A stretch of DNA of 64,000 nucleotides, from contig NZ_BMZB01000001.1 of the NCBI RefSeq assembly GCF_014652575.1, forward strand, positions 744,001 to 808,000. The letters are read 5' to 3'. Positions 1-64,000 of this stretch are shown piece after piece. The translations under genes and the position numbers were made by a program. The DNA comes from Asticcacaulis endophyticus (GTDB taxonomy: Bacteria; Pseudomonadota; Alphaproteobacteria; Caulobacterales; Caulobacteraceae). The notes beneath the pieces are model-generated. The model was not told where the DNA came from, searched no databases, and was given only the letters and a program-made list of their open reading frames with translations. Numbering within the stretch: position 1 is the first letter of the stretch; each line of letters opens with the position of its first letter.

Positions 1-119
1 GACAAATTATGTTTGATTATGACTAGATTTGAAAAATGACCACTTGTCAATCAGACGATATTTGACCGGGCTGAGATTACCGTTAGGTTGTCACGACCAT
101 TACAAAGAAGGTGTTACCC

Positions 120-959
120 ATGCTGGCCATTATCGGCGGAACCGGTCTTTATCATCTGGATCACCTTAGCGTTATCGACACGGTTGAGGTTGATACGCCC
201 TTTGGTGCTCCGTCAGGCCCGATTGTGCGGGCAGAGTTGAACGGGCAGGCGGTGTGCTTTCTGCCGCGTCATGGCCGCCACCATCAGTTCCTGCCCCATG
301 AAGTCAATTACCGCGCCAATATCTATGCGCTCAAAGTTCTGGGGGTGACGCAGATCCTGGCGGTATCGGCGGTGGGGTCGTTGCGCGAACATTTGCAACC
401 GGGGCAACTGGTGCTGGCGTCGCAATATATCGACCTGATCAAGTATCCGCGTGAAAAGACCTTTTTCGGCGGCGGGTTGTCGGCGCACATTTCGACGGCA
501 GAACCCGCCTGCCCGGACATGACGCGCTGGGTGCAAAAGGCAGCGGATACACGTAATCTTCTGGTTCACACCGGGGCGACCTATGCCTGCGTCGATGGGC
601 CGCGTCTGGGCACCAAGGCCGAGAGCGAATTTTTGCGTACCATCGGTGCCGATCTGGTCGGCATGACTCAAGCGCCAGAGGTCTTTCTGGCCCGTGAAGC
701 CCAGATCAATTACCTAAGCCTGAACATCGTCACCGACTATGACTGCTGGCGCGACGATGACCATGCCAGCATCGCTGCGATCATGGCCCGCTTTAATGAT
801 ACGCTCGACCATGTGCGCGGCCTGCTGAGCGATCTGGTCGGAGGTGAACGCGCGCCAGTCAACAACATCTATCGCCGCACGCTGGAGGGCGCTTTGATGG
901 TGCGGCGTGAGACCTTAAGCCCTGATAAGGCGGCCCTGCTGGATGTGCTGTCGGCTTAG
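120..959 (+). CDS. mtnP: S-methyl-5'-thioadenosine phosphorylase
   Basis: Phosphorolyses methylthioadenosine to adenine and methylthioribose-1-phosphate in methionine salvage and polyamine by-product clearance; cytosolic, PNP/MTAP family 2. From the chosen ATG the protein is 279 aa, a normal length. The phosphate-site GGTG lies at 6-9, RHGRHH at 50-55, GMTQAPE near 181-187 and TDYDC at 205-209. The Asp pair of TDYD favours 6-aminopurine (adenine) substrates over the methylthioinosine variant. An in-frame GTG at 111 would overlap the AGAAGG ribosome site (106-111), which sits 8 nt before the ATG at 120, so the ATG is preferred. It stands alone, followed by a REP-like hairpin region. Inosine/guanosine phosphorylase activity cannot be excluded from sequence alone. 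Confidence 0.9.
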   Translation: MLAIIGGTGLYHLDHLSVIDTVEVDTPFGAPSGPIVRAELNGQAVCFLPRHGRHHQFLPHEVNYRANIYALKVLGVTQILAVSAVGSLREHLQPGQLVLASQYIDLIKYPREKTFFGGGLSAHISTAEPACPDMTRWVQKAADTRNLLVHTGATYACVDGPRLGTKAESEFLRTIGADLVGMTQAPEVFLAREAQINYLSLNIVTDYDCWRDDDHASIAAIMARFNDTLDHVRGLLSDLVGGERAPVNNIYRRTLEGALMVRRETLSPDKAALLDVLSA

Positions 960-1040
960 GGCTATAATCCGGCATGACGCTAACCCGCGCGTTCAGGTCA
1001 GGTTCATATCGGGTGCGTCTATAGTTAAGCGTGCCATTCC

Positions 1041-1143
1041 TAGAGCAAATTTTCATCTGATTACATCAGATGAAATGCTCTAATTTTTATGTGGTGCTCT
1101 CATCTATCCATCAAATGATTCCATTTGATGGGAAAACGCTCTA
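1041..1143. repeat. REP-like double hairpin
   Basis: Two perfect dyads lie in the gap after mtnP. The first has outer arms TAGAGCA (1041-1047) and TGCTCTA (1076-1082) around an 11-bp stem (1051-1061 with 1065-1075, 3-nt loop). The second has 10-bp arms at 1108-1117 and 1122-1131. GCTCTAA words recur at the ends, and a related TTAGAGCAC hairpin is found at 57716-57753. It looks like a dispersed intergenic palindromic repeat; the lack of a T-run argues against a simple terminator. Confidence 0.6.
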
Positions 1144-1159
1144 ACAGGGAGCCTCGCTC

Positions 1160-1813
1160 ATGTTTACCGCAATACCTGCTATTAAATCCAAAACCCTTAT
1201 GTGGTCGTCGCTGAGCGCACTAGCCGCTTGTGCAATCGTAGCCCTGTCGCCGGCGTCGGCCAGCGCCCAGGCCGAAGAGCGCCATTGGGGCGGCGGGCCG
1301 GGCGGTAACAATCTGCCCGAAGGCAATTACCGCCAGTCCTGCCGCGACATTGATGTCCGGCGCGGGCAATTGACCGCCCAGTGCCGCACCAAGAACGGTG
1401 GTTACAGATACACGTCTTTGAGTCTGCGCGACTGCCGCCGCGGCTGGGTTGAAAACCGCAATGGTAATCTGTGGTGTGAGGTCGGGGGATATCCCGGCGG
1501 ACCGGGTGGCGGTTATCCGGGCGGCCCCGGCGGTGGTGGTGGTGGTGGTGGCTATGGTTCGTCCCTCACCCTCTATTCCAGCAACGGCTTTAATGGCCGC
1601 AGCATTACCATTAATGACGCTATCACCGACTTGAGCGGTATGCGCTTTAACGATGTGGCCCGCTCGCTTGATGTGCGTGGCCGCGGGGCGTGGGAAGTGT
1701 GCGAAAACGCCTTCTTCCGCGGTCGTTGCACGGTGGTGGACGGCAGCTACGAATCCCTGCGCAGGATCGGTCTTGAAGGCCATATCTCATCCGTGCGTCC
1801 CGTTAGACGTTAA
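1160..1813 (+). CDS. Secreted CVNH plus beta/gamma-crystallin domain protein
   Basis: Predicted exported 217-aa protein. A signal peptide covers about residues 1-37 (hydrophobic core, ASASA-Q cleavage pattern). Residues about 51-108 resemble a cyanovirin-N-type (CVNH) sugar-binding fold, with the LPEGNYRQSC opening and four Cys. A pure Gly/Pro/Tyr linker (about 109-133) follows, then a beta/gamma-crystallin-like domain (about 135-214) with the SLTLYSSNGFNGRS strand pattern and two further Cys. The ATG has AGGGAG 8 nt upstream. Function is unknown; both domains suggest extracellular carbohydrate or calcium/surface binding. It is flanked by a repeat upstream and convergent gabT downstream. Domain calls come from pattern recognition only. 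Confidence 0.65.
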   Translation: MFTAIPAIKSKTLMWSSLSALAACAIVALSPASASAQAEERHWGGGPGGNNLPEGNYRQSCRDIDVRRGQLTAQCRTKNGGYRYTSLSLRDCRRGWVENRNGNLWCEVGGYPGGPGGGYPGGPGGGGGGGGYGSSLTLYSSNGFNGRSITINDAITDLSGMRFNDVARSLDVRGRGAWEVCENAFFRGRCTVVDGSYESLRRIGLEGHISSVRPVRR

Positions 1814-1833
1814 AAAGAAAGCCGTTAAATCAT

Positions 1834-3114
1834 CTATAGCTTGAGCGCCTCGGTCATCAGGTTGAAGCCCTCTTCAATCACGGTGTCCGGGGCGGTCAGC
1901 GGCGCCAGCAGGCGGATGGTATTGCCGTAAACCCCGCACGACAGCAGGATCAGGCCCAGACTTTGCGCCTTTGTTGTCACCGCCTTGGTGGTGGCGGCAT
2001 CGGGGGTAAAACGGCCGCGCTCGGTGACGATATCAAAGGCGATCATAGCACCTAGGCCGCGCACCGAACTGATCGGGACGATGTCATTGCGCTGGGACAG
2101 TTCGGTCAGGCGGCTGATGAACCAGGCCCCCTGACGGTTGGCGGCGTCGAGCAGATGCTCCGTCTCAATGACTTCCAGCACCGCCAGCGCCGCCGCACAA
2201 GCAACCGGATTACCGCCGTAAGTGCCACCAAGTCCGCCTAAGTCCGGTGCATCCATAATGGCGGCCTTACCCACCACACCGGACAGCGGATAACCGCCCG
2301 CCAGCGATTTGGCCATAGTGATCAGATCGGGTTTTACGTCATAGTTTTCCATGGCAAACATCTTACCTGTCCGTCCAAAACCGGTCTGAACCTCATCGGC
2401 GATCAGGACTATGCCGTGGTCGTCGCACAGGCTGCGCAAGGCCCGCATCAGCTCCGGCGGGGTGATCAGGAACCCGCCTTCGCCCTGTACCGGCTCGATA
2501 ATAATGGCCGCGACCGCCGAAGGGTCAATATCAGCCTTGAACAGATAGGACAGCATTTTCAGGCTGTCCTCGACGGTGATGCCGCTCGCTTCGGACGGGA
2601 ACGGGACGTGATAGACCCCGGCCTGAGACGGCCCTAATCCCTTTTTATACGGCACAACCTTGCCCGTAAGCGCCGAGGTCAGTGCCGTGCGGCCATGAAA
2701 CCCGCCGCTAAAGGCGATCACCCCATCCCGGCCGGTATAGGCGCGGGCGATCTTGATGGCGTTTTCGACCGCTTCGGCACCCGTCGTCAGAAAGGCACTT
2801 TTGGCTGGCCCGTCGATGGGGGCGAGCGCGTTCAGCTTTTCGGCCAGAGCGATATAGGGCTCATAGGGCGCAACCTGAAACGCGGTGTGGGTATAGGCAT
2901 CCAACTGTGCCAGAACGGCGGCCTGAACCTTCGGGTGGCGGTGGCCGGTATTGAGCACGGCGATCCCCCCGGCAAAGTCGATGTAGCGGCGTCCATCTAC
3001 GTCCCACAGTTCGGCATTTTCGGCACGGGCCGCGAAAATCGAGGTGGCGTGGCCGATGCCGCGGGCAACGGCAGCATGACGGCGGGCCATAAGATCGGCG
3101 GCTTTGGGTGACAT
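1834..3114 (-). CDS. gabT: 4-aminobutyrate aminotransferase
   Basis: PLP-dependent class-III omega-aminotransferase that converts GABA and 2-oxoglutarate to succinic semialdehyde and glutamate. It has the WDVDG..YIDFAGGIAVLNTGH opening of GabT, the cofactor Asp in DEVQTGFGRTG and the Schiff-base Lys in AKSLAGGYP. The TTG at 3126 reads in frame, but GAGG overlapping it spaces correctly to the ATG at 3114, giving 426 aa, the family norm. No gabD is adjacent, so related substrates (5-aminovalerate, putrescine-derived) remain possible. A perfect TGTGATCACA palindrome lies just upstream (3131-3140). Confidence 0.88.
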   Translation of the reverse strand: MSPKAADLMARRHAAVARGIGHATSIFAARAENAELWDVDGRRYIDFAGGIAVLNTGHRHPKVQAAVLAQLDAYTHTAFQVAPYEPYIALAEKLNALAPIDGPAKSAFLTTGAEAVENAIKIARAYTGRDGVIAFSGGFHGRTALTSALTGKVVPYKKGLGPSQAGVYHVPFPSEASGITVEDSLKMLSYLFKADIDPSAVAAIIIEPVQGEGGFLITPPELMRALRSLCDDHGIVLIADEVQTGFGRTGKMFAMENYDVKPDLITMAKSLAGGYPLSGVVGKAAIMDAPDLGGLGGTYGGNPVACAAALAVLEVIETEHLLDAANRQGAWFISRLTELSQRNDIVPISSVRGLGAMIAFDIVTERGRFTPDAATTKAVTTKAQSLGLILLSCGVYGNTIRLLAPLTAPDTVIEEGFNLMTEALKL

Positions 3115-3130
3115 GGGAAGCCTCAATAAA

Positions 3131-3140
3131 TGTGATCACA
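3131..3140. promoter_or_regulatory. TGTGATCACA palindrome upstream of gabT
   Basis: A perfect 10-bp dyad lies 17-26 nt ahead of the gabT ATG. The same core (GTGATCAC) appears at 6283-6290 before the double-receiver gene. It is not a canonical CRP site, since no 6-nt spacer separates the half-sites. The regulator is unknown. Confidence 0.25.
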
Positions 3141-3331
3141 AAGTTTTTGGGCTGAAACGGTGCAATGTCAAGTCACGGATCGGTGGGGTTGGGTGAGCTT
3201 ATCGGCTGATAATAAAGACAAATTTCTATTGAAACCAAACGTGATAAATCATCATATCAGTTAACCAAATAAAAGGCTGTACGGGTATATTATGCCCGTA
3301 TAGGTTATTGTTTGTAGCGTAATTCAAAGGG

Positions 3332-3346
3332 TTAATGATGCGTTAA
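3332..3346. promoter_or_regulatory. CtrA-type site TTAA-N7-TTAA
   Basis: TTAA at 3332-3335 and TTAA at 3343-3346 with a 7-nt spacer match the CtrA consensus known from Caulobacter. The site lies 38 nt before the ATG of the membrane-anchored protein at 3385, a position suited to promoter control. A 6-bp hairpin (3280-3285 with 3295-3300) lies further upstream. Confidence 0.5.
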
Positions 3347-3384
3347 TTTCATTACGGTCTGAGTATTATTCAGGGGCAATTGAT

Positions 3385-4005
3385 ATGACGGTCGCGGTTA
3401 TTGATAACCGAGCGCTCCCTTTGTGGTGGTTACTGCCACTTTGGGTGGTTATCTGTCTGAATATCTGGAGTCTGGGTAAGGATGCTCAGGTTCGGGTGGA
3501 CATGCCGGAAACTGCGGCCCCCGATGTGATTGCCTCGACCCAAACGGTGCCGTGGACCTTCTTTCATAATGTATTCGACTTTCCGCTGGTGGAGCGCGAA
3601 GAGATTGTGGTACCGGCGGTGCCGGGCCACCGCGCGCTGCGCGTCAGGGTGACCAAGGCCGGTCACGACCCGTGGAATGTGTTGGTCCACACCAACACGG
3701 TAAAGCCGATCCAGCGCGGCGACCGCATCGAAGGGCGGGTGTGGCTGCGGCTGGAGCGGGCATCTTATGGGCAGGAGACCGGTCGGGCGACCTTAAGGCT
3801 TCAGAACGCGCGCTCGCCTTATGCCGCCATGCAGGAACTTCATCTTATCCTGACGCCCCAGTGGCAGGAATTCACTGTGGCTGGCGTAGCGCCCCATGAC
3901 TTCAAGGCCGGTGAAGCCAATCTGATTGTCTATCTGGCGGGTCAGGCCCAAACCGTCGATGTCGGCCCTGCGACCCTCTATAATCGCGGCCTGCCCCAAC
4001 CTTAA
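3385..4005 (+). CDS. Membrane-anchored carbohydrate-binding-like protein
   Basis: 206-aa protein with one N-terminal hydrophobic segment (about 11-31, rich in Trp/Leu) and no clear cleavage site, so probably a type II anchor. The rest forms a beta-rich module (about 50-200) that resembles galactose-binding-like/CBM4_9 folds, with the WNVLVHTN and GDRIEGRVWLRLE patterns seen beside glycosidases and esterases. No catalytic residues were recognised. A CtrA-type site directly upstream suggests cell-cycle control. Its TAA stop overlaps the stop of the convergent GntR gene by 4 nt (4002-4005). The CBM-like assignment is tentative. Confidence 0.5.
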   Translation: MTVAVIDNRALPLWWLLPLWVVICLNIWSLGKDAQVRVDMPETAAPDVIASTQTVPWTFFHNVFDFPLVEREEIVVPAVPGHRALRVRVTKAGHDPWNVLVHTNTVKPIQRGDRIEGRVWLRLERASYGQETGRATLRLQNARSPYAAMQELHLILTPQWQEFTVAGVAPHDFKAGEANLIVYLAGQAQTVDVGPATLYNRGLPQP

Positions 4006-4730
4006 GAGGTTCGTCTGGACAGGTTCGGGCTTTCCTCAATAATCACGGCGATCGCCTTGGTGATCAGATCGCGCATCAGGGCCTCAGCCGCCGGGCCTTC
4101 ACCCGCCTCGATCAGGTTGTAAACGCGGATATGATCATTGTGACTGTCGGACGGATCGCGGGCCAGACTGGTCAGGCTGATCGACAGGGTCAGCGCCGTA
4201 TTGATCAGGGGACGCAACTGACGGTAAAACGGGTTGCCCGACGCCTCCAGGATGTGGCCGTGGAATTCGATATCGTGATGGATGCTTAAGGCCCGGTCTT
4301 CGTGGTGGCGGATCATCAGGTCCAGACTTTGCTTTATGGTTTGCAGGGCCGCCGGATCACGTCCCTGTCCGGCGTGGCGCGCCGCCAGTCGCGCCGCCAT
4401 CGGCTCAAAAGCCAGACGAACCTGATTGAACTCCAGGATAAGGTCGGGGGTCAGGGGCCGCCTAGTCAGCCAGCGCAGCACCTGCGGGTCCAGCAGGTTC
4501 CACCGGCTGAGCGGCTCAACCTTGGTCCCCAGCCGCGGGCGCGCACTCAACAGCCCCTTGGCGGTCAGCATCTTCAGCGCTTCACGGGTCACGGTACGGC
4601 TGGTGCCGTTACGGGTGCAGATATCCGCCTCGGTCGGAAAGGGGGCGGTGTCATAGGTCCCCATGACAATGGATTGCCCCAGACGTTCCAGAAGACTGTG
4701 GGTCAGGCTTACGCCCGGAGACGGGATCAT
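4002..4730 (-). CDS. GntR-family (FadR subfamily) transcriptional regulator
   Basis: 242-aa regulator. The N-terminal winged helix (about 8-72) has the LPTEADI-like PFPTEADICTRNGTSRT recognition helix and the GLLSARPRLGTKV wing. The C-terminal all-helical FCD ligand domain (about 90-230) has the conserved Asp/His pattern (DIEFH, H around 195) that usually binds a metal and a small acid. Relatives such as DgoR, UxuR and LldR respond to sugar acids or carboxylates. It is divergent from the small membrane gene at 4949. No sugar-acid operon is adjacent, so the target is unknown. Confidence 0.85.
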   Translation of the reverse strand: MIPSPGVSLTHSLLERLGQSIVMGTYDTAPFPTEADICTRNGTSRTVTREALKMLTAKGLLSARPRLGTKVEPLSRWNLLDPQVLRWLTRRPLTPDLILEFNQVRLAFEPMAARLAARHAGQGRDPAALQTIKQSLDLMIRHHEDRALSIHHDIEFHGHILEASGNPFYRQLRPLINTALTLSISLTSLARDPSDSHNDHIRVYNLIEAGEGPAAEALMRDLITKAIAVIIEESPNLSRRTS

Positions 4731-4948
4731 CGGTAGCTCGCAGGATCTGTGTAACAGTCGTTATACCTGTGCGGTAGTGACCACACCTTCAGGTATTTGT
4801 CCATCCGGGTTAAGGGGGAGGGCTGCGGCACCAACCCTCGTGATATTACCGCTTTCTTATAAAGACGCAGCTATATCCCCATATAGAATTTCGGGCACAG
4901 ACCGTAGGACAATAGTCATCAGTATTTGTGGTGACCGGAGTTCTCACG

Positions 4949-5368
4949 ATGAAACACGACCTCAGCATCGACCGCGCCGATATCGACAGCCCCCTTAATG
5001 GTCTGGGCTTTGGCCGCTTTAGCGACATTGTCTCCGGGTCACTGTTTCGCGGCATGAACAGTCAGGCTCCCAGCGTTGTAGCTCCCAGCGTTGTAGCCCG
5101 CAGTATTGTGGTCACTGAACGCGATCTGGGCATTGATTTTGGCGCTTTCCGCACCAGCCCGACCGAGATCATTCAGATCGATGGAAACGCCGCCCCCACA
5201 TCAGGCCGTAAGCTTAGTCTGGCGCAGATCGTGGCGCTGGTACTGCTGAGCGTGATTGTACTGGCGGTGGGGGTCTATGGGTATATCTATGCCACCGAAC
5301 CCTATAAGGTGTCGGGCCTGCTGGAATATTACCTGATGTATCTGCCCATCCCGGTTGATTACAACTAG
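4949..5368 (+). CDS. Hypothetical single-pass membrane protein
   Basis: 139-aa protein from the ATG at 4949, chosen because CCGGAG lies 8 nt upstream; a GTG at 4928 is in frame but lacks such a site. It has a polar N-terminal half and one strong transmembrane helix near residues 89-111 (LAQIVALVLLSVIVLAVGVYG). A short Tyr/Pro-rich tail (EYYLMYLPIPVDYN) follows. Three imperfect 15-bp tandem units (5066-5110, the first two identical) encode the repeated APSVV motif. No family is recognised. Its TAG overlaps the stop of the convergent regulator (5365-5368, CTAG). It is divergent from the GntR gene and may be its target. Confidence 0.6.
   Translation: MKHDLSIDRADIDSPLNGLGFGRFSDIVSGSLFRGMNSQAPSVVAPSVVARSIVVTERDLGIDFGAFRTSPTEIIQIDGNAAPTSGRKLSLAQIVALVLLSVIVLAVGVYGYIYATEPYKVSGLLEYYLMYLPIPVDYN
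5066..5110 (+). repeat. Three 15-bp tandem units inside a coding sequence
   Basis: Units at 5066-5080 and 5081-5095 are identical, and 5096-5110 is a diverged third copy. The length is a multiple of three, so the frame is kept and a 5-residue peptide repeat results. It is a candidate site for slippage-driven length variation. Confidence 0.6.
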
Positions 5369-6225
5369 GCGACAGAACCGGGCCTGATATGGCGGGCAAA
5401 GAACGCCAGTTCAATCGACACCAGTTGCCGGTAGCTATCGCTCAGTAAGTTTGTGGGCGAAGGTACGCCCTTAGCATCGAGCGTGAAAAGCCCTAACTCC
5501 GCCCCTTCGTGAACCAGATTGCTGACCTGCGTTTTCGACAGGCCAAACTGCGCAGCAATCACTGCGCGGCTGGAGCAATCCTGAGCGTTGAACCGGGCAT
5601 GCATCAGCGCAAATATCAGCGGTGCGGCGCCATCACGACGGCGGAAAAACGGAAAAAACTCTGGCAGGGTTTCGGCGGCAAGCTGGCCGAGGGCAAACTC
5701 AAAACCGCCGGTCGCCCATACCCGCAATGTCGCGGTCTTATCTTCCATCAGGATCTGGCTGCAACGCAGGCGCGGTTGCAGGATATCAAGGCTGATGGCC
5801 GCGCACATGACCCGCTTACGTACAAAGCCCATCAGCCGGTCGGTCGGCACATAGAGCTTGCGTCGGTTATCGTCCGGATCGCGGGCAACCTTAACAAAGC
5901 CCACCACCTGCATCAGGCCCAGCATGGTCTTAAGATGGCGCGGGCTGCTGTCATAGGTGGCGCAGGCATGGGCCAGTTCAGTATAGGTGACGCCGCCGGT
6001 CTGGTCGTTCAGCCATTTGAGGCCATGCTGGTGCAAGAGATGGCCAATCACCCGAAAGCGGTACTGCTGGGCGATGATCTTGTTCAGGCGGCGCTGGCTT
6101 TTGCGAAACTGGATCAGGTCTGACGTATATTCGATCAGGGCCGTGTCAAACTCAGGGTGGCGGCGAAGTTCGCGGGCTTCGTGAATTATGTGCGCAATAC
6201 CGCTGCGATCAATCTGGCCGTCCAA
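5365..6225 (-). CDS. Two-winged-helix (MarR-like) regulator
   Basis: 286-aa predicted DNA-binding protein. The N-terminal wHTH (about 55-130) contains the MarR-like VTYTELAHAC...SPRHLKTML helix pair and the RDPDDNRRKLYVPT wing. A second, shorter HTH (about 208-262) contains AAQFGLSKTQVSNLVHEG. The only convincing start is TTG at 6225, preceded by a GGGGG ribosome-site-like run; no in-frame ATG occurs before domain 1. It is divergent from the double-receiver gene with a 125-bp shared promoter region, suggesting functional linkage. No effector is known. Its stop overlaps the convergent membrane gene by 4 nt. Confidence 0.65.
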   Translation of the reverse strand: MDGQIDRSGIAHIIHEARELRRHPEFDTALIEYTSDLIQFRKSQRRLNKIIAQQYRFRVIGHLLHQHGLKWLNDQTGGVTYTELAHACATYDSSPRHLKTMLGLMQVVGFVKVARDPDDNRRKLYVPTDRLMGFVRKRVMCAAISLDILQPRLRCSQILMEDKTATLRVWATGGFEFALGQLAAETLPEFFPFFRRRDGAAPLIFALMHARFNAQDCSSRAVIAAQFGLSKTQVSNLVHEGAELGLFTLDAKGVPSPTNLLSDSYRQLVSIELAFFARHIRPGSVA

Positions 6226-6350
6226 AGCTTACCCCCACGCCTCACAGGTCTATACACACCGTATGTCGAATCAGGTGCGTTTGTGATCACGCATTTAACC
6301 CATAGCCGCCGCCCTGTGTCTACTTTTGTACATAAGAGGAGGGCGATGGC

Positions 6351-7178
6351 ATGGCGGCTTTAAAACAATTTGAGAATACAGCCGGCATACCGGAGGCGCT
6401 TATTGTTGAGGATAGTCTGGCGCAGGCGCAGATCATATCGCGCATGATTGAGGCTCAGGGCTGGGCGTGCCGGCACTGCCCGACCCTGCGGGAAGCCTAT
6501 GATGTGCTGAATGCCCGAAAAAGCCACGGCCGGGCCATACAGGCTCTGTTTCTGGATGTGTTTGTCGGCGCCTATGATGCCCTGGCCCATGTCACCCGGA
6601 TGAAAACCTTTACCGGCGGGGCGCCGCTGATCCTGATGACGGCGGGCGCCAGCCATGAGGCCACGGAGACGACGCTGGGCCGGGCGCGCCAGACGGCGGC
6701 GGATTTTGTCCTGCGTAAACCGTTTAAACCGGACCACATTGGCCAGATTTTTGAAGCCTGTTTCGCAATTCCCGATCAGGCCGTGCCCCGCAAACATATT
6801 GTGGTTATCGATGGTAATGCCGGGATAAGATCGCATATCCGGCGGATTCTGGAAGCCGGCGGCTACCGCGTCAGTGACTTTGCTGATGTCGATAATGCGG
6901 TTGAGCGGGTCGATATGGCCCATGCCGATCTGGTGCTGTGCGAGGTCATCATGCGCGGTACCGGGGGCCTGCGCGGCATGCACCACATCAAGCAAACCTT
7001 TCCGCATATTCAGGTGGTCGCCATGTCGGCAGGGCTTGAAGGCCGGATCAGCGGGTCACGGGCCTTAAGCATGAGCCGCCAGATGGGCATAGATGCACAA
7101 CTGCCCAAACCCTTTGGCGATGATGATCTGACCGAACTGATCAGGCTGATGCTGGCCGATACGTCCTTTCTGGATTGA
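6351..7178 (+). CDS. Double receiver-domain protein, second domain phosphosite Glu
   Basis: 275-aa protein built of two CheY-like receiver domains and no output domain. Receiver 1 (about 15-140) keeps the acidic pair E20/D21, phospho-acceptor D69 (FLDVF), T97 and K123 (RKPF). Receiver 2 (about 148-272) keeps D154, S226 and K253 (LPKPF), but the acceptor position reads CEVIM, with Glu198 instead of Asp. The second domain should therefore be unphosphorylatable and may mimic the active state. AGGAGG at 6336-6341 supports the ATG at 6351; an ATG at 6346 is out of frame. Partner kinases are not adjacent. Confidence 0.8.
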   Translation: MAALKQFENTAGIPEALIVEDSLAQAQIISRMIEAQGWACRHCPTLREAYDVLNARKSHGRAIQALFLDVFVGAYDALAHVTRMKTFTGGAPLILMTAGASHEATETTLGRARQTAADFVLRKPFKPDHIGQIFEACFAIPDQAVPRKHIVVIDGNAGIRSHIRRILEAGGYRVSDFADVDNAVERVDMAHADLVLCEVIMRGTGGLRGMHHIKQTFPHIQVVAMSAGLEGRISGSRALSMSRQMGIDAQLPKPFGDDDLTELIRLMLADTSFLD

Positions 7179-7184
7179 GCGCCT

Positions 7185-7553
7185 CTACCGCTCCAGTATG
7201 CCGGTCAGGTCTTTGGTGCGGGCGTCGGTCAGGCCGGTTTTACACGTCGTCAGCACCATGCCGTACATACTGCCGCCGGTATTTGGGTACGCCTCTAACC
7301 CGCAGGTCGCGTCACGAAAGCCAATCCACTGGCGCTGGGCGGTGATCAGCAGTTGCGTGGCTTTTGCGTCGGGCTTCAAGGTCTCACGGACCTGCTTATA
7401 GATGCGGTTTAGCTCGGCATCGGCGCGGGCATAGTCGCGATCGGCGCAGATATTCATATCGGCCTGGGTCATGGCGTTTACGCAATCCGGCGATTGCGCG
7501 GCCGCTTCAGAGGCTGAAAAAACGATTATGGCCAGTGTCAGATACCGTAACAT
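7185..7553 (-). CDS. LprI/DUF1311-family secreted protein
   Basis: 122-aa exported protein from the ATG at 7553, which has AGGAG 6 nt upstream; longer in-frame starts lack this. The signal peptide is about 1-19 (SEAAA-Q). The mature part has four Cys (24, 36, 84, 104) and the family motif QRQWIGFRDATC, with NICADRDYARADAELN in the helical half. Members include the mycobacterial lysozyme inhibitor LprI, but most are of unknown role. It is transcribed toward the receiver gene and is divergent from the DUF72 gene (91-bp gap). Confidence 0.75.
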   Translation of the reverse strand: MLRYLTLAIIVFSASEAAAQSPDCVNAMTQADMNICADRDYARADAELNRIYKQVRETLKPDAKATQLLITAQRQWIGFRDATCGLEAYPNTGGSMYGMVLTTCKTGLTDARTKDLTGILER

Positions 7554-7644
7554 GGAGGGCTCCTGTGGAGGGCCTGACGATAGGCCCGCTTTACGAACGG
7601 CACAAGGCACCGTATCCTTACACATCATCAGCAGGATACGCATC

Positions 7645-8439
7645 ATGACCGGAACAATCCGCATTGGCATCGGCGGCTGGACCTATGAGGACTGGCGCGG
7701 GCCGTTCTATCCTGATGGCCTGACGCAGAAGCGCGAACTGGAATATGCCGCCCGCCAGATGACGGCGATTGAGGTCAACGGCACCTATTACGGTTCGATG
7801 AAGCCGGCGTCCTATATCAAATGGTTTGAAGAGACGCCGCAGGATTTTGTCTTTACCCTCAAAGGGTCGCGCTACACCACCAACCGGCGCGTGCTGAGCG
7901 AAGCGGGTGAATCGATCGAAAAGTTCATCACCTCTGGCATCACTGAGCTTAATCACAAGCTGGGGCCGATCAACTGGCAGTTCATGGCTACCAAAAAGTT
8001 TGACCCGGTGGATTTCGAGGGGTTCCTGAAACTATTGCCAAAGCGTCACGACGGCATCGATCTGACGCACGCGGTTGAGGTCCGCCATGACAGCTTTCGC
8101 TGTGCGGAATTTGTGCAGATGGCGCGCCACTACGGCGTCGCGGTGATCACGGCGGCGGACTCAGACTTTCCGCAAATCGCTGATGTGACCGCGTCGTTTG
8201 TGTATTTGCGTCTGATGGGCACGCGGGAAGGCGAGGCGAAAGGCTACAGCGAGGCCGAGCTGGACGCCTGGGCGACGCGGCTTAAAACCTATGCCGCCGG
8301 GAAGGTTCCGGATGATCTCGACGCGGTTGAGCGCACGACCGATGGCAGGGCGCGCGATGTCTATGCCTTTGTCATCAGCGGCCATAAGGTGCTTAATCCA
8401 GCGGCGGCCATGGCGTTGATTGATCGCGTGAAGGGCTGA
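7645..8439 (+). CDS. DUF72 family protein (YecE-like)
   Basis: 264-aa soluble protein of the DUF72 TIM-barrel family, recognised by IGIGGWTYEDWRGPFYPDG at the start, the FTLKGSRYTTNRR strand and the late AVEVRHDSF and YLRLMGTREG motifs. The ATG at 7645 has AGGA 8 nt upstream; longer in-frame readings overlap the divergent LprI-like gene and are rejected. The family is widespread and has no firmly assigned reaction. It is followed by a cluster of GC-rich palindromes. Confidence 0.8.
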   Translation: MTGTIRIGIGGWTYEDWRGPFYPDGLTQKRELEYAARQMTAIEVNGTYYGSMKPASYIKWFEETPQDFVFTLKGSRYTTNRRVLSEAGESIEKFITSGITELNHKLGPINWQFMATKKFDPVDFEGFLKLLPKRHDGIDLTHAVEVRHDSFRCAEFVQMARHYGVAVITAADSDFPQIADVTASFVYLRLMGTREGEAKGYSEAELDAWATRLKTYAAGKVPDDLDAVERTTDGRARDVYAFVISGHKVLNPAAAMALIDRVKG

Positions 8440-8496
8440 CGGTTCGGTTTTAAAGAGCCCCCACCACCACATCTCGCCTTCGGCTCGTGCGGTCCC

Positions 8497-8592
8497 CCTC
8501 CCCAACAAGTTGGGGAGGTATAAATATGGGGGATTTCTCATACTCCCCCGGTGTACCGGGGGAGGTGGCGGCGAAGCCGTCGGAGGGGGGCC
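8497..8592. repeat. GC-rich palindromic repeats, left block
   Basis: Two perfect 10-bp hairpins with 2-nt loops (8497-8518 and 8543-8564) lead into a GGAGGTGGCGGCGAAGCCG unit (8558-8592). That unit is the inverse of the unit at 9445-9478, with one extra G. It resembles dispersed REP/BIME-type elements of alphaproteobacteria. Confidence 0.65.
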
Positions 8593-8598
8593 TCTTAC

Positions 8599-9162
8599 TT
8601 ACCCTCCGCCGTAGTCCGGTCGTTGCGGAGGGTCTTGAGGGTCGATAACCCGCGCTAAGGGCGGCTCAGGTTTGGCGACAGGTGCGATGACCTCATCGGA
8701 CAGGTCATCGATCAGGTCGTCGTCTTCGTCGCCGTAGCCTTCAAAATCGTCATCGCAGGTCTTTGGCCAGTCAGTATACACGGGCGGCGAGGGTGCCGAA
8801 ACCGGCGCAGGCGCGGGCTTAAGTGTTTTGGCTTCCTCGGCTTCACGCATCAGCCGCAAACCGTTGACGCGGTCCACCCAGTAGGCGTGATGTTCGGCGC
8901 GTCTTTGCACGGCCTCAGCCGCCTCGGCAGCCTCTTGTTCAGGGGTGAGCGGCGGCGGTGGTGCTCGGCGTTCAGCTATATCGACGCGGGCATAGAGCCG
9001 TTCGATCATCAGGCCCACGCGCACGGTGCGCTCAAGTTCAGATGCGTCCTGCGGCGGGTCTAAGTCTTCGAGGTGCCCCAGCATCCGGTCGGCAAAGGCC
9101 CGCAGCCGCGCGCGCCGCTCTTGCGGCGTGTAGCGTTCAGCGGTGTGCGTGTCGGATGCCAT
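8599..9162 (-). CDS. Hypothetical acidic Ala/Pro/Asp-rich protein
   Basis: 187-aa open frame between two inverted copies of a palindromic repeat. The N-terminal half is helical and charged (RRARLRAFADRMLGHLEDL, LTPEQEAAEAAEAVQRRAEHH). The C-terminal half is a low-complexity Pro/Ala then Asp-rich tail (GYGDEDDDLIDDLSDE). No signal peptide, membrane segment or known family was seen. The ATG has only AAAGGG immediately before it, so the start is uncertain. Codon usage is consistent with a gene. Reality is probable, function unknown. Confidence 0.5.
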   Translation of the reverse strand: MASDTHTAERYTPQERRARLRAFADRMLGHLEDLDPPQDASELERTVRVGLMIERLYARVDIAERRAPPPPLTPEQEAAEAAEAVQRRAEHHAYWVDRVNGLRLMREAEEAKTLKPAPAPVSAPSPPVYTDWPKTCDDDFEGYGDEDDDLIDDLSDEVIAPVAKPEPPLARVIDPQDPPQRPDYGGG

Positions 9163-9260
9163 CCCTTTAGCATGGGGGAAATCGACGGGACGGGGATAAG
9201 TTCTCTTCTCCTCCCTGTGCCTGCGCTCAAGTAGCGAAGCGGTAGCGCGCTAAAAGGCAT

Positions 9261-9478
9261 GGGGAGGTGGCGCGGCGTAGTCCGCGACGGAGGGGGACGG
9301 CTGAGGCGAGGTGGCCTGCACCGGCTTTAAGGCATCACGCAAACTAAGGACGGTGGGCGGAAATCAGGCGGCTCTATCCCCCTCCGTCATTTTCGCTGCG
9401 CTCAATGCCACCTCCCCATCTGCGATAGGGAGGAGAAAAAAGATGGCCCCCTCCGACGGCTTCGCCGCCACCTCCCCC
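9261..9478. repeat. GC-rich palindromic repeats, right block
   Basis: Three units: 9261-9297 (GGGGAGGTGG...GGAGGGGG orientation), about 9378-9417 and 9445-9478 (both inverse). The last is the reverse complement of 8558-8592 apart from one base. The short open frame inside this block is repeat-derived. Confidence 0.65.
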
Positions 9479-9754
9479 GTAAACAGGGGAGGAGAAAAAG
9501 GCACCGACCTGTCCGTCTGCGCCAGGTTCCGGGTGCAGGGCCGCGGCCCTGCCGGCTCAAAACATCGTGAACGGACGGTGTTTTAAGGTCTTAATGCGTT
9601 CCTGATGGTTGATTTTTATAATTACCATGGCTTTCTTATGGGAAATAGCACAGGTATTAAACGTACAATTTGTGCCAGCCACCGTTACTAAGTTGTTTGC
9701 GGTAAAAGGCGGCGTATTTACGCCGGACCCTACTTCAAGATACTAGAATTTTAC

Positions 9755-9775
9755 CTGACAAACCCGGTTTGTCAG
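9755..9775. promoter_or_regulatory. Perfect 21-bp palindrome upstream of the GT4 gene
   Basis: Arm CTGACAAACC (9755-9764), centre base C, arm GGTTTGTCAG (9766-9775). It ends 41 nt before the ATG at 9817. The length and symmetry fit an operator for a dimeric repressor (LacI-, TetR- or MarR-type). No T-run follows, so a terminator is unlikely. Confidence 0.5.
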
Positions 9776-9816
9776 CCAGTGGAGGTGCGCGTTCATTTCA
9801 TATTTGAGGTCGGATC

Positions 9817-12156
9817 ATGCTGCAAGAACAGACTGTAGGAGTGGGGTCATCGGATATGACCTTTGAATTAGCTGACGTGGCGGTGGTGGCACCGCAATCC
9901 AGCCAACGGGCGCAGTCTGCCCCTAAAATCCGTCGCGCCGCCATTATGGGTAACTTCCCGCCGCGTATGTGCGGGCTGGCGACCTTTACCCGCGATATGT
10001 ATGCCTGCCTGTCGCGCGCCTTGCCCAAGGCGGGCTGGCGGGTGGTTGCCATGAATGATCCGAACGGTGCTTATGATTATCCGGATGTGGTCACCGACCA
10101 GATCCCGCAGAACGACCCTGATGCCTATCGCCGTCTGGCCGCAAGCCTTAATGCGGACGGTATCGATGTGATGTTCGTGCAGCATGAGTTTGGCATTTTC
10201 GGCGGCCCAGCCGGAGAATACCTGATCGAATGTCTTGAGCGTCTGAACATGCCGGTCGTGACGACCCTGCATACGGTGCTGGAAACGCCCAATGATGACC
10301 AGAAGCGGGTCATGGCGGCATTGATCCGCGTCTCATCAACCCTGATCACCATGGCCGAGCGCGGGGCGAAAATCCTGCGCGAGGTCTATAAGGTGCCCGA
10401 TGCCCAGATCCTTGTGGTCCCGCATGGCGCGCCGTCTCGCCCGCTGGGGGATACGGAGCGATTTAAAGAAGTCTTCGGCGTGGGCGGCCAAAAAACCCTG
10501 ATGACCTTTGGGTTGCTGTCGCCGAATAAGGGCATTGAGACCATCATCAGGGCCCTGCCGGATATTCTCGATAGCACGCCGGACTTAAGCTATCTCATCG
10601 TCGGCGCCACCCATCCCCATCTGGTGGCGTCTCAGGGCGAAGCTTACCGCGACAGCCTGATGGATATGGCGCGCCAGTTGGGCGTCGAAGACCACATCGT
10701 CTTTGTGAACCGATTTATGGATGATGCCGAACTGATCGATATCCTTCAGGCGACCGATATCTATGTGACGCCGTACCTGACCGAAACCCAGATCACGTCG
10801 GGAACTTTGAGTTACGCGCTGGCGCTGGGCCGTCCGGTGGTGTCGACGCCGTACTGGCATGCCGCAGAGGCGCTGGCGGACGGGGTCGGGATCATATGCC
10901 CGTTTGAAGACAGCGCGGCCTTTGCGCGCGAAATCTCAAACCTTCTGACCTCGGACGAACATCGCGCCGCCATGTCTCAGCGCGCCTATGACTATGCCCG
11001 CCCGTCGCGCTGGAGTGCGGTCGCGGACTCTTATGTCAACCGCGCCGCCGCCGACATAGATACCGGAAAGATCGCGGCCGGAAACATCGCGGGGCGGCCC
11101 GTAAAGCCTGAGCGCCCCCGCGACTACCTGACCCATCCGCCGTCGTGGGAAGCCATTGAGCGCATGAGCGATGACTGCGGCATTTTTCAGCACGGCAAGT
11201 TCCGGCTGGCCGACAGAAATCACGGCTATTGCACCGATGATAACTGCCGCGCTTTGTCGCTGATCGCCCTGCAATCGGGGTGGGTCGAAGAAAGTGCGAC
11301 CCGTGACCGGCTGGCCTATACCTACGCCGCCTTTGTCAATCATGCCTGGACGGGTGAGCGGTTCCGCAACTTTATGGACTATGGCCGCCACTGGCTGGAT
11401 GACGGCGGATCGGACGATTGCTGCGCGCGCACGCTGGAGTCCCTGATCGACACGGTTCGCTCAAACCTGCCTGATGATCTAAGGCTATGGGCCAAGGAAC
11501 TGGCCCAGCGCGTTATCCCGCAGAGCGAGAACTGGACGTCGCAGCGGTCGCGCGCCATACTGATCCGGGTTTTGTCGCGGGCTCTGGGCCATGTCGGGGA
11601 TGAGGCTGATATCCGCACCCGTATCCGCGAACTGAGCCGGTTGTTGCGCAATGGCCTGAGCGACCATAGCGACGGCGGCCATGCCTGGTTTGAGCCCGCC
11701 TTAAGCTATGACAATGCCCGCCTGCCGGAAGGGCTTATTCTGGCCGGGGAAACCTTACGCGATCAAAGCCTGATTGATGAGGGGGCGGATACTCTGTCGT
11801 GGCTGATGGCGCAGCAGACCTGCACCCAAGGCGGCCATTTCCGGCCGGTGCCTACCTCGCGCTTTGATCAGGGCGGTCAGACCGTGGCGCTATTTGATCA
11901 GCAGTCGCTGGAGGTGCAGGCGACCCTCAATGCCTGCCTGACAGCGTGGCGAGTGACGCAGGATACGCGCTGGAAGGACGAAGCGTTTCGGGCGTTTGCG
12001 TGGTTCCATGGTGAAAACGATCACGGCCTGTCGCTGATTACGGCGGATGGCGGCTGCTTTGACGGCCTGACGCCGGAAGGCTGCAACCAGAATCAGGGGG
12101 CGGAATCGCTTTTGGCCTATCACCTGAGCTGGACCGCCATGATGGCCAACCTTTGA
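9817..12156 (+). CDS. GT4 glycosyltransferase fused to a probable alpha-toroid domain
   Basis: 779 aa. After a variable N-terminus, residues about 40-420 form a GT-B glycosyltransferase of family-4 type: GNFPPRMCGLATFT nucleotide-sugar loop, VPHGAP, FGLLSPNKGIE and a C-terminal TETQITSGTLSYALA donor motif. In the latter the second Glu of the usual E-x7-E is not present. Residues about 430-779 look like an all-helical (alpha/alpha) barrel, with repeated DDNCRALSL, FRNFMDYGRHW, YDNARLPEG and QNQGAESLLAYHLSW. That part may bind or process the glycan. GAGG precedes the ATG. It is followed 23 nt later by a GH130 gene, so the pair probably makes or turns over one mannose-containing glycan (inference). 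Confidence 0.75.
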   Translation: MLQEQTVGVGSSDMTFELADVAVVAPQSSQRAQSAPKIRRAAIMGNFPPRMCGLATFTRDMYACLSRALPKAGWRVVAMNDPNGAYDYPDVVTDQIPQNDPDAYRRLAASLNADGIDVMFVQHEFGIFGGPAGEYLIECLERLNMPVVTTLHTVLETPNDDQKRVMAALIRVSSTLITMAERGAKILREVYKVPDAQILVVPHGAPSRPLGDTERFKEVFGVGGQKTLMTFGLLSPNKGIETIIRALPDILDSTPDLSYLIVGATHPHLVASQGEAYRDSLMDMARQLGVEDHIVFVNRFMDDAELIDILQATDIYVTPYLTETQITSGTLSYALALGRPVVSTPYWHAAEALADGVGIICPFEDSAAFAREISNLLTSDEHRAAMSQRAYDYARPSRWSAVADSYVNRAAADIDTGKIAAGNIAGRPVKPERPRDYLTHPPSWEAIERMSDDCGIFQHGKFRLADRNHGYCTDDNCRALSLIALQSGWVEESATRDRLAYTYAAFVNHAWTGERFRNFMDYGRHWLDDGGSDDCCARTLESLIDTVRSNLPDDLRLWAKELAQRVIPQSENWTSQRSRAILIRVLSRALGHVGDEADIRTRIRELSRLLRNGLSDHSDGGHAWFEPALSYDNARLPEGLILAGETLRDQSLIDEGADTLSWLMAQQTCTQGGHFRPVPTSRFDQGGQTVALFDQQSLEVQATLNACLTAWRVTQDTRWKDEAFRAFAWFHGENDHGLSLITADGGCFDGLTPEGCNQNQGAESLLAYHLSWTAMMANL

Positions 12157-12179
12157 GCAACGCAGTACGGGGACAACCA

Positions 12180-13508
12180 ATGACCAATCTTAACCACAGC
12201 CCGATCGTGCTGACCGCCAACCCTGAGCGCGTCGTCTTGCGTCCGTTCTCAATCTCGGTGCAGCCTACCGGGTCGGCGCAGGGCAGCGCATCGCGTGCCC
12301 ACCGGATCTGCAATCAACTGGTTAGCCTGACGCGGGAACAGTGTCAGGCCGAACTGGCCAATGTGAACCGCGACTTTCAGGGTCGCCACTGGCAAACCCG
12401 TGAAATCTTCATCGACCGCTTCAATCAGATACAGCAACTGATCGGCGGTATGGATAATCTGGATGACGATCATCGCGCGCTGATCGGGGCCTATTTTTCC
12501 CACGAATACAGTTTTGAAGCCGCCGCCGTCATGAACCCGTCGGTTGTGCCGCACCCGGATCAGTCGGGCATGGCGGAGGGCCAGGTGCGCTTTATCATGT
12601 CGCTGCGGACCGTGGGTGAAGGTCATATTTCGACCATCTCCTTCCGTGAGGGGGTGCTGAGTGGCAGCGGCAATATTGAGCTTAAGGACGAAAGTGATTT
12701 TGTGGTGGCGGCATCGCCTATCCATAATGTGGGTGCCGATGGCCCCATCGAACTGCGCCGTCATTCGGCTTGCAATATTTCCTCGACGGTCATTTTCCCC
12801 ATCACCCGCGCCCAGGCTAACGGGCTTGAAGACCTGCGCATGGTGCATTTTCAAGATGAGAACGGTCGCTTTACCTATATCGGCACATATACCGCCTATT
12901 CCGGACGTGAGATCGGGTGTGAGCTGTTTGAAACCGATGATTTCGTGACGTTCCGTATGACTCCGTTTCGCGGTGAGGCCGCCCGCCATAAGGGGCTGGC
13001 GCTGTTCCCGCGTAAGATTAATGGCCGTTACGCCGCTATTGGACGACTTGACCATGAAAGCCTGTATTTCCTGGAGAGCGATGATCTGACGGTCTGGAAC
13101 TATGGCGACCGTTTCATTGAGCCGGTCTATCCGTGGGAGCTGGTGCAGATGGGCAATTGCGGCTCACCGATCGAACTGGACGAAGGCTGGTTGTTACTGA
13201 CCCACGGCGTTGGTGCCATGCGGCGCTATTCACTGGCGGCGGCCCTGCTGGATAAGGAAGACCCGCGCAAGGTCATTGCGCGCTCAACCGTGCCCTTGCT
13301 GTCGCCGGATGAGGAAACCCGCGAAGGCTATGTGCCGAACGTGGTCTATACCTGCGGCGGCATGCGGGCGGGTGAGTGGATCATGATCCCTTATGGAGTC
13401 GCCGATTCCTCGATCCGGTTCGTGACGGCGCGCATCTCAGATATCCTGAATCATCTGGGCGTCGGGGCCGAACAGGCCAGCCAGCCGATAGTCGAGCCGG
13501 TGAAGTAG
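12180..13508 (+). CDS. GH130 glycoside phosphorylase/hydrolase
   Basis: 442-aa five-bladed beta-propeller enzyme of family GH130, whose members phosphorolyse or hydrolyse beta-mannosides. Visible signatures are GLEDLRMV (the catalytic Asp lies in the G-x-ED-x-R motif of the family), GNCGSPIELDEGWLLL with THGVG, and the terminal IPYGVADSSIRFVTA strand. A TTG at 12153 overlaps the upstream stop, but the ATG at 12180 has GGGGA 6 nt before it and is preferred. No signal peptide, so it acts in the cytosol. Phosphorylase versus hydrolase cannot be decided here. It is co-transcribed with the GT4 gene. Confidence 0.8.
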   Translation: MTNLNHSPIVLTANPERVVLRPFSISVQPTGSAQGSASRAHRICNQLVSLTREQCQAELANVNRDFQGRHWQTREIFIDRFNQIQQLIGGMDNLDDDHRALIGAYFSHEYSFEAAAVMNPSVVPHPDQSGMAEGQVRFIMSLRTVGEGHISTISFREGVLSGSGNIELKDESDFVVAASPIHNVGADGPIELRRHSACNISSTVIFPITRAQANGLEDLRMVHFQDENGRFTYIGTYTAYSGREIGCELFETDDFVTFRMTPFRGEAARHKGLALFPRKINGRYAAIGRLDHESLYFLESDDLTVWNYGDRFIEPVYPWELVQMGNCGSPIELDEGWLLLTHGVGAMRRYSLAAALLDKEDPRKVIARSTVPLLSPDEETREGYVPNVVYTCGGMRAGEWIMIPYGVADSSIRFVTARISDILNHLGVGAEQASQPIVEPVK

Positions 13509-13620
13509 ATGTGAACGGCGCACGGTCTGGGTGATGGGTCTTAGGGGATTGTTTTGTTAAGAAATGTGGATCATCATCCCGCGCCAAACGACCTCTGATT
13601 TGACTTAAGGCAGACCGATT

Positions 13621-16600
13621 ATGGACGACAATGCCCTTCGCCGCCCCGCAACCACCGGACAGGAAGAGGCCAGGCAGGATGAGGGAAGGGCAGGTCCTGC
13701 GCTGATCGCGGCCTTTGCTGCGGCTCTTGGCGTGCCGCCTGAGCAGCTTAACCCGGCGCAAAGTGCCTTTGTCCACCAGATCATCGAAGACTACGATCCG
13801 GAAGAGCTGTCCGATCTTGCCCCCGCTGATCTGGCGCACCATCTGGCTGAATTCTGGGCAATGGGCGATGTCCGTCAGGGCGGCAATCAGGTGCTGACCC
13901 GGCTTACGGCGGCTGGCGGCTATGATATCTTGAGCGTCATTCAGTCGGATGCGCCCTTTATCGTCGAAAGCCTGATGGGCGAACTGATCGATCAGGGCGT
14001 GTCGATCCGTTCCATGTTCCATCCGGTCGTGGCGGTTGACCGTGATGATACGGGTCGCCGGGTTGAGGACGGAACTGCCAAAGAGTCCATGATCATGGTG
14101 TTTGTCGAGCGACAGCCGACGGAGGTTCATGGGCGTATTCTGGAGGGGGTCGATAAGACCCTGAATGATCTGCGGCTGGCGGTGCTGGATTTCCCGCGTA
14201 TGCTCAAGTTGCTGGCCCATGAGATCGAGGCGCTGGAGGGCTTAAACGCTAAAATCGATCCGGCCATTTTGGATGAAAACCTGGCCTTTCTGCGCTGGGT
14301 GCAAAACAACCATTTCGTTTTCCTGGGCGCCAAGGGCTATGTCTATCCGCGTGACGCCGATGGCGGATATACGCAGGAGGGGCCGCTAAACCTGTTGCAG
14401 GAAGGCTTTGGCATATTGCGTGATGCCGACCGTCCGATCCTGCGCCGCTCATCGGAGCCGGCAGTCCTCAGCGCGCAAATCCTCAATCAGCTTGAAAATT
14501 CTGAGCCGGTGACGGTGGCCAAGGCCAATCTCAAATCCCGCGTCCACCGCCGGGTCTACATGGACTATATCGGCATCAAGCGGTATGGCGAGGATGGCAA
14601 GCCGTCCGGTGAGGTTCGCTTTGTCGGCCTGTTCACCTCTGAGGCTTACGATCGCCCAGCATTCGAAGTGCCGCTGATCCGCAAAAAGGCCGACTATGTC
14701 CTGACCCAATCCAAGGTCATTGGCTTCAATAACGGCGGCTATGCCGATAAGCGCCTGAAAAACATTATTGAGACCTATCCGCGCGACGAGCTGTTCCAAA
14801 TGGAAGCGGCCGATTTGCTGCGCATTTCGCGCGGTATATTGCACCTGTCGGACCGGCCGCGGGTGCGGATATTTACCCGTCCCGATCCGTTTGACCGCTT
14901 TATCTCCGTGCTGGTCTATATCCCGCGTGAGCTTTATCAGGTCGTCCTGCACCAAAAAATCGGGACGCGTCTGGCTGACGCCTTTATGGGCCGCGTGTCG
15001 GCGGTTTATCCGTATGTCAGTGATTCACTGCTGTCGTGCCTGCACTACATTATCGGGGTGACGCCGGGCGATCATTTCGATCCTTCCGTTTCGGACCTTG
15101 AAACCGATATCGAAAACCTGACGCGGGCGTGGCCGCAAAAGGTCGAGGCTCTGGTTCACGACGGTGATCCCCAAACCATATTGGGGCTGGACGCCTTTCC
15201 GGGCGATATCCGCTGGCATGCCTGGGCGCGCGCTTTACCGAGCGGCTATCAGGAGCGCTATGACCCCTATGAGGCCATAAGAGACATCTGGTATCTGTCG
15301 CGGCTGGAAGCCTCATCGCCGCTCAATTTGCGCGCCTATCAGCGGCTGGAGGATTCGGAAACCCAGTTTGCCTTTAAGCTGTATCAGCGCGCCCGCACGG
15401 CCATTGCCCTGTCGGATATCCTGCCTATCCTTGACAATATGGGCCTGAAAACCCTCGAAGAAGACGGCAGTGAAGTCATTGTCGATGGGCCGGACGGCAA
15501 GACCTATTTCTGGGTGCACGAATTCATCGTCCATTCGCCGACAAAGATCAGCGATTTTGCCGCCTTCAGGCAGCGCTTTGAGGCGGGCGCACTTGCCCTG
15601 TGGCAGGGGCTGACCGAAAACGACGGCTTTAACGCCCTGCTGGTGACGGGCGCGGATTGGCGTCAGACCGCCTTGCTGCGGGCCCTGTGCCTCTATCGCC
15701 AGCAATCGGGCCTTGATCCATCGCCTGCGGTGCAACAGCAGGCCTTGCGTGAAAACCGTGACGTGACCGAAGCCCTGTGGCGCTATTTTGAGCTGAAATT
15801 TGATCCTGCCAGTGGGGACATTACGGCCCGCACAACCGAAGTTGAGGCCGCCAAAGCGCGCATCGATACCCTGTTGCAAACCGTGTCCAACTTCGAGCAG
15901 GACCGTGTGCTGCGCCGTCTGGCGGCCCTGATCGGGGCGATGGTGCGCACCAACTATTATCAACCTGCTGCCAACGGCCAGCCCAAGACCTATATCTCGT
16001 TCAAGGTCAAAAGCCGTGACCTGATCGATCTGCCCGACCCCAAGCCGTTCCGCGAAATCTTTGTCTGGTCGCCCGATGTTAACGGCGTACACTTACGCTT
16101 TGGGCCGGTGGCACGCGGGGGCTTGCGCTGGTCCGACCGCAAGGATGATTTCCGCACCGAGGTGCTGGGCCTCGTCAAGGCGCAACAAGTCAAGAACGCC
16201 GTCATTGTGCCGGTCGGCTCCAAAGGCGGGTTCTTCCCCAAATCCCTGCCCAAGGGCGGCACGCCCGATGCCATTCGCAATGAGGCCATTCGCGCCTATA
16301 AGACCTTCCTGTCGGGACTGCTCGATCTGACCGACAATATCGGCCCCAAGGGTGAGATTGTGCATCCGGCGGCTGTCGTCATGTGGGATGAGCCCGACCC
16401 TTATCTGGTGGTCGCCGCCGATAAGGGCACGGCCACGTTCTCGGATATCGCCAATGGCGTCTCGGCCGATTATGGCTTCTGGCTGGGAGACGCCTTTGCC
16501 TCGGGCGGCAGTGTGGGCTATGACCACAAGGCCATGGGCATTACCGCGCGCGGAGCGTGGGAGGCGGTTAAGCGCCACTTCCGCGAATTGGGCAAAGACA

Positions 16601-18531
16601 TTCAGTCTGAACCGTTCACCGTCGTGGGTGTGGGCGACATGTCGGGCGATGTGTTCGGCAATGGCCTGTTGCTGTCGCACCAGACCAAGCTGGTTGCGGC
16701 CTTTGATCACCGCGATATTTTCATAGACCCCAACCCGGATGCGGAGACTTCGTTCACAGAGCGCGAGCGGCTGTTTGCCTTGCCGCGCTCAAGCTGGCAG
16801 GACTATGACAAATCCCTGATCTCAACCGGTGGGGGCGTGTTTTCGCGCGGCCTGAAATCGATCGACCTGACGCCGGAAATCAAGGCCCTGCTGGGGATCG
16901 AGGCCGATGCAGTTTCGCCGTTCGACCTGATGCAGGCGATCCTTAAGGCCGAGGCGGAACTGCTCTATTTCGGCGGCATCGGCACCTATGTCAAAGCCCC
17001 GACCCAGAGCCACCTTGAGGTCGGCGACAAGGCCAATGACGCCATTCGTATCGACGCGACCGAAGTGCGCGCCCACGTCATTGGCGAAGGGGCGAACCTT
17101 GGCATGACCCAAGCCGGACGGATCGCAGCGGCCCAAAATGGTGTGCGGCTCAATACCGACGCCATTGATAATTCCGCCGGGGTCGATTGTTCCGACCATG
17201 AGGTCAATATCAAGATCTTGCTGGGGTCGCTGGTCACGGGTGGACGGATGACCATGCCGGAGCGTGATGCGCTGCTGGCCTCCATGACCGATGATGTGGC
17301 AAGCCATGTGCTGCAACATAATTACCGTCAGACCTTGGCGCTGACCCTGCAGGAAGCCAGTGCCTTTGCCGATAATGGTGCGGCTCAGATGTTCATGTCG
17401 GGGCTTGAGGCGCGCGGGAAACTGGACCGCAAGGTTGAGGGCCTGCCCTCAAATGCCGTCCTCGAAGCCCGCAAAAGCCAAAATCAGGGACTGTTCCGGC
17501 CGGAACTGGCTGTCACCACGGCATATGCCAAGATCGTTTTGTTTGACGATATCGTGGCCTCATCAGCGCCTGATGATGCGGCCTTTGAGCGGATGCTGAT
17601 CGATTATTTCCCCGATGCCCTGCATGGCTATGTCACTGAGATCAACGGCCACCGCCTGAAGCGGGAAATCATCAGTACGGTTCTGGCTAACGATATCGTC
17701 AATATGACGGGCGCCAGTTTCCCGGCCCGTCTGGTGAAGTCCGCCGGTGTCGACGCGCGCGTGTTGGTGCTGGCGTTTGAGACTGCAAGGCGGCTGTTTG
17801 GCCTTAACGCCCTGTGGGATCAGGTCTCCGAGCTCGATAATATCATCCCGGCGTCGGCCCAGACCGCGCTCTATCAGGAAATCGCTTTGTTCCTGCGCCG
17901 CCAGACCTACTGGTTGGCGCGTCGGTTCGGCACAGAAGGCAAGGCGGTTGATGAGCTGGTCTCAAACTATCAGGCCGGTGTTGCCGAACTGCTGGCTCAC
18001 GGGCCTGATCTGATCAGTGTGTATGACAGCGGCAATGTCGCGCGTCGGCTTGAGCGCCTGAAGGCGACGGGTGCGGACGAAGCCTTGGCGGGCCGCATCG
18101 CCTATCTGCGCTCGTTCACCAGCGCTACGGATATCATCGACCTGTCGGTAAAGCATGGTTTTGACCTTAAGGCCGTGGCGCGGCTCTATTATCTGGCCGG
18201 TGAGCGGTTCGGCTTTGATCGCCTGCGGGCCGGGGCGCATGAGCTGTTCAGCGCCGATCCGTGGGACCGCATGGCCCTGCGTCGCCTGACCGAAGACCTG
18301 CTGGCCGAACACAAAAGCGTTGTGGCGGCGATTTTAGGAAGTGGTCCGGCGCTTATCGATCCGGCGGCGCAACTGGCCGACTGGGCCGAGGCGCATAAAG
18401 CGCTTATTGATCCGGCCCGTCAGATGATAGAAGATATCGAGCAATCCACTCAGGGGGCCGCCGCATCCTGGAGTTTTGCCAAGCTGACCATCGTTAATGC
18501 GGTGCTCAGGGAATGGATCAACAGGTTATAG
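13621..18531 (+). CDS. gdhZ: NAD-specific glutamate dehydrogenase, 180-kDa class
   Basis: 1636 aa, the length of the large NAD-GDH class. It oxidises glutamate to 2-oxoglutarate and ammonia. The N-terminal third holds ACT-like regulatory modules; the catalytic region begins near residue 830 with ARGGLRWSDRKDDFRTE, followed by KAQQVKNAVIVPVGSKGG, and a Rossmann part contains VGVGDMSGDVFGNG. The orthologue in Caulobacter crescentus, GdhZ, also stimulates FtsZ disassembly in response to metabolism (established knowledge for that species). The ATG has only a weak AAGG upstream. A universal stress protein gene follows after 9 nt. No frameshift or missing region was noticed. Confidence 0.92.
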   Translation: MDDNALRRPATTGQEEARQDEGRAGPALIAAFAAALGVPPEQLNPAQSAFVHQIIEDYDPEELSDLAPADLAHHLAEFWAMGDVRQGGNQVLTRLTAAGGYDILSVIQSDAPFIVESLMGELIDQGVSIRSMFHPVVAVDRDDTGRRVEDGTAKESMIMVFVERQPTEVHGRILEGVDKTLNDLRLAVLDFPRMLKLLAHEIEALEGLNAKIDPAILDENLAFLRWVQNNHFVFLGAKGYVYPRDADGGYTQEGPLNLLQEGFGILRDADRPILRRSSEPAVLSAQILNQLENSEPVTVAKANLKSRVHRRVYMDYIGIKRYGEDGKPSGEVRFVGLFTSEAYDRPAFEVPLIRKKADYVLTQSKVIGFNNGGYADKRLKNIIETYPRDELFQMEAADLLRISRGILHLSDRPRVRIFTRPDPFDRFISVLVYIPRELYQVVLHQKIGTRLADAFMGRVSAVYPYVSDSLLSCLHYIIGVTPGDHFDPSVSDLETDIENLTRAWPQKVEALVHDGDPQTILGLDAFPGDIRWHAWARALPSGYQERYDPYEAIRDIWYLSRLEASSPLNLRAYQRLEDSETQFAFKLYQRARTAIALSDILPILDNMGLKTLEEDGSEVIVDGPDGKTYFWVHEFIVHSPTKISDFAAFRQRFEAGALALWQGLTENDGFNALLVTGADWRQTALLRALCLYRQQSGLDPSPAVQQQALRENRDVTEALWRYFELKFDPASGDITARTTEVEAAKARIDTLLQTVSNFEQDRVLRRLAALIGAMVRTNYYQPAANGQPKTYISFKVKSRDLIDLPDPKPFREIFVWSPDVNGVHLRFGPVARGGLRWSDRKDDFRTEVLGLVKAQQVKNAVIVPVGSKGGFFPKSLPKGGTPDAIRNEAIRAYKTFLSGLLDLTDNIGPKGEIVHPAAVVMWDEPDPYLVVAADKGTATFSDIANGVSADYGFWLGDAFASGGSVGYDHKAMGITARGAWEAVKRHFRELGKDIQSEPFTVVGVGDMSGDVFGNGLLLSHQTKLVAAFDHRDIFIDPNPDAETSFTERERLFALPRSSWQDYDKSLISTGGGVFSRGLKSIDLTPEIKALLGIEADAVSPFDLMQAILKAEAELLYFGGIGTYVKAPTQSHLEVGDKANDAIRIDATEVRAHVIGEGANLGMTQAGRIAAAQNGVRLNTDAIDNSAGVDCSDHEVNIKILLGSLVTGGRMTMPERDALLASMTDDVASHVLQHNYRQTLALTLQEASAFADNGAAQMFMSGLEARGKLDRKVEGLPSNAVLEARKSQNQGLFRPELAVTTAYAKIVLFDDIVASSAPDDAAFERMLIDYFPDALHGYVTEINGHRLKREIISTVLANDIVNMTGASFPARLVKSAGVDARVLVLAFETARRLFGLNALWDQVSELDNIIPASAQTALYQEIALFLRRQTYWLARRFGTEGKAVDELVSNYQAGVAELLAHGPDLISVYDSGNVARRLERLKATGADEALAGRIAYLRSFTSATDIIDLSVKHGFDLKAVARLYYLAGERFGFDRLRAGAHELFSADPWDRMALRRLTEDLLAEHKSVVAAILGSGPALIDPAAQLADWAEAHKALIDPARQMIEDIEQSTQGAAASWSFAKLTIVNAVLREWINRL

Positions 18532-18540
18532 GGCCCCTTC

Positions 18541-19008
18541 GTGCGCAAATTTTTGATTATTGCCGACGATTCCCCTGAGTTTCAGGCCGCACTCACCTAC
18601 GCCTGTGGGCGCGCGAAAGCGACCCAAGGGGTGGTGACCCTGCTTAGGGTTCTGCCGGAAACCGACTACACCCAATGGGCCGGGGTGCGCGATGAGATCG
18701 AGCGCGAACAACGGGCCGAGGCCGAATCCCTGTTGTCCAAGCTTGCCGATATTGCCGCCGTCAAATCGGGCCATCCGGCGGAAATCATTATCAAGATCGG
18801 GGCCGTGCGTGATGCCATCAAGGCCCTGATCTCTGAGGATCGCGGCTTGAAAATTCTGGTGCTGGCCTCAGCCTCCGGCCGTGATCCGGGGCCGCTGATT
18901 TCAAGCCTCATGCGCGATGGGGTGGCCAGTCTCGGCGGCGGGCGGCCTATCCCCATCACCATCGTGCCGGGCGATCTGGACGAGGCGGCGATTCTCGATC
19001 TGGTCTGA
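18541..19008 (+). CDS. Universal stress protein (UspA family)
   Basis: 155-aa single Usp domain: an initial KFLIIADDSPEFQAAL strand with the Asp of the nucleotide site, long helix EIEREQRAEAESLL, and the late strand ILVLASASGRDPG. The usual ATP-binding G-x2-G-x9-G(S/T) is only partly recognisable, so ATP binding is uncertain. The start is GTG with AGGG 7 nt upstream. Separated from gdhZ by 9 nt and very probably co-transcribed, which hints at a link between nitrogen/carbon stress and glutamate catabolism. Confidence 0.8.
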   Translation: MRKFLIIADDSPEFQAALTYACGRAKATQGVVTLLRVLPETDYTQWAGVRDEIEREQRAEAESLLSKLADIAAVKSGHPAEIIIKIGAVRDAIKALISEDRGLKILVLASASGRDPGPLISSLMRDGVASLGGGRPIPITIVPGDLDEAAILDLV

Positions 19009-19150
19009 TGGGGCTTGTTTTTTGGGCGCTTTAGGGCCATGTGAGGCGTATGAGCGCAATCCAAAAAGTGTGAAGCGGTTTTTGGATAAATTGCGCGACA
19101 CCCCAAAATCTAGGGCGACTATAGCGATACGGCCCTTCAGGAATTTGCTT

Positions 19151-19720
19151 ATGTTTATTCAGACCGAAGCCACGCCCAATCCCGACGTCATCAAGTTCAT
19201 CCCCGGCCGTGAAGTTTTAAGCGGCGGATCACTTGATCTGCGCACCGAGACCGAGGCGGAAAAATCACCGCTGGCTCTGGCTTTGTTTCAGATTGACGGT
19301 GTATCCGGGGTTTATTTCGGCCATGATTTTCTGACCGTGCGCCGCGACCCGGAATCGGGCCTGATCTGGGCGCAGATTAAGGCGCCGATTCTGGCCGCGA
19401 TCATGGATTTCTATAGCTCCGGCAAGCCAATTTTGAATGAGGCCGAGGCCGAAAAAGACGCGGTCGTCTATGAGGGCGAACTGGGTCAGATCGTGGCCGA
19501 AATCAAGGAACTGCTCGATACGCGGGTGCGTCCGGCTGTGGCTCAGGACGGCGGCGATATTGAGTTTGATCGCTTTGATGAAGATAGCGGAACCTTATGG
19601 CTGCACATGCGCGGCGCCTGTTCGGGTTGCCCGTCTTCATCGGCAACCCTGAAACAGGGTGTTGAATCGCTGATGAAGCACTATGTCCCCGAAGTAAAGC
19701 ATGTGGAGTCGGTGCTTTAG
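19151..19720 (+). CDS. NifU/NFU1-type iron-sulfur scaffold protein
   Basis: 189 aa. The N-terminal NFU domain (about 1-88) begins MFIQTEATPNP, as in mitochondrial NFU1 and its alphaproteobacterial relatives. The C-terminal NifU domain (about 110-185) carries the cluster-binding C157-x2-C160 (ACSGCPSS) after QDGGDIEF. It delivers Fe-S clusters to client enzymes, one candidate being the radical-SAM enzyme MiaB encoded nearby. The ATG at 19151 matches the family start; the longer frame upstream overlaps usp and is discarded. Its stop abuts the GTG of tsaB, the first step of a tight operon (nfu-tsaB-rimI). Confidence 0.88.
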   Translation: MFIQTEATPNPDVIKFIPGREVLSGGSLDLRTETEAEKSPLALALFQIDGVSGVYFGHDFLTVRRDPESGLIWAQIKAPILAAIMDFYSSGKPILNEAEAEKDAVVYEGELGQIVAEIKELLDTRVRPAVAQDGGDIEFDRFDEDSGTLWLHMRGACSGCPSSSATLKQGVESLMKHYVPEVKHVESVL

Positions 19721-20416
19721 GTGCTGGGGCTGGTTATCGATACATCGGTCGGCGCCTGTACGGTCGGGCTCTATGAAAGCGACCCGAATGGCCTGACGTG
19801 CCTTTATGATGATACCGCACTTATGAGCCGCGGCCATCAGGAGCATATCGGCCCGCAAATCTGGAATTGCTTCCATAAAGCCGGAATTAATCCAAAAGCT
19901 CTTGACCGGGTCTGCGTGACGCTTGGGCCGGGGTCATTTACCGGGCTTCGGGTCGGTTTATCCTTTGCCAAGGGGCTGGCCGAAGGTGCGGGTGTGCGTT
20001 TACGCGGTTTTTCAACCTTAGAGGCGATGGCCGCGTTTGAGGGGCTTACGGACACGCGCCGTTTGGTGGTGATCGAGGCCGGACGCGGGCAGGTCTATGT
20101 GCAGGCCTTTGACGGTATGGCCGCCATAACTTCACCTATATCATTGAATATTAATGATAATGAAGCCCTTACTGCCTATGCGAACACTGTGCCTGATGTG
20201 GGCGTTCTGACCGGCAATGGCGGCGATCATGTCCGGTCATACTGGCCGCAAGCTTTGGTCATACCGCAGATTTGTCCCTCAACTCAGGCCATGGCGCGTC
20301 TGGGATTTGATGATTTAGACCGTTCAGATGTTAAACCGGTCTATATCCGTGAACCCGACGCCAAGGTGTCCGATAAACGGATTGTCCGCTTCGATACGGA
20401 GCGTCCACGGGCATGA
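19721..20416 (+). CDS. tsaB: tRNA threonylcarbamoyladenosine synthase subunit TsaB
   Basis: 231-aa ASKHA-fold pseudo-enzyme that partners TsaD and TsaE in forming t6A37 of ANN-decoding tRNAs. Recognised by LVIDTSVGACTVGLY at the N-terminus, the GPGSFTGLRVGLSFAKGLA core (about 67-85) and VVIEAGRGQVYVQ. The GTG start lies directly after the nfu stop, indicating translational coupling. The gene ends in an ATGA overlap with the acetyltransferase gene. TsaD and TsaE are not in the window. Confidence 0.9.
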   Translation: MLGLVIDTSVGACTVGLYESDPNGLTCLYDDTALMSRGHQEHIGPQIWNCFHKAGINPKALDRVCVTLGPGSFTGLRVGLSFAKGLAEGAGVRLRGFSTLEAMAAFEGLTDTRRLVVIEAGRGQVYVQAFDGMAAITSPISLNINDNEALTAYANTVPDVGVLTGNGGDHVRSYWPQALVIPQICPSTQAMARLGFDDLDRSDVKPVYIREPDAKVSDKRIVRFDTERPRA

Positions 20417-20862
20417 TTATTGAGGATATTGGTCAATATACGCCTGATATTTCTATAATTCACGAACAAAATTTCGATTTTGTCTGGAAAGATTCTGAAT
20501 TTATAGAATTATTGGCCAAAAATACGACTTTGGCTAAATACGTAAAAATAAATAATGAAATTCAGTCATTTGTGTTTTTGTCATTTATTTCTCAAGAAGC
20601 AGAAATATTAACGCTGGCGACACGCGCGGATGCGCACAACCGGGGTCTGGCCACCGCACTTTTAAACGCCGTTATCGATGACCTGAAAGGTCGCGGATGC
20701 GAGAGCATTTTCTTAGAAGTTGCGGTCGATAATCCGGCAGCATGGGCACTTTATAAAAAGTTCGGCTTTGTGCGGGTGGGCAAGCGTAAATCCTATTATA
20801 GCCGCCGTATCGGTCCGCCGGTCGATGGGGATGTGTTGCGCCTTGATCTGTGCTGCGGCTGA
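20413..20862 (+). CDS. rimI: GNAT N-acetyltransferase, RimI-like
   Basis: 149-aa GNAT protein. The acetyl-CoA motif is DAHNRGLATALL (a variant of the Q/R-x2-G-x-G/A loop), followed by LEVAVDNPAAWALYKKFGF, typical of RimI. Its place after tsaB with a 4-nt ATGA overlap matches the usual tsaB-rimI pairing. RimI acetylates the N-terminal Ala of ribosomal protein S18 in E. coli. The first 200 nt are markedly AT-rich compared with the flanking genes, and residues 1-60 are poorly family-like. The substrate is therefore less certain than the fold. Confidence 0.75.
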   Translation: MIIEDIGQYTPDISIIHEQNFDFVWKDSEFIELLAKNTTLAKYVKINNEIQSFVFLSFISQEAEILTLATRADAHNRGLATALLNAVIDDLKGRGCESIFLEVAVDNPAAWALYKKFGFVRVGKRKSYYSRRIGPPVDGDVLRLDLCCG

Positions 20863-20987
20863 ATTTGGTCAGGGCCTGCGACATTCTGTCTTGCGCTTGC
20901 GGTCATCAATCCTTAAACCTGTGCTTCATTGGGTTTGGCCGCGTTGAAACCGCGTCGAATAAAGCTAAATACGGGAGCGTTGTCCTC

Positions 20988-21407
20988 ATGGATCGTATCG
21001 AAAAGCAGTGCATTGAAAAAGGCATGCGCATGACCGATCAGCGCCGCATCGTCGCGCGCGTCCTGTCTCAGGCGACCGATCACCCGGATGTCGAAGAGCT
21101 GTATCGCCGCGCCGCTGCCCTTGACCCGCATATTTCGCTGGCGACCGTGTATCGCACCGTGCGCCTGTTTGAAGAAGCCGGTGTGGTCGAACGCCACGAT
21201 TTCGGTGATGGCCGCTCACGCTATGAGCAGGCTGGCGACGACCACCACGATCACCTGATCAATATCAAGACCGGTCAGGTCATCGAGTTTTTCGATCAGG
21301 AGATTGAGACTTTAAAAGAAGCGCTGGCGCAAAAGCTGGGCTTCAAGCTGGTCGGCCATAAGCTTGAGCTCTATGGCGTGCCGCTCGATGAAGACACCAA
21401 GGCCTAA
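20988..21407 (+). CDS. fur: Ferric uptake regulator Fur
   Basis: 139-aa Fur. The DNA-binding winged helix (about 1-82) has RMTDQRRIVARVL and ISLATVYRTVRLFEEAG. The dimerisation/metal half has HHDH (86-89), E100 and H124. The only Cys is C8, so the C-terminal CxxC structural zinc pair of E. coli Fur is absent, as in other alphaproteobacterial Fur proteins. The ATG at 20988 has GGGAG upstream; the longer reading is discarded. The TAA overlaps the stop of the convergent GH28 gene by 4 nt. In related genomes miaB usually follows, but here a pectin operon intervenes. Confidence 0.92.
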   Translation: MDRIEKQCIEKGMRMTDQRRIVARVLSQATDHPDVEELYRRAAALDPHISLATVYRTVRLFEEAGVVERHDFGDGRSRYEQAGDDHHDHLINIKTGQVIEFFDQEIETLKEALAQKLGFKLVGHKLELYGVPLDEDTKA

Positions 21408-22825
21408 GTCCCGTTCACAAAGCCTTCGACATGTTTTGTCACGACCGGCGCACCCGTTAAGGTCTGCGCCGCCACGCCCCGCAGACTGACGTTTTTCACC
21501 GGCATTTCGGCCTCGGCTGAGATGGCGCACAGGTGCTTAGCTTCACCCACGGCGATGTTTGACACATGCAGACCCTCGATCGGGGTTAATTTCCGCACAT
21601 AGGTCGGCAGCAGGGTCTTCCACTGATAGAGCACGTCGGTTTCTACGGCCAGCACACTACCGGCGATTTTGGTAGCGCTGACGTTCGACATATGGATGTT
21701 TTTCACAAAGCCGCCGCGCCGCTCATTGGTCTTGACAAACAGCAGGTTATTGATTGGCACCGCGTGACCGTCGGCGCCGCTGCCATCCCCTACAAAATGG
21801 CAGTTATCGACCAGCACGTTTTCGATCCCGCCGGATAGCTCGCTGCCGATGGCCATAAGCTGATGGCCGTTTTTGATCTGACAGTTGCGCATGACGATGT
21901 TTTTGGCCGGCGTATTCAGCCGCCAGGCATCCATATCGCGACCCGATTTTACGGAAATGGCGTCGTCACCCTGATCAAACACGCAGTCTTCGATCAGCAC
22001 GTTCTGGCTCATTTCCGGGTCGACACCGTCGTTGTTATGGCCGTGGGCGCGGACCTTGACGCGGCGGACGACGACATCGCGGCATAGCAGCGGATGGATC
22101 GTCCAGAACGGACTGTTCTCAATGGAAATGCCTTCGATCAGGACGTTGCGGCAGCGGTTGAACTGCACAAAATGTGGCCGTAGATTATTGTCGCCGACCG
22201 CCATGTTGCGCTCAGCCACCGGCACGTTCTGATAGGCCATGTTATAGAGTGCCACCAGCGCGTCCATGTGCGGTTTGGGGCGTTTATACCAGACCTGCCA
22301 GACATCGAGCCTGGCCTTGAGCGTGCCCTCACCGGTAATCGCGACATTTTCGCAGTCGAAAGCATAGACCAGCGGCGAAAAGTTGAAACACTCGATCCCC
22401 TCCCATGAGGTCTGCACGGCGGGCAGATAGTCCGCAGGCTTTTCGGAAAACAGCAGAACCGCCCCTTTGGCCAAGTGCAGATTGACATGGCTTTTGAAAT
22501 GGATCGGCCCGGTCGGCCACATGCCTTGGGGGATGATAACGGTGCCAGAACCTGCCGCATGGGCGGCATCTATGGCCTTAGATATGGCGGCACTTGTGGC
22601 GGCCTGATCCCCCAAAGACGTTCCCTGCGAGGCACCAAAATCGCTGATCACAAAACGCGGCGCATCCGTAAAATCGGGAACCGTGATTGAGGGCATATCA
22701 AACGGGGCGGTGACTGAAACCTGTTTGGACGACAAGCCCCGCGACCAACCCGCACAGGCCCCAAGCAGCGGGACGGCAAACCCGGCATACAACACGGAAC
22801 GGCGGGAAAGGGGTGGCTTGATCAT
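21404..22825 (-). CDS. GH28 polygalacturonase-family lipoprotein
   Basis: 473-aa right-handed beta-helix enzyme of family GH28. Motifs are HNNDGVDPE, FDQGDDAISVKSGRD and GSELSGG, corresponding to the NxD, DD and downstream GHG-region signatures. The K-SGRD extension is common in exo-acting members. The N-terminus has SRRS followed by a hydrophobic stretch and an LGAC lipobox (Cys24), so a lipoprotein is likely. The substrate is probably a galacturonan or rhamnogalacturonan oligomer. Its ATG overlaps the stop of the GH106 gene by 4 nt (ATGA), forming an operon. The 3' end overlaps the fur stop. Confidence 0.85.
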   Translation of the reverse strand: MIKPPLSRRSVLYAGFAVPLLGACAGWSRGLSSKQVSVTAPFDMPSITVPDFTDAPRFVISDFGASQGTSLGDQAATSAAISKAIDAAHAAGSGTVIIPQGMWPTGPIHFKSHVNLHLAKGAVLLFSEKPADYLPAVQTSWEGIECFNFSPLVYAFDCENVAITGEGTLKARLDVWQVWYKRPKPHMDALVALYNMAYQNVPVAERNMAVGDNNLRPHFVQFNRCRNVLIEGISIENSPFWTIHPLLCRDVVVRRVKVRAHGHNNDGVDPEMSQNVLIEDCVFDQGDDAISVKSGRDMDAWRLNTPAKNIVMRNCQIKNGHQLMAIGSELSGGIENVLVDNCHFVGDGSGADGHAVPINNLLFVKTNERRGGFVKNIHMSNVSATKIAGSVLAVETDVLYQWKTLLPTYVRKLTPIEGLHVSNIAVGEAKHLCAISAEAEMPVKNVSLRGVAAQTLTGAPVVTKHVEGFVNGT

Positions 22826-25368
22826 GGCGCGGTCTCCAGCACCGGCGCCTGCATCAGGCCGGAGGGCAAGGGTTTGAGGTTGTTCATGTTTTGCGGGGTA
22901 AAGCGCTCACCATATTTGGCGGTAAGGGCGCTGTAATTGGCGGGCGGCTGACCTGACAGGGTATTGATGGCGGTATTTGCAACGCGGATTTCAATGCGGT
23001 TGTTACCAGCCGTGAGGTGGGGCTTCAGGTCGATGAAAAACGGCGATGTCCACACCGCGCCGGCCCGTTTGCCATTGACGAAAACTTCGGCAGCATCGCG
23101 CACCGGCGCGGACAGCCAGGCCTGACTGCCGGTGCGGCGGTCAGAGGGAATGGATTCCGGCGTGCCTTCGCCGAAACTTAAGCGCGTCAGTCCCGCCGCC
23201 AGATCGGCAGGGGTGAGTTTAACCGTGCGGCTGTAGGTCACGATGCCCGAATAATGCGCCTTGGCGGGGTCATCAGTCCATGATCCGAAGGTCGCTAAAG
23301 GCTTGGCGGGTTGATCCCCGAAGGCAATGCTCCAGCCACCGTCAAGGGGGCGGCGCTGAGGGGGCGTTCTCTTTGCAGGCCCCGCCTTATCGGCCGCGCC
23401 AAAGACGAACAGCCGCGATTCATAAGGGGCCAGTGTCACCGGTTCGCCGCCCCAGATGTGGGCCGTAGCGTCTATCGGGTTCCACCACTGACCGGACGAT
23501 CCGGCGCGAAACTTAAGCGGCAGGGTCACGGCCCTGTTGCCGGTATTGGCGACGAAATAGAGATCGCTGTCGTTTAATTTACGATGCACAAACCCGACCT
23601 CAGGCGTGAGTCCGATGACGTCCGGCGTGGTGAGGGTTACCAGTTTTGCGCTTAAGTCTGATTCAGGGATCGTGTTAAACACGCGGGCACCGGTGGGAGC
23701 CTGATCGACGGCGATCACCGCGCCGCCTGCCTTTTCAAAGGCTTCGATCTGTTTAAAGGTTTGCGGGTTGATCGACGTAACCTTGGGCAGGATCAGCACC
23801 TTATGACGAAAGCCGGGCGCTGACAGGGCCTGATCGTCAACATAGTCAAAGCTGAATCCGGCATCGAGGATTTGTGCGGTGAGTGTACGGCTAATACGGC
23901 GGCCCAATTGGCCGTCAATCGATACATTGCCGGGTTTTGAGGCGCCCAAAGCGTCGTCCTGCGGCAGATAGATGGCGACATCGGCCACCGGCTCACCCTG
24001 CCGCAGCAGCCAGCTCATGCGCTGGAGGTAGAGATTGATGTCCGGCATGACGATCCACCACGGATTATGGTCATTGAACACGGCGGCGGCATACATGGCC
24101 CAGCCGGGTTCGCCCGCTTCCGGCGGCGAGTAGGGCCAACCGTGAGCGATAAACTGATTGGCCCCTTGCAGCATGAGCGTGTCGGCTTCGGACTTGATGT
24201 CTATAGGTGCGGCCTGAAAGGCGCCCTGATGCAGCCAGGTCCACGCCTCTGCGGAAGTAACCGGCTTGCCATAAAGATGATTGGCCGAACTGATCCAGCG
24301 CAGCCGCGAAAAGATGCGCCAGTCCGCCCCTTCGCCTTCGGCCAGATCGGTCAGGCGCACCGACGACAGCCTGACCGGCGGGTGGCCATAGGTCTGGGAG
24401 CGAAAGCGCGTGCCTTTGGTTTTGGCCCAGTCATTGACCGGCGTGAGATAGCGTTCTTCCACCAGTTCAGCCAGGGTCAGCCCCCAGTCGCGGCGGATGG
24501 CGGCACTATCTGGGGCGTCTTCAAACCATTTGAGCAGGTGTGGCTTAAGGTCATAGCCCCGGCGTTTTTGAAATTCACTGAGCATATCGCCGGTCCAATC
24601 GGTGCCGTAGGCTTCAAGGCTATCGCTGAAAACGGCATAGGGCGGGCCAGCGCTGAACGCCGTCATCAGCCGGTCACCGACGGTGCTCAGGTGAGCGTTC
24701 ACCGAGGCGGGGTTCATGTGGTCGAGGACATAGCCTTCGCCGCCGACCGAGGCGCGCTTGACCTGCTGTCCGGTCGGGGTTTGCAGGACGATAAACACCG
24801 TGCGCTCATCAGGGGTGGCGCAGACGGCGACATCCTTAGTGGCGGGTTCGACCAGTTCGGCAGTTTGCGCATCCGTACCGATAAAGCTGGCGACGATCCG
24901 CTCACCGGGGTTGAGGTCAGGCAGGGACACAGAGGTCGTGCGAGCGGGCAGGGGTAGCTTGATAAGTTTTACCCGTGATGACGCCAGTTCCGGGGTGATG
25001 TGGGGCCCGCCAAACGGCCAGCCGGAACCGAGCGTGATATCGACCCTTAAGCCTTCGGTGCGCGCGGTTTCATTGGCCAGCCGTACCGCTTCGATATGGC
25101 GGTCAGACAGATAGGGCACATTGCCATCCACCGTCAGGGGATAGAGTGTGGCCAGCTCAAAGCCGCCAAAACCGCCCTGCTTCATGGCCTTGATTTCGCG
25201 TACCAGTTCGGCGTCATCAACATTCGGTCCAAACCACCACCAACGCACCATAGGACGCGCTTCGTCAGCGGGCGTGGTGAAGCCTTCATAGAGGCTTTCG
25301 GATTGAGCTGTGGCAGCGTAGAGCCCTATCGCCAGAGCAAGACTAGGCCAGAACGCGGATTTCCGCAT
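22822..25368 (-). CDS. GH106-type alpha-L-rhamnosidase
   Basis: 848-aa exported enzyme from the ATG at 25368 (AGGA 7 nt upstream; a TTG at 25401 also reads in frame). The signal peptide is about 1-23. The mature protein opens with ARPMVRWWWFGPNVDDAEL and continues with GFGGFELATLYP and DITLGSGWPFGGPH, characteristic of GH106 rhamnosidases. The middle has SDSLEAYGTDWT and TSAEAWTWLH, and a C-terminal beta-sandwich has AEVFVNGKRAGAVWTSPF. It should remove rhamnose from pectic side chains or rhamnogalacturonan in the periplasm, supplying the GH28 enzyme encoded next. First gene of the two-gene operon. Confidence 0.85.
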   Translation of the reverse strand: MRKSAFWPSLALAIGLYAATAQSESLYEGFTTPADEARPMVRWWWFGPNVDDAELVREIKAMKQGGFGGFELATLYPLTVDGNVPYLSDRHIEAVRLANETARTEGLRVDITLGSGWPFGGPHITPELASSRVKLIKLPLPARTTSVSLPDLNPGERIVASFIGTDAQTAELVEPATKDVAVCATPDERTVFIVLQTPTGQQVKRASVGGEGYVLDHMNPASVNAHLSTVGDRLMTAFSAGPPYAVFSDSLEAYGTDWTGDMLSEFQKRRGYDLKPHLLKWFEDAPDSAAIRRDWGLTLAELVEERYLTPVNDWAKTKGTRFRSQTYGHPPVRLSSVRLTDLAEGEGADWRIFSRLRWISSANHLYGKPVTSAEAWTWLHQGAFQAAPIDIKSEADTLMLQGANQFIAHGWPYSPPEAGEPGWAMYAAAVFNDHNPWWIVMPDINLYLQRMSWLLRQGEPVADVAIYLPQDDALGASKPGNVSIDGQLGRRISRTLTAQILDAGFSFDYVDDQALSAPGFRHKVLILPKVTSINPQTFKQIEAFEKAGGAVIAVDQAPTGARVFNTIPESDLSAKLVTLTTPDVIGLTPEVGFVHRKLNDSDLYFVANTGNRAVTLPLKFRAGSSGQWWNPIDATAHIWGGEPVTLAPYESRLFVFGAADKAGPAKRTPPQRRPLDGGWSIAFGDQPAKPLATFGSWTDDPAKAHYSGIVTYSRTVKLTPADLAAGLTRLSFGEGTPESIPSDRRTGSQAWLSAPVRDAAEVFVNGKRAGAVWTSPFFIDLKPHLTAGNNRIEIRVANTAINTLSGQPPANYSALTAKYGERFTPQNMNNLKPLPSGLMQAPVLETAP

Positions 25369-25531
25369 GGATGTTTCCTCGGTTTTATAGTTTTTCTCCA
25401 ATTATCATAAAAAACGATCAAAAACAATCAGGATTGATCAATGGGTGGCGCGCGATATCCGGCGCAGCCTTGTGGATAAAATCCTGTCTTCTCTCTTGAA
25501 AAAAAAGGCCCAAACGCTCATAAGCACCGGC

Positions 25532-26907
<1,376 letters not shown>

Positions 26908-26911
<4 letters not shown>

Positions 26912-27870
26912 GCACCGTAACCGACGATTTTATCGAACTGAGCGAAGACGGGGTTCTGGCCCTGACCGGCCCGAATGAGCGCTATCTGGCGCTGATCGAA
27001 GCGGCCTATAATGTACTGGTCGAAACACCGGGCGGGGGCTTAAGCGTCACCGGCGATGTGGCGGGCCGTCAGAAGGCCAAGGCGATATTTGGGGCCCTCA
27101 AAAAACGCTTTGATAAGGGCCTTGATATCTCTGAAGCCGATGTGCGGTTACTGATCCAGAATCCGTTGGGTAAGACCCCGGCTTGGGCCGATCATCACTC
27201 AAACTCTCATGTCGTCGTCATGGGCCGCAAGGGCGCGGTCGTGCCTAAGACCGAGGGGCAAGCCGGTTACTTTCAGCAGCTTCTGACCAAATCACTGGTG
27301 TTTGGCCTTGGTCCTGCCGGATCGGGTAAGACCTTTCTGGCGGTGGCGCACGGCACGCAGCTTTTGATGAAGGGCGCGGTTGATCGGCTGGTGATCGCGC
27401 GTCCCGCCGTTGAAGCCGGTGAAAAACTGGGGTTTCTGCCCGGTGACCTGAATGAAAAGGTCGATCCCTACATGATGCCGATCTGGCAGGCGCTGGACGA
27501 TATTCTGGGGGCGGACGGTTTGCGAAAGCGGCGTGAACGCAATGAGATTGAGGTGGCGCCTCTGGCCTATATGCGCGGTCGGACGTTGTCGAACGCCTAT
27601 GTGATTATCGATGAGGCGCAAAATACCACGAAGCAGCAAATGAAGATGGTGCTGACCCGTCTGGGCGAAGGCTCAAAAATGGTGGTGACCGGCGATCCGT
27701 CGCAGGTCGATCTGCCCAATGCGCGCGAGTCAGGTTTGGCCCACGCGGTCAGTCTGCTGGGGCGGCTGGAGGGTGTGGGCGTGTCACGCCTGACCGCCGA
27801 TGACGTGGTGCGTCATGAACTGGTGGCGCGGATCGTGCGCGCCTATGATAACGAATTTAAGGAATCCTGA
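26908..27870 (+). CDS. phoH: PhoH-family ATPase (YbeZ)
   Basis: 320-aa PhoH-like P-loop protein: Walker [12 protein letters not shown], Walker B VIIDEAQN and the [10 protein letters not shown] sensor. It is linked to YbeY in RNA and 16S maturation in other bacteria. The start is TTG at 26908, overlapping the miaB TGA; AAGGA at 26897-26901 with 6-nt spacing makes this start convincing. It is joined to ybeY by a 1-nt overlap. No in-frame ATG precedes the conserved region. Confidence 0.9.
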
Positions 27871-28355
27871 TGGAAAGTCCGGTTTTGGTAGACATTGAGG
27901 TTGAGCATGAAGACTGGCTCGACGTGCTGCCGGAGGCCCCGCACCTGATCCAAACGGCGATTGAGGCGACCTTTGCCCATCTGGAAACCAGCCAGCAGGC
28001 CGACATAGTCGTGCTGCTGACCGACGATGCCGAGATGAAAGATCTCAACAAGCAGTACCGCCAGAAGAACGCGCCGACCAATGTGCTGTCATTTCCGGCG
28101 CCTAAGATTGCGGGTGTTACCGACATCGCCCATCTGGGGGACATGGCGCTGGGGCTTGAGACCTGCGTGCGTGAGGCCAAGGAGCAGAATAAGACTCTGG
28201 CCAACCATGTCACACATCTCAGTATACACGGCGCGCTGCATCTATTAGGCTATGATCATATGGTTGAGACTGAGGCTCAAGAGATGGAAGACCTTGAGCG
28301 CGACGTCCTCAAAAGCCTGAATATTGCCGATCCCTATTTGACAGATGAGACCTGA
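27870..28355 (+). CDS. ybeY: Endoribonuclease YbeY
   Basis: 161-aa zinc-dependent endoribonuclease for 16S rRNA 3' maturation and ribosome quality control. The metal site is H120, H124 and H130 in HLSIHGALHLLGYDH, preceded by NVLSFP and LGDMALG. The ATG shares its A with the phoH TGA. Only 5 bp after its stop begins the 305-bp inverted-repeat element, which interrupts the usual continuation into corC. Confidence 0.93.
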   Translation: MESPVLVDIEVEHEDWLDVLPEAPHLIQTAIEATFAHLETSQQADIVVLLTDDAEMKDLNKQYRQKNAPTNVLSFPAPKIAGVTDIAHLGDMALGLETCVREAKEQNKTLANHVTHLSIHGALHLLGYDHMVETEAQEMEDLERDVLKSLNIADPYLTDET

Positions 28356-28360
28356 TATCC

Positions 28361-28665
28361 TTAGGCCGTAAACTCATAAATTTCATAATATTGGTGTGAG
28401 GCCGTTTGTGCGGATACCAGGAGAAAAATTGCTGGAAATGCTTACATTTTCAAAATTTTACGACACCGTAGTCCGTGCAAACGGTCCGCATCCCATTAGG
28501 TTTTGTGAAAACAAAACCGTGTTTTCACGGGCGGACGACGAAATGGCGTCATACTGCGTCGGAAATAGACTTGAACAGGGGATGGCCCTGATCTGTGTCT
28601 ATTTCCTAGCATTATTTAGCCCTTTCAGTCGCCAATATCATGAAATTTATGAGTTTACGGCCTAA
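28361..28665. mobile_element. 305-bp MITE-like element with 26-bp terminal inverted repeats
   Basis: Terminal arms 28361-28386 and 28640-28665 are perfect 26-bp inverted repeats, extending to 36 bp with two non-Watson-Crick pairs (28361-28396 with 28630-28665). Internal perfect stems: GGAAATAGAC 28561-28570 with 28597-28606, itself enclosing CAGGG/CCCTG; GGTTTTGT 28499-28506 with 28511-28518 on a GAAA loop; and the mutually exclusive GTGAAAAC 28505-28512 with 28521-28528. A GTCCGC/GCGGAC pair (28484-28489, 28531-28536) brackets these. There is no transposase. TA dinucleotides lie just inside both ends, which would fit an IS630/Tc1-type non-autonomous element (inference). A single 89-codon frame crosses it and is probably incidental. 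Confidence 0.7.
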
Positions 28666-28669
28666 CATC

Positions 28670-29575
28670 ATGCCCAGCTCCGACGACCCGGCGAGTCCAT
28701 CGCCACAGACATCCTCAAAAAAATCCATCCTGTCCCTGTTTGGGTGGGGCAAACCCGCCGCTGAGGACGCCGACGCGGACCCCCTCAGTCCGGCTAAGGA
28801 TGTCGCCGCCGACCTCATCAATCATGCCCGTGAATTTCAGACCCTGCGTGTCGCGGATGTCATGACGCCACGCGCCGATATTGTGGCGGCTGATGTGTCT
28901 TGTACTCTGGCGGACGTGGTCAGGATCTGCATTGAGAGCGAACATTCGCGCCTGCCGATCTTTCGTGAAACTCTGGATGATCCGATCGGGGTTCTGCACA
29001 TCAAGGACCTGCTTAAGGTGTTGTCGCCGGAGAATGTCGATGGCTCCGGGCCGAACTGGGCCGAGCCGATCCTGCACCGCCTGCGCCGCGATGTGCTCTA
29101 TGTGCCGGTGTCAATGAAGGCCCACGAACTGCTGCTGCGAATGCAGGCCGAGCGTACCCACATGGCCATGGTCATCGATGAATTTGGCGGCACAGACGGT
29201 CTGGTGACGATGGAAGACCTGATCGAAGCCGTGGTCGGTGACATTGACGATGAATATGATGATGACGCCGCCCTTGATATTATCGAACATGGCGCGGGCG
29301 TGATTGAGGCCGATGGCCGGGTCGAGCTTAAAACCCTTGAGGAACGGCTGAACCTTACGCTTTATCCTGAAGATACCGAAGAAGAGGTCGATACTCTGGG
29401 CGGGCTGGTCGCCGTTCTGGCGGGGCGGGTGCCGCGCCGAGGCGAGGTCGTGCGCCATAAATCTGCGGGCTTTGATATCGAAGTCATGGATGCCGATACC
29501 CGCCGCATCAAGCGCCTGCGTCTGCATCCGCTTACTGAGGCGCAATTGTCCGAAGACACCGACAAAGACGAATAA
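28670..29575 (+). CDS. CorC/HlyC-family CBS-domain protein
   Basis: 301 aa from the ATG at 28670. Two earlier in-frame ATGs (28640, 28649) lie inside the right arm of the inverted-repeat element, and none has a clear ribosome site, so the start is uncertain. It has tandem CBS domains (about 60-180: VADVMTPRADI, EHSRLPIF, HMAMVIDEFGGTDGLVTMEDL) and a C-terminal CorC_HlyC transporter-associated domain (about 210-285). The role is inferred in magnesium/cobalt efflux or membrane-stress resistance. It keeps its usual place between ybeY and lnt. The element may have displaced the native leader of this gene. Confidence 0.85.
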   Translation: MPSSDDPASPSPQTSSKKSILSLFGWGKPAAEDADADPLSPAKDVAADLINHAREFQTLRVADVMTPRADIVAADVSCTLADVVRICIESEHSRLPIFRETLDDPIGVLHIKDLLKVLSPENVDGSGPNWAEPILHRLRRDVLYVPVSMKAHELLLRMQAERTHMAMVIDEFGGTDGLVTMEDLIEAVVGDIDDEYDDDAALDIIEHGAGVIEADGRVELKTLEERLNLTLYPEDTEEEVDTLGGLVAVLAGRVPRRGEVVRHKSAGFDIEVMDADTRRIKRLRLHPLTEAQLSEDTDKDE

Positions 29576-29584
29576 GGGCGCAAC

Positions 29585-31261
29585 ATGCTTTCAGCGGATC
29601 TCCGAACACGGATGGCGGCGTTCGGCCAACAGCTTTCGCCCTTAAGGCGCTATGTTGGGCCAAAACGGCTGGCGGCGCTTGCCGGGGCGCTGGCGGCGCT
29701 GGCTCATCCGCCGTTTGGATTTTTGCCGGGTCTGTTTGGGTACGGGCTGTTGCTCTATGTGCTCAATGGCGATCTGGGGCCAAAACCGCTCAGGCGGGCG
29801 TTTGCGGTCGGGTTCTGGGCCGGGTTTGTCTATTTCCTGATCAGTTGTTTCTGGGTGGCCGAAGCGTTTCTGGTCGATGCCGAAACCTTTGGCTGGATGG
29901 CCCCGTTCGCGGTGATGATCCTGCCCGCCATGATCGCCTTTTTCTGGGGTCTGTTCGGCGTCGTTTATGCGCGGTTCGCGCCCAAATCCGGCGTGAAAAG
30001 CCTCATGTGTTTTGCGGTCTGGTTCTGCGCTTTTGAGATGATCCGTGGCTGGATATTCACCGGCTTTCCGTGGAATCCGGCCGGCGCAAGCTGGATGGCG
30101 GGCTCGGCCATGTCGCAGATGGCGGCCTTGGTCGGGGTTTACGGCCTGAGCCTGATCACGGTCATGGCCTTTGCCAGCATTGCCATTATCAAACCGGCGC
30201 AGGGCCTTAAAGGTTATCGCCCGGTCATGGTCGCGGCGGGAGCCTTATTAGTCTGTTTCGCTTTTGGCCAGTATCGTTTGATCCGTACTGAGATCACACC
30301 GTCCGATACGTCGGTGCGTCTGGTGCAGACCAATATCGGACAGGAGGCCAAATGGACGGAAAGTGAGTTTTCACGCATTGTCCGCGACTATGTGGCCATG
30401 ACCAAAGCCAAACCCAAATATGCCAAATGGTCGGCGACGGGTGCTGATTACGGGCGACGCCCTGATATTGTGATCTGGCCAGAAGGCGCATTACCGGCGT
30501 CGGCAGAAGAATTATTCTCGGCCAGTTCATGGACATCAGAGGTGTTTGCGCGCCTGCTGGAGCCGGATCAGACCCTGATGATGGGGGTCTATCGCTCTGA
30601 TCTTGATAAGGGCGGCAACATGGTCTGGCGCAATACCATGCTGGTTATTCAGCAAAAAGCGCATGAAACGCGCATTGTTGCGGCATATGATAAATTTAAA
30701 TTAGTCCCGTTCGGAGAATTTTTGCCGTTCGAGAATCTGCTGACTAAGATTGGGTTTAAAAATCTGGTCAATATTGGCGACGGCTTCACACCCGGCGACA
30801 GAACAAAAACGATGACTGTAGAAGGTATACCATCGTTTCTGCCGCTTATTTGTTATGAGGGACTGTTTCCTGCGCTTGATCAAAGTAATTACAGCTTTGG
30901 TAAACCAGATAAGCGGCCGCAATGGATTGTTAATATTTCAAATGATGCCTGGTTTGGCCCAACAAGTGGTCCGGTTCAGCATTTAAACCTTTCAGCTTAT
31001 AGGGCGATTGAGCAAGGTTTACCTATGGTGAGATCAACGCCTACGGGAATATCTGTGGTTGTTGATCCACTTGGTCGTGTAATACCGTCAACTAAACTTG
31101 GAGTAGGCTATGCGGGTTACATTGATGTAATGATACCAAAAGTGGTAAAACTTACCGTATATGGAAAATTCTATGTCATTTATGTCATCTTTATTACAAT
31201 TTTTAGCTTGATTCTTCTGCCGTATAATACTTTGTTAAGGCCGGTCAAAAAAACCAGTTAA
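29585..31261 (+). CDS. lnt: Apolipoprotein N-acyltransferase
   Basis: 558-aa inner-membrane enzyme that N-acylates the Cys of diacylglyceryl lipoproteins. Several transmembrane helices fill about residues 25-230, followed by a periplasmic nitrilase-like domain. The catalytic triad is recognisable as Glu in WPEGALP (about 299), Lys in DKFKLVPFGEFLPF (about 369) and Cys in PLICYEG (about 422). Spacing matches E. coli E267/K335/C387. A final helix ends the protein. AGGG lies 6 nt before the ATG. From about 30640 to the stop the sequence turns clearly AT-rich while motifs stay intact. Confidence 0.92.
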   Translation: MLSADLRTRMAAFGQQLSPLRRYVGPKRLAALAGALAALAHPPFGFLPGLFGYGLLLYVLNGDLGPKPLRRAFAVGFWAGFVYFLISCFWVAEAFLVDAETFGWMAPFAVMILPAMIAFFWGLFGVVYARFAPKSGVKSLMCFAVWFCAFEMIRGWIFTGFPWNPAGASWMAGSAMSQMAALVGVYGLSLITVMAFASIAIIKPAQGLKGYRPVMVAAGALLVCFAFGQYRLIRTEITPSDTSVRLVQTNIGQEAKWTESEFSRIVRDYVAMTKAKPKYAKWSATGADYGRRPDIVIWPEGALPASAEELFSASSWTSEVFARLLEPDQTLMMGVYRSDLDKGGNMVWRNTMLVIQQKAHETRIVAAYDKFKLVPFGEFLPFENLLTKIGFKNLVNIGDGFTPGDRTKTMTVEGIPSFLPLICYEGLFPALDQSNYSFGKPDKRPQWIVNISNDAWFGPTSGPVQHLNLSAYRAIEQGLPMVRSTPTGISVVVDPLGRVIPSTKLGVGYAGYIDVMIPKVVKLTVYGKFYVIYVIFITIFSLILLPYNTLLRPVKKTS

Positions 31262-31346
31262 GCGATAGCTGCGTATATGGCTAGTAGCAATTAAATCTGG
31301 TGACCCAGCCTTTTAGGTCAGGCGTAGTTTTTTACAGAGGCAGAAA

Positions 31347-31766
31347 TTGGACGATATATCAAAAACAGACCGGTCGCCAAACCCGGTCGATTTGCATGTC
31401 GGCGCACGCGTACGGATGCGCCGTAAATTTTTAGGCATGTCGCAGGAAGGTTTGGCCGAAACGATAGATCTGACCTTCCAGCAGGTCCAGAAATATGAGC
31501 GTGGCTCGAACCGCATCAGCGCCTCAAAACTTTATGAAATCTCCAAGGCTCTTAAGGCGCCGGTGGCATATTTCTTTGAGGGCTATGGTCAGTCAGAGGC
31601 GGTTGAGGGTTTCTCGGAATCCGAGTCTGAACAGTTCGTGCATGGGTTCCTGATGACGACCGAAGGCATCGAACTGGCTGAAGCCTTTCCTCGGATCAAG
31701 AGCACCAAGCAGCGCCGCCGTATTCTTGAATTGGTGCGCACGCTGGCGGAAGACGAAGACGCTTAA
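31347..31766 (+). CDS. XRE/Cro-CI family regulator
   Basis: 139-aa regulator with an N-terminal HTH_3 domain (about 19-75: VGARVRMRRKFLGMSQEGLA, LTFQQVQKYERGSNRIS, LYEISKAL) and a short acidic helical tail. The TTG start at 31347 has AGAGG 6 nt upstream. This regulator sits between lnt and metK in many alphaproteobacteria, and rhizobial relatives (PhrR-like) respond to stress or pH. A dyad in the metK leader (31850-31871) is a candidate target, which is inference. Followed by a strong hairpin. Confidence 0.85.
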   Translation: MDDISKTDRSPNPVDLHVGARVRMRRKFLGMSQEGLAETIDLTFQQVQKYERGSNRISASKLYEISKALKAPVAYFFEGYGQSEAVEGFSESESEQFVHGFLMTTEGIELAEAFPRIKSTKQRRRILELVRTLAEDEDA

Positions 31767-31796
31767 AAGCGGGTTTGAATTTTTTAAACCCTGATA

Positions 31797-31826
31797 AATA
31801 AGCCCTGCCAACCGGCGGGGCTTATT
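31797..31826 (+). terminator. Hairpin after XRE gene / metK leader
   Basis: Arms AATAAGCCC (31797-31805) and GGGCTTATT (31818-31826), with an inner GCC/GGC pair and an AACC loop. It is preceded by a weaker GGGTTT/AAACCC hairpin (31771-31791). The T-run is short, so it may be a terminator or an attenuator for metK. No known SAM riboswitch fold was recognised. Confidence 0.6.
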
Positions 31827-31849
31827 TGCGTGACGATAATCCTTGAAGT

Positions 31850-31871
31850 CATATAAACATATCTTTATATG
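31850..31871. promoter_or_regulatory. Dyad in the metK promoter region
   Basis: Perfect 8-bp arms CATATAAA (31850-31857) and TTTATATG (31864-31871) with a 6-nt spacer, 32 nt before the metK ATG. AT-rich dyads of this size suit Cro/CI-type dimers, and such a regulator is encoded directly upstream. Confidence 0.35.
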
Positions 31872-31903
31872 GTTATGGCATTAGTTCACGGCGGAGCCTT
31901 ACC

Positions 31904-33079
31904 ATGCGTCCTTCCTATATCTTTACATCCGAAAGCGTTTCCGAAGGCCATCCGGATAAGGTGGCCGATCGCATTTCCGATGTGGTGGTCGATGCCTTCT
32001 TAGGACGTGACCCCGAAGCGCGCGTGGCCTGTGAGACCATGGTCACGACCAACCGCATTATTCTGGCCGGTGAAGTGCGCGCTGATGACGAACTGATCGA
32101 GGACATTATTGGTGGGCTGGAGCACAAGGTGCGCCACGCCGTCAAGGACATCGGTTACGCCCAAAAGGGCTTTCACTGGGCGTCGGCGGACTATGCCTGC
32201 CACCTGCATGCCCAATCAGCGGATATCGCCATGGGCGTTGATGCTGGTGACGATAAGGACGAAGGCGCCGGTGATCAGGGCATTATGTTCGGCTACGCGA
32301 CCGATGAAACGGATGAATTGACCCCCGCGCCGCTGCAATGGTCGCACAATATCCTGCATCGTCTGGCACAGGCCCGCCATAGCGGTGAGGCCAAGTCTCT
32401 GGAGCCTGACGCAAAATCGCAGGTGACCGTGCTCTATGAAAACGGTGTGCCCAGCCGTATCCTGAAAATTCTGGTGTCACATCAGCATCATGATGGCCTA
32501 AGCCCCGCAGATGTGGCGGCGATCATCAAGCCCCTGGCGCTTGAGGTCTTGCCCGAAGGCATGGTGACCGATGAGACCGAATGGCTGGTCAATCCGACTG
32601 GCAATTTCGTCATCGGCGGGCCGGATGGCGATGCTGGCCTGACGGGCCGTAAGATCATTGTAGATACCTACGGCGGCGCGGCCCCTCATGGTGGCGGTGC
32701 GTTTTCGGGTAAAGACCCGACTAAGGTGGACCGCTCAGCCGCCTATGCCCTGCGCTATCTGGCTAAGAATGTTGTGGCGGCGGGTCTGGCGAAAAAATGC
32801 ACCCTTCAGGTGTCCTACGCGATTGGGGTGTCAAAGCCGCTGTCGTTTTATGTCGATACCCACGGCACCGGCGAAGTCGATGCTGAGGCGCTGGAGAAGC
32901 TGCTGCCGGAACTGATCGGGGGCCTGACGCCGCGCGCCATCCGCACCCATCTGGGTCTGAATAAGCCGATCTATGAGCGCACGACCGCCTATGGCCACTT
33001 TGGCCGCACGCCGGATAATGACGGTGGCTTCTCATGGGAAAAGACCGATCTGGTCGAAGCCCTGCACGGAGCGTTTTAG
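31904..33079 (+). CDS. metK: S-adenosylmethionine synthetase
   Basis: 391-aa cytosolic enzyme forming SAM from methionine and ATP, with K+ and Mg2+. Family signatures are [30 protein letters not shown] and [19 protein letters not shown], with the P-loop-like ATP contacts intact. The ATG is preceded by a GGAG-type site. Its product feeds the radical-SAM enzyme MiaB and the methyltransferase TrmB encoded nearby. It is preceded by a hairpin and a dyad and followed by a strong GC hairpin before trmB. Confidence 0.95.
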
Positions 33080-33105
33080 TCGAGGCATAAGCGAAAGTTT
33101 TGTGT

Positions 33106-33127
33106 TCTAGGGGGCTTGCCCCCTAGA
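33106..33127 (+). terminator. Hairpin after metK
   Basis: Perfect 10-bp arms (33106-33115 and 33118-33127, TCTAGGGGGC/GCCCCCTAGA) followed by a T-rich GTTTCTTT. It probably terminates or attenuates transcription between metK and trmB. Confidence 0.65.
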
Positions 33128-33158
33128 GTTTCTTTAAAATAGTGCCTAAAAGCGCCGC

Positions 33159-33878
33159 ATGACCGACGACACCAAATCTCAAGATACCCCAACCTGGGGG
33201 CCGATGCGTTCATTTGGACGCATCAAGGCGCGCACCTTAAAGCCGCGTCAGGCCAGCCTGTTCGACAGCCTTTTGCCGCAGATCGTACTGGATGAGGCGC
33301 GGTTGGCCAGAATCGTGGCTGATCCCCGCATCGAATATGCTGACGCAACCGAAGTTTGGCTCGAAATCGGGTTTGGTGGCGGTGAGCATATGGCCGCCCA
33401 AGCCGGTCATCATCCGCACGCCCTGATCATGGGCGGGGAGCCGTTCCTGAATGGCGTCGGTTCGGCCCTGCGCCATATCGATGAGGCGGGACTTAACAAT
33501 GTCCGCCTGCTGGCCGGGGATGTGCGGCCGCTGATTGATCAATTGCCCGATGGATTTATCGAGCGCATTTTCATCATGTTCCCCGATCCGTGGCCCAAGG
33601 CGCGCCACCATAAGCGCCGTTTTATTCAACCTGAGACGATTGCCGCCTTTGCGCGGGTGCTAAAGGACGGCGGGCGGGTGCGTTTTGCGACCGACTGGGC
33701 CGACTATGCCGACTGGACGCTGGAGCGGTTTTTGAAAAGTCCGGATTTCATCTGGCCCGCCGAAGGTCAGGCCGCGTGGAATACACCGCCGGCCGACCAT
33801 GTCACCACGCGCTATGAGGAAAAAAAGTTGGGCGATTGTGCGCCGATCTTCTTCGATTTTGTCAGAAAGCCACGGTAA
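33159..33878 (+). CDS. trmB: tRNA (guanine-N7-)-methyltransferase
   Basis: 239-aa SAM-dependent enzyme making m7G46 in the tRNA variable loop. The Rossmann motif I is LEIGFGGGEH, and the family motif is IMFPDPWPKARHHKRR. A basic N-terminal stretch with RSFGRIKARTLKPRQ is typical. The SAM source, metK, is directly upstream; the conserved order XRE-metK-trmB is kept. No unusual features. Confidence 0.93.
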   Translation: MTDDTKSQDTPTWGPMRSFGRIKARTLKPRQASLFDSLLPQIVLDEARLARIVADPRIEYADATEVWLEIGFGGGEHMAAQAGHHPHALIMGGEPFLNGVGSALRHIDEAGLNNVRLLAGDVRPLIDQLPDGFIERIFIMFPDPWPKARHHKRRFIQPETIAAFARVLKDGGRVRFATDWADYADWTLERFLKSPDFIWPAEGQAAWNTPPADHVTTRYEEKKLGDCAPIFFDFVRKPR

Positions 33879-34042
33879 CCGCATAGTGCATGGTGCAAAA
33901 CTCGCCTGATGCGCTAATGTTCGGCATGAATGCCACAAAAATCAGATTTAGATAAGTTTTTTGAAAAAACCTCTTTTCAGCCGCCTGAAAATGAGACTTA
34001 AATGAGGCACGGTTTCGAGGGGCGGGGGCCCGCAGCGTACAG

Positions 34043-34648
34043 ATGGAAAGCCTGCATAAGACTTCGGGGGCAGTCGTCTTTGCTTTCCTTATTTTACATC
34101 TGACAAATCATCTGGTGGGACTGATGGGCATTGACGCTGCCCTTCAGTTCATGGACGCTGTGCGTCTGGTTTACCGCCATCCGGTGGTTGAGATGGGCCT
34201 GTTTTTGGCCCTGACCTTACAGATCATCACCGGCTACGCCCTGTGCCGCGATATCTGGACGGAGCGCAAGGATATTATCCATCAGCTACAGGCGGCGTCC
34301 GGTATCTACATGGCCGTCTTTATGATTGTCCATGTCGCCATGATCGGGGTGGCGCGCTATGTGTTCAATCTCGATACCAATGCCTATTTCATCGCCGCTC
34401 AGTTTCAGGTTTGGCCGTGGCAGTATGTGGCGTACGGCTTTTACGGGCTGGCGATCATGGCGCTGTTTACCCACATGGGCTGCATCGCCTTTGACATATT
34501 CAAGAAAAAGAACCGGCCCGCCGCCTGGGTCATGCTGTTGCTGGTGGTCGGTATCGGCGGCTATGTGACCTATCTTTTGATGGCCATGTACGGCGGCTAT
34601 CTCTATGGCATTGAGATTCCGGAAGAATATTCCCGCTTCGGAACATAA
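34043..34648 (+). CDS. Heme-b-like membrane protein resembling SdhC/FrdC
   Basis: 201-aa protein with about five hydrophobic helices (near 9-29, 47-67, 86-106, 125-147, 160-182). His residues in helix 1 (HLTNHL) and helix 3 (FMIVHVAM), and another in helix 4 (FTHMGC), are placed like the heme ligands of the single-subunit cytochrome b anchors of succinate:quinone reductases. No sdhA or sdhB is nearby, so it may be an orphan quinone- or heme-binding protein. The ATG has only a weak ribosome site. Assignment rests on topology and His placement. Confidence 0.45.
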   Translation: MESLHKTSGAVVFAFLILHLTNHLVGLMGIDAALQFMDAVRLVYRHPVVEMGLFLALTLQIITGYALCRDIWTERKDIIHQLQAASGIYMAVFMIVHVAMIGVARYVFNLDTNAYFIAAQFQVWPWQYVAYGFYGLAIMALFTHMGCIAFDIFKKKNRPAAWVMLLLVVGIGGYVTYLLMAMYGGYLYGIEIPEEYSRFGT

Positions 34649-34654
34649 GTGGTA

Positions 34655-37477
34655 CTAACGTGCGAGCGACGCCCGCGCCTTGGCCAGCACTTTTCCCGTC
34701 TGTTTCAACTCTGGATCAAGCACTTTCAGCAGTTCTTTTTTAAGCTGGGATTTTTGACTCTTGTTCAGGTGCGCATGATCATCATTGGCCGGATTGACGT
34801 AGAACGCATCGACCGCGCGCTCCCCGTAACAATCGATGTGGGCCGAGGCGATATTCAGTTTCGCCTGACTTAAAGCGTCGACGATATCGGCCAAAAGCCC
34901 GGAGCGGTCGCGGCCGGACACTTCGATAATGGTGGCGTGATTACAGCTATCGTCGTCAAACACCACCGTCGGCGCGATTGCAAATGCGGCCATGCGCGCC
35001 GCCAGCGGTTTGCGCCCCATCTCCAGCGGCTTTGCCCCACCGACTGCCGCCTTTTCAAGCGCGCTTTGGGCCAGTTTCAGGTTGCGTTCGGTATCGTGGC
35101 CATAAGGCAGGCCCTGAATATCCTGAACGTAGAAAATATCGAGCGCCAGCCCGTCTTTTGAGGTGAACACCTGCGCGCCGACGACATTGGCGCCCAAATT
35201 GGCCAGCGCCCGCGACAGATCGGCAAACAGGCCGGGCCGGTCCCTGGCGGCGACAGACAGCGCCGTGGCATTGCGCTTAGGGTCAACATAGGCCAGAGCC
35301 GAGGGATGACCGGCCTCGGCTGAGCGCGCCAGCACGGCATGATCCAGCACTTCACTTTCGCTAAACGCCACCACATAGGAATCTTCCATCGTGGCCAGCC
35401 AGTCACGGATATCCGGCTTTTGGGCCATTAGATGGGTGCGCGCGGCCTCAGAGCGTTCGCGGATATTTTCACGGGCAAAGCCAGCGGCATCGGCTTCACG
35501 GCCACCGCGGAAGACGGCCTCCGTCGCGTGCAGCAGATCGCGCATCAACTGGCCTTTCCAGCCGTTCCACACACCGGGACCGACCGCGCGGATATCGGCC
35601 ACGGTCAGCACCAGCAGCAACCGCAGACGCTCCGGCGTTTCAACAATCCGCGCAAAGGCGGCGATGGTTTCAGGATCGGACACATCGCGTTTTTGCGCAA
35701 AATCCGATAGCACCAGGTGATTGCGCACCAGCCATGCCACCTGATCGATCTGCCAGTCTTTGAGGCCCAACCTATCGCAGGCCTTACGCGCCGCCCGTTC
35801 GCCGCCGATCTCCTGACCGTCTTCGCCGCCCTTACCGACATCATGCAGCAGCATGGCCAAATACAGCGTCTCTTTGTCCGCCAGATGCGGCAGGATCGAC
35901 GACGACAGCGGGTGGTCTTCGGTATAGCGGCCGGTTTCGATATCGCGGATGATGCCAATAGCGCGCAGGGTGTGATCATCGACCGTATAGGCGTGATACA
36001 TATTGAACTGGGTCTGGGCGACGATATGGCCAAATTCAGGGATATAGCGGCCCAGCAATCCGGTTTCGGTCATCAGCGACAGGGTACGGTACGGGTTTTT
36101 GCCGCGCACCAGAATATCGAGGAACAGCTTGGCGGCCTTGGGGTCGCGCCGCAAAGCCGGATTGATCAGCTTCAAATTGCGGTTGATGGCGGTAAAGGCA
36201 TCCGGATGCAGGTCAAGCTCCAGCCGGTCGGCCATCTTGAACAGCGAAAACATCGCTTCGGGCGACTTGATGAAGATGTCGGGCGACTGCACGCTTAAGC
36301 GGCCCGCGTCGATGATAAAGCCCGGATGGTCGGGCTTGGCCAGCGACATGATCGACGACTGGATCATGTAGCTGAGTTTGCGCAGCGGCTTGGTCTGCTG
36401 GGCCTCAAGTTTGGTGCAGAAAATACGGGTCAGGGCACCGACTTCCTTGGTGACCACAAAATAACGGCGCATGAAACGCTCAACGGCCGGTTCGCCGTTT
36501 TTATCAATATAGCCCATGCGCTGGGCGATTTCGGGCTGGACATCAAACCCAAGCCGGTCATCGCCCCGTCCGGAGATGATGTGCAGCAATATGCGCACCT
36601 TCCACAAAAACTCAAAGGCCGCGAGGAAGGTGGTGCGTTCCTTATCGGTCAGTATGGTTTCCAGCGCAAACCAGCCCTTATTGACCGGCGACGGCGTGGT
36701 ACCGGCCAGAAACTTGGCCAGCCAGAACAGGGTATGCAGATCACGCAGCCCCCCCTTGCCCTCTTTGACATTGGGTTCAACCACATAGCGGGCATCACCG
36801 AGCTTGGCATGGCGGTTGTCGCGCTCATCCAGCTTTGCTGCAATGAAGGCGTAGGCACCGTTGCGGATGACATCTGACGCCAGCTTGTCTTTGAGGTTCT
36901 GCACCAGATCAAGATCACCGGCGATGGGCCGGAATTCCAGCACGGCGGTCAGGATCGTGTGATCATCCCTGGCATATTTTAGGGTTTCATCGACGGTGCG
37001 CGAGGCATGGCCGACCTTGAAGCCCAGATCCCACAGGCTGTAGAGAATGAATTCGATCACGCTTTCTGAGTGCGGCGTTTCGCGCCAAGCCCGCAGAAAC
37101 AAAAGATCGATGTCGGAATAGGGGGCAAGCTCGCCCCGTCCGTAACCACCCACGGCGACCAGCGATAACCGCTCACCCTCGGTCGGGTTGCGGGCGCGGT
37201 AGACGTGGGTCAGGGTAAAGTCCCACAGGGCGCTGATGATTTCATCGGCACATTTCGCCACGGCGCGGGCGGTCGATAAGCCGCCTTTTTCATGGTCGAT
37301 ATTGGCCAGAATACTTTCCCTACCCTGATCCCAAGCTTCTTTCAGGATCGCAATCGCCCGCCGTCTGAGATCATAGACATCGCCCGTCGAGTCCTCATAG
37401 GCCTGCGTCAGCTTTTGACGCAGGAGCTGCCCGTTGATGCGGAACTGGTAAGGATGCGGGTGGGTATGGGTCAACAT
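34655..37477 (-). CDS. glnD: Bifunctional uridylyltransferase/uridylyl-removing enzyme
   Basis: 940 aa, the normal length. It senses glutamine and modifies PII proteins, controlling nitrogen assimilation. Domains in order: nucleotidyltransferase (GGYGRGELAPYSDIDLLFL, about 110-130), GlnE-like helical region, HD hydrolase (LLHDVGKGGEDG) and two C-terminal ACT domains (SVAARDRPGLFADL, IEVSGRDRSGLLADI) that bind glutamine. All catalytic motifs are present. It lies convergent to the SdhC-like gene (6-bp gap). It may connect physiologically with GdhZ and GabT in this window, both glutamate-linked. Confidence 0.94.
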   Translation of the reverse strand: MLTHTHPHPYQFRINGQLLRQKLTQAYEDSTGDVYDLRRRAIAILKEAWDQGRESILANIDHEKGGLSTARAVAKCADEIISALWDFTLTHVYRARNPTEGERLSLVAVGGYGRGELAPYSDIDLLFLRAWRETPHSESVIEFILYSLWDLGFKVGHASRTVDETLKYARDDHTILTAVLEFRPIAGDLDLVQNLKDKLASDVIRNGAYAFIAAKLDERDNRHAKLGDARYVVEPNVKEGKGGLRDLHTLFWLAKFLAGTTPSPVNKGWFALETILTDKERTTFLAAFEFLWKVRILLHIISGRGDDRLGFDVQPEIAQRMGYIDKNGEPAVERFMRRYFVVTKEVGALTRIFCTKLEAQQTKPLRKLSYMIQSSIMSLAKPDHPGFIIDAGRLSVQSPDIFIKSPEAMFSLFKMADRLELDLHPDAFTAINRNLKLINPALRRDPKAAKLFLDILVRGKNPYRTLSLMTETGLLGRYIPEFGHIVAQTQFNMYHAYTVDDHTLRAIGIIRDIETGRYTEDHPLSSSILPHLADKETLYLAMLLHDVGKGGEDGQEIGGERAARKACDRLGLKDWQIDQVAWLVRNHLVLSDFAQKRDVSDPETIAAFARIVETPERLRLLLVLTVADIRAVGPGVWNGWKGQLMRDLLHATEAVFRGGREADAAGFARENIRERSEAARTHLMAQKPDIRDWLATMEDSYVVAFSESEVLDHAVLARSAEAGHPSALAYVDPKRNATALSVAARDRPGLFADLSRALANLGANVVGAQVFTSKDGLALDIFYVQDIQGLPYGHDTERNLKLAQSALEKAAVGGAKPLEMGRKPLAARMAAFAIAPTVVFDDDSCNHATIIEVSGRDRSGLLADIVDALSQAKLNIASAHIDCYGERAVDAFYVNPANDDHAHLNKSQKSQLKKELLKVLDPELKQTGKVLAKARASLAR

Positions 37478-37526
37478 GAACTACAGGTGGTTATGCCAGG
37501 GATGTTTGGCAACGTGATTTGGCAAC

Positions 37527-40262
37527 TTAAGCATCGATCTTAACCAGATTCCGTAAACGATAGATGACCTCTAAGGCTTCTCTGGGGCTTAAATCATCAG
37601 GGTCTAGCGCTAACAGCGCTTTTTCGGCTTCGGATTGTTGTTGCGGCGCAACATTTTTGACCGGTTCCGGTTGGAGGCTGGCAAACAACGGCAGGTCATC
37701 CAGCTTGAGGCGGGTGGCGTTTTCCGACTCTAACCGCTCCAGAATATCGCGGGCTCGGGCCACGACACGGGGCGGCATACCGGCCAGTTTGGCGACCTGC
37801 ACCCCGTAAGAGCGATCCGCTGCCCCCTTTTTGGCTTCGTGCAGGAAGATCAGATCGCCGTTATGTTCTTTGGCGGTCAGGGAGATATTCTCGCATGCCG
37901 ACAGCAGTTGCTCCAGCTTTGACATCTCATGGTAGTGGGTGGCAAACAGGGCCCGGCATTTGATAGTTTCATGCAGGTTTTCAGCGGAAGCCCACGCAAT
38001 CGCCAGCCCGTCAAAGGTCGCTGTGCCGCGCCCGATTTCATCCAGAATAACGAATGAGCGATCCGTGGCCTGACTGAGGATCGCCGCCGTTTCAACCATT
38101 TCCATCATGAAGGTCGAACGCCCCTGCGCCAGATCATCACCGGCCCCAACGCGGGAAAACAGCCGGTCGACCACGCCCAGCTTAAGCGATGCGGCGGGCA
38201 CATAAAGCCCCGCCTGCGCCATAATGATCAGGATCGCGTTCTGGCGCAAAAAGGTCGATTTACCGGCCATGTTCGGCCCGGTGACCAGCGACAGTCGTGC
38301 TCCGGCTTGCCCCGACGCATCAAGGCAGCAGTCATTGGGGGTAAACGGCTTGCCCTCAGACCGCAAGGCCTGCACCACAACCGGGTGCTTGGCGCCCTTG
38401 GCGTCAAACAGCGGCCCATCGAAAATGACCGGGCGGGTGGCCTCATGATCCTCGGCCCACTCGGCGGCCGCACAGGCGACATCAAGCCCACAGACCGCGT
38501 CGAACATCTGCTGCAATTCGTGGGTCAGATGACGCACCTCTTCGCGCAAGTCCTCGAAAATGGCGAGTTCCAGCGTCAGGGCATCGGAGGCCGCGCGCTG
38601 AATCCGGCTATCGAGATCGATCAGCTCCGTGGTCGAATAACGCACCTGATTGGCCAGAGTCTGGCGATGGATAAAGTGCGCGGCATTAGGTAACGTGGCA
38701 ATGCCTTCGGCCTGTTTGGCTGACAGTTCGATAAAGTAGCCCAGCACACCATTATATTTGATCTTGAGCGGCAGGCCCGTCTCGCCCTGAAGTTGGGCTT
38801 CCAGTTGCAGAATGACCTGACGGCTATCGTTCCTTAAATTGATCGCCGCGTTGAGATTGGCGTTATAGTTCGGACGGATAAAGCCGCCGTCGCGCGCCAT
38901 AAGCGGCGGCTCATCGACCAGCGCCTGACCTAAGCGGTAGTTCAGGGCCTCAACGGCTTCGGAAGGCGTAAGCGACGTAATCTGGGCCATGATCTCAGCC
39001 GGATGGGTATCGAGCGCCGAGCTATCGCGATCCGCCGATTGCAGCCGTTGGATCAGCCCGCCCGCATGGCTGAGGCAGTCCTTGATGACCTTAAGGTCAC
39101 GCGGGCCACCGCGCCCAAGGCCGAGCCGTGACAGGGCGCGCGCCATATCGGGCAGACCGCGCAAAGTATTGCGAACCTCCTGACGCAAACCTCTACGCTC
39201 GATCAGCCACTCAACCGCATCAAGGCGGGCATTGATCGCAAGCGGATCAATCAGCGGCCGCGCCAGCCGTGCCGACAACAGGCGCGAACCGCCTGACGTC
39301 ATGGTGCGGTCGATGGCGGCAATTAATGAGCCTTCGCGGCCACCGCGCTGGGCCCGGTCGATTTCGAGCGAGGCCCGGGTTGACGGATCGATGGCCAGAA
39401 AGGTCTGGGCCCCCAGCCTTCGCGGCGCTTTGAGCACCGGCAGCTTACCGGCCTGAGTGACATCGATATAGGCGGCAATCAGGCCAAGCGCCGACACCTC
39501 CGCTGGACTGAACGCGCCAAAACCATCAAGGGTTTCAACGCCGTAAAGCCGCTTTAGCCGCGTTAAGCCCGCCGCCGGATCGGACAGGGCCGCAGCTTGA
39601 GGCTGAATGACGCCGCCCAAGACCTTGACCAGACCGTAAACCGCCTCATCGCCCAGCAGGCGGTCGGCCACCAGAGTCTCAGACGGCCTGAGCGCCGACA
39701 GGTGCGACCCCAGACTTTCCGGCGTGACCTCCAGACATTCGACGTCGCCGGTCGACAGTTCCACACAGGCCAGTGCCATAACCCCGGCCCGCGCAGATAT
39801 GGCCACCAGCCGGTTGGCACCACTGGCCTCCAGCAAACTGTCTTCGGTCAGGGTGCCGGGGGTGACGATGCGCACAATCCCGCGTTTGACGACCGATTTT
39901 GAGCCGCGTTTCTTGGCCTCTGCCGGGTCTTCGAGCTGATCGCACACGGCGACTCTGAAACCGGCGCGGATTAACTTGGCTATATAGGCTTCGGCGGCAT
40001 GGGCCGGCACGCCCGCCATGGGTATGTCTTCGCCCTGATACTTACCGCGTTTGGTCAGCGCCAGCCCTAACGCGGCGGCAGCCTTTACGGCGTCGTCAAA
40101 GAATACCTCATAGAAATCGCCCATGCGGAAAAACAAAAGTGCATCGGGTTGAGACGCCTTGGTCTCAATATATTGCGCGATAACGGGCGTCGCACCTTCT
40201 AAGCGCGCCGCCAATTCTTCGGGAGTAATTTCGGGGGTCGAAAACGAAGCATTCATGTCCAT
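37527..40262 (-). CDS. mutS: DNA mismatch repair protein MutS
   Basis: 911-aa mismatch sensor and ATPase. The N-terminal mismatch domain carries FFRMGDFYEVFFDDA with the wedge Phe and Glu. Connector, lever and clamp follow, then the ABC ATPase with Walker A GPNMAGKSTFLRQ, the signature region and GRGTATFDGLAIAWA. The start is either ATG at 40262 or ATG at 40256; neither has a clear ribosome site. It lies upstream of glnD in the same direction (49-bp gap), an arrangement known in alphaproteobacteria. Divergent from maeB. Confidence 0.95.
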   Translation of the reverse strand: MDMNASFSTPEITPEELAARLEGATPVIAQYIETKASQPDALLFFRMGDFYEVFFDDAVKAAAALGLALTKRGKYQGEDIPMAGVPAHAAEAYIAKLIRAGFRVAVCDQLEDPAEAKKRGSKSVVKRGIVRIVTPGTLTEDSLLEASGANRLVAISARAGVMALACVELSTGDVECLEVTPESLGSHLSALRPSETLVADRLLGDEAVYGLVKVLGGVIQPQAAALSDPAAGLTRLKRLYGVETLDGFGAFSPAEVSALGLIAAYIDVTQAGKLPVLKAPRRLGAQTFLAIDPSTRASLEIDRAQRGGREGSLIAAIDRTMTSGGSRLLSARLARPLIDPLAINARLDAVEWLIERRGLRQEVRNTLRGLPDMARALSRLGLGRGGPRDLKVIKDCLSHAGGLIQRLQSADRDSSALDTHPAEIMAQITSLTPSEAVEALNYRLGQALVDEPPLMARDGGFIRPNYNANLNAAINLRNDSRQVILQLEAQLQGETGLPLKIKYNGVLGYFIELSAKQAEGIATLPNAAHFIHRQTLANQVRYSTTELIDLDSRIQRAASDALTLELAIFEDLREEVRHLTHELQQMFDAVCGLDVACAAAEWAEDHEATRPVIFDGPLFDAKGAKHPVVVQALRSEGKPFTPNDCCLDASGQAGARLSLVTGPNMAGKSTFLRQNAILIIMAQAGLYVPAASLKLGVVDRLFSRVGAGDDLAQGRSTFMMEMVETAAILSQATDRSFVILDEIGRGTATFDGLAIAWASAENLHETIKCRALFATHYHEMSKLEQLLSACENISLTAKEHNGDLIFLHEAKKGAADRSYGVQVAKLAGMPPRVVARARDILERLESENATRLKLDDLPLFASLQPEPVKNVAPQQQSEAEKALLALDPDDLSPREALEVIYRLRNLVKIDA

Positions 40263-40391
40263 AACTTAAACACTGTTAACCTTTGTGCCTAGCTATTATG
40301 CGGCACATTACACAGTCATTTTTCAAAGCCTTAGTTGACCCAAGGGTAAGTGTGCGGCGCCTGCGAAACAAACGCATATTTTAAGTGAAGT

Positions 40392-40405
40392 TTTGTGCGC
40401 ACAAA
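40392..40405. promoter_or_regulatory. Perfect 14-bp palindrome TTTGTGCGCACAAA
   Basis: Self-complementary 14-mer in the 238-bp divergent mutS/maeB region, 95 nt before the maeB ATG. It does not fit the alphaproteobacterial LexA box (GTTC-N7-GTTC). The regulator is unknown. Confidence 0.35.
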
Positions 40406-40500
40406 TTTTAGTCGCCTTTGTCGTTAAGGTGTTGATATAAAGCCCGTAAAATAAAAACCACCGGGAATTTATAATATAAAAGGCCGAAACCGAGTATCTC

Positions 40501-42783
40501 ATGCCAATTGAAAAACAAACCTTCAGTGATGAAGAAGCGCTAAACCTTCACCAATTTCCGCAACCGGGCAAGATTGCTCTGATGGCCACCAAGCCCATGG
40601 CGACCCAGCGCGATCTGGCGCTGGCCTATTCGCCGGGCGTGGCCGTGCCGGTGCGCAAAATTGCTGAAAACCCAGACCTCGCCTACGACTATACCGCCAA
40701 AGGCAACATGGTGGCGGTGATATCGAACGGCACCGCTATTCTGGGGCTGGGCAATCTGGGGGCGCTGGCCTCAAAGCCGGTCATGGAAGGCAAGTCGGTG
40801 CTGTTTAAGCGCTTTGCCGATATCGACAGCTTCGATATCGAAGTGACGACGCAGGACCCGGATGAGTTCATCACGGTGGTGAAAAACATCACGCCAGCGT
40901 TCGGCGGCATCAACCTTGAAGACATCAAGTCGCCGGAATGTTTCATCATCGAGTCCGCCTTGCAGGACATGGCCGATATTCCGGTTTTCCACGACGATCA
41001 GCACGGCACGGCCATCATCGCCGCTGCCGGTCTGATCAACGCACTTGAGGTTACCGGCAAACGCTTTGAAGACGTCAAGGTTGTCCTGTGTGGTGCCGGG
41101 GCGGCGGGCCTGTCGTCGCTCGGCCTGATCAAGGCCATGGGCGTGAAGCCTGAAAACACCACGGTCGTCGATATTCACGGCGTGGTCTATAAAGGCCGCA
41201 CCATCGATATGGACCAATGGAAATCGGTCCACGCCACCGATACGCCTAAGCGGACTTTGGCCGAAGCTCTGGTCGGGGCCGATGTGTTCTTAGGTCTGTC
41301 GGCCAAGGGCGTGCTGACGCCGGAAATGGTCGCGACCATGGCCCCTCAGCCGATCATCTTTGCCATGGCCAACCCCGATCCGGAAATCACCCCCGAAGAT
41401 GTGGCCAAGGTCAGATCCGACGCTATTGTTGCCACCGGTCGTTCGGACTATCCCAATCAGGTCAATAACGTCCTGGGCTTTCCCTACATTTTCCGTGGGG
41501 CGCTCGATGTCCGGGCCCGCCGCGTGAACCATGAAATGAAGATCGCCTGTGCCCAGGCTCTGGCCCAACTGGCGCGCGAAGATGTGCCCGACGAAGTGGC
41601 CGCCGCCTATCAGGGCCGTCACCTGAAATTCGGGCGCGACTACATCATTCCGTCGCCGTTCGATCCGCGCCTGATCTGGTACGTGCCGCCGTTTGTCGCT
41701 CAGGCCGCCATGGACACCGGTGTGGCGCGCAAGCCGATTGAGGATATGGAAGCGTACCGCAAGGAACTGGCCCAGCGTCTCGATCCGTCGGCGGGCTTTT
41801 TGCAAAATATCACGGCGTCAGTCCGGTCGCGCCCCTCTAAGCGCATCGTGTTTGCTGAGGGCGAAGACATTCGCGTCATCCGCGCCGCCCATGCCTTTAA
41901 GGCGCAAGGATTGGGGACGCCCATCCTGTGCGGTCGTGAAAGTCTTGTGCATGAGAGCATGCGTAAAGCGGGTCTCAATCCGGCGGAAGAGAACATTGAA
42001 ATCATCAATGCCCGTCTGACCGACCGCCGCGACGCCTATGCGCAGCTTTTGTATTCCCGCCTGCAACGCAAAGGCTACTTAAAGCGCGATGTGGAGCGTC
42101 TGATCAACCTCGACCGTAACTCGTTTGCCGCCGCCATGCTGATTTCCGGCCACGCCGACGGTATGGTCACTGGCCTGACGCGGTCGTTCGATCAGGCCTT
42201 TGAGGACGTGCTGCGCGTGGTCGATCCGGCACCGGGCGGCCGTGTCATGGGCATGTCGATCATCCTCGCTAAGGGCAAGACGGTGTTTATCGCCGATACG
42301 ACCGTGGCCGAACTGCCGACCCCGGAAGAGCTTGGTGATATTGCGATCGAAGCGGCCATGGCGGTGCGCCGCATGGGTCACACCCCGCGCGTCGCGTTCA
42401 TGAGCTACACCACCTTTGGTAACCCGGCCGGGGAGCGCGGTGAACGTGTGGCCCGCGCCGTGGAACTGCTCGAAAAGCGCGGCGTCGATTTTGAGTTCGA
42501 AGGCGATATGCCGCCTGACGTGGCGCTCAATCCCGACACCTGGGCCAACTATCCGTTCCAGCGCCTGACGGCTCCGGCCAATGTGCTGATCATGCCAGCC
42601 ATTCAGTCGGCCTCTATCGGCACCAAGCTGATTGAGGCTCTGGGCGGGGCAACCGTGGTCGGCCCGCTTTTGCTCGGTCTGTCAAAGCCGGTGCAAATCT
42701 GTCAGTTGTCGGATTCGGTGTCGAAAATCCTGACCATGGCGACCTTTGCCGCCTATGATGTGCGCGCTGATATCGGCGGGTAA
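40501..42783 (+). CDS. maeB: NADP-dependent malic enzyme with phosphotransacetylase-like domain
   Basis: 760-aa two-domain protein. Residues about 1-430 form the malic enzyme: YSPGVAVPV, the metal-site PVFHDDQHGTAI and the cofactor loop CGAGAAGLSS. Residues about 440-760 resemble phosphate acetyltransferase (KRIVFAEGEDIRVIRAA, SGHADGMVTGLTR) and usually serve allosteric control, for instance by acetyl-CoA, rather than catalysis. It converts malate to pyruvate plus CO2 with NADPH formation. The gene ends at a strong terminator that overlaps the next gene. Confidence 0.94.
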   Translation: MPIEKQTFSDEEALNLHQFPQPGKIALMATKPMATQRDLALAYSPGVAVPVRKIAENPDLAYDYTAKGNMVAVISNGTAILGLGNLGALASKPVMEGKSVLFKRFADIDSFDIEVTTQDPDEFITVVKNITPAFGGINLEDIKSPECFIIESALQDMADIPVFHDDQHGTAIIAAAGLINALEVTGKRFEDVKVVLCGAGAAGLSSLGLIKAMGVKPENTTVVDIHGVVYKGRTIDMDQWKSVHATDTPKRTLAEALVGADVFLGLSAKGVLTPEMVATMAPQPIIFAMANPDPEITPEDVAKVRSDAIVATGRSDYPNQVNNVLGFPYIFRGALDVRARRVNHEMKIACAQALAQLAREDVPDEVAAAYQGRHLKFGRDYIIPSPFDPRLIWYVPPFVAQAAMDTGVARKPIEDMEAYRKELAQRLDPSAGFLQNITASVRSRPSKRIVFAEGEDIRVIRAAHAFKAQGLGTPILCGRESLVHESMRKAGLNPAEENIEIINARLTDRRDAYAQLLYSRLQRKGYLKRDVERLINLDRNSFAAAMLISGHADGMVTGLTRSFDQAFEDVLRVVDPAPGGRVMGMSIILAKGKTVFIADTTVAELPTPEELGDIAIEAAMAVRRMGHTPRVAFMSYTTFGNPAGERGERVARAVELLEKRGVDFEFEGDMPPDVALNPDTWANYPFQRLTAPANVLIMPAIQSASIGTKLIEALGGATVVGPLLLGLSKPVQICQLSDSVSKILTMATFAAYDVRADIGG

Positions 42784-42806
42784 TCTTCTTCAAATAGAAT
42801 AAATGT

Positions 42807-44516
42807 TTAGACCGGCTGAAGATTTTCAGCCGGTTTTTTCATATCCGGGTCATAGGCGCGGATCACCCATACGGCCAATATGATTGCCACCACCCCGATC
42901 AGAGCTGTGTAGGTGAAAAACAGCATATAGCCTGCTCCCAAGGCTTGAGGTGATACACCCAGGGTCTCCGCCGGTTTGGCATAGGCGATGGCGGGCGTAT
43001 TGGCAAAAACCCCACTGACCCACGATTGCCCGTCTGAAGCCTTGGCTGACTCTTCGACGATTTTACCCGATTGCGATGCCAAAAGCTTACCCGGTAAGGC
43101 ATAGAGCGAGGTAAACAGCGCATATTGCTGCGCCGCATAGCCTTTGGAGATCAGCGACGACATATAGGCGATCAGCACCGTGCCCGCGACCCCGCCGGAG
43201 GCATTGTCGATACCGAGAGCGATCGAAAACGCCATAACGTCATTGCCTTTGGTCGCCAGCCACGCATAGGCGAGGTTGGACAACGATCCCACGATGGCAC
43301 CGAAAATCAGCGAAAACTTGATCCCGAAACGGGTCATGACGATCCCGCCCAGCGCCACACCGGCCATGGTCATGATGACCCCGAAAATTTTGCGCACCTC
43401 AGCAATAACCGGCAGGTCAAAGCCCAGATCGACATAAAACGCACCGTTGACGTTCAGCACGAAATCCGAAACGCGGTAGATGCAGATCATGGCCAGAATC
43501 AGCCACGCGATATTTTCGTAGCGTTCAAAAAACGCCACGATCGGCACCACAAAGGTCTGACGCAGATAGGCTCCGGGTCGGGTCGGTGTGCCGGGTAGCG
43601 GCAGACAGGCCATGACCAGAAGCCCCAACCCCATTAACACTGCGGGTAATTGCAGAAATATGCCGGTTTCGCGGGCCGTCCAGACGGTTTTGACGGCATC
43701 AAAGGCGGACTCACTGGGGAACAGGCCTTTGAACAGGTCGACATTGGCGGTAAGGCCTGCGCCTAAAAGGCAGATGGCGAAGAGCATAACAAGCAAACGT
43801 CCGGCCCATTCCAGCGCCTCCAGCGCCGGGCGGGCTTCGGCGTCGCCATAGTCGATGGGCCGCACCTTATGTTCGGCTTCCTTGGGGGCGAATAGCACGG
43901 CTATAACGCCTATGCCCATCAATGCGGCCATCAGCGCATAGGCAAACCCCCAGCCGAGTGTGTCGGCCAGTAGCAGCGGCACAATACCAGACACGAACGG
44001 GGCGATGCGCGCCCCCCAGGCGGTGGCGGTGGCTAGTACAGCTTGATTGTCAGTGGAATCGCCCGCCGTTTCGATTCGCCACGCGTCGATCACGACGTCT
44101 TGGGTTGCGCCTGCAAAGCCGATCAGTATGGCCACCAGTGCCACAAGGGGAAGCTGGGTTTGCGGATTGAGCGTCGATATGGCCCACAGTCCAAACATGA
44201 TCACGATCTGACTGAGCAATATCCAGCCGCGGCGATGGCCCATCAGGTAGGTCAGGCCGGGGATGCTGATGCGGTCAAGAACCGGCGCCCAGACAAATTT
44301 CAGGCTGTAGACAAAGGTCACCAGCGAGAAATAGCTAATGGCGGTCAGCGATAAATCGACACTACGCAGCCAGATCGATAGGGTGTCGAAGATCAGCGAC
44401 AGCGGCAGGCCCGACGCGAACCCCAAGCCTATCATCACCAGAGTGCGGCGCTGAAAAAAGATTTTCAGAACATCCTTGAAACTCTTTTTCGGGGCCGCAC
44501 CGGTTTTATCAGTCAT
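42807..44516 (-). CDS. ampG: AmpG-like MFS permease
   Basis: 569-aa membrane protein with about 12-14 helices. Recognised by FASGLPLSLIFDTLSIWLR and GATQDVVIDAWRIE, signatures of the AmpG muropeptide permease. It would import GlcNAc-anhydroMurNAc peptides for peptidoglycan recycling. A large central loop and extra helices make it longer than E. coli AmpG (491 aa), as in other alphaproteobacterial forms. Its last codons are shared with the maeB terminator stem. No ampD or beta-lactamase gene is adjacent. Confidence 0.82.
   Translation of the reverse strand: MTDKTGAAPKKSFKDVLKIFFQRRTLVMIGLGFASGLPLSLIFDTLSIWLRSVDLSLTAISYFSLVTFVYSLKFVWAPVLDRISIPGLTYLMGHRRGWILLSQIVIMFGLWAISTLNPQTQLPLVALVAILIGFAGATQDVVIDAWRIETAGDSTDNQAVLATATAWGARIAPFVSGIVPLLLADTLGWGFAYALMAALMGIGVIAVLFAPKEAEHKVRPIDYGDAEARPALEALEWAGRLLVMLFAICLLGAGLTANVDLFKGLFPSESAFDAVKTVWTARETGIFLQLPAVLMGLGLLVMACLPLPGTPTRPGAYLRQTFVVPIVAFFERYENIAWLILAMICIYRVSDFVLNVNGAFYVDLGFDLPVIAEVRKIFGVIMTMAGVALGGIVMTRFGIKFSLIFGAIVGSLSNLAYAWLATKGNDVMAFSIALGIDNASGGVAGTVLIAYMSSLISKGYAAQQYALFTSLYALPGKLLASQSGKIVEESAKASDGQSWVSGVFANTPAIAYAKPAETLGVSPQALGAGYMLFFTYTALIGVVAIILAVWVIRAYDPDMKKPAENLQPV
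42811..42834 (+). terminator. Rho-independent terminator of maeB
   Basis: Arms ACCGGCTGAA (42811-42820) and TTCAGCCGGT (42825-42834), GATT loop, then TTTTTC. The hairpin lies inside the last codons of the convergent AmpG-like gene, whose stop is at 42807. Confidence 0.85.
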
Positions 44517-44591
44517 GAACGCTATGAAATCCCGTCGATCAAATCACGCCTTAGCCACTTTGGTAACGCGAAACCTGACGGGGATAAAGCC

Positions 44592-46148
44592 TTAAGTTTG
44601 CGCGGTTTTGGGTGTCCAGGTCACCAGCATCTGACGCAGGGCATTTATCTCGATCGGCTTGGTCAAAAAGTCGTTCATGCCGGCCTGAAGACAGGCGCGC
44701 CGGTCTTCGTCATAGGCATTGGCGGTAAGGGCTACGACCGGGGTGGTAATGTTCATGGCCCTGATCTGGCGGGTGGCGCCCAGTCCATCAATGCCGGGCA
44801 GGCCCAGATCCATAAACACAATATCGAAGTTACGCTCGGGCAGAATGGCAATGGCGTCTTCGCCGGAGCAAACCCGCTCGACCAGACAGCCCTCCCGTTG
44901 CAGCAGGATCTTCGCCAGCAAGGCGTTGACGGGGTTGTCCTCGACCAAAAGCACATGCGGTTCACCGCTAATTTTTACCTCGTCTGCGCCTGTTATGCGT
45001 TCATCGTCATCATTGGCGGGCCGTGCGGTGGCACGATTGGGGTTTTGGCTGTGCAGGGCCTCAATCTGTTCTTTAAGCGATTTCCGGCGCAACGGTTTAA
45101 TGAGGTAACCCGCCCAGCCCAGTTCCCGCCACTTAGGAATCTCAGCGCGCTGCTCAGGTGTCAGCAGGATCAGGCAGCGCGGACCGGGTGCAGTGACGGG
45201 CCCTTCGGCCATATGGCTGCGATCAGCAAGGATTATGCTGGCTCCTTGCGCCGTGTCGCTCAGGTGAACCTCGGTGCCATAGGCACTCAGGTGAGCCTTT
45301 GCGCCTTCATGCAGGCTTTGATTGACCGACACCAGCGTAACCTCATGCGGCATGTCGGGGGCCGCTGTCTTTTTTCGCAAGCTGTAGGGGGCGCGAAATT
45401 CAACAGCAAAGGTCGAGCCTATGCCCATTTCGCTGTCGAGGGTGAGCGCGCCACCCATGGCGGCGACCAGTTTTTTGACGATCATCAACCCAAGCCCTGC
45501 GCCGCCATAACGGGCCGCATCGCGTTTGGGGTCAACCTGACCATATTCTTCGAAAATGCGGGTGCGCGCCTCAAGCGGGATACCGGGGCCGGTGTCGGTG
45601 ACACTAAACCGGATAAGTCCGGCGCGGGTCAGCCCGACATGAATAAGTACGCCGCCAGTGGTGGTGAATTTAAGCGCATTACCGGCCAGATTAAACAGAA
45701 TCTGACGCAAACGGCCTTCGTCGGCCTGAATGGTTTCTAGCTGGGGATCAAGGCTCCAGACGATCTCAATGCCACCACTATAGGCGCGCGGCGACAACAG
45801 CTCGGCCACCCCTTGCAGCAGGGATTCCAGATCGACGCGCGTGGTTTCAAGCTCGATATGACCGGCATCAATGCGCGCATAATCCAGCAGGTCATTGACC
45901 ATCGACAGCAAATGTTCGCCGGAATCGCGGGCGGTACGAATATAGGATTCCTGCTCCGCGCTGATGTCCGTGCGCGACAAAAGCGACAACATGCCCATGA
46001 CCCCATTGAGCGGCGTGCGGATTTCGTGGCTTAACAGCTTAAGGAAATCTTCGCGGCCTTTGAGGCGTTCTTCGGCGGCAAGGGTTTCGGCAAGCTTTGC
46101 CTCAAACTCATCCGCACTGAAATTTTGCGCACCTTGGTGAGCGGTCAT
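44592..46148 (-). CDS. Soluble hybrid histidine kinase
   Basis: 518 aa without membrane segments or a recognised sensor domain. A short N-terminal coiled coil (about 10-33) leads into the HisKA dimerisation domain with phospho-His41 (SHEIRTPLNGV). HATPase_c follows (N-box LAGNALKFT, G1 DTGPGIP, G2 GGAGLGL). A divergent receiver-like segment (about 265-360) lacks the acidic pocket. A full C-terminal receiver follows, with Asp447 (FMDLGLPG) and Lys497 (LTKP). It probably takes its signal from a partner protein. No response regulator gene is adjacent. Confidence 0.85.
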   Translation of the reverse strand: MTAHQGAQNFSADEFEAKLAETLAAEERLKGREDFLKLLSHEIRTPLNGVMGMLSLLSRTDISAEQESYIRTARDSGEHLLSMVNDLLDYARIDAGHIELETTRVDLESLLQGVAELLSPRAYSGGIEIVWSLDPQLETIQADEGRLRQILFNLAGNALKFTTTGGVLIHVGLTRAGLIRFSVTDTGPGIPLEARTRIFEEYGQVDPKRDAARYGGAGLGLMIVKKLVAAMGGALTLDSEMGIGSTFAVEFRAPYSLRKKTAAPDMPHEVTLVSVNQSLHEGAKAHLSAYGTEVHLSDTAQGASIILADRSHMAEGPVTAPGPRCLILLTPEQRAEIPKWRELGWAGYLIKPLRRKSLKEQIEALHSQNPNRATARPANDDDERITGADEVKISGEPHVLLVEDNPVNALLAKILLQREGCLVERVCSGEDAIAILPERNFDIVFMDLGLPGIDGLGATRQIRAMNITTPVVALTANAYDEDRRACLQAGMNDFLTKPIEINALRQMLVTWTPKTAQT

Positions 46149-46200
46149 AGACTCCCCCTACAGATAATTCTTACCCGGTCCTGATCTTAGACGTAAAAAG

Positions 46201-47781
46201 TTAATGTCCCGCCAAAAAGCTCGCCGCTTTCGGTGAAGAAACCATTTGTGCCCCCTCGCTTTGCGTGGTGCGACGATAAATCAGAGCTTCGGCCATGTGG
46301 CGACGCAGGATGGGTGTGGATATACCTGACATGGCGCTTTCCAGATCCGCAATGGTGCGCGCCAGTCGCACGCAGCGCGTCCAGCCACGTGCCGACAGAC
46401 CTGATTGCTGTGCGGCTTGGGTGAGCAGGTCGCGGGCGGTGTTATCCAGCGGACTAATGGCATCAAGGCCCGCGCCGTAAGCCGTGGCATTAAGTGTATT
46501 ATCCGATGACAGCCCAAGTTGCTCCGCGCGCCTGATTTGCGTTTCGCGCGCGGCCATAACGCGGGCGGCGACCTCTTTTGAGCCCTCTACCGGGGGAGGC
46601 AGGGCCATGTCGGCGGCTGTGACTGGCGGCACGTCAATTTGCAGGTCGATGCGATCCATCAACGGGCCGGACACCCGGCCCTGATAGTCGCGCAGGCATT
46701 TTGGGGCCTTGCCGCACGCGCCTTTGCCGACACCACCATAGCCGCACCGGCATGGGTTCATGGCGGCAACTAACTGAACTCTGGCGGGGTATTTGATGTG
46801 GTTATTGGCCCGCGCCACCACAATTTCTGATGTTTCAAGGGGTTGGCGCAGAGAATCCAGAGCTTGTGGTGAGAACTCCGGCAGTTCATCTAAGAAAAGC
46901 ACGCCGTTGTGGGCTAAGGACACCTCGCCCGGTTTGGCGCGCAGGCCACCCCCGGTCAAGGCCGCCATGGACGCGGAATGGTGAGGGGAGCGAAAGGGGC
47001 GATCGCGGGTCAGTTCGCCCTTATTCAATAACCCCGCCATCGACCAGATTTGTGAGGTTTCCAGCAATTCGCGTGAGGTCAGAGGCGGCAATATGCCCGG
47101 CAGTCGTTGGGCCAGCATGGATTTGCCTGAACCGGGTGGGCCGACAAACAACAGATTATGGCCGCCCGCCGCGGCGATTTCGAGCGCGCGCTTAGCCAGT
47201 TCCTGACCCTTGACCTCATTGAGATCCATCGGTTTAGAGGGTAGTGAAATTTCACCCGGTTCAGGCCGCGACAGCAGGCTGTGGCCCTTGAAATGGTTGA
47301 TCAGGGCAATCAGCGACCGCGGCGCAAGGATCGGGACATCACCGGCCCAGGCGGCTTCGCGGCCATTGTCTTCGGGGCAGATCAGCCCCATGCCAAAGCT
47401 GGAGGCGGCCATAGCGGCGGGCAGGGCGCCGGTAATAGCCCCGATGGAACCATCGAGCTTTAGCTCTCCCACACAGACATAGTTATCGAGCGCATCGGCA
47501 GGGATAATGCCCATGACGGACATCAACGCCAGGGCAATCGGCAGGTCAAAGTGAGAGCCTTCCTTGGGCAGGTCGGCAGGCGCCAGATTAACGACGATAC
47601 GCTTACCCGGCCAGCCAAGGCCAAGCCCTGCAAAGGCCCCGCGCACCCGCTCCCGACTTTCGGCGACGGCCTTATCCCCCAGACCCACAATAGAAAAGGC
47701 CACCTGTCCGCCGGTGAGCTGAATTTCGGCCTCGACCCGGCGGGCCTCTGCCCCTTCAAAGGCAATGGTAGTTACGCGCAT
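46201..47781 (-). CDS. comM: YifB/ComM-family AAA+ ATPase
   Basis: 526-aa protein of the Mg-chelatase-like YifB/ComM family. It has an N-terminal Lon-like fold (VEAEIQLTGGQVAFSIVGL, NLAPADLPKEGSHFDLPIAL), a central AAA+ domain with Walker A GPPGSGKSMLAQRLPG and Walker B VLFLDELPEF, a Cys4-like zinc patch (CRCGYGG..GKAPKCLRDY) and a C-terminal Mg-chelatase helical domain. ComM acts as a branch-migration helicase during natural transformation in Vibrio and Acinetobacter. The role in this lineage is not shown. It lies 176 bp downstream of gshB. Confidence 0.9.
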   Translation of the reverse strand: MRVTTIAFEGAEARRVEAEIQLTGGQVAFSIVGLGDKAVAESRERVRGAFAGLGLGWPGKRIVVNLAPADLPKEGSHFDLPIALALMSVMGIIPADALDNYVCVGELKLDGSIGAITGALPAAMAASSFGMGLICPEDNGREAAWAGDVPILAPRSLIALINHFKGHSLLSRPEPGEISLPSKPMDLNEVKGQELAKRALEIAAAGGHNLLFVGPPGSGKSMLAQRLPGILPPLTSRELLETSQIWSMAGLLNKGELTRDRPFRSPHHSASMAALTGGGLRAKPGEVSLAHNGVLFLDELPEFSPQALDSLRQPLETSEIVVARANNHIKYPARVQLVAAMNPCRCGYGGVGKGACGKAPKCLRDYQGRVSGPLMDRIDLQIDVPPVTAADMALPPPVEGSKEVAARVMAARETQIRRAEQLGLSSDNTLNATAYGAGLDAISPLDNTARDLLTQAAQQSGLSARGWTRCVRLARTIADLESAMSGISTPILRRHMAEALIYRRTTQSEGAQMVSSPKAASFLAGH

Positions 47782-47837
47782 GCAGGAATGCCTTTTACGG
47801 AATAATTATGCAGGGAGTGTGGAATCAAACGCAGAAC

Positions 47838-47846
47838 TTATCCACA
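47838..47846 (+). promoter_or_regulatory. Isolated DnaA box TTATCCACA
   Basis: A perfect 9-mer DnaA consensus in the 176-bp gap between gshB and comM. No second box, AT-rich unwinding region or parAB/dnaA neighbour is present, so it is not evidence of an origin. It could titrate DnaA or regulate comM, or be chance. Confidence 0.3.
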
Positions 47847-47957
47847 GCTCAACATATTCTCAAAGACAAATCAAGAACAAAAAATGAACAAACGCGCAAT
47901 AAAATCTATGCGCCGTTTAGGGCGTGCCCAATAGGGCTTACGGATAACGATTTAAGG

Positions 47958-48908
47958 TCAGGTGGGGAGACGTTTCTGCTCTATCCGATCCCACAAAATA
48001 TCCCCGGCATCAACCCCCTCAAACGCCTTTAGTTGTACCGCCCCGGTGGGTGAGGTGACGTTGATTTCGGTCAGGTAATCGCCGATGACATCAAGGCCCA
48101 CAAACATAAGGCCTTTTTCTTTGAGCACTGGCCCTACGGCCGCGCAGATGTCCAGATCACGTTTTGTTAATTGCACGGGTTCGGCCACGCCACCGACGCG
48201 CAGGTTGGAGCGTACCGCATCTTTTGGGGGGACACGGTTGATCGCGCCTGCCACCTCACCATCGATCAGGATAATGCGCTTATCGCCAAGGCTTACGGCG
48301 GGGATGAATTTTTGCAGCACCAAGGGTTCACGGCTGATTGAGGCATGAAGCTCAATCAGGGCGTCGAGATTGCGGTCCCCTGCCGCAAGCTTGATGATGC
48401 CTGAGCCGGCCGCGCCATGCAGGGGCTTTAAGATGACATCGCCATGCTTTTCGTGGAAGGCGTTAAGGGCGACCGGATCGGCGCTGATCAGGGTCGGGGG
48501 CTGAAGGCCGTCAAAGGCAGTCGCAAATAGCTTTTCCGGGCAATCGCGCACGGCGGTCGGGTTATTGACCACCAGGGTCTGCGGGTGGATGCGGTCCAGC
48601 AGGTAGGTGGCGGTGATGTAGGCGATATCAAACGGCGGGTCCTGGCGCATCAGCACGACATCTATGTCGGTGTGCAGGTTCAGGGTTTCATAATTGCCGG
48701 CGGTGACATGATCGCCCTTAACGGGCCGCAGCGTGACCTTGCGGGCGCGAGCATAGACCTTGCCGTCTTCGAGCGAGAGGTGGGCGGGATCGTAAACCCA
48801 CAGGCTGTGGCCACGGGATTGCGCGGCCATCATCAACAGAAAGGTGGTGTCGGACGCGATGTTGATATTTTCAATCGGGTCCATCTGGATGGCGACGCGC
48901 AAGCTCAT
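47958..48908 (-). CDS. gshB: Glutathione synthetase
   Basis: 316-aa ATP-grasp enzyme joining gamma-glutamylcysteine and glycine. Signatures are [51 protein letters not shown] and [19 protein letters not shown]. The ATG at 48908 gives the usual start and has AGAGGTG upstream; a frame reaching 48962 runs into the mscL terminator and is rejected. gshA is not in the window. Confidence 0.94.
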
Positions 48909-48948
48909 AACACACCTCTTTATATTCAGGTTTCTATATAGGCCAAAC

Positions 48949-48979
48949 AAAAGCCCGCGCAATGACGGCGCGGGCTTTT
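48949..48979 (-). terminator. Terminator of mscL
   Basis: 12-bp perfect arms (48949-48960 and 48968-48979, core AAGCCCGCGC/GCGCGGGCTT) with a 7-nt loop. On the minus strand the stem ends in TTTT, right after mscL and before gshB. Confidence 0.85.
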
Positions 48980-49003
48980 AAATTTTATAGTCTCAGCCGG
49001 GGC

Positions 49004-49399
49004 TTACTTCTTTTTCAGTTCCGCCAGAATATCGGCCAGAAGTTCCTGCTCAGTCGGGCCTGCGACCACGGCGGGCGGCGGCGGGGGCGGCATCAGACGG
49101 TTGATGGCCTTGACCACCATAAAGATGGCGGCGCCAATGATGACGAACTGGATCAGGGTATTGATAAACAGGCCGTAGGATATGGCCACTTCCGCCACAT
49201 CACCGGCAGCCGGTTTCAAAACCAGCTTAAGTTCGGAGAAATCAACGCCGCCGGTCAGCATCCCGATCGGTGGCATGATGATGTTGTCGACCAGAGCCGT
49301 CACGATCTTACCGAACGCGCCGCCGATGACCACACCGACCGCCAGATCGATGACATTGCCGCGCATAAGAAAGGTTTTGAATTCAGAGACAATGCTCAA
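49004..49399 (-). CDS. mscL: Large-conductance mechanosensitive channel
   Basis: 131-aa two-helix channel that opens under membrane tension as an emergency osmotic valve. It has the [23 protein letters not shown] helix 1 region, the [13 protein letters not shown] periplasmic loop, helix 2 near 73-97, and the cytoplasmic bundle [12 protein letters not shown] after a six-Pro run. The best start is TTG at 49399 with AGGA 7 nt upstream, which places the family N-terminus correctly. A TTG at 49435 would add 12 residues without support. Confidence 0.92.
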
Positions 49400-49479
49400 G
49401 ATCTCGTCCTTATGGTTAATAAACGCTGGCCGCAAAAAACCCGTTCACACAGGTTGGGTGCCGGGTTTAAAAATTAAAA

Positions 49480-49776
49480 TTATTCGTTGTCGTCGCCACT
49501 CAGGTTCAGGCGTTCACGCAGTTCTTTGCCGCTTTTGAAAAAGGGCACATGCTTGGCGGGGACGTTGACGGATTCACCGGTGCGGGGGTTGCGGCCAACG
49601 CGGGCCGGGCGTGAACGCACCGACAGAGCGCCAAAACCACGCAGTTCGACGCGACCGCCTTTTTCGAGGGTCGAGATCATCGAGTCCAGAATCAGATTCA
49701 CGACCCGCTCGACATCTTTTTGAGTCATATGCGGATATTCCGACGCCAGACGCTCAATGAGTTCGGACTTCAGCAT
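49480..49776 (-). CDS. ihfB: Integration host factor subunit beta
   Basis: 98-aa HU/IHF fold DNA-bending protein. It has [17 protein letters not shown], the [15 protein letters not shown] strand pair and the minor-groove arm [20 protein letters not shown] with the intercalating Pro. Together with IhfA it shapes promoters and recombination complexes. Located downstream of rpsA in the same direction, as in many proteobacteria, but separated here by terminator hairpins, so it likely has its own promoter. Confidence 0.93.
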
Positions 49777-49968
49777 TTACTCCCCCAAGAGTTTAAAGCA
49801 GATAATGGGTTAAACCAGCCAATGTAACCTTGAAGACACGAGCATGATTTAAAACGAAAGGCAGTTCAAGGGGTTATTTAGTGTTAACGCTTATGTTACC
49901 GCTAACAAATGCAACGGCTGTGCGGTTTAAGCGATTATACCTTGGTAAAAAATATGGAAACCATAAAA

Positions 49969-50020
49969 AAGCTCCCGCATCCGGTATCGGGTACGAAAAC
50001 CCTATAGGATGCGGGAGCTT
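49969..50020 (-). terminator. Terminator of rpsA
   Basis: 14-bp perfect arms (49969-49982 with 50007-50020, GCTCCCGCAT core) with an inner near-perfect stem in the loop. On the minus strand the stem is followed by TTTTTTATGG. Confidence 0.85.
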
Positions 50021-50032
50021 AATTGGATAATG

Positions 50033-50064
50033 CGCCGGATTGGGGGATAAACCTCAATCCGGCG
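50033..50064. terminator. Second hairpin downstream of rpsA
   Basis: 10-bp arms CGCCGGATTG (50033-50042) and CAATCCGGCG (50055-50064). No T-run follows on the minus strand, so it may protect the mRNA 3' end rather than terminate. Confidence 0.5.
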
Positions 50065-50076
50065 TTTATTTAAGGA

Positions 50077-51771
50077 TTACTCCTTGGTGGCGCCGCGCAG
50101 AGCTGCACCCAGGATGTCACCGAGCGAAGCGCCCGAGTCCTGAGAACCGTACTGCTCGATAGCCTGCTTTTCGTCGGCCATTTCAAGTGCCTTGATCGAA
50201 ACGCTGACCTTACGGGCCGCCTTATCGATGTTGGTGACCTGAGCGTCGATGCGGTCGCCGACAGCAAAGCGCTCAACGCGCTGCTCGTTGCGGTCGCGCG
50301 ACAGGTCCGACTTACGCACGAAGGCGCTCATCGGGGCGCTGTCGTCGCCGAACTTGACTTCGATACCGCCCGTAGTGACTTCGGTGACGGTAACCGTCAC
50401 GGTCTGGCCCTTACGGTAGGTGTCGCCGGTCATCGGATCTTCGGCCAGTTGCTTGATGCCGAGGCTGATGCGTTCTTTGTCGACATCAACGTCCAGAACC
50501 TTGGTCTTGACGACATCGCCCTTCTTGTACTTGGCGATGGCTTCTTCGCCGGCCACGTTCCAGTCGAGATCCGACAGGTGAACCATGCCGTCGATGTCGT
50601 TTTCAAAGCCGACGAACAGACCAAATTCGGTCGCGTTCTTAACTTCACCTTCGATGGTCGAACCGATCGGATGGGCCGAAACGAAGGCTTCCCATGGGTT
50701 TTCCTGAGCTTGCTTCAGGCCCAGAGACACGCGGCGCTTGGAGGCGTCAACTTCGAGGACGACCACGTCAACTTCCTGCGAAGTCGAGACGATCTTGCCC
50801 GGATGGACGTTCTTCTTGGTCCACGACATTTCCGAAACGTGCACCAGACCTTCAACGCCTGATTCCAGCTCAACGAACGCGCCGTAGTCAGTGATGTTGG
50901 TGATACGGCCGGAGAACTTGCCATTGACGGGATACTTAACGTCAACATTTTCCCACGGATCGGATTGCAGTTGCTTCATGCCGAGGCTGATGCGCTGGGT
51001 GTCCGGGTTGATCTTGATGATCTGAACGCGAACCTGATCGCCAACCGCCAGGACTTGCGACGGATGCGAGACGCGCTTCCAGGACATGTCGGTGACGTGC
51101 AGCAGGCCATCGATGCCGCCGAGGTCAACGAACGCACCGTAATCGGTGATGTTCTTGACGACGCCGTCACGGATTTCGCCTTCGGCCAACTGACCGACCA
51201 GCTCAGTGCGTTGTTCGGCACGGGCTTCTTCGAGGATAGCACGACGCGATACGACGATATTGCCGCGCGGACGGTCCATTTTCAGGATGGCGAAAGGCTG
51301 TTCCTTGCCCATAAGCGGGGCCACGTCGCGCACAGGGCGGATATCGACCTGAGAGCCCGGCAGGAAGCCCGAAGCGCCGTCCATATCGACCGTAAAGCCG
51401 CCTTTGACACGACCCACGATCGTACCCATGACCGGCTCGCCCTTGTTGAAGATAACTTCGAGGCGGGTCCAGGCTTCTTCGCGGCGGGCTTTCTCGCGGC
51501 TGATGACCGCTTCGCCCATGGCGTTCTCGACGCGCTCAAGATAGACTTCGACATTGTCGCCGACCTTAAGTGCGGCGCCGGCTTCGGTCGAGCCAAACTC
51601 TTTCAACGGGATACGGCCTTCGGTCTTCAGACCGACATCGACGATAACGAAGTCTTTTTCGACGCCGACGACGAGGCCGTGGACGACCTGGCCTTCAAGC
51701 ATCTCGCGGCCATGAAGGCTTTCGTCGAGAAGGGCGGCGAAATCATCGCGGGAGGGATTATAATCGCTCAT
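50077..51771 (-). CDS. rpsA: 30S ribosomal protein S1
   Basis: 564-aa protein with six S1 OB-fold repeats. The first two bind the ribosome; the later ones have clear VKNITDYGAFVDLG, ITNITDYGAFVEL and VKNATEFGLFVGF repeats and bind mRNA. The ATG at 51771 (MSDYNPSRDDF) is the family start; it has no evident Shine-Dalgarno, as also seen for self-regulated rpsA genes. A longer frame to 51849 is discarded. Follows cmk on the same strand with a 240-bp gap that probably carries its own promoter. Confidence 0.95.
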   Translation of the reverse strand: MSDYNPSRDDFAALLDESLHGREMLEGQVVHGLVVGVEKDFVIVDVGLKTEGRIPLKEFGSTEAGAALKVGDNVEVYLERVENAMGEAVISREKARREEAWTRLEVIFNKGEPVMGTIVGRVKGGFTVDMDGASGFLPGSQVDIRPVRDVAPLMGKEQPFAILKMDRPRGNIVVSRRAILEEARAEQRTELVGQLAEGEIRDGVVKNITDYGAFVDLGGIDGLLHVTDMSWKRVSHPSQVLAVGDQVRVQIIKINPDTQRISLGMKQLQSDPWENVDVKYPVNGKFSGRITNITDYGAFVELESGVEGLVHVSEMSWTKKNVHPGKIVSTSQEVDVVVLEVDASKRRVSLGLKQAQENPWEAFVSAHPIGSTIEGEVKNATEFGLFVGFENDIDGMVHLSDLDWNVAGEEAIAKYKKGDVVKTKVLDVDVDKERISLGIKQLAEDPMTGDTYRKGQTVTVTVTEVTTGGIEVKFGDDSAPMSAFVRKSDLSRDRNEQRVERFAVGDRIDAQVTNIDKAARKVSVSIKALEMADEKQAIEQYGSQDSGASLGDILGAALRGATKE

Positions 51772-52011
51772 ATAGATTTTTGACTTTGTTGGCGCATGTC
51801 TCAGGGGCGTTGGTGGCGATACGTCAGGACATAAGGATATCCGGCGCATAGCCTGACCCGAAGGGGGCGGCTTTAGTGGGGTTATTTTGCGGAGTCGGAG
51901 TCCGGATGATCTACAAACGGACTTAGTTTGAAGCCGCAGGCCAAAAATGACCCTGAAATGAGCGACCGTAGTGATCCTTATAAGCGCAGCGCCGGGTAAA
52001 TTTGGTGACGT

Positions 52012-52932
52012 TTAAACGCCACCACGGCGGGCCTTCACGATGGATCGCGCAGCTTCGATGGCCGCCTCTATATCTAAATTAGTCGTATCAAGCAAGACCG
52101 CATCGCGCGCCATCTCCAGCGGGGCGCTGGAACGCGAGCTGTCACGCTCATCGCGGATGCGGATATCGCTTAAGACATCCTCAAACGTAAGCGCCGAATT
52201 AGCCTTGATCAGTTGCAGGAAGCGGCGTTTGGCGCGGGTCTCAGGATCGGCGGTCACAAACAGCTTAACGGTCGCGTCGGGGGCGATGACCGTGCCGATA
52301 TCGCGGCCATCCAGCACGGCGCCGGACGTTTGATGGGCAAAATCGATCTGGAACTGTTTCAAGGCGGCGCGCACTTCGGGGATGGCGGCGACGCGGCTGG
52401 CCCACTCACCGGCCTCACGCCCGCGCAAGGCATCGTCTTCGAGCAGGGTCGGGTGGATGAACTGAGCGGCCTCACCCAGAGCCTGGGTATCCTCCAGATC
52501 TAGGCCACGCTCGCGCGCCACATGACCGACCGCGCGGTACAGCAATCCGGTGTCCAGAAACGGCAGGCCGTAGTCGGCAGCAATCACCGAGGCCAGCGTG
52601 CCTTTGCCGGACGCCGCCGGGCCATCAAACGCGATCAGAAGAGGTTGGGTCATGTTATTTGTTAAATTTGATTTTTCTAAAAACTCAGCGCGCGCATCAA
52701 TAAAGTTTTCCCGACTGTGTAAGGCCACGTTTTTAGAAGCCTGTAAGTCGCACCCGTATAAATAATCTAAAGCTTCCCATATATGCCAAGCGTTATCAGG
52801 AATATCGATTTCATCATTGGGAAAGTAGGCTTTTGCCCAAGTCGATACATCTTCCGGTGTTTTAGAACCGTCGATTAAGGCGTCGAAATAACTAAGTACC
52901 TCGTCATGGCCAGGAAGCCTTAAGTTCCTCAT
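52012..52932 (-). CDS. cmk: Cytidylate kinase with fused N-terminal domain of unknown function
   Basis: 306-aa open frame. Residues 94-306 are a complete CMP/dCMP kinase: P-loop GPAASGKGT (104-112), FLDTGLLYRAVG, DGRDIGTVIAPDA and RDERDSSRSSAPL. Residues 1-93 are unrelated, acidic and Trp-rich (HDEVLSYFDALIDGSKTPED, NAWHIWEALDYLYG), followed by a Asn-rich linker. They resemble small stand-alone helical proteins of unknown role. The Met94 codon at 52653 is where a normal cmk starts, but has no ribosome site; the DNA encoding the extension is AT-rich. Initiation at Met94 cannot be excluded. In relatives aroA lies directly upstream. Confidence 0.88.
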   Translation of the reverse strand: MRNLRLPGHDEVLSYFDALIDGSKTPEDVSTWAKAYFPNDEIDIPDNAWHIWEALDYLYGCDLQASKNVALHSRENFIDARAEFLEKSNLTNNMTQPLLIAFDGPAASGKGTLASVIAADYGLPFLDTGLLYRAVGHVARERGLDLEDTQALGEAAQFIHPTLLEDDALRGREAGEWASRVAAIPEVRAALKQFQIDFAHQTSGAVLDGRDIGTVIAPDATVKLFVTADPETRAKRRFLQLIKANSALTFEDVLSDIRIRDERDSSRSSAPLEMARDAVLLDTTNLDIEAAIEAARSIVKARRGGV

Positions 52933-53118
52933 ATTTCAAACACCATACCAACAGCTACTCTGCTGAGATCAATGAACGGAATTACCGATTAAACCGGAAT
53001 GGATTTTTAGCAAGGCCTATACGCGGCCGGACTTGCGAAAAAGCGGCGTGTAACAAATTAGGGTTACATTTTTAAAAGAGTTAACTAATAGTAAAGGTCG
53101 TAGCCGTCGGGGGGGCGT

Positions 53119-53790
53119 ATGGATATAGAGCTGACATGGGATATGGTAATTGGCGCTATGGCTGTGCTCATAGCGGTGATGCTGGTCTTTGTCCTGGCTT
53201 ATCCGTTTCGACAAAACCGTAAGCGAAAGGCTGAAGCTATAAAAGCCGCTCTGTCTCTGATTAATGAGATAACTGAAGCCAGAAAAGAGCTCAAAATTTA
53301 TCTTGACCGAATTGACACGCTTGAAAAGGCTTATGAAAGCAACAGCGCGAATATACCTAAGCAATTACCGTCGCTAAGGCTTCAGTTGGATAAGATTGTT
53401 TTAAGCCAGAAATTTGGAGCGGATGTTGGGAAGTTGGTTACGCGGGCCGGACACTTCAGGCTGCCCTACAATCAGAAATGTTTATATACAGAAACTGCTG
53501 TAGCGGCGGCTATGTTTGCGAATATGATTAGCTTGCTTAAAACGTCCAAAGTCTCGGGCTTTATGAGATCAACTAAAATGCTGGAGGAATATATTACCCA
53601 GCGCCATGCAAGCCCTTTTAAAAAGGGTGTGGTTGACACCTTCGCTGAAGACTATTTCGAAGAAAACGCCTATAACATTAGAGGTACACTCAAAGGTGAA
53701 AAAGATATTTTTGACGCCAATGAGACCGGATTTGATGTATTGATCAAGAATTTAGACGCTATAGTCAAACACAGTCAGGCCCTGTTTTAG
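53119..53790 (+). CDS. Hypothetical single-pass membrane protein in AT-rich islet
   Basis: 223 aa. One transmembrane helix (about 9-29) is followed by a basic stop (RQNRKRK), a helical coiled-coil-like stretch (about 37-95, ALSLINEITEARKELKIYLD) and a helical C-terminal part. No family is recognised. It is AT-rich compared with both neighbours, lies on the opposite strand to the aroA-cmk-rpsA string, and is divergent from the extended cmk frame (186 bp). The ribosome site is a poor G-run 4 nt before the ATG. It is probably a horizontally acquired gene, and a role together with the cmk extension (for example a membrane effector and its partner) is speculation. Confidence 0.55.
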   Translation: MDIELTWDMVIGAMAVLIAVMLVFVLAYPFRQNRKRKAEAIKAALSLINEITEARKELKIYLDRIDTLEKAYESNSANIPKQLPSLRLQLDKIVLSQKFGADVGKLVTRAGHFRLPYNQKCLYTETAVAAAMFANMISLLKTSKVSGFMRSTKMLEEYITQRHASPFKKGVVDTFAEDYFEENAYNIRGTLKGEKDIFDANETGFDVLIKNLDAIVKHSQALF

Positions 53791-53794
53791 CCGG

Positions 53795-55069
53795 CTACTC
53801 AAACGCCATTTCAACGCCCACGCTATTCAGGTCGCGCCAGTAGCCGGGATAGGTCTTGGCGGTGCAGGCGGGGTCGAGAATACGCAGGCCCTCGATCACT
53901 AACGCGGCTTGTGAGAACGCCATAGCGATACGGTGGTCATGATAGGTGTGAATATCGGCCTCTATCGTTTTACCGATCAGGGTGCGGTCGGGTGTAATCA
54001 GCAAATCGTCGCCAATTTCTTCGGCCAGACCCGGCTGGATACGGTTCAGTTCGGTCGCGACCGCATTGATGCGGTCACATTCCTTGACGCGCAGGTTGGC
54101 AATGCCCACAAACCTGACCGGATGATTATTGAACGCTGCCAGTACAGCGATCGTCGGGATGGCGTCCTGCATCTGGCTGCCGTCAATGACGGCGGGCAGG
54201 TTCGGAAACTGCGCGATAAAATCATAAGCCTTGGCGTCGGGCTGCATCATGTCGCCGGGGGCGATACCGATGTCGATGTCGGTACCCAGCAGCGCATTGA
54301 TGCCCCAGATATATGTGGCGGCGCTGGCGTCCGGTTCGACCCAGTAGTCGCGGGCGGAGTAGGGACGATTGGCGATGTCCCAGCTTAACGGGCCTGTCTG
54401 TTCTATTTCGGCACCGAACGCCTTCATACATTCTAAGGTAATGTCGATATAGCCGCGCGCGCCGATATCGCCGTCCTTGACCTTAAGGCTGAACGGGGTG
54501 TCACCCTTAACCCCGGCCATCATCAGGGCAGAGACATATTGGCTGGAAAGGCTGGCATCGACCTCAATAGCGCGATTGGCAAAACCGCCATCGCTGGTGA
54601 CCGTCACCGGCGGGCAGCCGGTCGGGGCTACGGCCGTCACACCGGCCTCATTCAGGGCCTGAACCAGAGGGGCGATCGGGCGCTTTTGCATATGCTCATC
54701 GCCGGTGAGGACGGTCGTTCCGGTGATATTGGCGGCGGCCGCCGTCAAAAACCGCACAGCCGTGCCGGCATTGCCCAGAAATAACGGCTCAGATGACGGC
54801 GTAAGCTCACCCGAACTGTCGATCACAAAATCGGTCTCGCCCGCATCCTCAACCGTCACACCAAGTTGTCTGAGGGCGCGCGCCATATAGGTCGTGTCAT
54901 CGCTTTTGAGCGCGCCGCTGATGTGGCTTTTGCCGCTGGCCAGAGCCGCGATCAGCAGCACCCGGTTGGTGATCGACTTTGATCCCGGCAAGGCGATCGA
55001 GCCTGCGAGTTTATGCTGAGGCGGGGTGAGCCGTACGGCGGCAGAATTGGGCATTTGATCAGAGGTCAT
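53795..55069 (-). CDS. aroA: 3-phosphoshikimate 1-carboxyvinyltransferase (EPSP synthase)
   Basis: 424-aa shikimate-pathway enzyme. It has LPGSKSITNR (phosphate/PEP loop), SDDTTYMARAL, LFLGNAGTAVRFL, a DEHMQKRP Arg site, KECDRI and YHDHRIAMAFSQAAL. The LFLGNAGTA and CTAKTYPGYW motifs are of the E. coli-like (class I) kind, whereas many alphaproteobacteria, including Caulobacter, carry a class II-like enzyme. The ATG at 55069 is chosen over a longer frame to 55102. It ends 4 bp from the convergent membrane gene. Possible gene replacement. Confidence 0.93.
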   Translation of the reverse strand: MTSDQMPNSAAVRLTPPQHKLAGSIALPGSKSITNRVLLIAALASGKSHISGALKSDDTTYMARALRQLGVTVEDAGETDFVIDSSGELTPSSEPLFLGNAGTAVRFLTAAAANITGTTVLTGDEHMQKRPIAPLVQALNEAGVTAVAPTGCPPVTVTSDGGFANRAIEVDASLSSQYVSALMMAGVKGDTPFSLKVKDGDIGARGYIDITLECMKAFGAEIEQTGPLSWDIANRPYSARDYWVEPDASAATYIWGINALLGTDIDIGIAPGDMMQPDAKAYDFIAQFPNLPAVIDGSQMQDAIPTIAVLAAFNNHPVRFVGIANLRVKECDRINAVATELNRIQPGLAEEIGDDLLITPDRTLIGKTIEADIHTYHDHRIAMAFSQAALVIEGLRILDPACTAKTYPGYWRDLNSVGVEMAFE

Positions 55070-55357
55070 GGGGCTTAGTAGCAAATAATGGCCAATGCAC
55101 AATCATCATTTGCGGGCATTTAACGACGCGGCATCAGGCGGCTTTGCGTTAACCCGCACGCTTTCGGCGCAAAAACACGATAAATTTTAGGGGCGGGGCA
55201 TATTTAAGCCTTTGACAGACGGCCTCTCTAGTGGCATGGGCCAAGACTCAAAAATTTCTGTGTGCCCGGATGACCGTGGGCCGCAAACAAAAAAGCTGAA
55301 ATCCTGACGAAGCGTTTCAAAGGGTTTTTAAGCGCACATTCTAAAGAAGGACGTCTC

Positions 55358-55846
55358 GTGGCTGATCCCGCCTTAGGTACCAAACAGATTTGCCCGAATT
55401 GCACGGCAAAATTCTACGATCTGCAAAAACGCCCGGCCCACTGCCCTAAGTGCGCCCATGAATTCGACCCCGAAGAAGCGATCAAGGTTCGTCGCGTGCG
55501 CACGCGTGCCACACCGACCGACTATGAGGATACTGAAGAAGAATCCGAAGATCAGGTCAAGGGTAAGGCCGCTGATGACGAGGATGAGGATGAAGAGCCC
55601 GAAATCATCACGCCGGAAATCGACGAAGTGGTTGCCGATGATCCGGTGCTGATCGACGAAGACGAAGACCTCGATCCCGCTGATCCGGCGCGCATTACCC
55701 CTGATGCGGTCGATATGGACATCGAAGATGCCGATCTGGTTGACGATGCTGACGATGATGATGTGCCGTTCCTCGAAGACGAGGATGACGACACCTTCGA
55801 TGAAGATATCGACGGCATCGGTCCGGAAAAAGACGACGACATCTAA
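55358..55846 (+). CDS. FYDLN-acid family protein (TIGR02300)
   Basis: 162-aa small zinc-ribbon-like protein. The N-terminus has CPNCTAKFYDLQKRPAHCPKC, two CxxC pairs around the FYDLN-type motif that defines TIGR02300. The C-terminal two-thirds is intrinsically disordered and strongly acidic, with runs such as DEDEDEEPE and DDADDDD. The start is GTG with AAGGA upstream. In alphaproteobacteria it usually lies divergent from aroA, as here. Biochemical role unknown. Followed by a clear terminator. Confidence 0.88.
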   Translation: MADPALGTKQICPNCTAKFYDLQKRPAHCPKCAHEFDPEEAIKVRRVRTRATPTDYEDTEEESEDQVKGKAADDEDEDEEPEIITPEIDEVVADDPVLIDEDEDLDPADPARITPDAVDMDIEDADLVDDADDDDVPFLEDEDDDTFDEDIDGIGPEKDDDI

Positions 55847-55866
55847 ACACGCTTACTTTAAGTTTG

Positions 55867-55892
55867 GGCCGCATCCCGCAAAGGGTGCGGCC
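55867..55892 (+). terminator. Terminator after the FYDLN-acid gene
   Basis: Arms GGCCGCATCC (55867-55876) and GGGTGCGGCC (55883-55892, one G-T pair), loop CGCAAA, then TTTTCTTT. Confidence 0.85.
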
Positions 55893-56024
55893 TTTTCTTT
55901 GGGCGCAGGTATTTGACTGTGAAAAAGTTGGAAAAGTTTGAAAAAGGGCTTGCGCTCCAAATTGGCCTGCACTAGAAGTCGCCGCCTCGGACGCGACACG
56001 CGGCCTGAGACCATTTTTGATAAT

Positions 56025-56100
<76 letters not shown>

Positions 56101-56105
56101 AAACA

Positions 56106-56131
56106 ACCCCGCCATTGTGCGGGGTTTTTTG
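56106..56131 (+). terminator. Terminator after tRNA-Ala
   Basis: AACCCCGC (56106-56113) and GCGGGGTT (56120-56127) with a 6-nt loop, then a T-run. Confidence 0.9.
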
Positions 56132-56146
56132 TGGCCGGTTTTTGGG

Positions 56147-56569
56147 TCAGGCGACACGGTTACCCTCCGCATCAATCAGAAGCTCGCCGTCTTCCTTATA
56201 GAACGGCCCTGCCGGAAATTTATCGATTAGATCAAGGACGGCCTCGCTGGGGCGGCACAGTTTTGTGCCTTTGTCCGTGACCACAATCGGACGGTTGACC
56301 AGTATGGGATGTTCCAGCATCGCCTCCAGCAGGGTGTCGTCGCTTATAGCAGGATCAAGCAGCCCCAGCTCCTTTGCCGGTGATTTGCTTTCCCGCAACG
56401 CCGTGCGCGGTGTCAGGCCCGCATCGGCCAGCAGACCCATAAGCTGATCGCGTTGCCAACCCGCCTTAAGATACTCAACGACGGTGGGTGCGTAACCCGC
56501 CGTTTCAAGGATGGCTAGCACGTTGCGCGACGTGCCGCAGTCGGGGTTGTGGTAAATCGTAATCGTCAT
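56147..56569 (-). CDS. arsC: Arsenate reductase, glutaredoxin-dependent (ArsC)
   Basis: 140-aa ArsC/Spx-fold enzyme that reduces arsenate to arsenite. Catalytic Cys11 sits in NPDCGTSRN; the conserved Arg positions appear as RESKSPAKELGL and ILVNRPIVV. The ATG at 56569 is the family start; the frame reaching 56701 overlaps the aquaporin gene and is discarded. Last gene of an arsR-aqpS-arsC operon (10-bp gap). Arsenite so formed could leave through the adjacent aquaglyceroporin. Confidence 0.9.
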   Translation of the reverse strand: MTITIYHNPDCGTSRNVLAILETAGYAPTVVEYLKAGWQRDQLMGLLADAGLTPRTALRESKSPAKELGLLDPAISDDTLLEAMLEHPILVNRPIVVTDKGTKLCRPSEAVLDLIDKFPAGPFYKEDGELLIDAEGNRVA

Positions 56570-56579
56570 ATTGTAATCG

Positions 56580-57260
56580 TCATGGGGCTGTGTGCTCCGT
56601 TTCGGGTTTGAGAAGCCACGCACAGACCGCATAGGCCATAAGCGCCCCGGCGATCTGCGCCGCGATGAAGGCTGGGGCATCCACAGGGCGGATACCGGCA
56701 AAGCTATCGGACAGGCTGCGGGCCAGAGTCACGGCAGGGTTGGCGAATGAGGTCGACGCCGTGAACCAGTAGGCGGCGGTGATATAGAGGCCAACGGCCA
56801 CGGCAATGAAATCGGCTCTGGCTCTGAGCGTCGCCAGTATGACGAAGACAAGGCCAAAGGTCGCAATCCCTTCCGACAGCCATTGTGACGGCCCTGTGCG
56901 GATGTGGTGCGAAACCTGAAGCAGGGGCTCATCAAACATGGCGTGGGCCAGCCACACTCCTGACATGGCGCCCATGCCTTGCGCGCCGACATAGGCTATC
57001 GAATGGGGGGGCGAAATGTCGCGCCTGATGGCAAAGATCAGGGTCACGGCCGGATTGAAATGGGCGCCGGAGATGGGGCCAAACACAGTGATCAGCACGA
57101 TCAGCATTGACCCGGTGGCCAGTGCGTTGCCAAGCAAAGCCAAGGCGATATTGCCGCCCGACAGACGTTCGGCCATGATACCTGAGCCCACGACAGTGGC
57201 CAGCAGCAGCGCCGTCCCGATTCCTTCGGCCAACACCCTGCGTCCCAAGGCATAGGTCAT
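56580..57260 (-). CDS. aqpS: Aquaglyceroporin of an arsenic operon (AqpS-like)
   Basis: 226-aa MIP-family channel with six helices and two NPA boxes, HFNPAVT and FANPAVT. The selectivity residues near the second box are compatible with an aquaglyceroporin-like AqpS. In Sinorhizobium meliloti AqpS replaces ArsB and lets arsenite flow out down its gradient; the same arsR-aqpS-arsC order is found here. The ATG at 57260 fits the family N-terminus (GRRVLAEGIGTALLLA) and follows the arsR stop by 4 bp. Confidence 0.85.
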   Translation of the reverse strand: MTYALGRRVLAEGIGTALLLATVVGSGIMAERLSGGNIALALLGNALATGSMLIVLITVFGPISGAHFNPAVTLIFAIRRDISPPHSIAYVGAQGMGAMSGVWLAHAMFDEPLLQVSHHIRTGPSQWLSEGIATFGLVFVILATLRARADFIAVAVGLYITAAYWFTASTSFANPAVTLARSLSDSFAGIRPVDAPAFIAAQIAGALMAYAVCAWLLKPETEHTAP

Positions 57261-57264
57261 ACCG

Positions 57265-57597
57265 TCAGCACCCGCACATGACCTGATCAATAAACGGCTG
57301 GCACAGATCCTTATGGCCACCGCAGCAATCCTGCATCAGAAACCCCAAAAGCCCCTTGAGGCCATCATAGTCAGCAAAATAGCGGATGCTGCGGCCTTCG
57401 CGCACGAACCGGATCAGTCCGGCATGGGCCAGCACAGACAGATTCGCCGACATCGTATTTTGCTTAACGCCCAGAGCGTCACTGATTTCACCGGCCGCCA
57501 TGCCATCGGTTCCGGCTGTGATCAGCAGGCGCACGGCATCGAGCCGGGTTTCCTGACTTAAGGCGCTGAAGGCGTTGAGAGATTGCATTTTATCCAT
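57265..57597 (-). CDS. arsR: ArsR-family repressor
   Basis: 110-aa SmtB/ArsR winged-helix protein: ALSQETRLDAVRLLI, recognition region GVKQNTMSANLSVLAHAGL and the wing VREGRSIRYFADY. The C-terminal tail is Cys-rich (DCCGGHKDLC and MCGC), a likely arsenite-binding site located differently from the E. coli ELCVCDL box. First gene of the ars operon and presumably its autorepressor. Either ATG at 57597 or the one 9 nt later may be used. Confidence 0.88.
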   Translation of the reverse strand: MDKMQSLNAFSALSQETRLDAVRLLITAGTDGMAAGEISDALGVKQNTMSANLSVLAHAGLIRFVREGRSIRYFADYDGLKGLLGFLMQDCCGGHKDLCQPFIDQVMCGC

Positions 57598-57715
57598 ATA
57601 TCATGATTATTAGATATAAATGCCTGTGTCAATTCGGCTTGGGTTATCGGCTCTGGCATCGCGCTCGAAACCGATTATAGATATTTTATCGAAAGACCCT
57701 GTAGTCAGGTGCGGC

Positions 57716-57753
57716 TTAGAGCACAGTTCCGATCCAATAGGGACGTGCTCTAA
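57716..57753. repeat. REP-like hairpin between arsR and the K+ channel gene
   Basis: Arms TTAGAGCAC (57716-57724) and GTGCTCTAA (57745-57753), the same TAGAGC/GCTCTA outer pair as at 1041-1082. The rest of the 200-bp divergent gap shows no other clear element. Confidence 0.55.
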
Positions 57754-57799
57754 GGGAGGCCGAAGATGATTATCCTTTATCCGGGAAAGGCAAGCGCCC

Positions 57800-58843
57800 A
57801 TGCACTTTGCGCCTAAACCGTCGTCGCCGGTAGTGCTGAAGCGCAAGGGCGGCTTAAATGTCTGGCAGTCGCTATGGCTGCGGGCCGTGCTGGTTATCGG
57901 TCTTTTGGGGATCGCTATGGCCGGTCACTGGTTCGACCGCGACGGCTTGCGCGACAATATCGACGGTGAGGTCTCCTTTTCCGATGTGGTCTATTTCACC
58001 GCTATTACGGTGACCACGGTCGGCTACGGCGATATCGTGCCGGTCACGGATCGCGCACGGATGTTTGATACCTTTGTGGTCACCCCGATCCGGCTTTTCA
58101 TATGGATTATTTTCTTCGGCACGGCCTATACTCTGGTGCTTAAAAGTACATGGGAGCGGTTGCGAACGCGCATGATCCGTCAGGGGCTGAACAATCACAT
58201 CATCGTCTATGGTTATGGCGCGACCGGCGAAGCGGCGGTCACCGAATTGCTGCGCCAAGGGGTGAAACCGCAGGAGATCGTGGTCGTCGATCAAAGTCCC
58301 GCCCGCATTGAGGCGGCGACCGAACGGGGTGTGACCGGCATCGAAGGCGACGCCACCATGAATGCCGTTCAGGACGCCGCCTGCATCAAAACCGCGCGGG
58401 CGGTCATCATCTCCACGCACCGCGACGATTCGACGGTTTTGATCGTGCTGAGTGCGCGCCAGATGAACCCGCACGTCTCAATCAGTGCGGCGGTGCGTGC
58501 CGCGGAAAACGAAGACCTGATGCGTCAGGCAGGTGCCGGCAACGTCATCAATCCGGTTAGCATGGGCGGGCATTTGCTGGCGCGCGCGTCCGAAGGCCGG
58601 CATGTGGTCGAATACATCACCGATCTGGCGTCTGCCGATGGCAAGGTTGTGCTGAGGGAGCGCGAAATCACCGCCAAAGAAGTCGGTAAATCGCTGGACG
58701 CGCTGACCACCGGTAAGGGGGTGCGCATTTGTCGGCACGGTAAAATCTACGGCTACTGGGAGGCTGAGACCCATGCGTTGCAGGCCGGTGATGTGATCGT
58801 AGAAATCGCGCGAACCCATTCCCATGAGACGGCTCAGGCCTGA
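57800..58843 (+). CDS. Potassium channel with RCK (TrkA-N/TrkA-C) domains
   Basis: 347 aa. Two transmembrane helices (about 24-44 and 93-114) flank the pore with selectivity filter TVGYGD (73-78). A Rossmann RCK domain follows (VYGYGATGEAAV, about 136-146, with Asp164 for NAD binding) and then an RCK_C domain (about 270-340). MthK-like architecture; a tetrameric channel gated by a ligand or metal. AAGG precedes the ATG. It is 5 bp upstream of an SLC13-type transporter gene, so probably co-transcribed. Confidence 0.85.
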   Translation: MHFAPKPSSPVVLKRKGGLNVWQSLWLRAVLVIGLLGIAMAGHWFDRDGLRDNIDGEVSFSDVVYFTAITVTTVGYGDIVPVTDRARMFDTFVVTPIRLFIWIIFFGTAYTLVLKSTWERLRTRMIRQGLNNHIIVYGYGATGEAAVTELLRQGVKPQEIVVVDQSPARIEAATERGVTGIEGDATMNAVQDAACIKTARAVIISTHRDDSTVLIVLSARQMNPHVSISAAVRAAENEDLMRQAGAGNVINPVSMGGHLLARASEGRHVVEYITDLASADGKVVLREREITAKEVGKSLDALTTGKGVRICRHGKIYGYWEAETHALQAGDVIVEIARTHSHETAQA

Positions 58844-58848
58844 TTATA

Positions 58849-60594
58849 GTGACCCTGACCGATTACATATCTGCGCCGATCCTAAGTTCGGCCATTCTGG
58901 TTATGGCGCTGGCGCTATTTGTGTCGGAAAAAGTGCGCCATGATCTGGTCGCCCTGATTGCGCTGATGGCCTGTTTGCTGACCGGGCTGGTGTCGCCAGA
59001 TGAGGCTTTGCGGGGGTTTGCCGATCCGGCGGTCATTGCGGTGGCGTCTGTGCTGGTGGTCGGTCGGGCCCTTGAAATGACCGGCGTGGCGTCGAAACTG
59101 GCGCGGGTTTTAATTCCACCCAAGGCCCCGTTCAGCCTGCAACTGATCCTGCTGATGGGTGGCGGCGCGCTGTTATCGGCCTTTATGAACAATATCGCGG
59201 CGCTCGTTATCACCATGCCGCTGGCGGCAGAGATTGCCCGCCAGAATAAGCGTCCGGTCGGGTCTACCCTGATGCCGTTGTCGTTTGCGACCATTTTGGG
59301 TGGCATGACGACTTTGATCGGAACACCGGCCAATATGATCCTGTCGTCAGTGCGCGAAGACCGTTTGGGCCAAGGGTTTGGGTTTTTCACTATGGCCCCG
59401 GTTGGGATCATCGTCACTGTGATTGGGGTTGTGTATCTGGGCCTTGTCGGCTGGCGGCTGTTGCCGGTGCGCAAAGGCGCGGGCCGTGCCAATGATACCC
59501 CATGGCGGGTGCTGGAACTGCAACTGACCGAAGGTCTTACCCGCACGCGTAAGGAAATCGTGGCCGAATTGCGCGGCACGACCTCACGATTGCTGGCCTT
59601 TATCCGGCGCGAAAAAGTGCTGGAATGGCCGTCGGATAATAAACTGAAACGTCTTGATAAACTGCTGCTGTTGTCGCGCTCAGGCCGCTCACTGATCGAA
59701 GACAAGATAAGTTTCAAAGTCGCCCCGGCGCTCAGTGATCCTGATCACGTCACCGCCCGCATGGTGGTGGCCCATGGCTCCCCCCTGATCGGGGAATGGC
59801 ACGATACCATCCGCCAAAGATCGGACGGAGATTTGCGGGTGACTGCGGTGGGCCCCAAGGCAGCGGTGATGCGCAAACCCTTATCGCAACTGACCATTCA
59901 AACTGGCGATCAGCTTTACATCACCGGCCGATCTGAGGCGATTGCCGCGTTCGGCGCGCGGGAGCGACTGCTGGAAATCGACCGCAATGATCCGGTGCCG
60001 GTCAATTTACGCACGGCGGCTTGGACGGTCGGTATATTCGTGACGGCCATTCTGGCCATCGTCTTTGCCGATGTGCCTCCGTCGATCAGCTTTCTGGGTG
60101 CCGCTATTGTTATTGCCGCAGCACGGCTTATTCCGGCGCGGGAAACCTATAAGTCAATCGACTGGAGCATCATTGTACTGCTGGCCGCCATGATCCCGGT
60201 CGGCGGCAGTTTTCAAGCCAGTGGCGCGGCCAGTATTGTGGCGGAGACCATTGGCGGAGTCCTGACCGGTCTGCCGCTGGTGGGGTGTCTGGCGGCTATG
60301 TGCGCCTTGACCTTGCTGCTGTCGATCCTGCTCAACAATGTCGCGACCGCCGTGATCATGGGGCCGCTCGCCATCCAGTTGGCGGGGATTTTGGGCGTGT
60401 CGCCCGATGCCATGCTGCTGGCCGTGCTGGTCGGCACATCATCGGACTTCCTGACGCCGATTGGTCACCAAAACAATCTGCTGGTCATGGGGCCGGGTGG
60501 TTATCAGTTCACGGACTATATCCGCATGGGCTTCATATTGTCGCTGATCGTGGTCTCGACCTCGGCCTTTGTGCTCAGCGCGATTTATAGCTGA
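58849..60594 (+). CDS. SLC13/DASS-type transporter with TrkA-C domain
   Basis: 581-aa permease with about 11-12 helices in two halves. Each half holds a re-entrant motif: SAFMNNIAALVITMP with GTPANMI in the first, and SILLNNVATAVIMGP with GTSSDFLTPIGHQ in the second. Between them lies a cytosolic loop with an RCK_C/TrkA-C module (about 275-375, KISFKVAPALS, GDQLYITGRSE). The substrate may be a dicarboxylate, sulfate or another anion. The start is GTG, with no visible ribosome site, 5 bp after the channel stop. The last 20 nt overlap the convergent TonB receptor gene. Confidence 0.82.
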   Translation: MTLTDYISAPILSSAILVMALALFVSEKVRHDLVALIALMACLLTGLVSPDEALRGFADPAVIAVASVLVVGRALEMTGVASKLARVLIPPKAPFSLQLILLMGGGALLSAFMNNIAALVITMPLAAEIARQNKRPVGSTLMPLSFATILGGMTTLIGTPANMILSSVREDRLGQGFGFFTMAPVGIIVTVIGVVYLGLVGWRLLPVRKGAGRANDTPWRVLELQLTEGLTRTRKEIVAELRGTTSRLLAFIRREKVLEWPSDNKLKRLDKLLLLSRSGRSLIEDKISFKVAPALSDPDHVTARMVVAHGSPLIGEWHDTIRQRSDGDLRVTAVGPKAAVMRKPLSQLTIQTGDQLYITGRSEAIAAFGARERLLEIDRNDPVPVNLRTAAWTVGIFVTAILAIVFADVPPSISFLGAAIVIAAARLIPARETYKSIDWSIIVLLAAMIPVGGSFQASGAASIVAETIGGVLTGLPLVGCLAAMCALTLLLSILLNNVATAVIMGPLAIQLAGILGVSPDAMLLAVLVGTSSDFLTPIGHQNNLLVMGPGGYQFTDYIRMGFILSLIVVSTSAFVLSAIYS

Positions 60595-62548
60595 TACCCA
60601 CATAAAGGGCGCGGCCTTCGCCGGGGTAGAAATGACGACCATCATTTCCAAAGGCATTGGCGATGACATTGGTGGTGGTCACATAGGTCTCATCGGTCAG
60701 GTTGCGGAGGTCGGCATAGACCGACCAGTCGGCATTCACAGGCTTCCAGTTGGCGCGCAAACCCCACACCGTATAGCCCTCAGTTTTTAAGCTGTTTGCC
60801 ATATCAACCGGATAACCCTGCGGCGGCCATTCGACGTTAGGCGTCACCGTCACAGGGCCGATATCATAGCCCAGCTCGGCGCGCAGGTAATGCTCAGGTG
60901 CGCCCGGCAGGACATTATCGCCGTAAACCGGATCATTGCGGAACCGGAAGCGGCTATAGGTGTAAGCTGCGTTAAACGACACTTTCTCGCTCAACCGTCC
61001 GCCGGCACCCAGTTCGATGCCGGAATGGCGGGTGCGGTTGGCATTGACGGCCTCGGAGGAGCCGTCCGGCTGACGCAGAATGATGTATTCGCCGTCGATT
61101 TCACTGTTATAGACGGCGGCTTGCCAGCGGATATCGTTCAGCTTTCCGCGTGCGCCGACCTCAAGCGTGGTAGCGCTCTGGTCGTCTAAACTATTGAACC
61201 CAGGCCCGTTGCCGCCGGACAATTCGCTCAAAGTCGGTGGCTCATAGGACCGGCTGAGACTGCCGAATATGGTCACCGCTTCGCCTTCATAGCGCAACCC
61301 AAGCCGCGGGCTGAGGCCGTTGAAATCATGGTCGCGCTGTTCAGTTGTGGGAAAATGCTGCGCAATGTTGCGCTGAACCGACGCTGCCTGCAGTCCGGCA
61401 ATAGCGGTGGTGTGCGGGGCAATCAGGTGTTCATATTGCGCATAGGCCTCAGTCGTCAGGGCCTCAAGGTCGCGCCGGACAATAGACGTGGTCGCTACCC
61501 CGCCCGAATTGACGAAACGCTTTTCTTTTTCAAGGCCATAATAGACATTCAGCCCCGCTGTAAAGCGATTAGGGCGCAGGCCGTAACCGTATTTAAGGCG
61601 CACCCCTGTCTCGCGCGACTGGCTCTGGATCGCCACGGTCACTGGCGTATCGAGGTCACGGTAGCTGGCGTAGAGTACGCCCTGCCATTCCGACAGACCG
61701 TCAGTGTAGGTGCCGCGGTACGCTACCCGCCCCAGATCGACATCGCGCCGGAAACGCCCTGCCACATTGGCCGGATTGGCGCGGCGAGGGTCGGCGGCGA
61801 TTTCAGCCAAATTCAGCGTGCCGGGGATCTGCGCCTCGGCGTGGCTCAGGGTCAGGAACAGGCGCTGCTCAAACTGATCGGTGGTCTGCCAGCCGAAATT
61901 GGCGGTGATCCGCGTAGATTCTTGGCCGTTGTTGCGGCGATAGCCGTCCTGCGCCAGCCAAGTGGCGGCTATGAAGCCGTCAACGGCACCATCCGCAAAA
62001 CCGTATCGGATAAGATGATGCTGATGGCCGTCCGGCCCGCCCTCTAACCGCACGCCGTAACCGTTATCACGGCCCGTGGGGGTAATCATATTGATCGAGC
62101 CGCCAAGCTGGGTGGCCCCCTGCTCAAGTGCGTTGGCCCCTTTCAAGATCTGCATATTTGAGATCAGCCAGGGATCGATGGTGTTGAACTCAAAACTGCC
62201 ATCCGCCGTATTGATCGGCACACCGTCCTGAAGCAGCAAAATCCCGCGTCCCTGAAAGGTTCGCGTCAGCCCTGATCCGCGCACAGACAGCCGCATGGAT
62301 TCCGCGCCGTTGCGCGCTTGGGCAACAATCCCCGGCGTGAAATCGACCATGTCCTTGAGCGTAATGGCCCGCCGGTCAGCCCAGTCGGCAGCACTCAGAA
62401 ACTCGGTCGCCCCCGCCACATCGTCGGTTTTTTGGCGTAGGGTGTCGATTGGATTTGCGGACGATCGGTTGACCTCAATAACCACAGTCGGGGTCTGGGC
62501 CAACGCAGAACTGCCCATAAGCAGCAGAATCAGGGGCAGTTGCCGCAT
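60575..62548 (-). CDS. TonB-dependent outer-membrane receptor (FecA-like)
   Basis: 657 aa. Signal peptide about 1-17. The plug domain (about 35-160) shows DMVDFTPGIVAQARNGAE, RLSVRGSGLTRTFQGRGILLLQDGVPI and LKGANALEQGATQLGGSIN, typical of siderophore or metal-complex receptors of COG4772 type. A 22-strand barrel follows. The C-terminus (ALYVGISYKSR) lacks the usual terminal aromatic residue. The substrate is unknown; the neighbours upstream (aldo/keto reductase, GH115 end) suggest a sugar-acid cluster as an alternative to iron. Its stop overlaps the convergent transporter gene by 20 nt. Confidence 0.85.
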   Translation of the reverse strand: MRQLPLILLLMGSSALAQTPTVVIEVNRSSANPIDTLRQKTDDVAGATEFLSAADWADRRAITLKDMVDFTPGIVAQARNGAESMRLSVRGSGLTRTFQGRGILLLQDGVPINTADGSFEFNTIDPWLISNMQILKGANALEQGATQLGGSINMITPTGRDNGYGVRLEGGPDGHQHHLIRYGFADGAVDGFIAATWLAQDGYRRNNGQESTRITANFGWQTTDQFEQRLFLTLSHAEAQIPGTLNLAEIAADPRRANPANVAGRFRRDVDLGRVAYRGTYTDGLSEWQGVLYASYRDLDTPVTVAIQSQSRETGVRLKYGYGLRPNRFTAGLNVYYGLEKEKRFVNSGGVATTSIVRRDLEALTTEAYAQYEHLIAPHTTAIAGLQAASVQRNIAQHFPTTEQRDHDFNGLSPRLGLRYEGEAVTIFGSLSRSYEPPTLSELSGGNGPGFNSLDDQSATTLEVGARGKLNDIRWQAAVYNSEIDGEYIILRQPDGSSEAVNANRTRHSGIELGAGGRLSEKVSFNAAYTYSRFRFRNDPVYGDNVLPGAPEHYLRAELGYDIGPVTVTPNVEWPPQGYPVDMANSLKTEGYTVWGLRANWKPVNADWSVYADLRNLTDETYVTTTNVIANAFGNDGRHFYPGEGRALYVGISYKSR

Positions 62549-62575
62549 TATGTGTATCCCCTGTTGAACCTCAGA

Positions 62576-63607
62576 TCACCACTTTACCGGCTTTGGGTTG
62601 CGTTCGTCAAAGTCCATCTGGTGCCAGTAGGGATAGGGCTTGGGACGCGCAGACACAGCATCCAGACGTGCGACCTGATCCGATGTCAGATCCCAGCCAA
62701 GAGCGCCTAAATTCTGCGTCAGTTGCGCTTCATTGCGGGCGCCGACGACGATATTGGCCACGGTCGGGCGTTGCAGCAGCCAGTTGAGCGCCACTTGTGG
62801 CACGGTCTTCTCGACCTCAGCGGCAATCTCGGTCAGGATATCGACGACATCATAGAGATATTCGTCATCGACCGCTGGCCCGCCAGTATCGCCGCCTTGA
62901 GCAATGCGGCCCTCGCTGGCTTGAACGCCGCGGCGGATCTTGCCGGTTAAACGCCCCCAACCCAAAGGTGACCACACCATAGTGCCCACGCCCTGATCCT
63001 GGGCCAGCGGCATCAGCTCCCACTCATAGTCGCGCCCGATCAGGGAATAATAGCCCTGATAGGCGACAAATCGGCTCAGGCCATAGCGGTCGGCGGTAGC
63101 CAGCGACTTCATCAGGTGCCAGCCGGAATAGTTCGACGCGCCGATATAGCCGACCTTGCCCGACGTGATCAGGGTATCGAGCGCCGACAGCATTTCTTCG
63201 GGCGGGGTCAGGGCATCGTAGCCGTGCATGAAATAAACATCGATATGATCGGTGCCGAGCCGTTTCAGGCTGGCTTCGGCGGCGCGCACAATATGGTAAC
63301 GCGATGAGCCTTTGTCGTTGGGCCCGCTGCCGGTGGTAAAGGTCGCCTTGGTCGAGATCAGCGCCTGATCGCGGCGGCCTTTGAGGGCAGCGCCTAAGAT
63401 CTCTTCGGACGCGCCCGCCGAATAGACATCGGCGGTGTCAAAGAAATTGAGGCCGTGATCGAGGCAGACATCAATCAGGCGCGACGCTTCGGACACATCG
63501 GTAGCGCCCCATTTGGCGAACATGTCGCCCTTGCCTCCGAACGTGCCGGTGCCGAAGCTTAAAACAGGAACCTTAAGACCTGAACGGCCAAGTTGACGAT
63601 ATTGCAT
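62576..63607 (-). CDS. Aldo/keto reductase
   Basis: 343-aa NADPH-dependent TIM-barrel oxidoreductase. The catalytic tetrad is visible: Asp and Tyr in FFDTADVYSAG, Lys in ISTKAT and His in VYFMHGYD. The cofactor end reads TVANIVVGARNEAQL. AGGAG lies 7 nt before the ATG. Same strand as the TonB receptor (27-bp gap) and the GH115-like gene (75 bp), suggesting one transcription unit. The substrate is not predictable; members reduce sugars, aldehydes and other carbonyls. Confidence 0.9.
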   Translation of the reverse strand: MQYRQLGRSGLKVPVLSFGTGTFGGKGDMFAKWGATDVSEASRLIDVCLDHGLNFFDTADVYSAGASEEILGAALKGRRDQALISTKATFTTGSGPNDKGSSRYHIVRAAEASLKRLGTDHIDVYFMHGYDALTPPEEMLSALDTLITSGKVGYIGASNYSGWHLMKSLATADRYGLSRFVAYQGYYSLIGRDYEWELMPLAQDQGVGTMVWSPLGWGRLTGKIRRGVQASEGRIAQGGDTGGPAVDDEYLYDVVDILTEIAAEVEKTVPQVALNWLLQRPTVANIVVGARNEAQLTQNLGALGWDLTSDQVARLDAVSARPKPYPYWHQMDFDERNPKPVKW

Positions 63608-63682
63608 GGGGTGGCTCCTATGAACTGATACTGTGCATTTAAGCCGATGGATGACGCATTTAAACCGGCAAGCCGAATTAAA

Positions 63683-64000
63683 TTATTTTACCGCGCCATA
63701 TCGGGCCCTGGCGCCATCAAAGCGCACCTCAAAGCGATCAATGATCACACCGGGATCGAGCGCGTACAGTTTAAGGGTATGGCGGCCCGGTTTAAGTTTC
63801 AGGCCGGTCAGTTCGCGCACCGCATTGTTAGACAGCACATTCTGTTTCCATTCATCGCTGCGGCCGACGGTTTCAAAATCAAGGATGACCGGCGGCTGAT
63901 CATCGATACTGACGGCCACCTTCACGCCCGATTGTGAGGTCAGGGCATGGACAGGCAGCGCTATGATTTTGAGCGTCGCGGTGCCATCTGTGCGGGTGTC
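63683..64000 (-). CDS. C-terminal part of a GH115-like alpha-glucuronidase (partial)
   Basis: The frame is open to the window edge, giving 105 C-terminal residues; the start lies outside. The beta-sandwich pattern IALPVHAL, VAVSIDDQPPVILDF, RSDEWKQNVLSNNAVR, LKPGRHTLKLYALDPGVIID matches the C-terminal domain of GH115 xylan alpha-1,2-glucuronidases. The stop is TAA at 63683. The full catalytic domain must be checked outside the window. Confidence 0.65.
   Translation of the reverse strand, partial: DTRTDGTATLKIIALPVHALTSQSGVKVAVSIDDQPPVILDFETVGRSDEWKQNVLSNNAVRELTGLKLKPGRHTLKLYALDPGVIIDRFEVRFDGARARYGAVK

What the first reader, a model, noticed from the sequence alone, without database searches (positions are those of the whole stretch)
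28361..28665. 305-bp structured element with 26-bp perfect terminal inverted repeats inside the ybeY-corC junction
The ends are exact 26-bp inverted repeats, extending imperfectly to 36 bp, and the interior holds nested and mutually exclusive perfect stems (28499-28528, 28561-28606). It interrupts a normally tight operon and supplies possible start codons for the CorC gene. It could be a MITE, a domesticated regulatory RNA, or both. The alternative hairpins look switch-like.
Basis: partly seen in the sequence, partly recalled or inferred. Interest (0 to 1): 0.7.

Follow-up and report, generated by a model that had tools for sequence, protein, structure and literature searches.

The report
Structured mobile element between two genes
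A 0.3-kb piece of non-coding mobile DNA has inserted between two genes of an Asticcacaulis bacterium; it belongs to a scattered family of small transposable elements whose letters change while their folded double-hairpin shape is kept, which is unusual for such elements.

Summary
[quoted passage not shown] The genome holds 4 copies; the same junction is unoccupied, with a single TA, in A. machinosus, and a second site is unoccupied in 4 of 4 relatives. Its ~17-bp ends match those of IS5-family (IS427-like) insertion sequences in congeners. A search with that transposase found nothing in the window genome, so its copies look stranded.

The unexpected part is the interior. Eleven copies share a three-way fold; 40 of 102 pairs changed on both sides (16.4 in shuffles). 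A covariance model finds diverged full-length copies in other Asticcacaulis genomes and a second genus; BLAST adds Rhizobium, Terrarubrum and Roseibium plasmids. Fold and length (~265 bp) persist while the ends differ. Both arms look like one hairpin module (AGGAG...CGACG), inverted. Two wobble-pair tests show no strand bias (15:15; 25:28), favouring DNA hairpins; a third count, fitted to one strand, leans to RNA (90:23). The "alternative hairpins" lie in a 36-bp insert present in 3 of 11 copies and absent from one orthologue, so a conserved switch is unlikely. In 10 of 17 sites the end re-creates a TAG stop for an upstream reading frame (5 verified genes). What the core does is inferred.

The parts
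28362..28363 (.). left TA target-site duplication
   Evidence: unoccupied site CCCTTAACATC in G007 and A. machinosus L109 against CCTTA[element]TAACATC here
28364..28662 (+). the element proper (GGCC...GGCC), 299 bp
   Evidence: multi-copy; covariance model hit 28363-28663, 289 bits (the copy is itself in the model's alignment)
28663..28664 (.). right TA target-site duplication
28363..28394 (+). left terminal inverted repeat / basal stem; the outer ~17 nt match ends of IS5-family elements in the genus
28632..28663 (-). right terminal inverted repeat / basal stem; also carries in-frame ATGs 28640 and 28649 for CorC
28395..28490 (+). left hairpin arm: module AGGAG (28419-28423) ... CGACA (28461-28465)
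28536..28631 (-). right hairpin arm: the same module on the minus strand, AGGAA (28607-28603) ... CGACG (28561-28557), weaker fit
28496..28531 (+). 36-bp insert in the central hairpin holding the mutually exclusive stems; present in 3 of 11 copies
27870..28355 (+). ybeY (endoribonuclease YbeY), upstream neighbour
   Evidence: Pfam PF02130
28670..29575 (+). corC-like gene (CBS + CorC_HlyC), downstream neighbour; the ATG at 28670 corresponds to the one in unoccupied relatives

Best explanation
It is a non-autonomous DNA transposon (MITE) inserted at a TA in the ybeY-corC junction. SHOWN: multiple copies, unoccupied orthologous sites, TA duplication, ends shared with IS5-family (IS427-like) insertion sequences, and a fold kept by paired changes across copies whose ends differ. 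INFERRED: a transposase of that type acts on the ~17-bp ends in trans. The conserved interior, two inverted copies of one hairpin module with AGGAG/CGACG internal loops, works as DNA: it extrudes as hairpins when single-stranded or as a cruciform, and is kept because it helps the element itself (excision, replication or protein binding), much as REP hairpins serve REPINs. Its effect on corC is most likely incidental: it separates two neighbouring genes while leaving both reading frames intact.
For: 4 copies in the own genome; 11 copies in 6 of 25 genus genomes by DNA search. Unoccupied ybeY-corC site with one TA in G007 and A. machinosus L109; site C1:875457 unoccupied with one TA in 4 of 4 relatives. 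Ends: ~850-bp TA-flanked elements with GGCCGTAGACTCATAA ends (L205) and GGGTCCGGACCCAATA ends (L206) carry a homologous transposase; a relative in G004 whose right end was not found encodes DUF4096 and part of DDE_Tnp_1. Fold: 96.8% of cells paired, 40 of 102 pairs changed on both sides vs 16.4 shuffled (0 of 500), slid controls 5-10; column shuffles z -27.6. Diverged full-length copies found by model and by BLAST, confirmed by model. Strand tests: GU 15 vs AC 15 in the 96 pairs common to both strands; transcribed strand GU 25 vs AC 28. Both arms carry the module at a similar distance from their own end.
Against: No transposition was observed, and no match to that transposase was found in the own genome. 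Of the other own-genome sites, 139455 lacks a TA pair, 1508259 has TA on both sides but its counterpart in G020 has extra letters, and 875457 reads TA/TC. G020 lacks the window insertion but its junction is altered. Against the DNA reading: in the 18-row alignment fitted to the plus-strand structure GU outnumber AC 90 to 23, and six pairs predicted on the plus strand only hold 32 GU, among them a tandem wobble kept in 10 of 11 copies. Paired changes in DNA palindromes can arise by template switching without selection. A review passage calls stable stem-loops a usual feature of MITE transcripts (PMC10969869). Right arms of most window-type copies fit the module less well; G019's right arm was not found. 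Matching IS ends were found for two end classes only.
Confidence: 0.7

Rival explanations
1. The core is a structured RNA spread by transposition: in either orientation the transcript's 5' arm presents the AGGAG/CGACG hairpin, which acts in the mRNA (processing, stability, insulation of operon partners).
For: Copies sit between co-directional genes (ybeY-corC; soxB-soxD in Terrarubrum; a transporter permease and the next gene in Rhizobium); the dyad symmetry gives the same 5' arm in both orientations; very stable RNA fold; GU 90 vs AC 23 in the plus-fitted 18-row alignment and a conserved tandem wobble.
Against: No wobble bias on the transcribed strand (GU 25 vs AC 28) and folding energy favours the transcribed strand in only 8 of 16 oriented sites (I assigned orientation by hand); no Rfam match in the window stretch; no promoter-like site.
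Confidence: 0.25
2. A passive MITE: the palindrome has no function and its pairing is maintained by template-switch correction between hairpin arms during replication.
For: Mostly Watson-Crick pairing with equal GU and AC in two counts, as a DNA correction mechanism would give.
Against: The unpaired loop letters AGGAG and CGACG recur across differing ends and across orders, and most full copies without the insert stay near 265 bp, which pairing correction does not explain.
Confidence: 0.2
3. A domesticated riboswitch-like regulator of corC with mutually exclusive hairpins.
For: Two overlapping perfect stems at 28499-28530 with terminator-like tails.
Against: They lie in a 36-bp insert absent from the G017 orthologue and from 8 of 11 copies; other copies adjoin other genes.
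Confidence: 0.03

Closest known systems
IS5 family, IS427 group, and MITEs derived from it
   Same: ~850-bp relatives in the genus have matching ends and TA flanks, a relative has DUF4096/DDE_Tnp_1; a Paracoccus survey lists IS427-group elements of 832-865 bp, mostly with 2-bp repeats, and reports two overlapping ORFs in this group (PMC3281130, passages)
   Different: Interior beyond the ends showed no resemblance to the IS interior on inspection, and is conserved across several end types
MITEAba12 as a typical bacterial MITE (PMC6382973, passages)
   Same: Short, ends shared with a resident IS, target duplications
   Different: There the ends are the most conserved part, the centre varies and predicted folding is weak; here it is the reverse
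REPINs (PMC3116915, passages)
   Same: Two inverted units forming one mobile hairpin; compensatory changes reported as common in the hairpin
   Different: Longer (~265 bp; the GI REPIN has 71 bp between its two 16-mers), IS5-type ends at TA; no RAYT link tested
Caulobacter CIR element (named in PMC10969869, passages)
   Same: Intergenic repeat in the same bacterial family (Caulobacteraceae; recalled)
   Different: No GANTC site in any of 11 copies (that CcrM sites are GANTC is recalled); the CIR sequence itself was not compared

Membership tests
MITE | short, no coding capacity, terminal inverted repeats | tested here: met
   299 bp, 26-nt exact repeats; no Pfam hit for the 89-aa ORF. A stop-free frame of 85-97 codons runs through 8 of 11 copies but is shifted or on the other strand in 3
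MITE | multiple copies and unoccupied orthologous sites | tested here: met
MITE | target-site duplication | tested here: met
   TA on both sides with a single TA in relatives at the window site; TA/TC with a single TA in 4 of 4 relatives at 875457; TA on both sides at 1508259 with a messy counterpart; none at 139455
MITE | observed transposition | not testable with these tools
   sequence data only
IS5/IS427-mobilised element | ends shared with an IS5-family element | tested here: met
   for two end classes; such an IS was found in congeners, not in the own genome
IS5/IS427-mobilised element | movement by that transposase in trans | not testable with these tools
   needs a bench assay
REPIN | inverted doublet of hairpin units | tested here: met
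REPIN | association with a RAYT (Y1) transposase | not tested
   no genome search was left
Riboswitch / known structured RNA | match to a curated RNA family | tested here: not met
   no Rfam match up to E 1 in window 28000-29000; two hits below gathering score in four relatives' loci, one of them overlapping an element
Riboswitch / known structured RNA | strand-specific pairing (GU tolerated on the transcribed strand) | tested here: inconclusive
   15:15 and 25:28 say no; 90:23 in an alignment fitted to the plus strand says yes
CIR element | CcrM (GANTC) sites | tested here: not met
   0 of 11 copies

The most novel reading that the evidence does not exclude
A widespread alphaproteobacterial class of mobile element whose heritable part is a DNA fold: a conserved double-hairpin core, recognised as a structure by an unidentified protein, that changes its ends to exploit different IS5-type transposases and often settles in stop codons, where its first base rebuilds a TAG so that neither neighbouring protein is harmed.
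Probability: 0.3. Interest if true: 0.75.

Novelty: new variant of a known kind. Interest (0 to 1): 0.5.

Why it matters
Bacterial MITEs are usually seen as decayed leftovers with conserved ends and variable insides. Here the inside is conserved as a shape across bacterial orders while the ends differ. That makes testable whether a small parasite carries a selected DNA structure, which protein reads it, and how insertions in dense operons avoid harm.

Tried and rejected
Riboswitch / known RNA: no Rfam match in the window stretch, none above gathering score in four relatives, and the switch-like part is not conserved. Coding element: 8 of 11 copies have a stop-free frame of 85-97 codons, but it is frame-shifted in G000_875 and the longest frame is on the other strand in G019 and G013c; no Pfam hit. 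CIR-like element: no GANTC in 11 copies. Plasmid BLAST with the window copy and with the G052 copy: nothing. Phage BLAST with L258: nothing. Viral contigs: one pattern 0 hits, a second 28 contigs, none of which holds the element by the model, so probably chance matches. A 36-nt end match on Rhizobium pHM1 holds no element by the model. Origin of the 36-bp insert: a 20-nt pattern in 25 genus genomes gave 3 exact matches, all in the known copies, and 6 with 1-3 mismatches, against 6 for the reversed pattern. Excision footprints at G020 and G017: suggestive letters only, left open. Stop-codon preference as a property of this element alone: 3 of 11 IS copies show it too; Fisher p 0.14 for 10 of 17, 0.43 for 8 of 17.

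The draft also left out the 90:23 wobble count; I added it and lowered the main confidence from 0.75 to 0.7 and raised the RNA rival from 0.2 to 0.25.

Full report
OBSERVATION. The inverted repeats, nested stems and position between ybeY and corC are as reported. The interval folds much better than dinucleotide shuffles on either strand with RNA parameters, and on the plus strand with DNA parameters. The element itself is 28364-28662, with TA on both sides.

MOBILITY. The own genome (G000, 3.95 Mb, 13 contigs) has 4 copies, all on contig C1. In the genus, 7 of 25 genomes have a DNA match: 6 have element copies (11 in all) and one, G014, matches only through the end repeat. An exact 19-mer of the end occurs in 9 of 299 family genomes, all in this genus. 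Record titles of the closest CorC relatives place the genus as Asticcacaulis (L108 is UBA2476, L109 is A. machinosus). G013 and G017 share the ybeY-corC insertion; G007 and G020, also close by YbeY, lack it. The other 20 genus genomes have diverged YbeY (57-72% identity) and I compared their junctions only by eye for those printed in reading direction. G007 and A. machinosus L109 show the same unoccupied junction letters with one TA. The G020 junction is also unoccupied but altered; flank distances do not place G020 clearly inside or outside the carriers. At 875457 the 4 of 4 relatives have one TA where G000 reads TA/TC; 139455 has no TA pair and 1508259 has TA on both sides but extra letters in its G020 counterpart.

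SOURCE OF MOVEMENT. The outer ~17 nt are shared with IS5-family elements in congeners: repeats mostly at contig ends in G014, an element in G004 with DUF4096 and part of DDE_Tnp_1, whose right end was not found, and TA-flanked ~850-bp elements in G024 and G005. A protein search with that transposase matched 16 of 25 genus genomes, many only as distant relatives (32-45% identity), but not G000. IS427-group size, two ORFs and 2-bp repeats agree with PMC3281130 (passages).

CONSERVED FOLD. Aligned copies (A1, 11 sequences, pairwise 67-99% identical) share a three-way structure: basal stem, two arms, short central hairpin. 96.8% of cells pair; 40 of 102 pairs show changes on both sides (shuffles 16.4 +/- 2.3, 0 of 500; slid versions 5-10). 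Shuffling alignment columns, which does not keep dinucleotides, gives z -27.6. These copies are related, so counts are not independent events. The model R1 then found matches in 10 of 299 family genomes: 9 of the 25 in the genus and one (G052) in another genus (stricter filters that can lose weak matches). Eighteen places are full-model matches, one of them (G012b, 212 bp) lacking the left arm; one more (G021) is a 66-nt fragment. Eleven of the 18 are the copies the model was built from. On these 18 rows 85 of 102 pairs have both-side changes; that alignment was fitted to the structure and orientation was chosen by score, so this figure leans towards the structure. BLAST with a diverged copy (L258) found Rhizobium sp. 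SSA_523 and Terrarubrum flagellatum plasmids, and with the Rhizobium copy a Roseibium aggregatum plasmid; the model confirms them (120, 133 and 77 bits).

TWO INVERTED MODULES, DIFFERING ENDS. In 21 elements examined, with one mismatch per motif allowed and the start restricted to positions 36-90, the motif pair AGGAG...CGACG was found in 20 left arms on the plus strand (not in G012b, which lacks that arm) and in 20 right arms on the minus strand (not in G019). One chance hit in such a search would not be rare; the evidence is the constant place: in all but Roseibium, whose ends were set loosely, AGGAG starts at position 56-58 from its own end. In G000_875 the right-arm pair chosen by the script is out of register, and most window-type right arms have AGGAA and a poor inner stem by this scoring. 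AGGAG against CGACG would give tandem G.A pairs (inference). Ends differ by class: GGCCGTAAACTCATAAA, GGGTCCAAACCC, GGGCCTGTTGACAG, TGACCTGAATCTCCC; an IS with similar ends was found for the first two only.

DNA OR RNA. If one RNA strand were the selected molecule, G-U should be tolerated and A-C not. In the 96 pairs predicted on both strands the counts are 15 and 15; six pairs predicted on the plus strand alone hold 32 GU and five on the minus strand alone hold 16 AC. Orienting 16 sites by hand from neighbouring genes, the transcribed strand has 25 GU and 28 AC; folding energy favours it in 8 of 16. Against this, the 18-row alignment fitted to the plus strand has 90 GU and 23 AC, and a tandem wobble is kept in 10 of 11 copies. 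I read the first two as the fairer tests, since the third was fitted to the plus strand; RNA is not excluded. None of this separates selection from template-switch repair; against the latter stand the recurring loop letters.

THE SWITCH IDEA. The exclusive stems at 28499-28530 lie in a 36-bp insert found in the window copy, its G013 orthologue and one other G013 copy (3 of 11). G017 lacks it at the same locus, and G000 lacks it at the orthologue of the second G013 copy. A conserved switch at corC is therefore unlikely. The two terminator-like sites found are within this insert.

INSERTION SITES. Of 18 distinct sites, 17 were scored; Roseibium was viewed apart and has no listed gene within about 300 bp, in an incomplete gene table. 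In 10 of 17 an upstream reading frame of at least 100 codons stops at TAG made of the duplicated TA plus the element's first G; in 8 of 17 it is also the longest frame entering the site (G023 and G019 drop out). Five are verified genes: DapD-like, ScpB, S41 peptidase, ABC permease (Pfam) and soxB (annotation); the other five have no Pfam hit. For soxB (4 homologues fetched of 1241 records matched) and the permease (1 fetched of 2382), homologues end at the same residue, so the element sits in the stop codon of an intact gene; in Rhizobium the AGGAG ahead of the next gene is also intact. Background from the window: non-coding or gene-edge TA sites give the pattern in 10.1% (any frame) or 8.8% (longest frame), p 1e-6 and 4e-5; all TA sites in 24.7% and 23.2%, p 0.003 and 0.03; counting only verified genes, 5 of 18, p 0.02-0.03 against non-coding sites and 0.4-0.5 against all. 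Gene calls were crude and from one genome. IS copies show it in 3 of 11, not significantly different. The window copy does not follow it: 8 nt lie between the ybeY stop and the element.

EFFECT ON CORC. The ATG at 28670 is kept; the right repeat adds MKFMSLRPNI in frame upstream. No promoter-like site was found. Expression is untested.

LITERATURE. Ten searches showed, in the listings I saw, no description of this element; the library lacks most subscription journals and ISfinder was not searched. Papers were read as passages only (PMC10969869, PMC3281130, PMC3116915, PMC6382973, PMC5082802); others were seen in listings.

VERDICT. An ordinary kind of object (a MITE) with an unusual property: the interior fold, not the ends, is what persists.

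Noticed in passing
window 28496-28531; L043 (G013 C72) against L014 (G000 C1:1508259): The 36-bp central insert is shared by two loci in G013 and one in G000 but absent from close orthologues, suggesting transfer between copies or independent loss.
   Followed up: partly
L057 (G020, ybeY-corC junction): Unoccupied site with altered letters (TGATATCTCTCATG), possibly an imprecise excision or a different ancestral junction.
   Followed up: partly
L236 (G017) and L235 (G013), counterpart of G000 C1:139455: The junction carries extra letters, TTTAGGCCTG in G017, which resemble element ends and could be an excision footprint.
   Followed up: no
L261 (G000 C1:875457), L255 (G012), L254 (G023) and window 28640-28669: At four sites an end repeat supplies in-frame ATGs to the neighbouring reading frame (MKFMSLRPN-type leader).
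   Followed up: partly
L191/L206 (G005 C4): Two IS5-family elements of different end classes lie back to back.
   Followed up: no
L263 (G012 C1:551234-551445): A 212-bp copy that has lost the left arm; the right arm and ends remain paired.
   Followed up: no
NZ_CP129381.1 (Rhizobium sp. SSA_523 pHM3): The record has 5 places matching the Rhizobium copy or its end; only one was fetched.
   Followed up: no
element copies of A1, position 86 (window 28448-28460): An IHF-consensus-like site with one mismatch occurs in 8 of 11 copies, none exact.
   Followed up: no
L189 (G003 C2): Runs of N adjoin the IS5-family element in this genome record, so its ends could not be fully judged.
   Followed up: no
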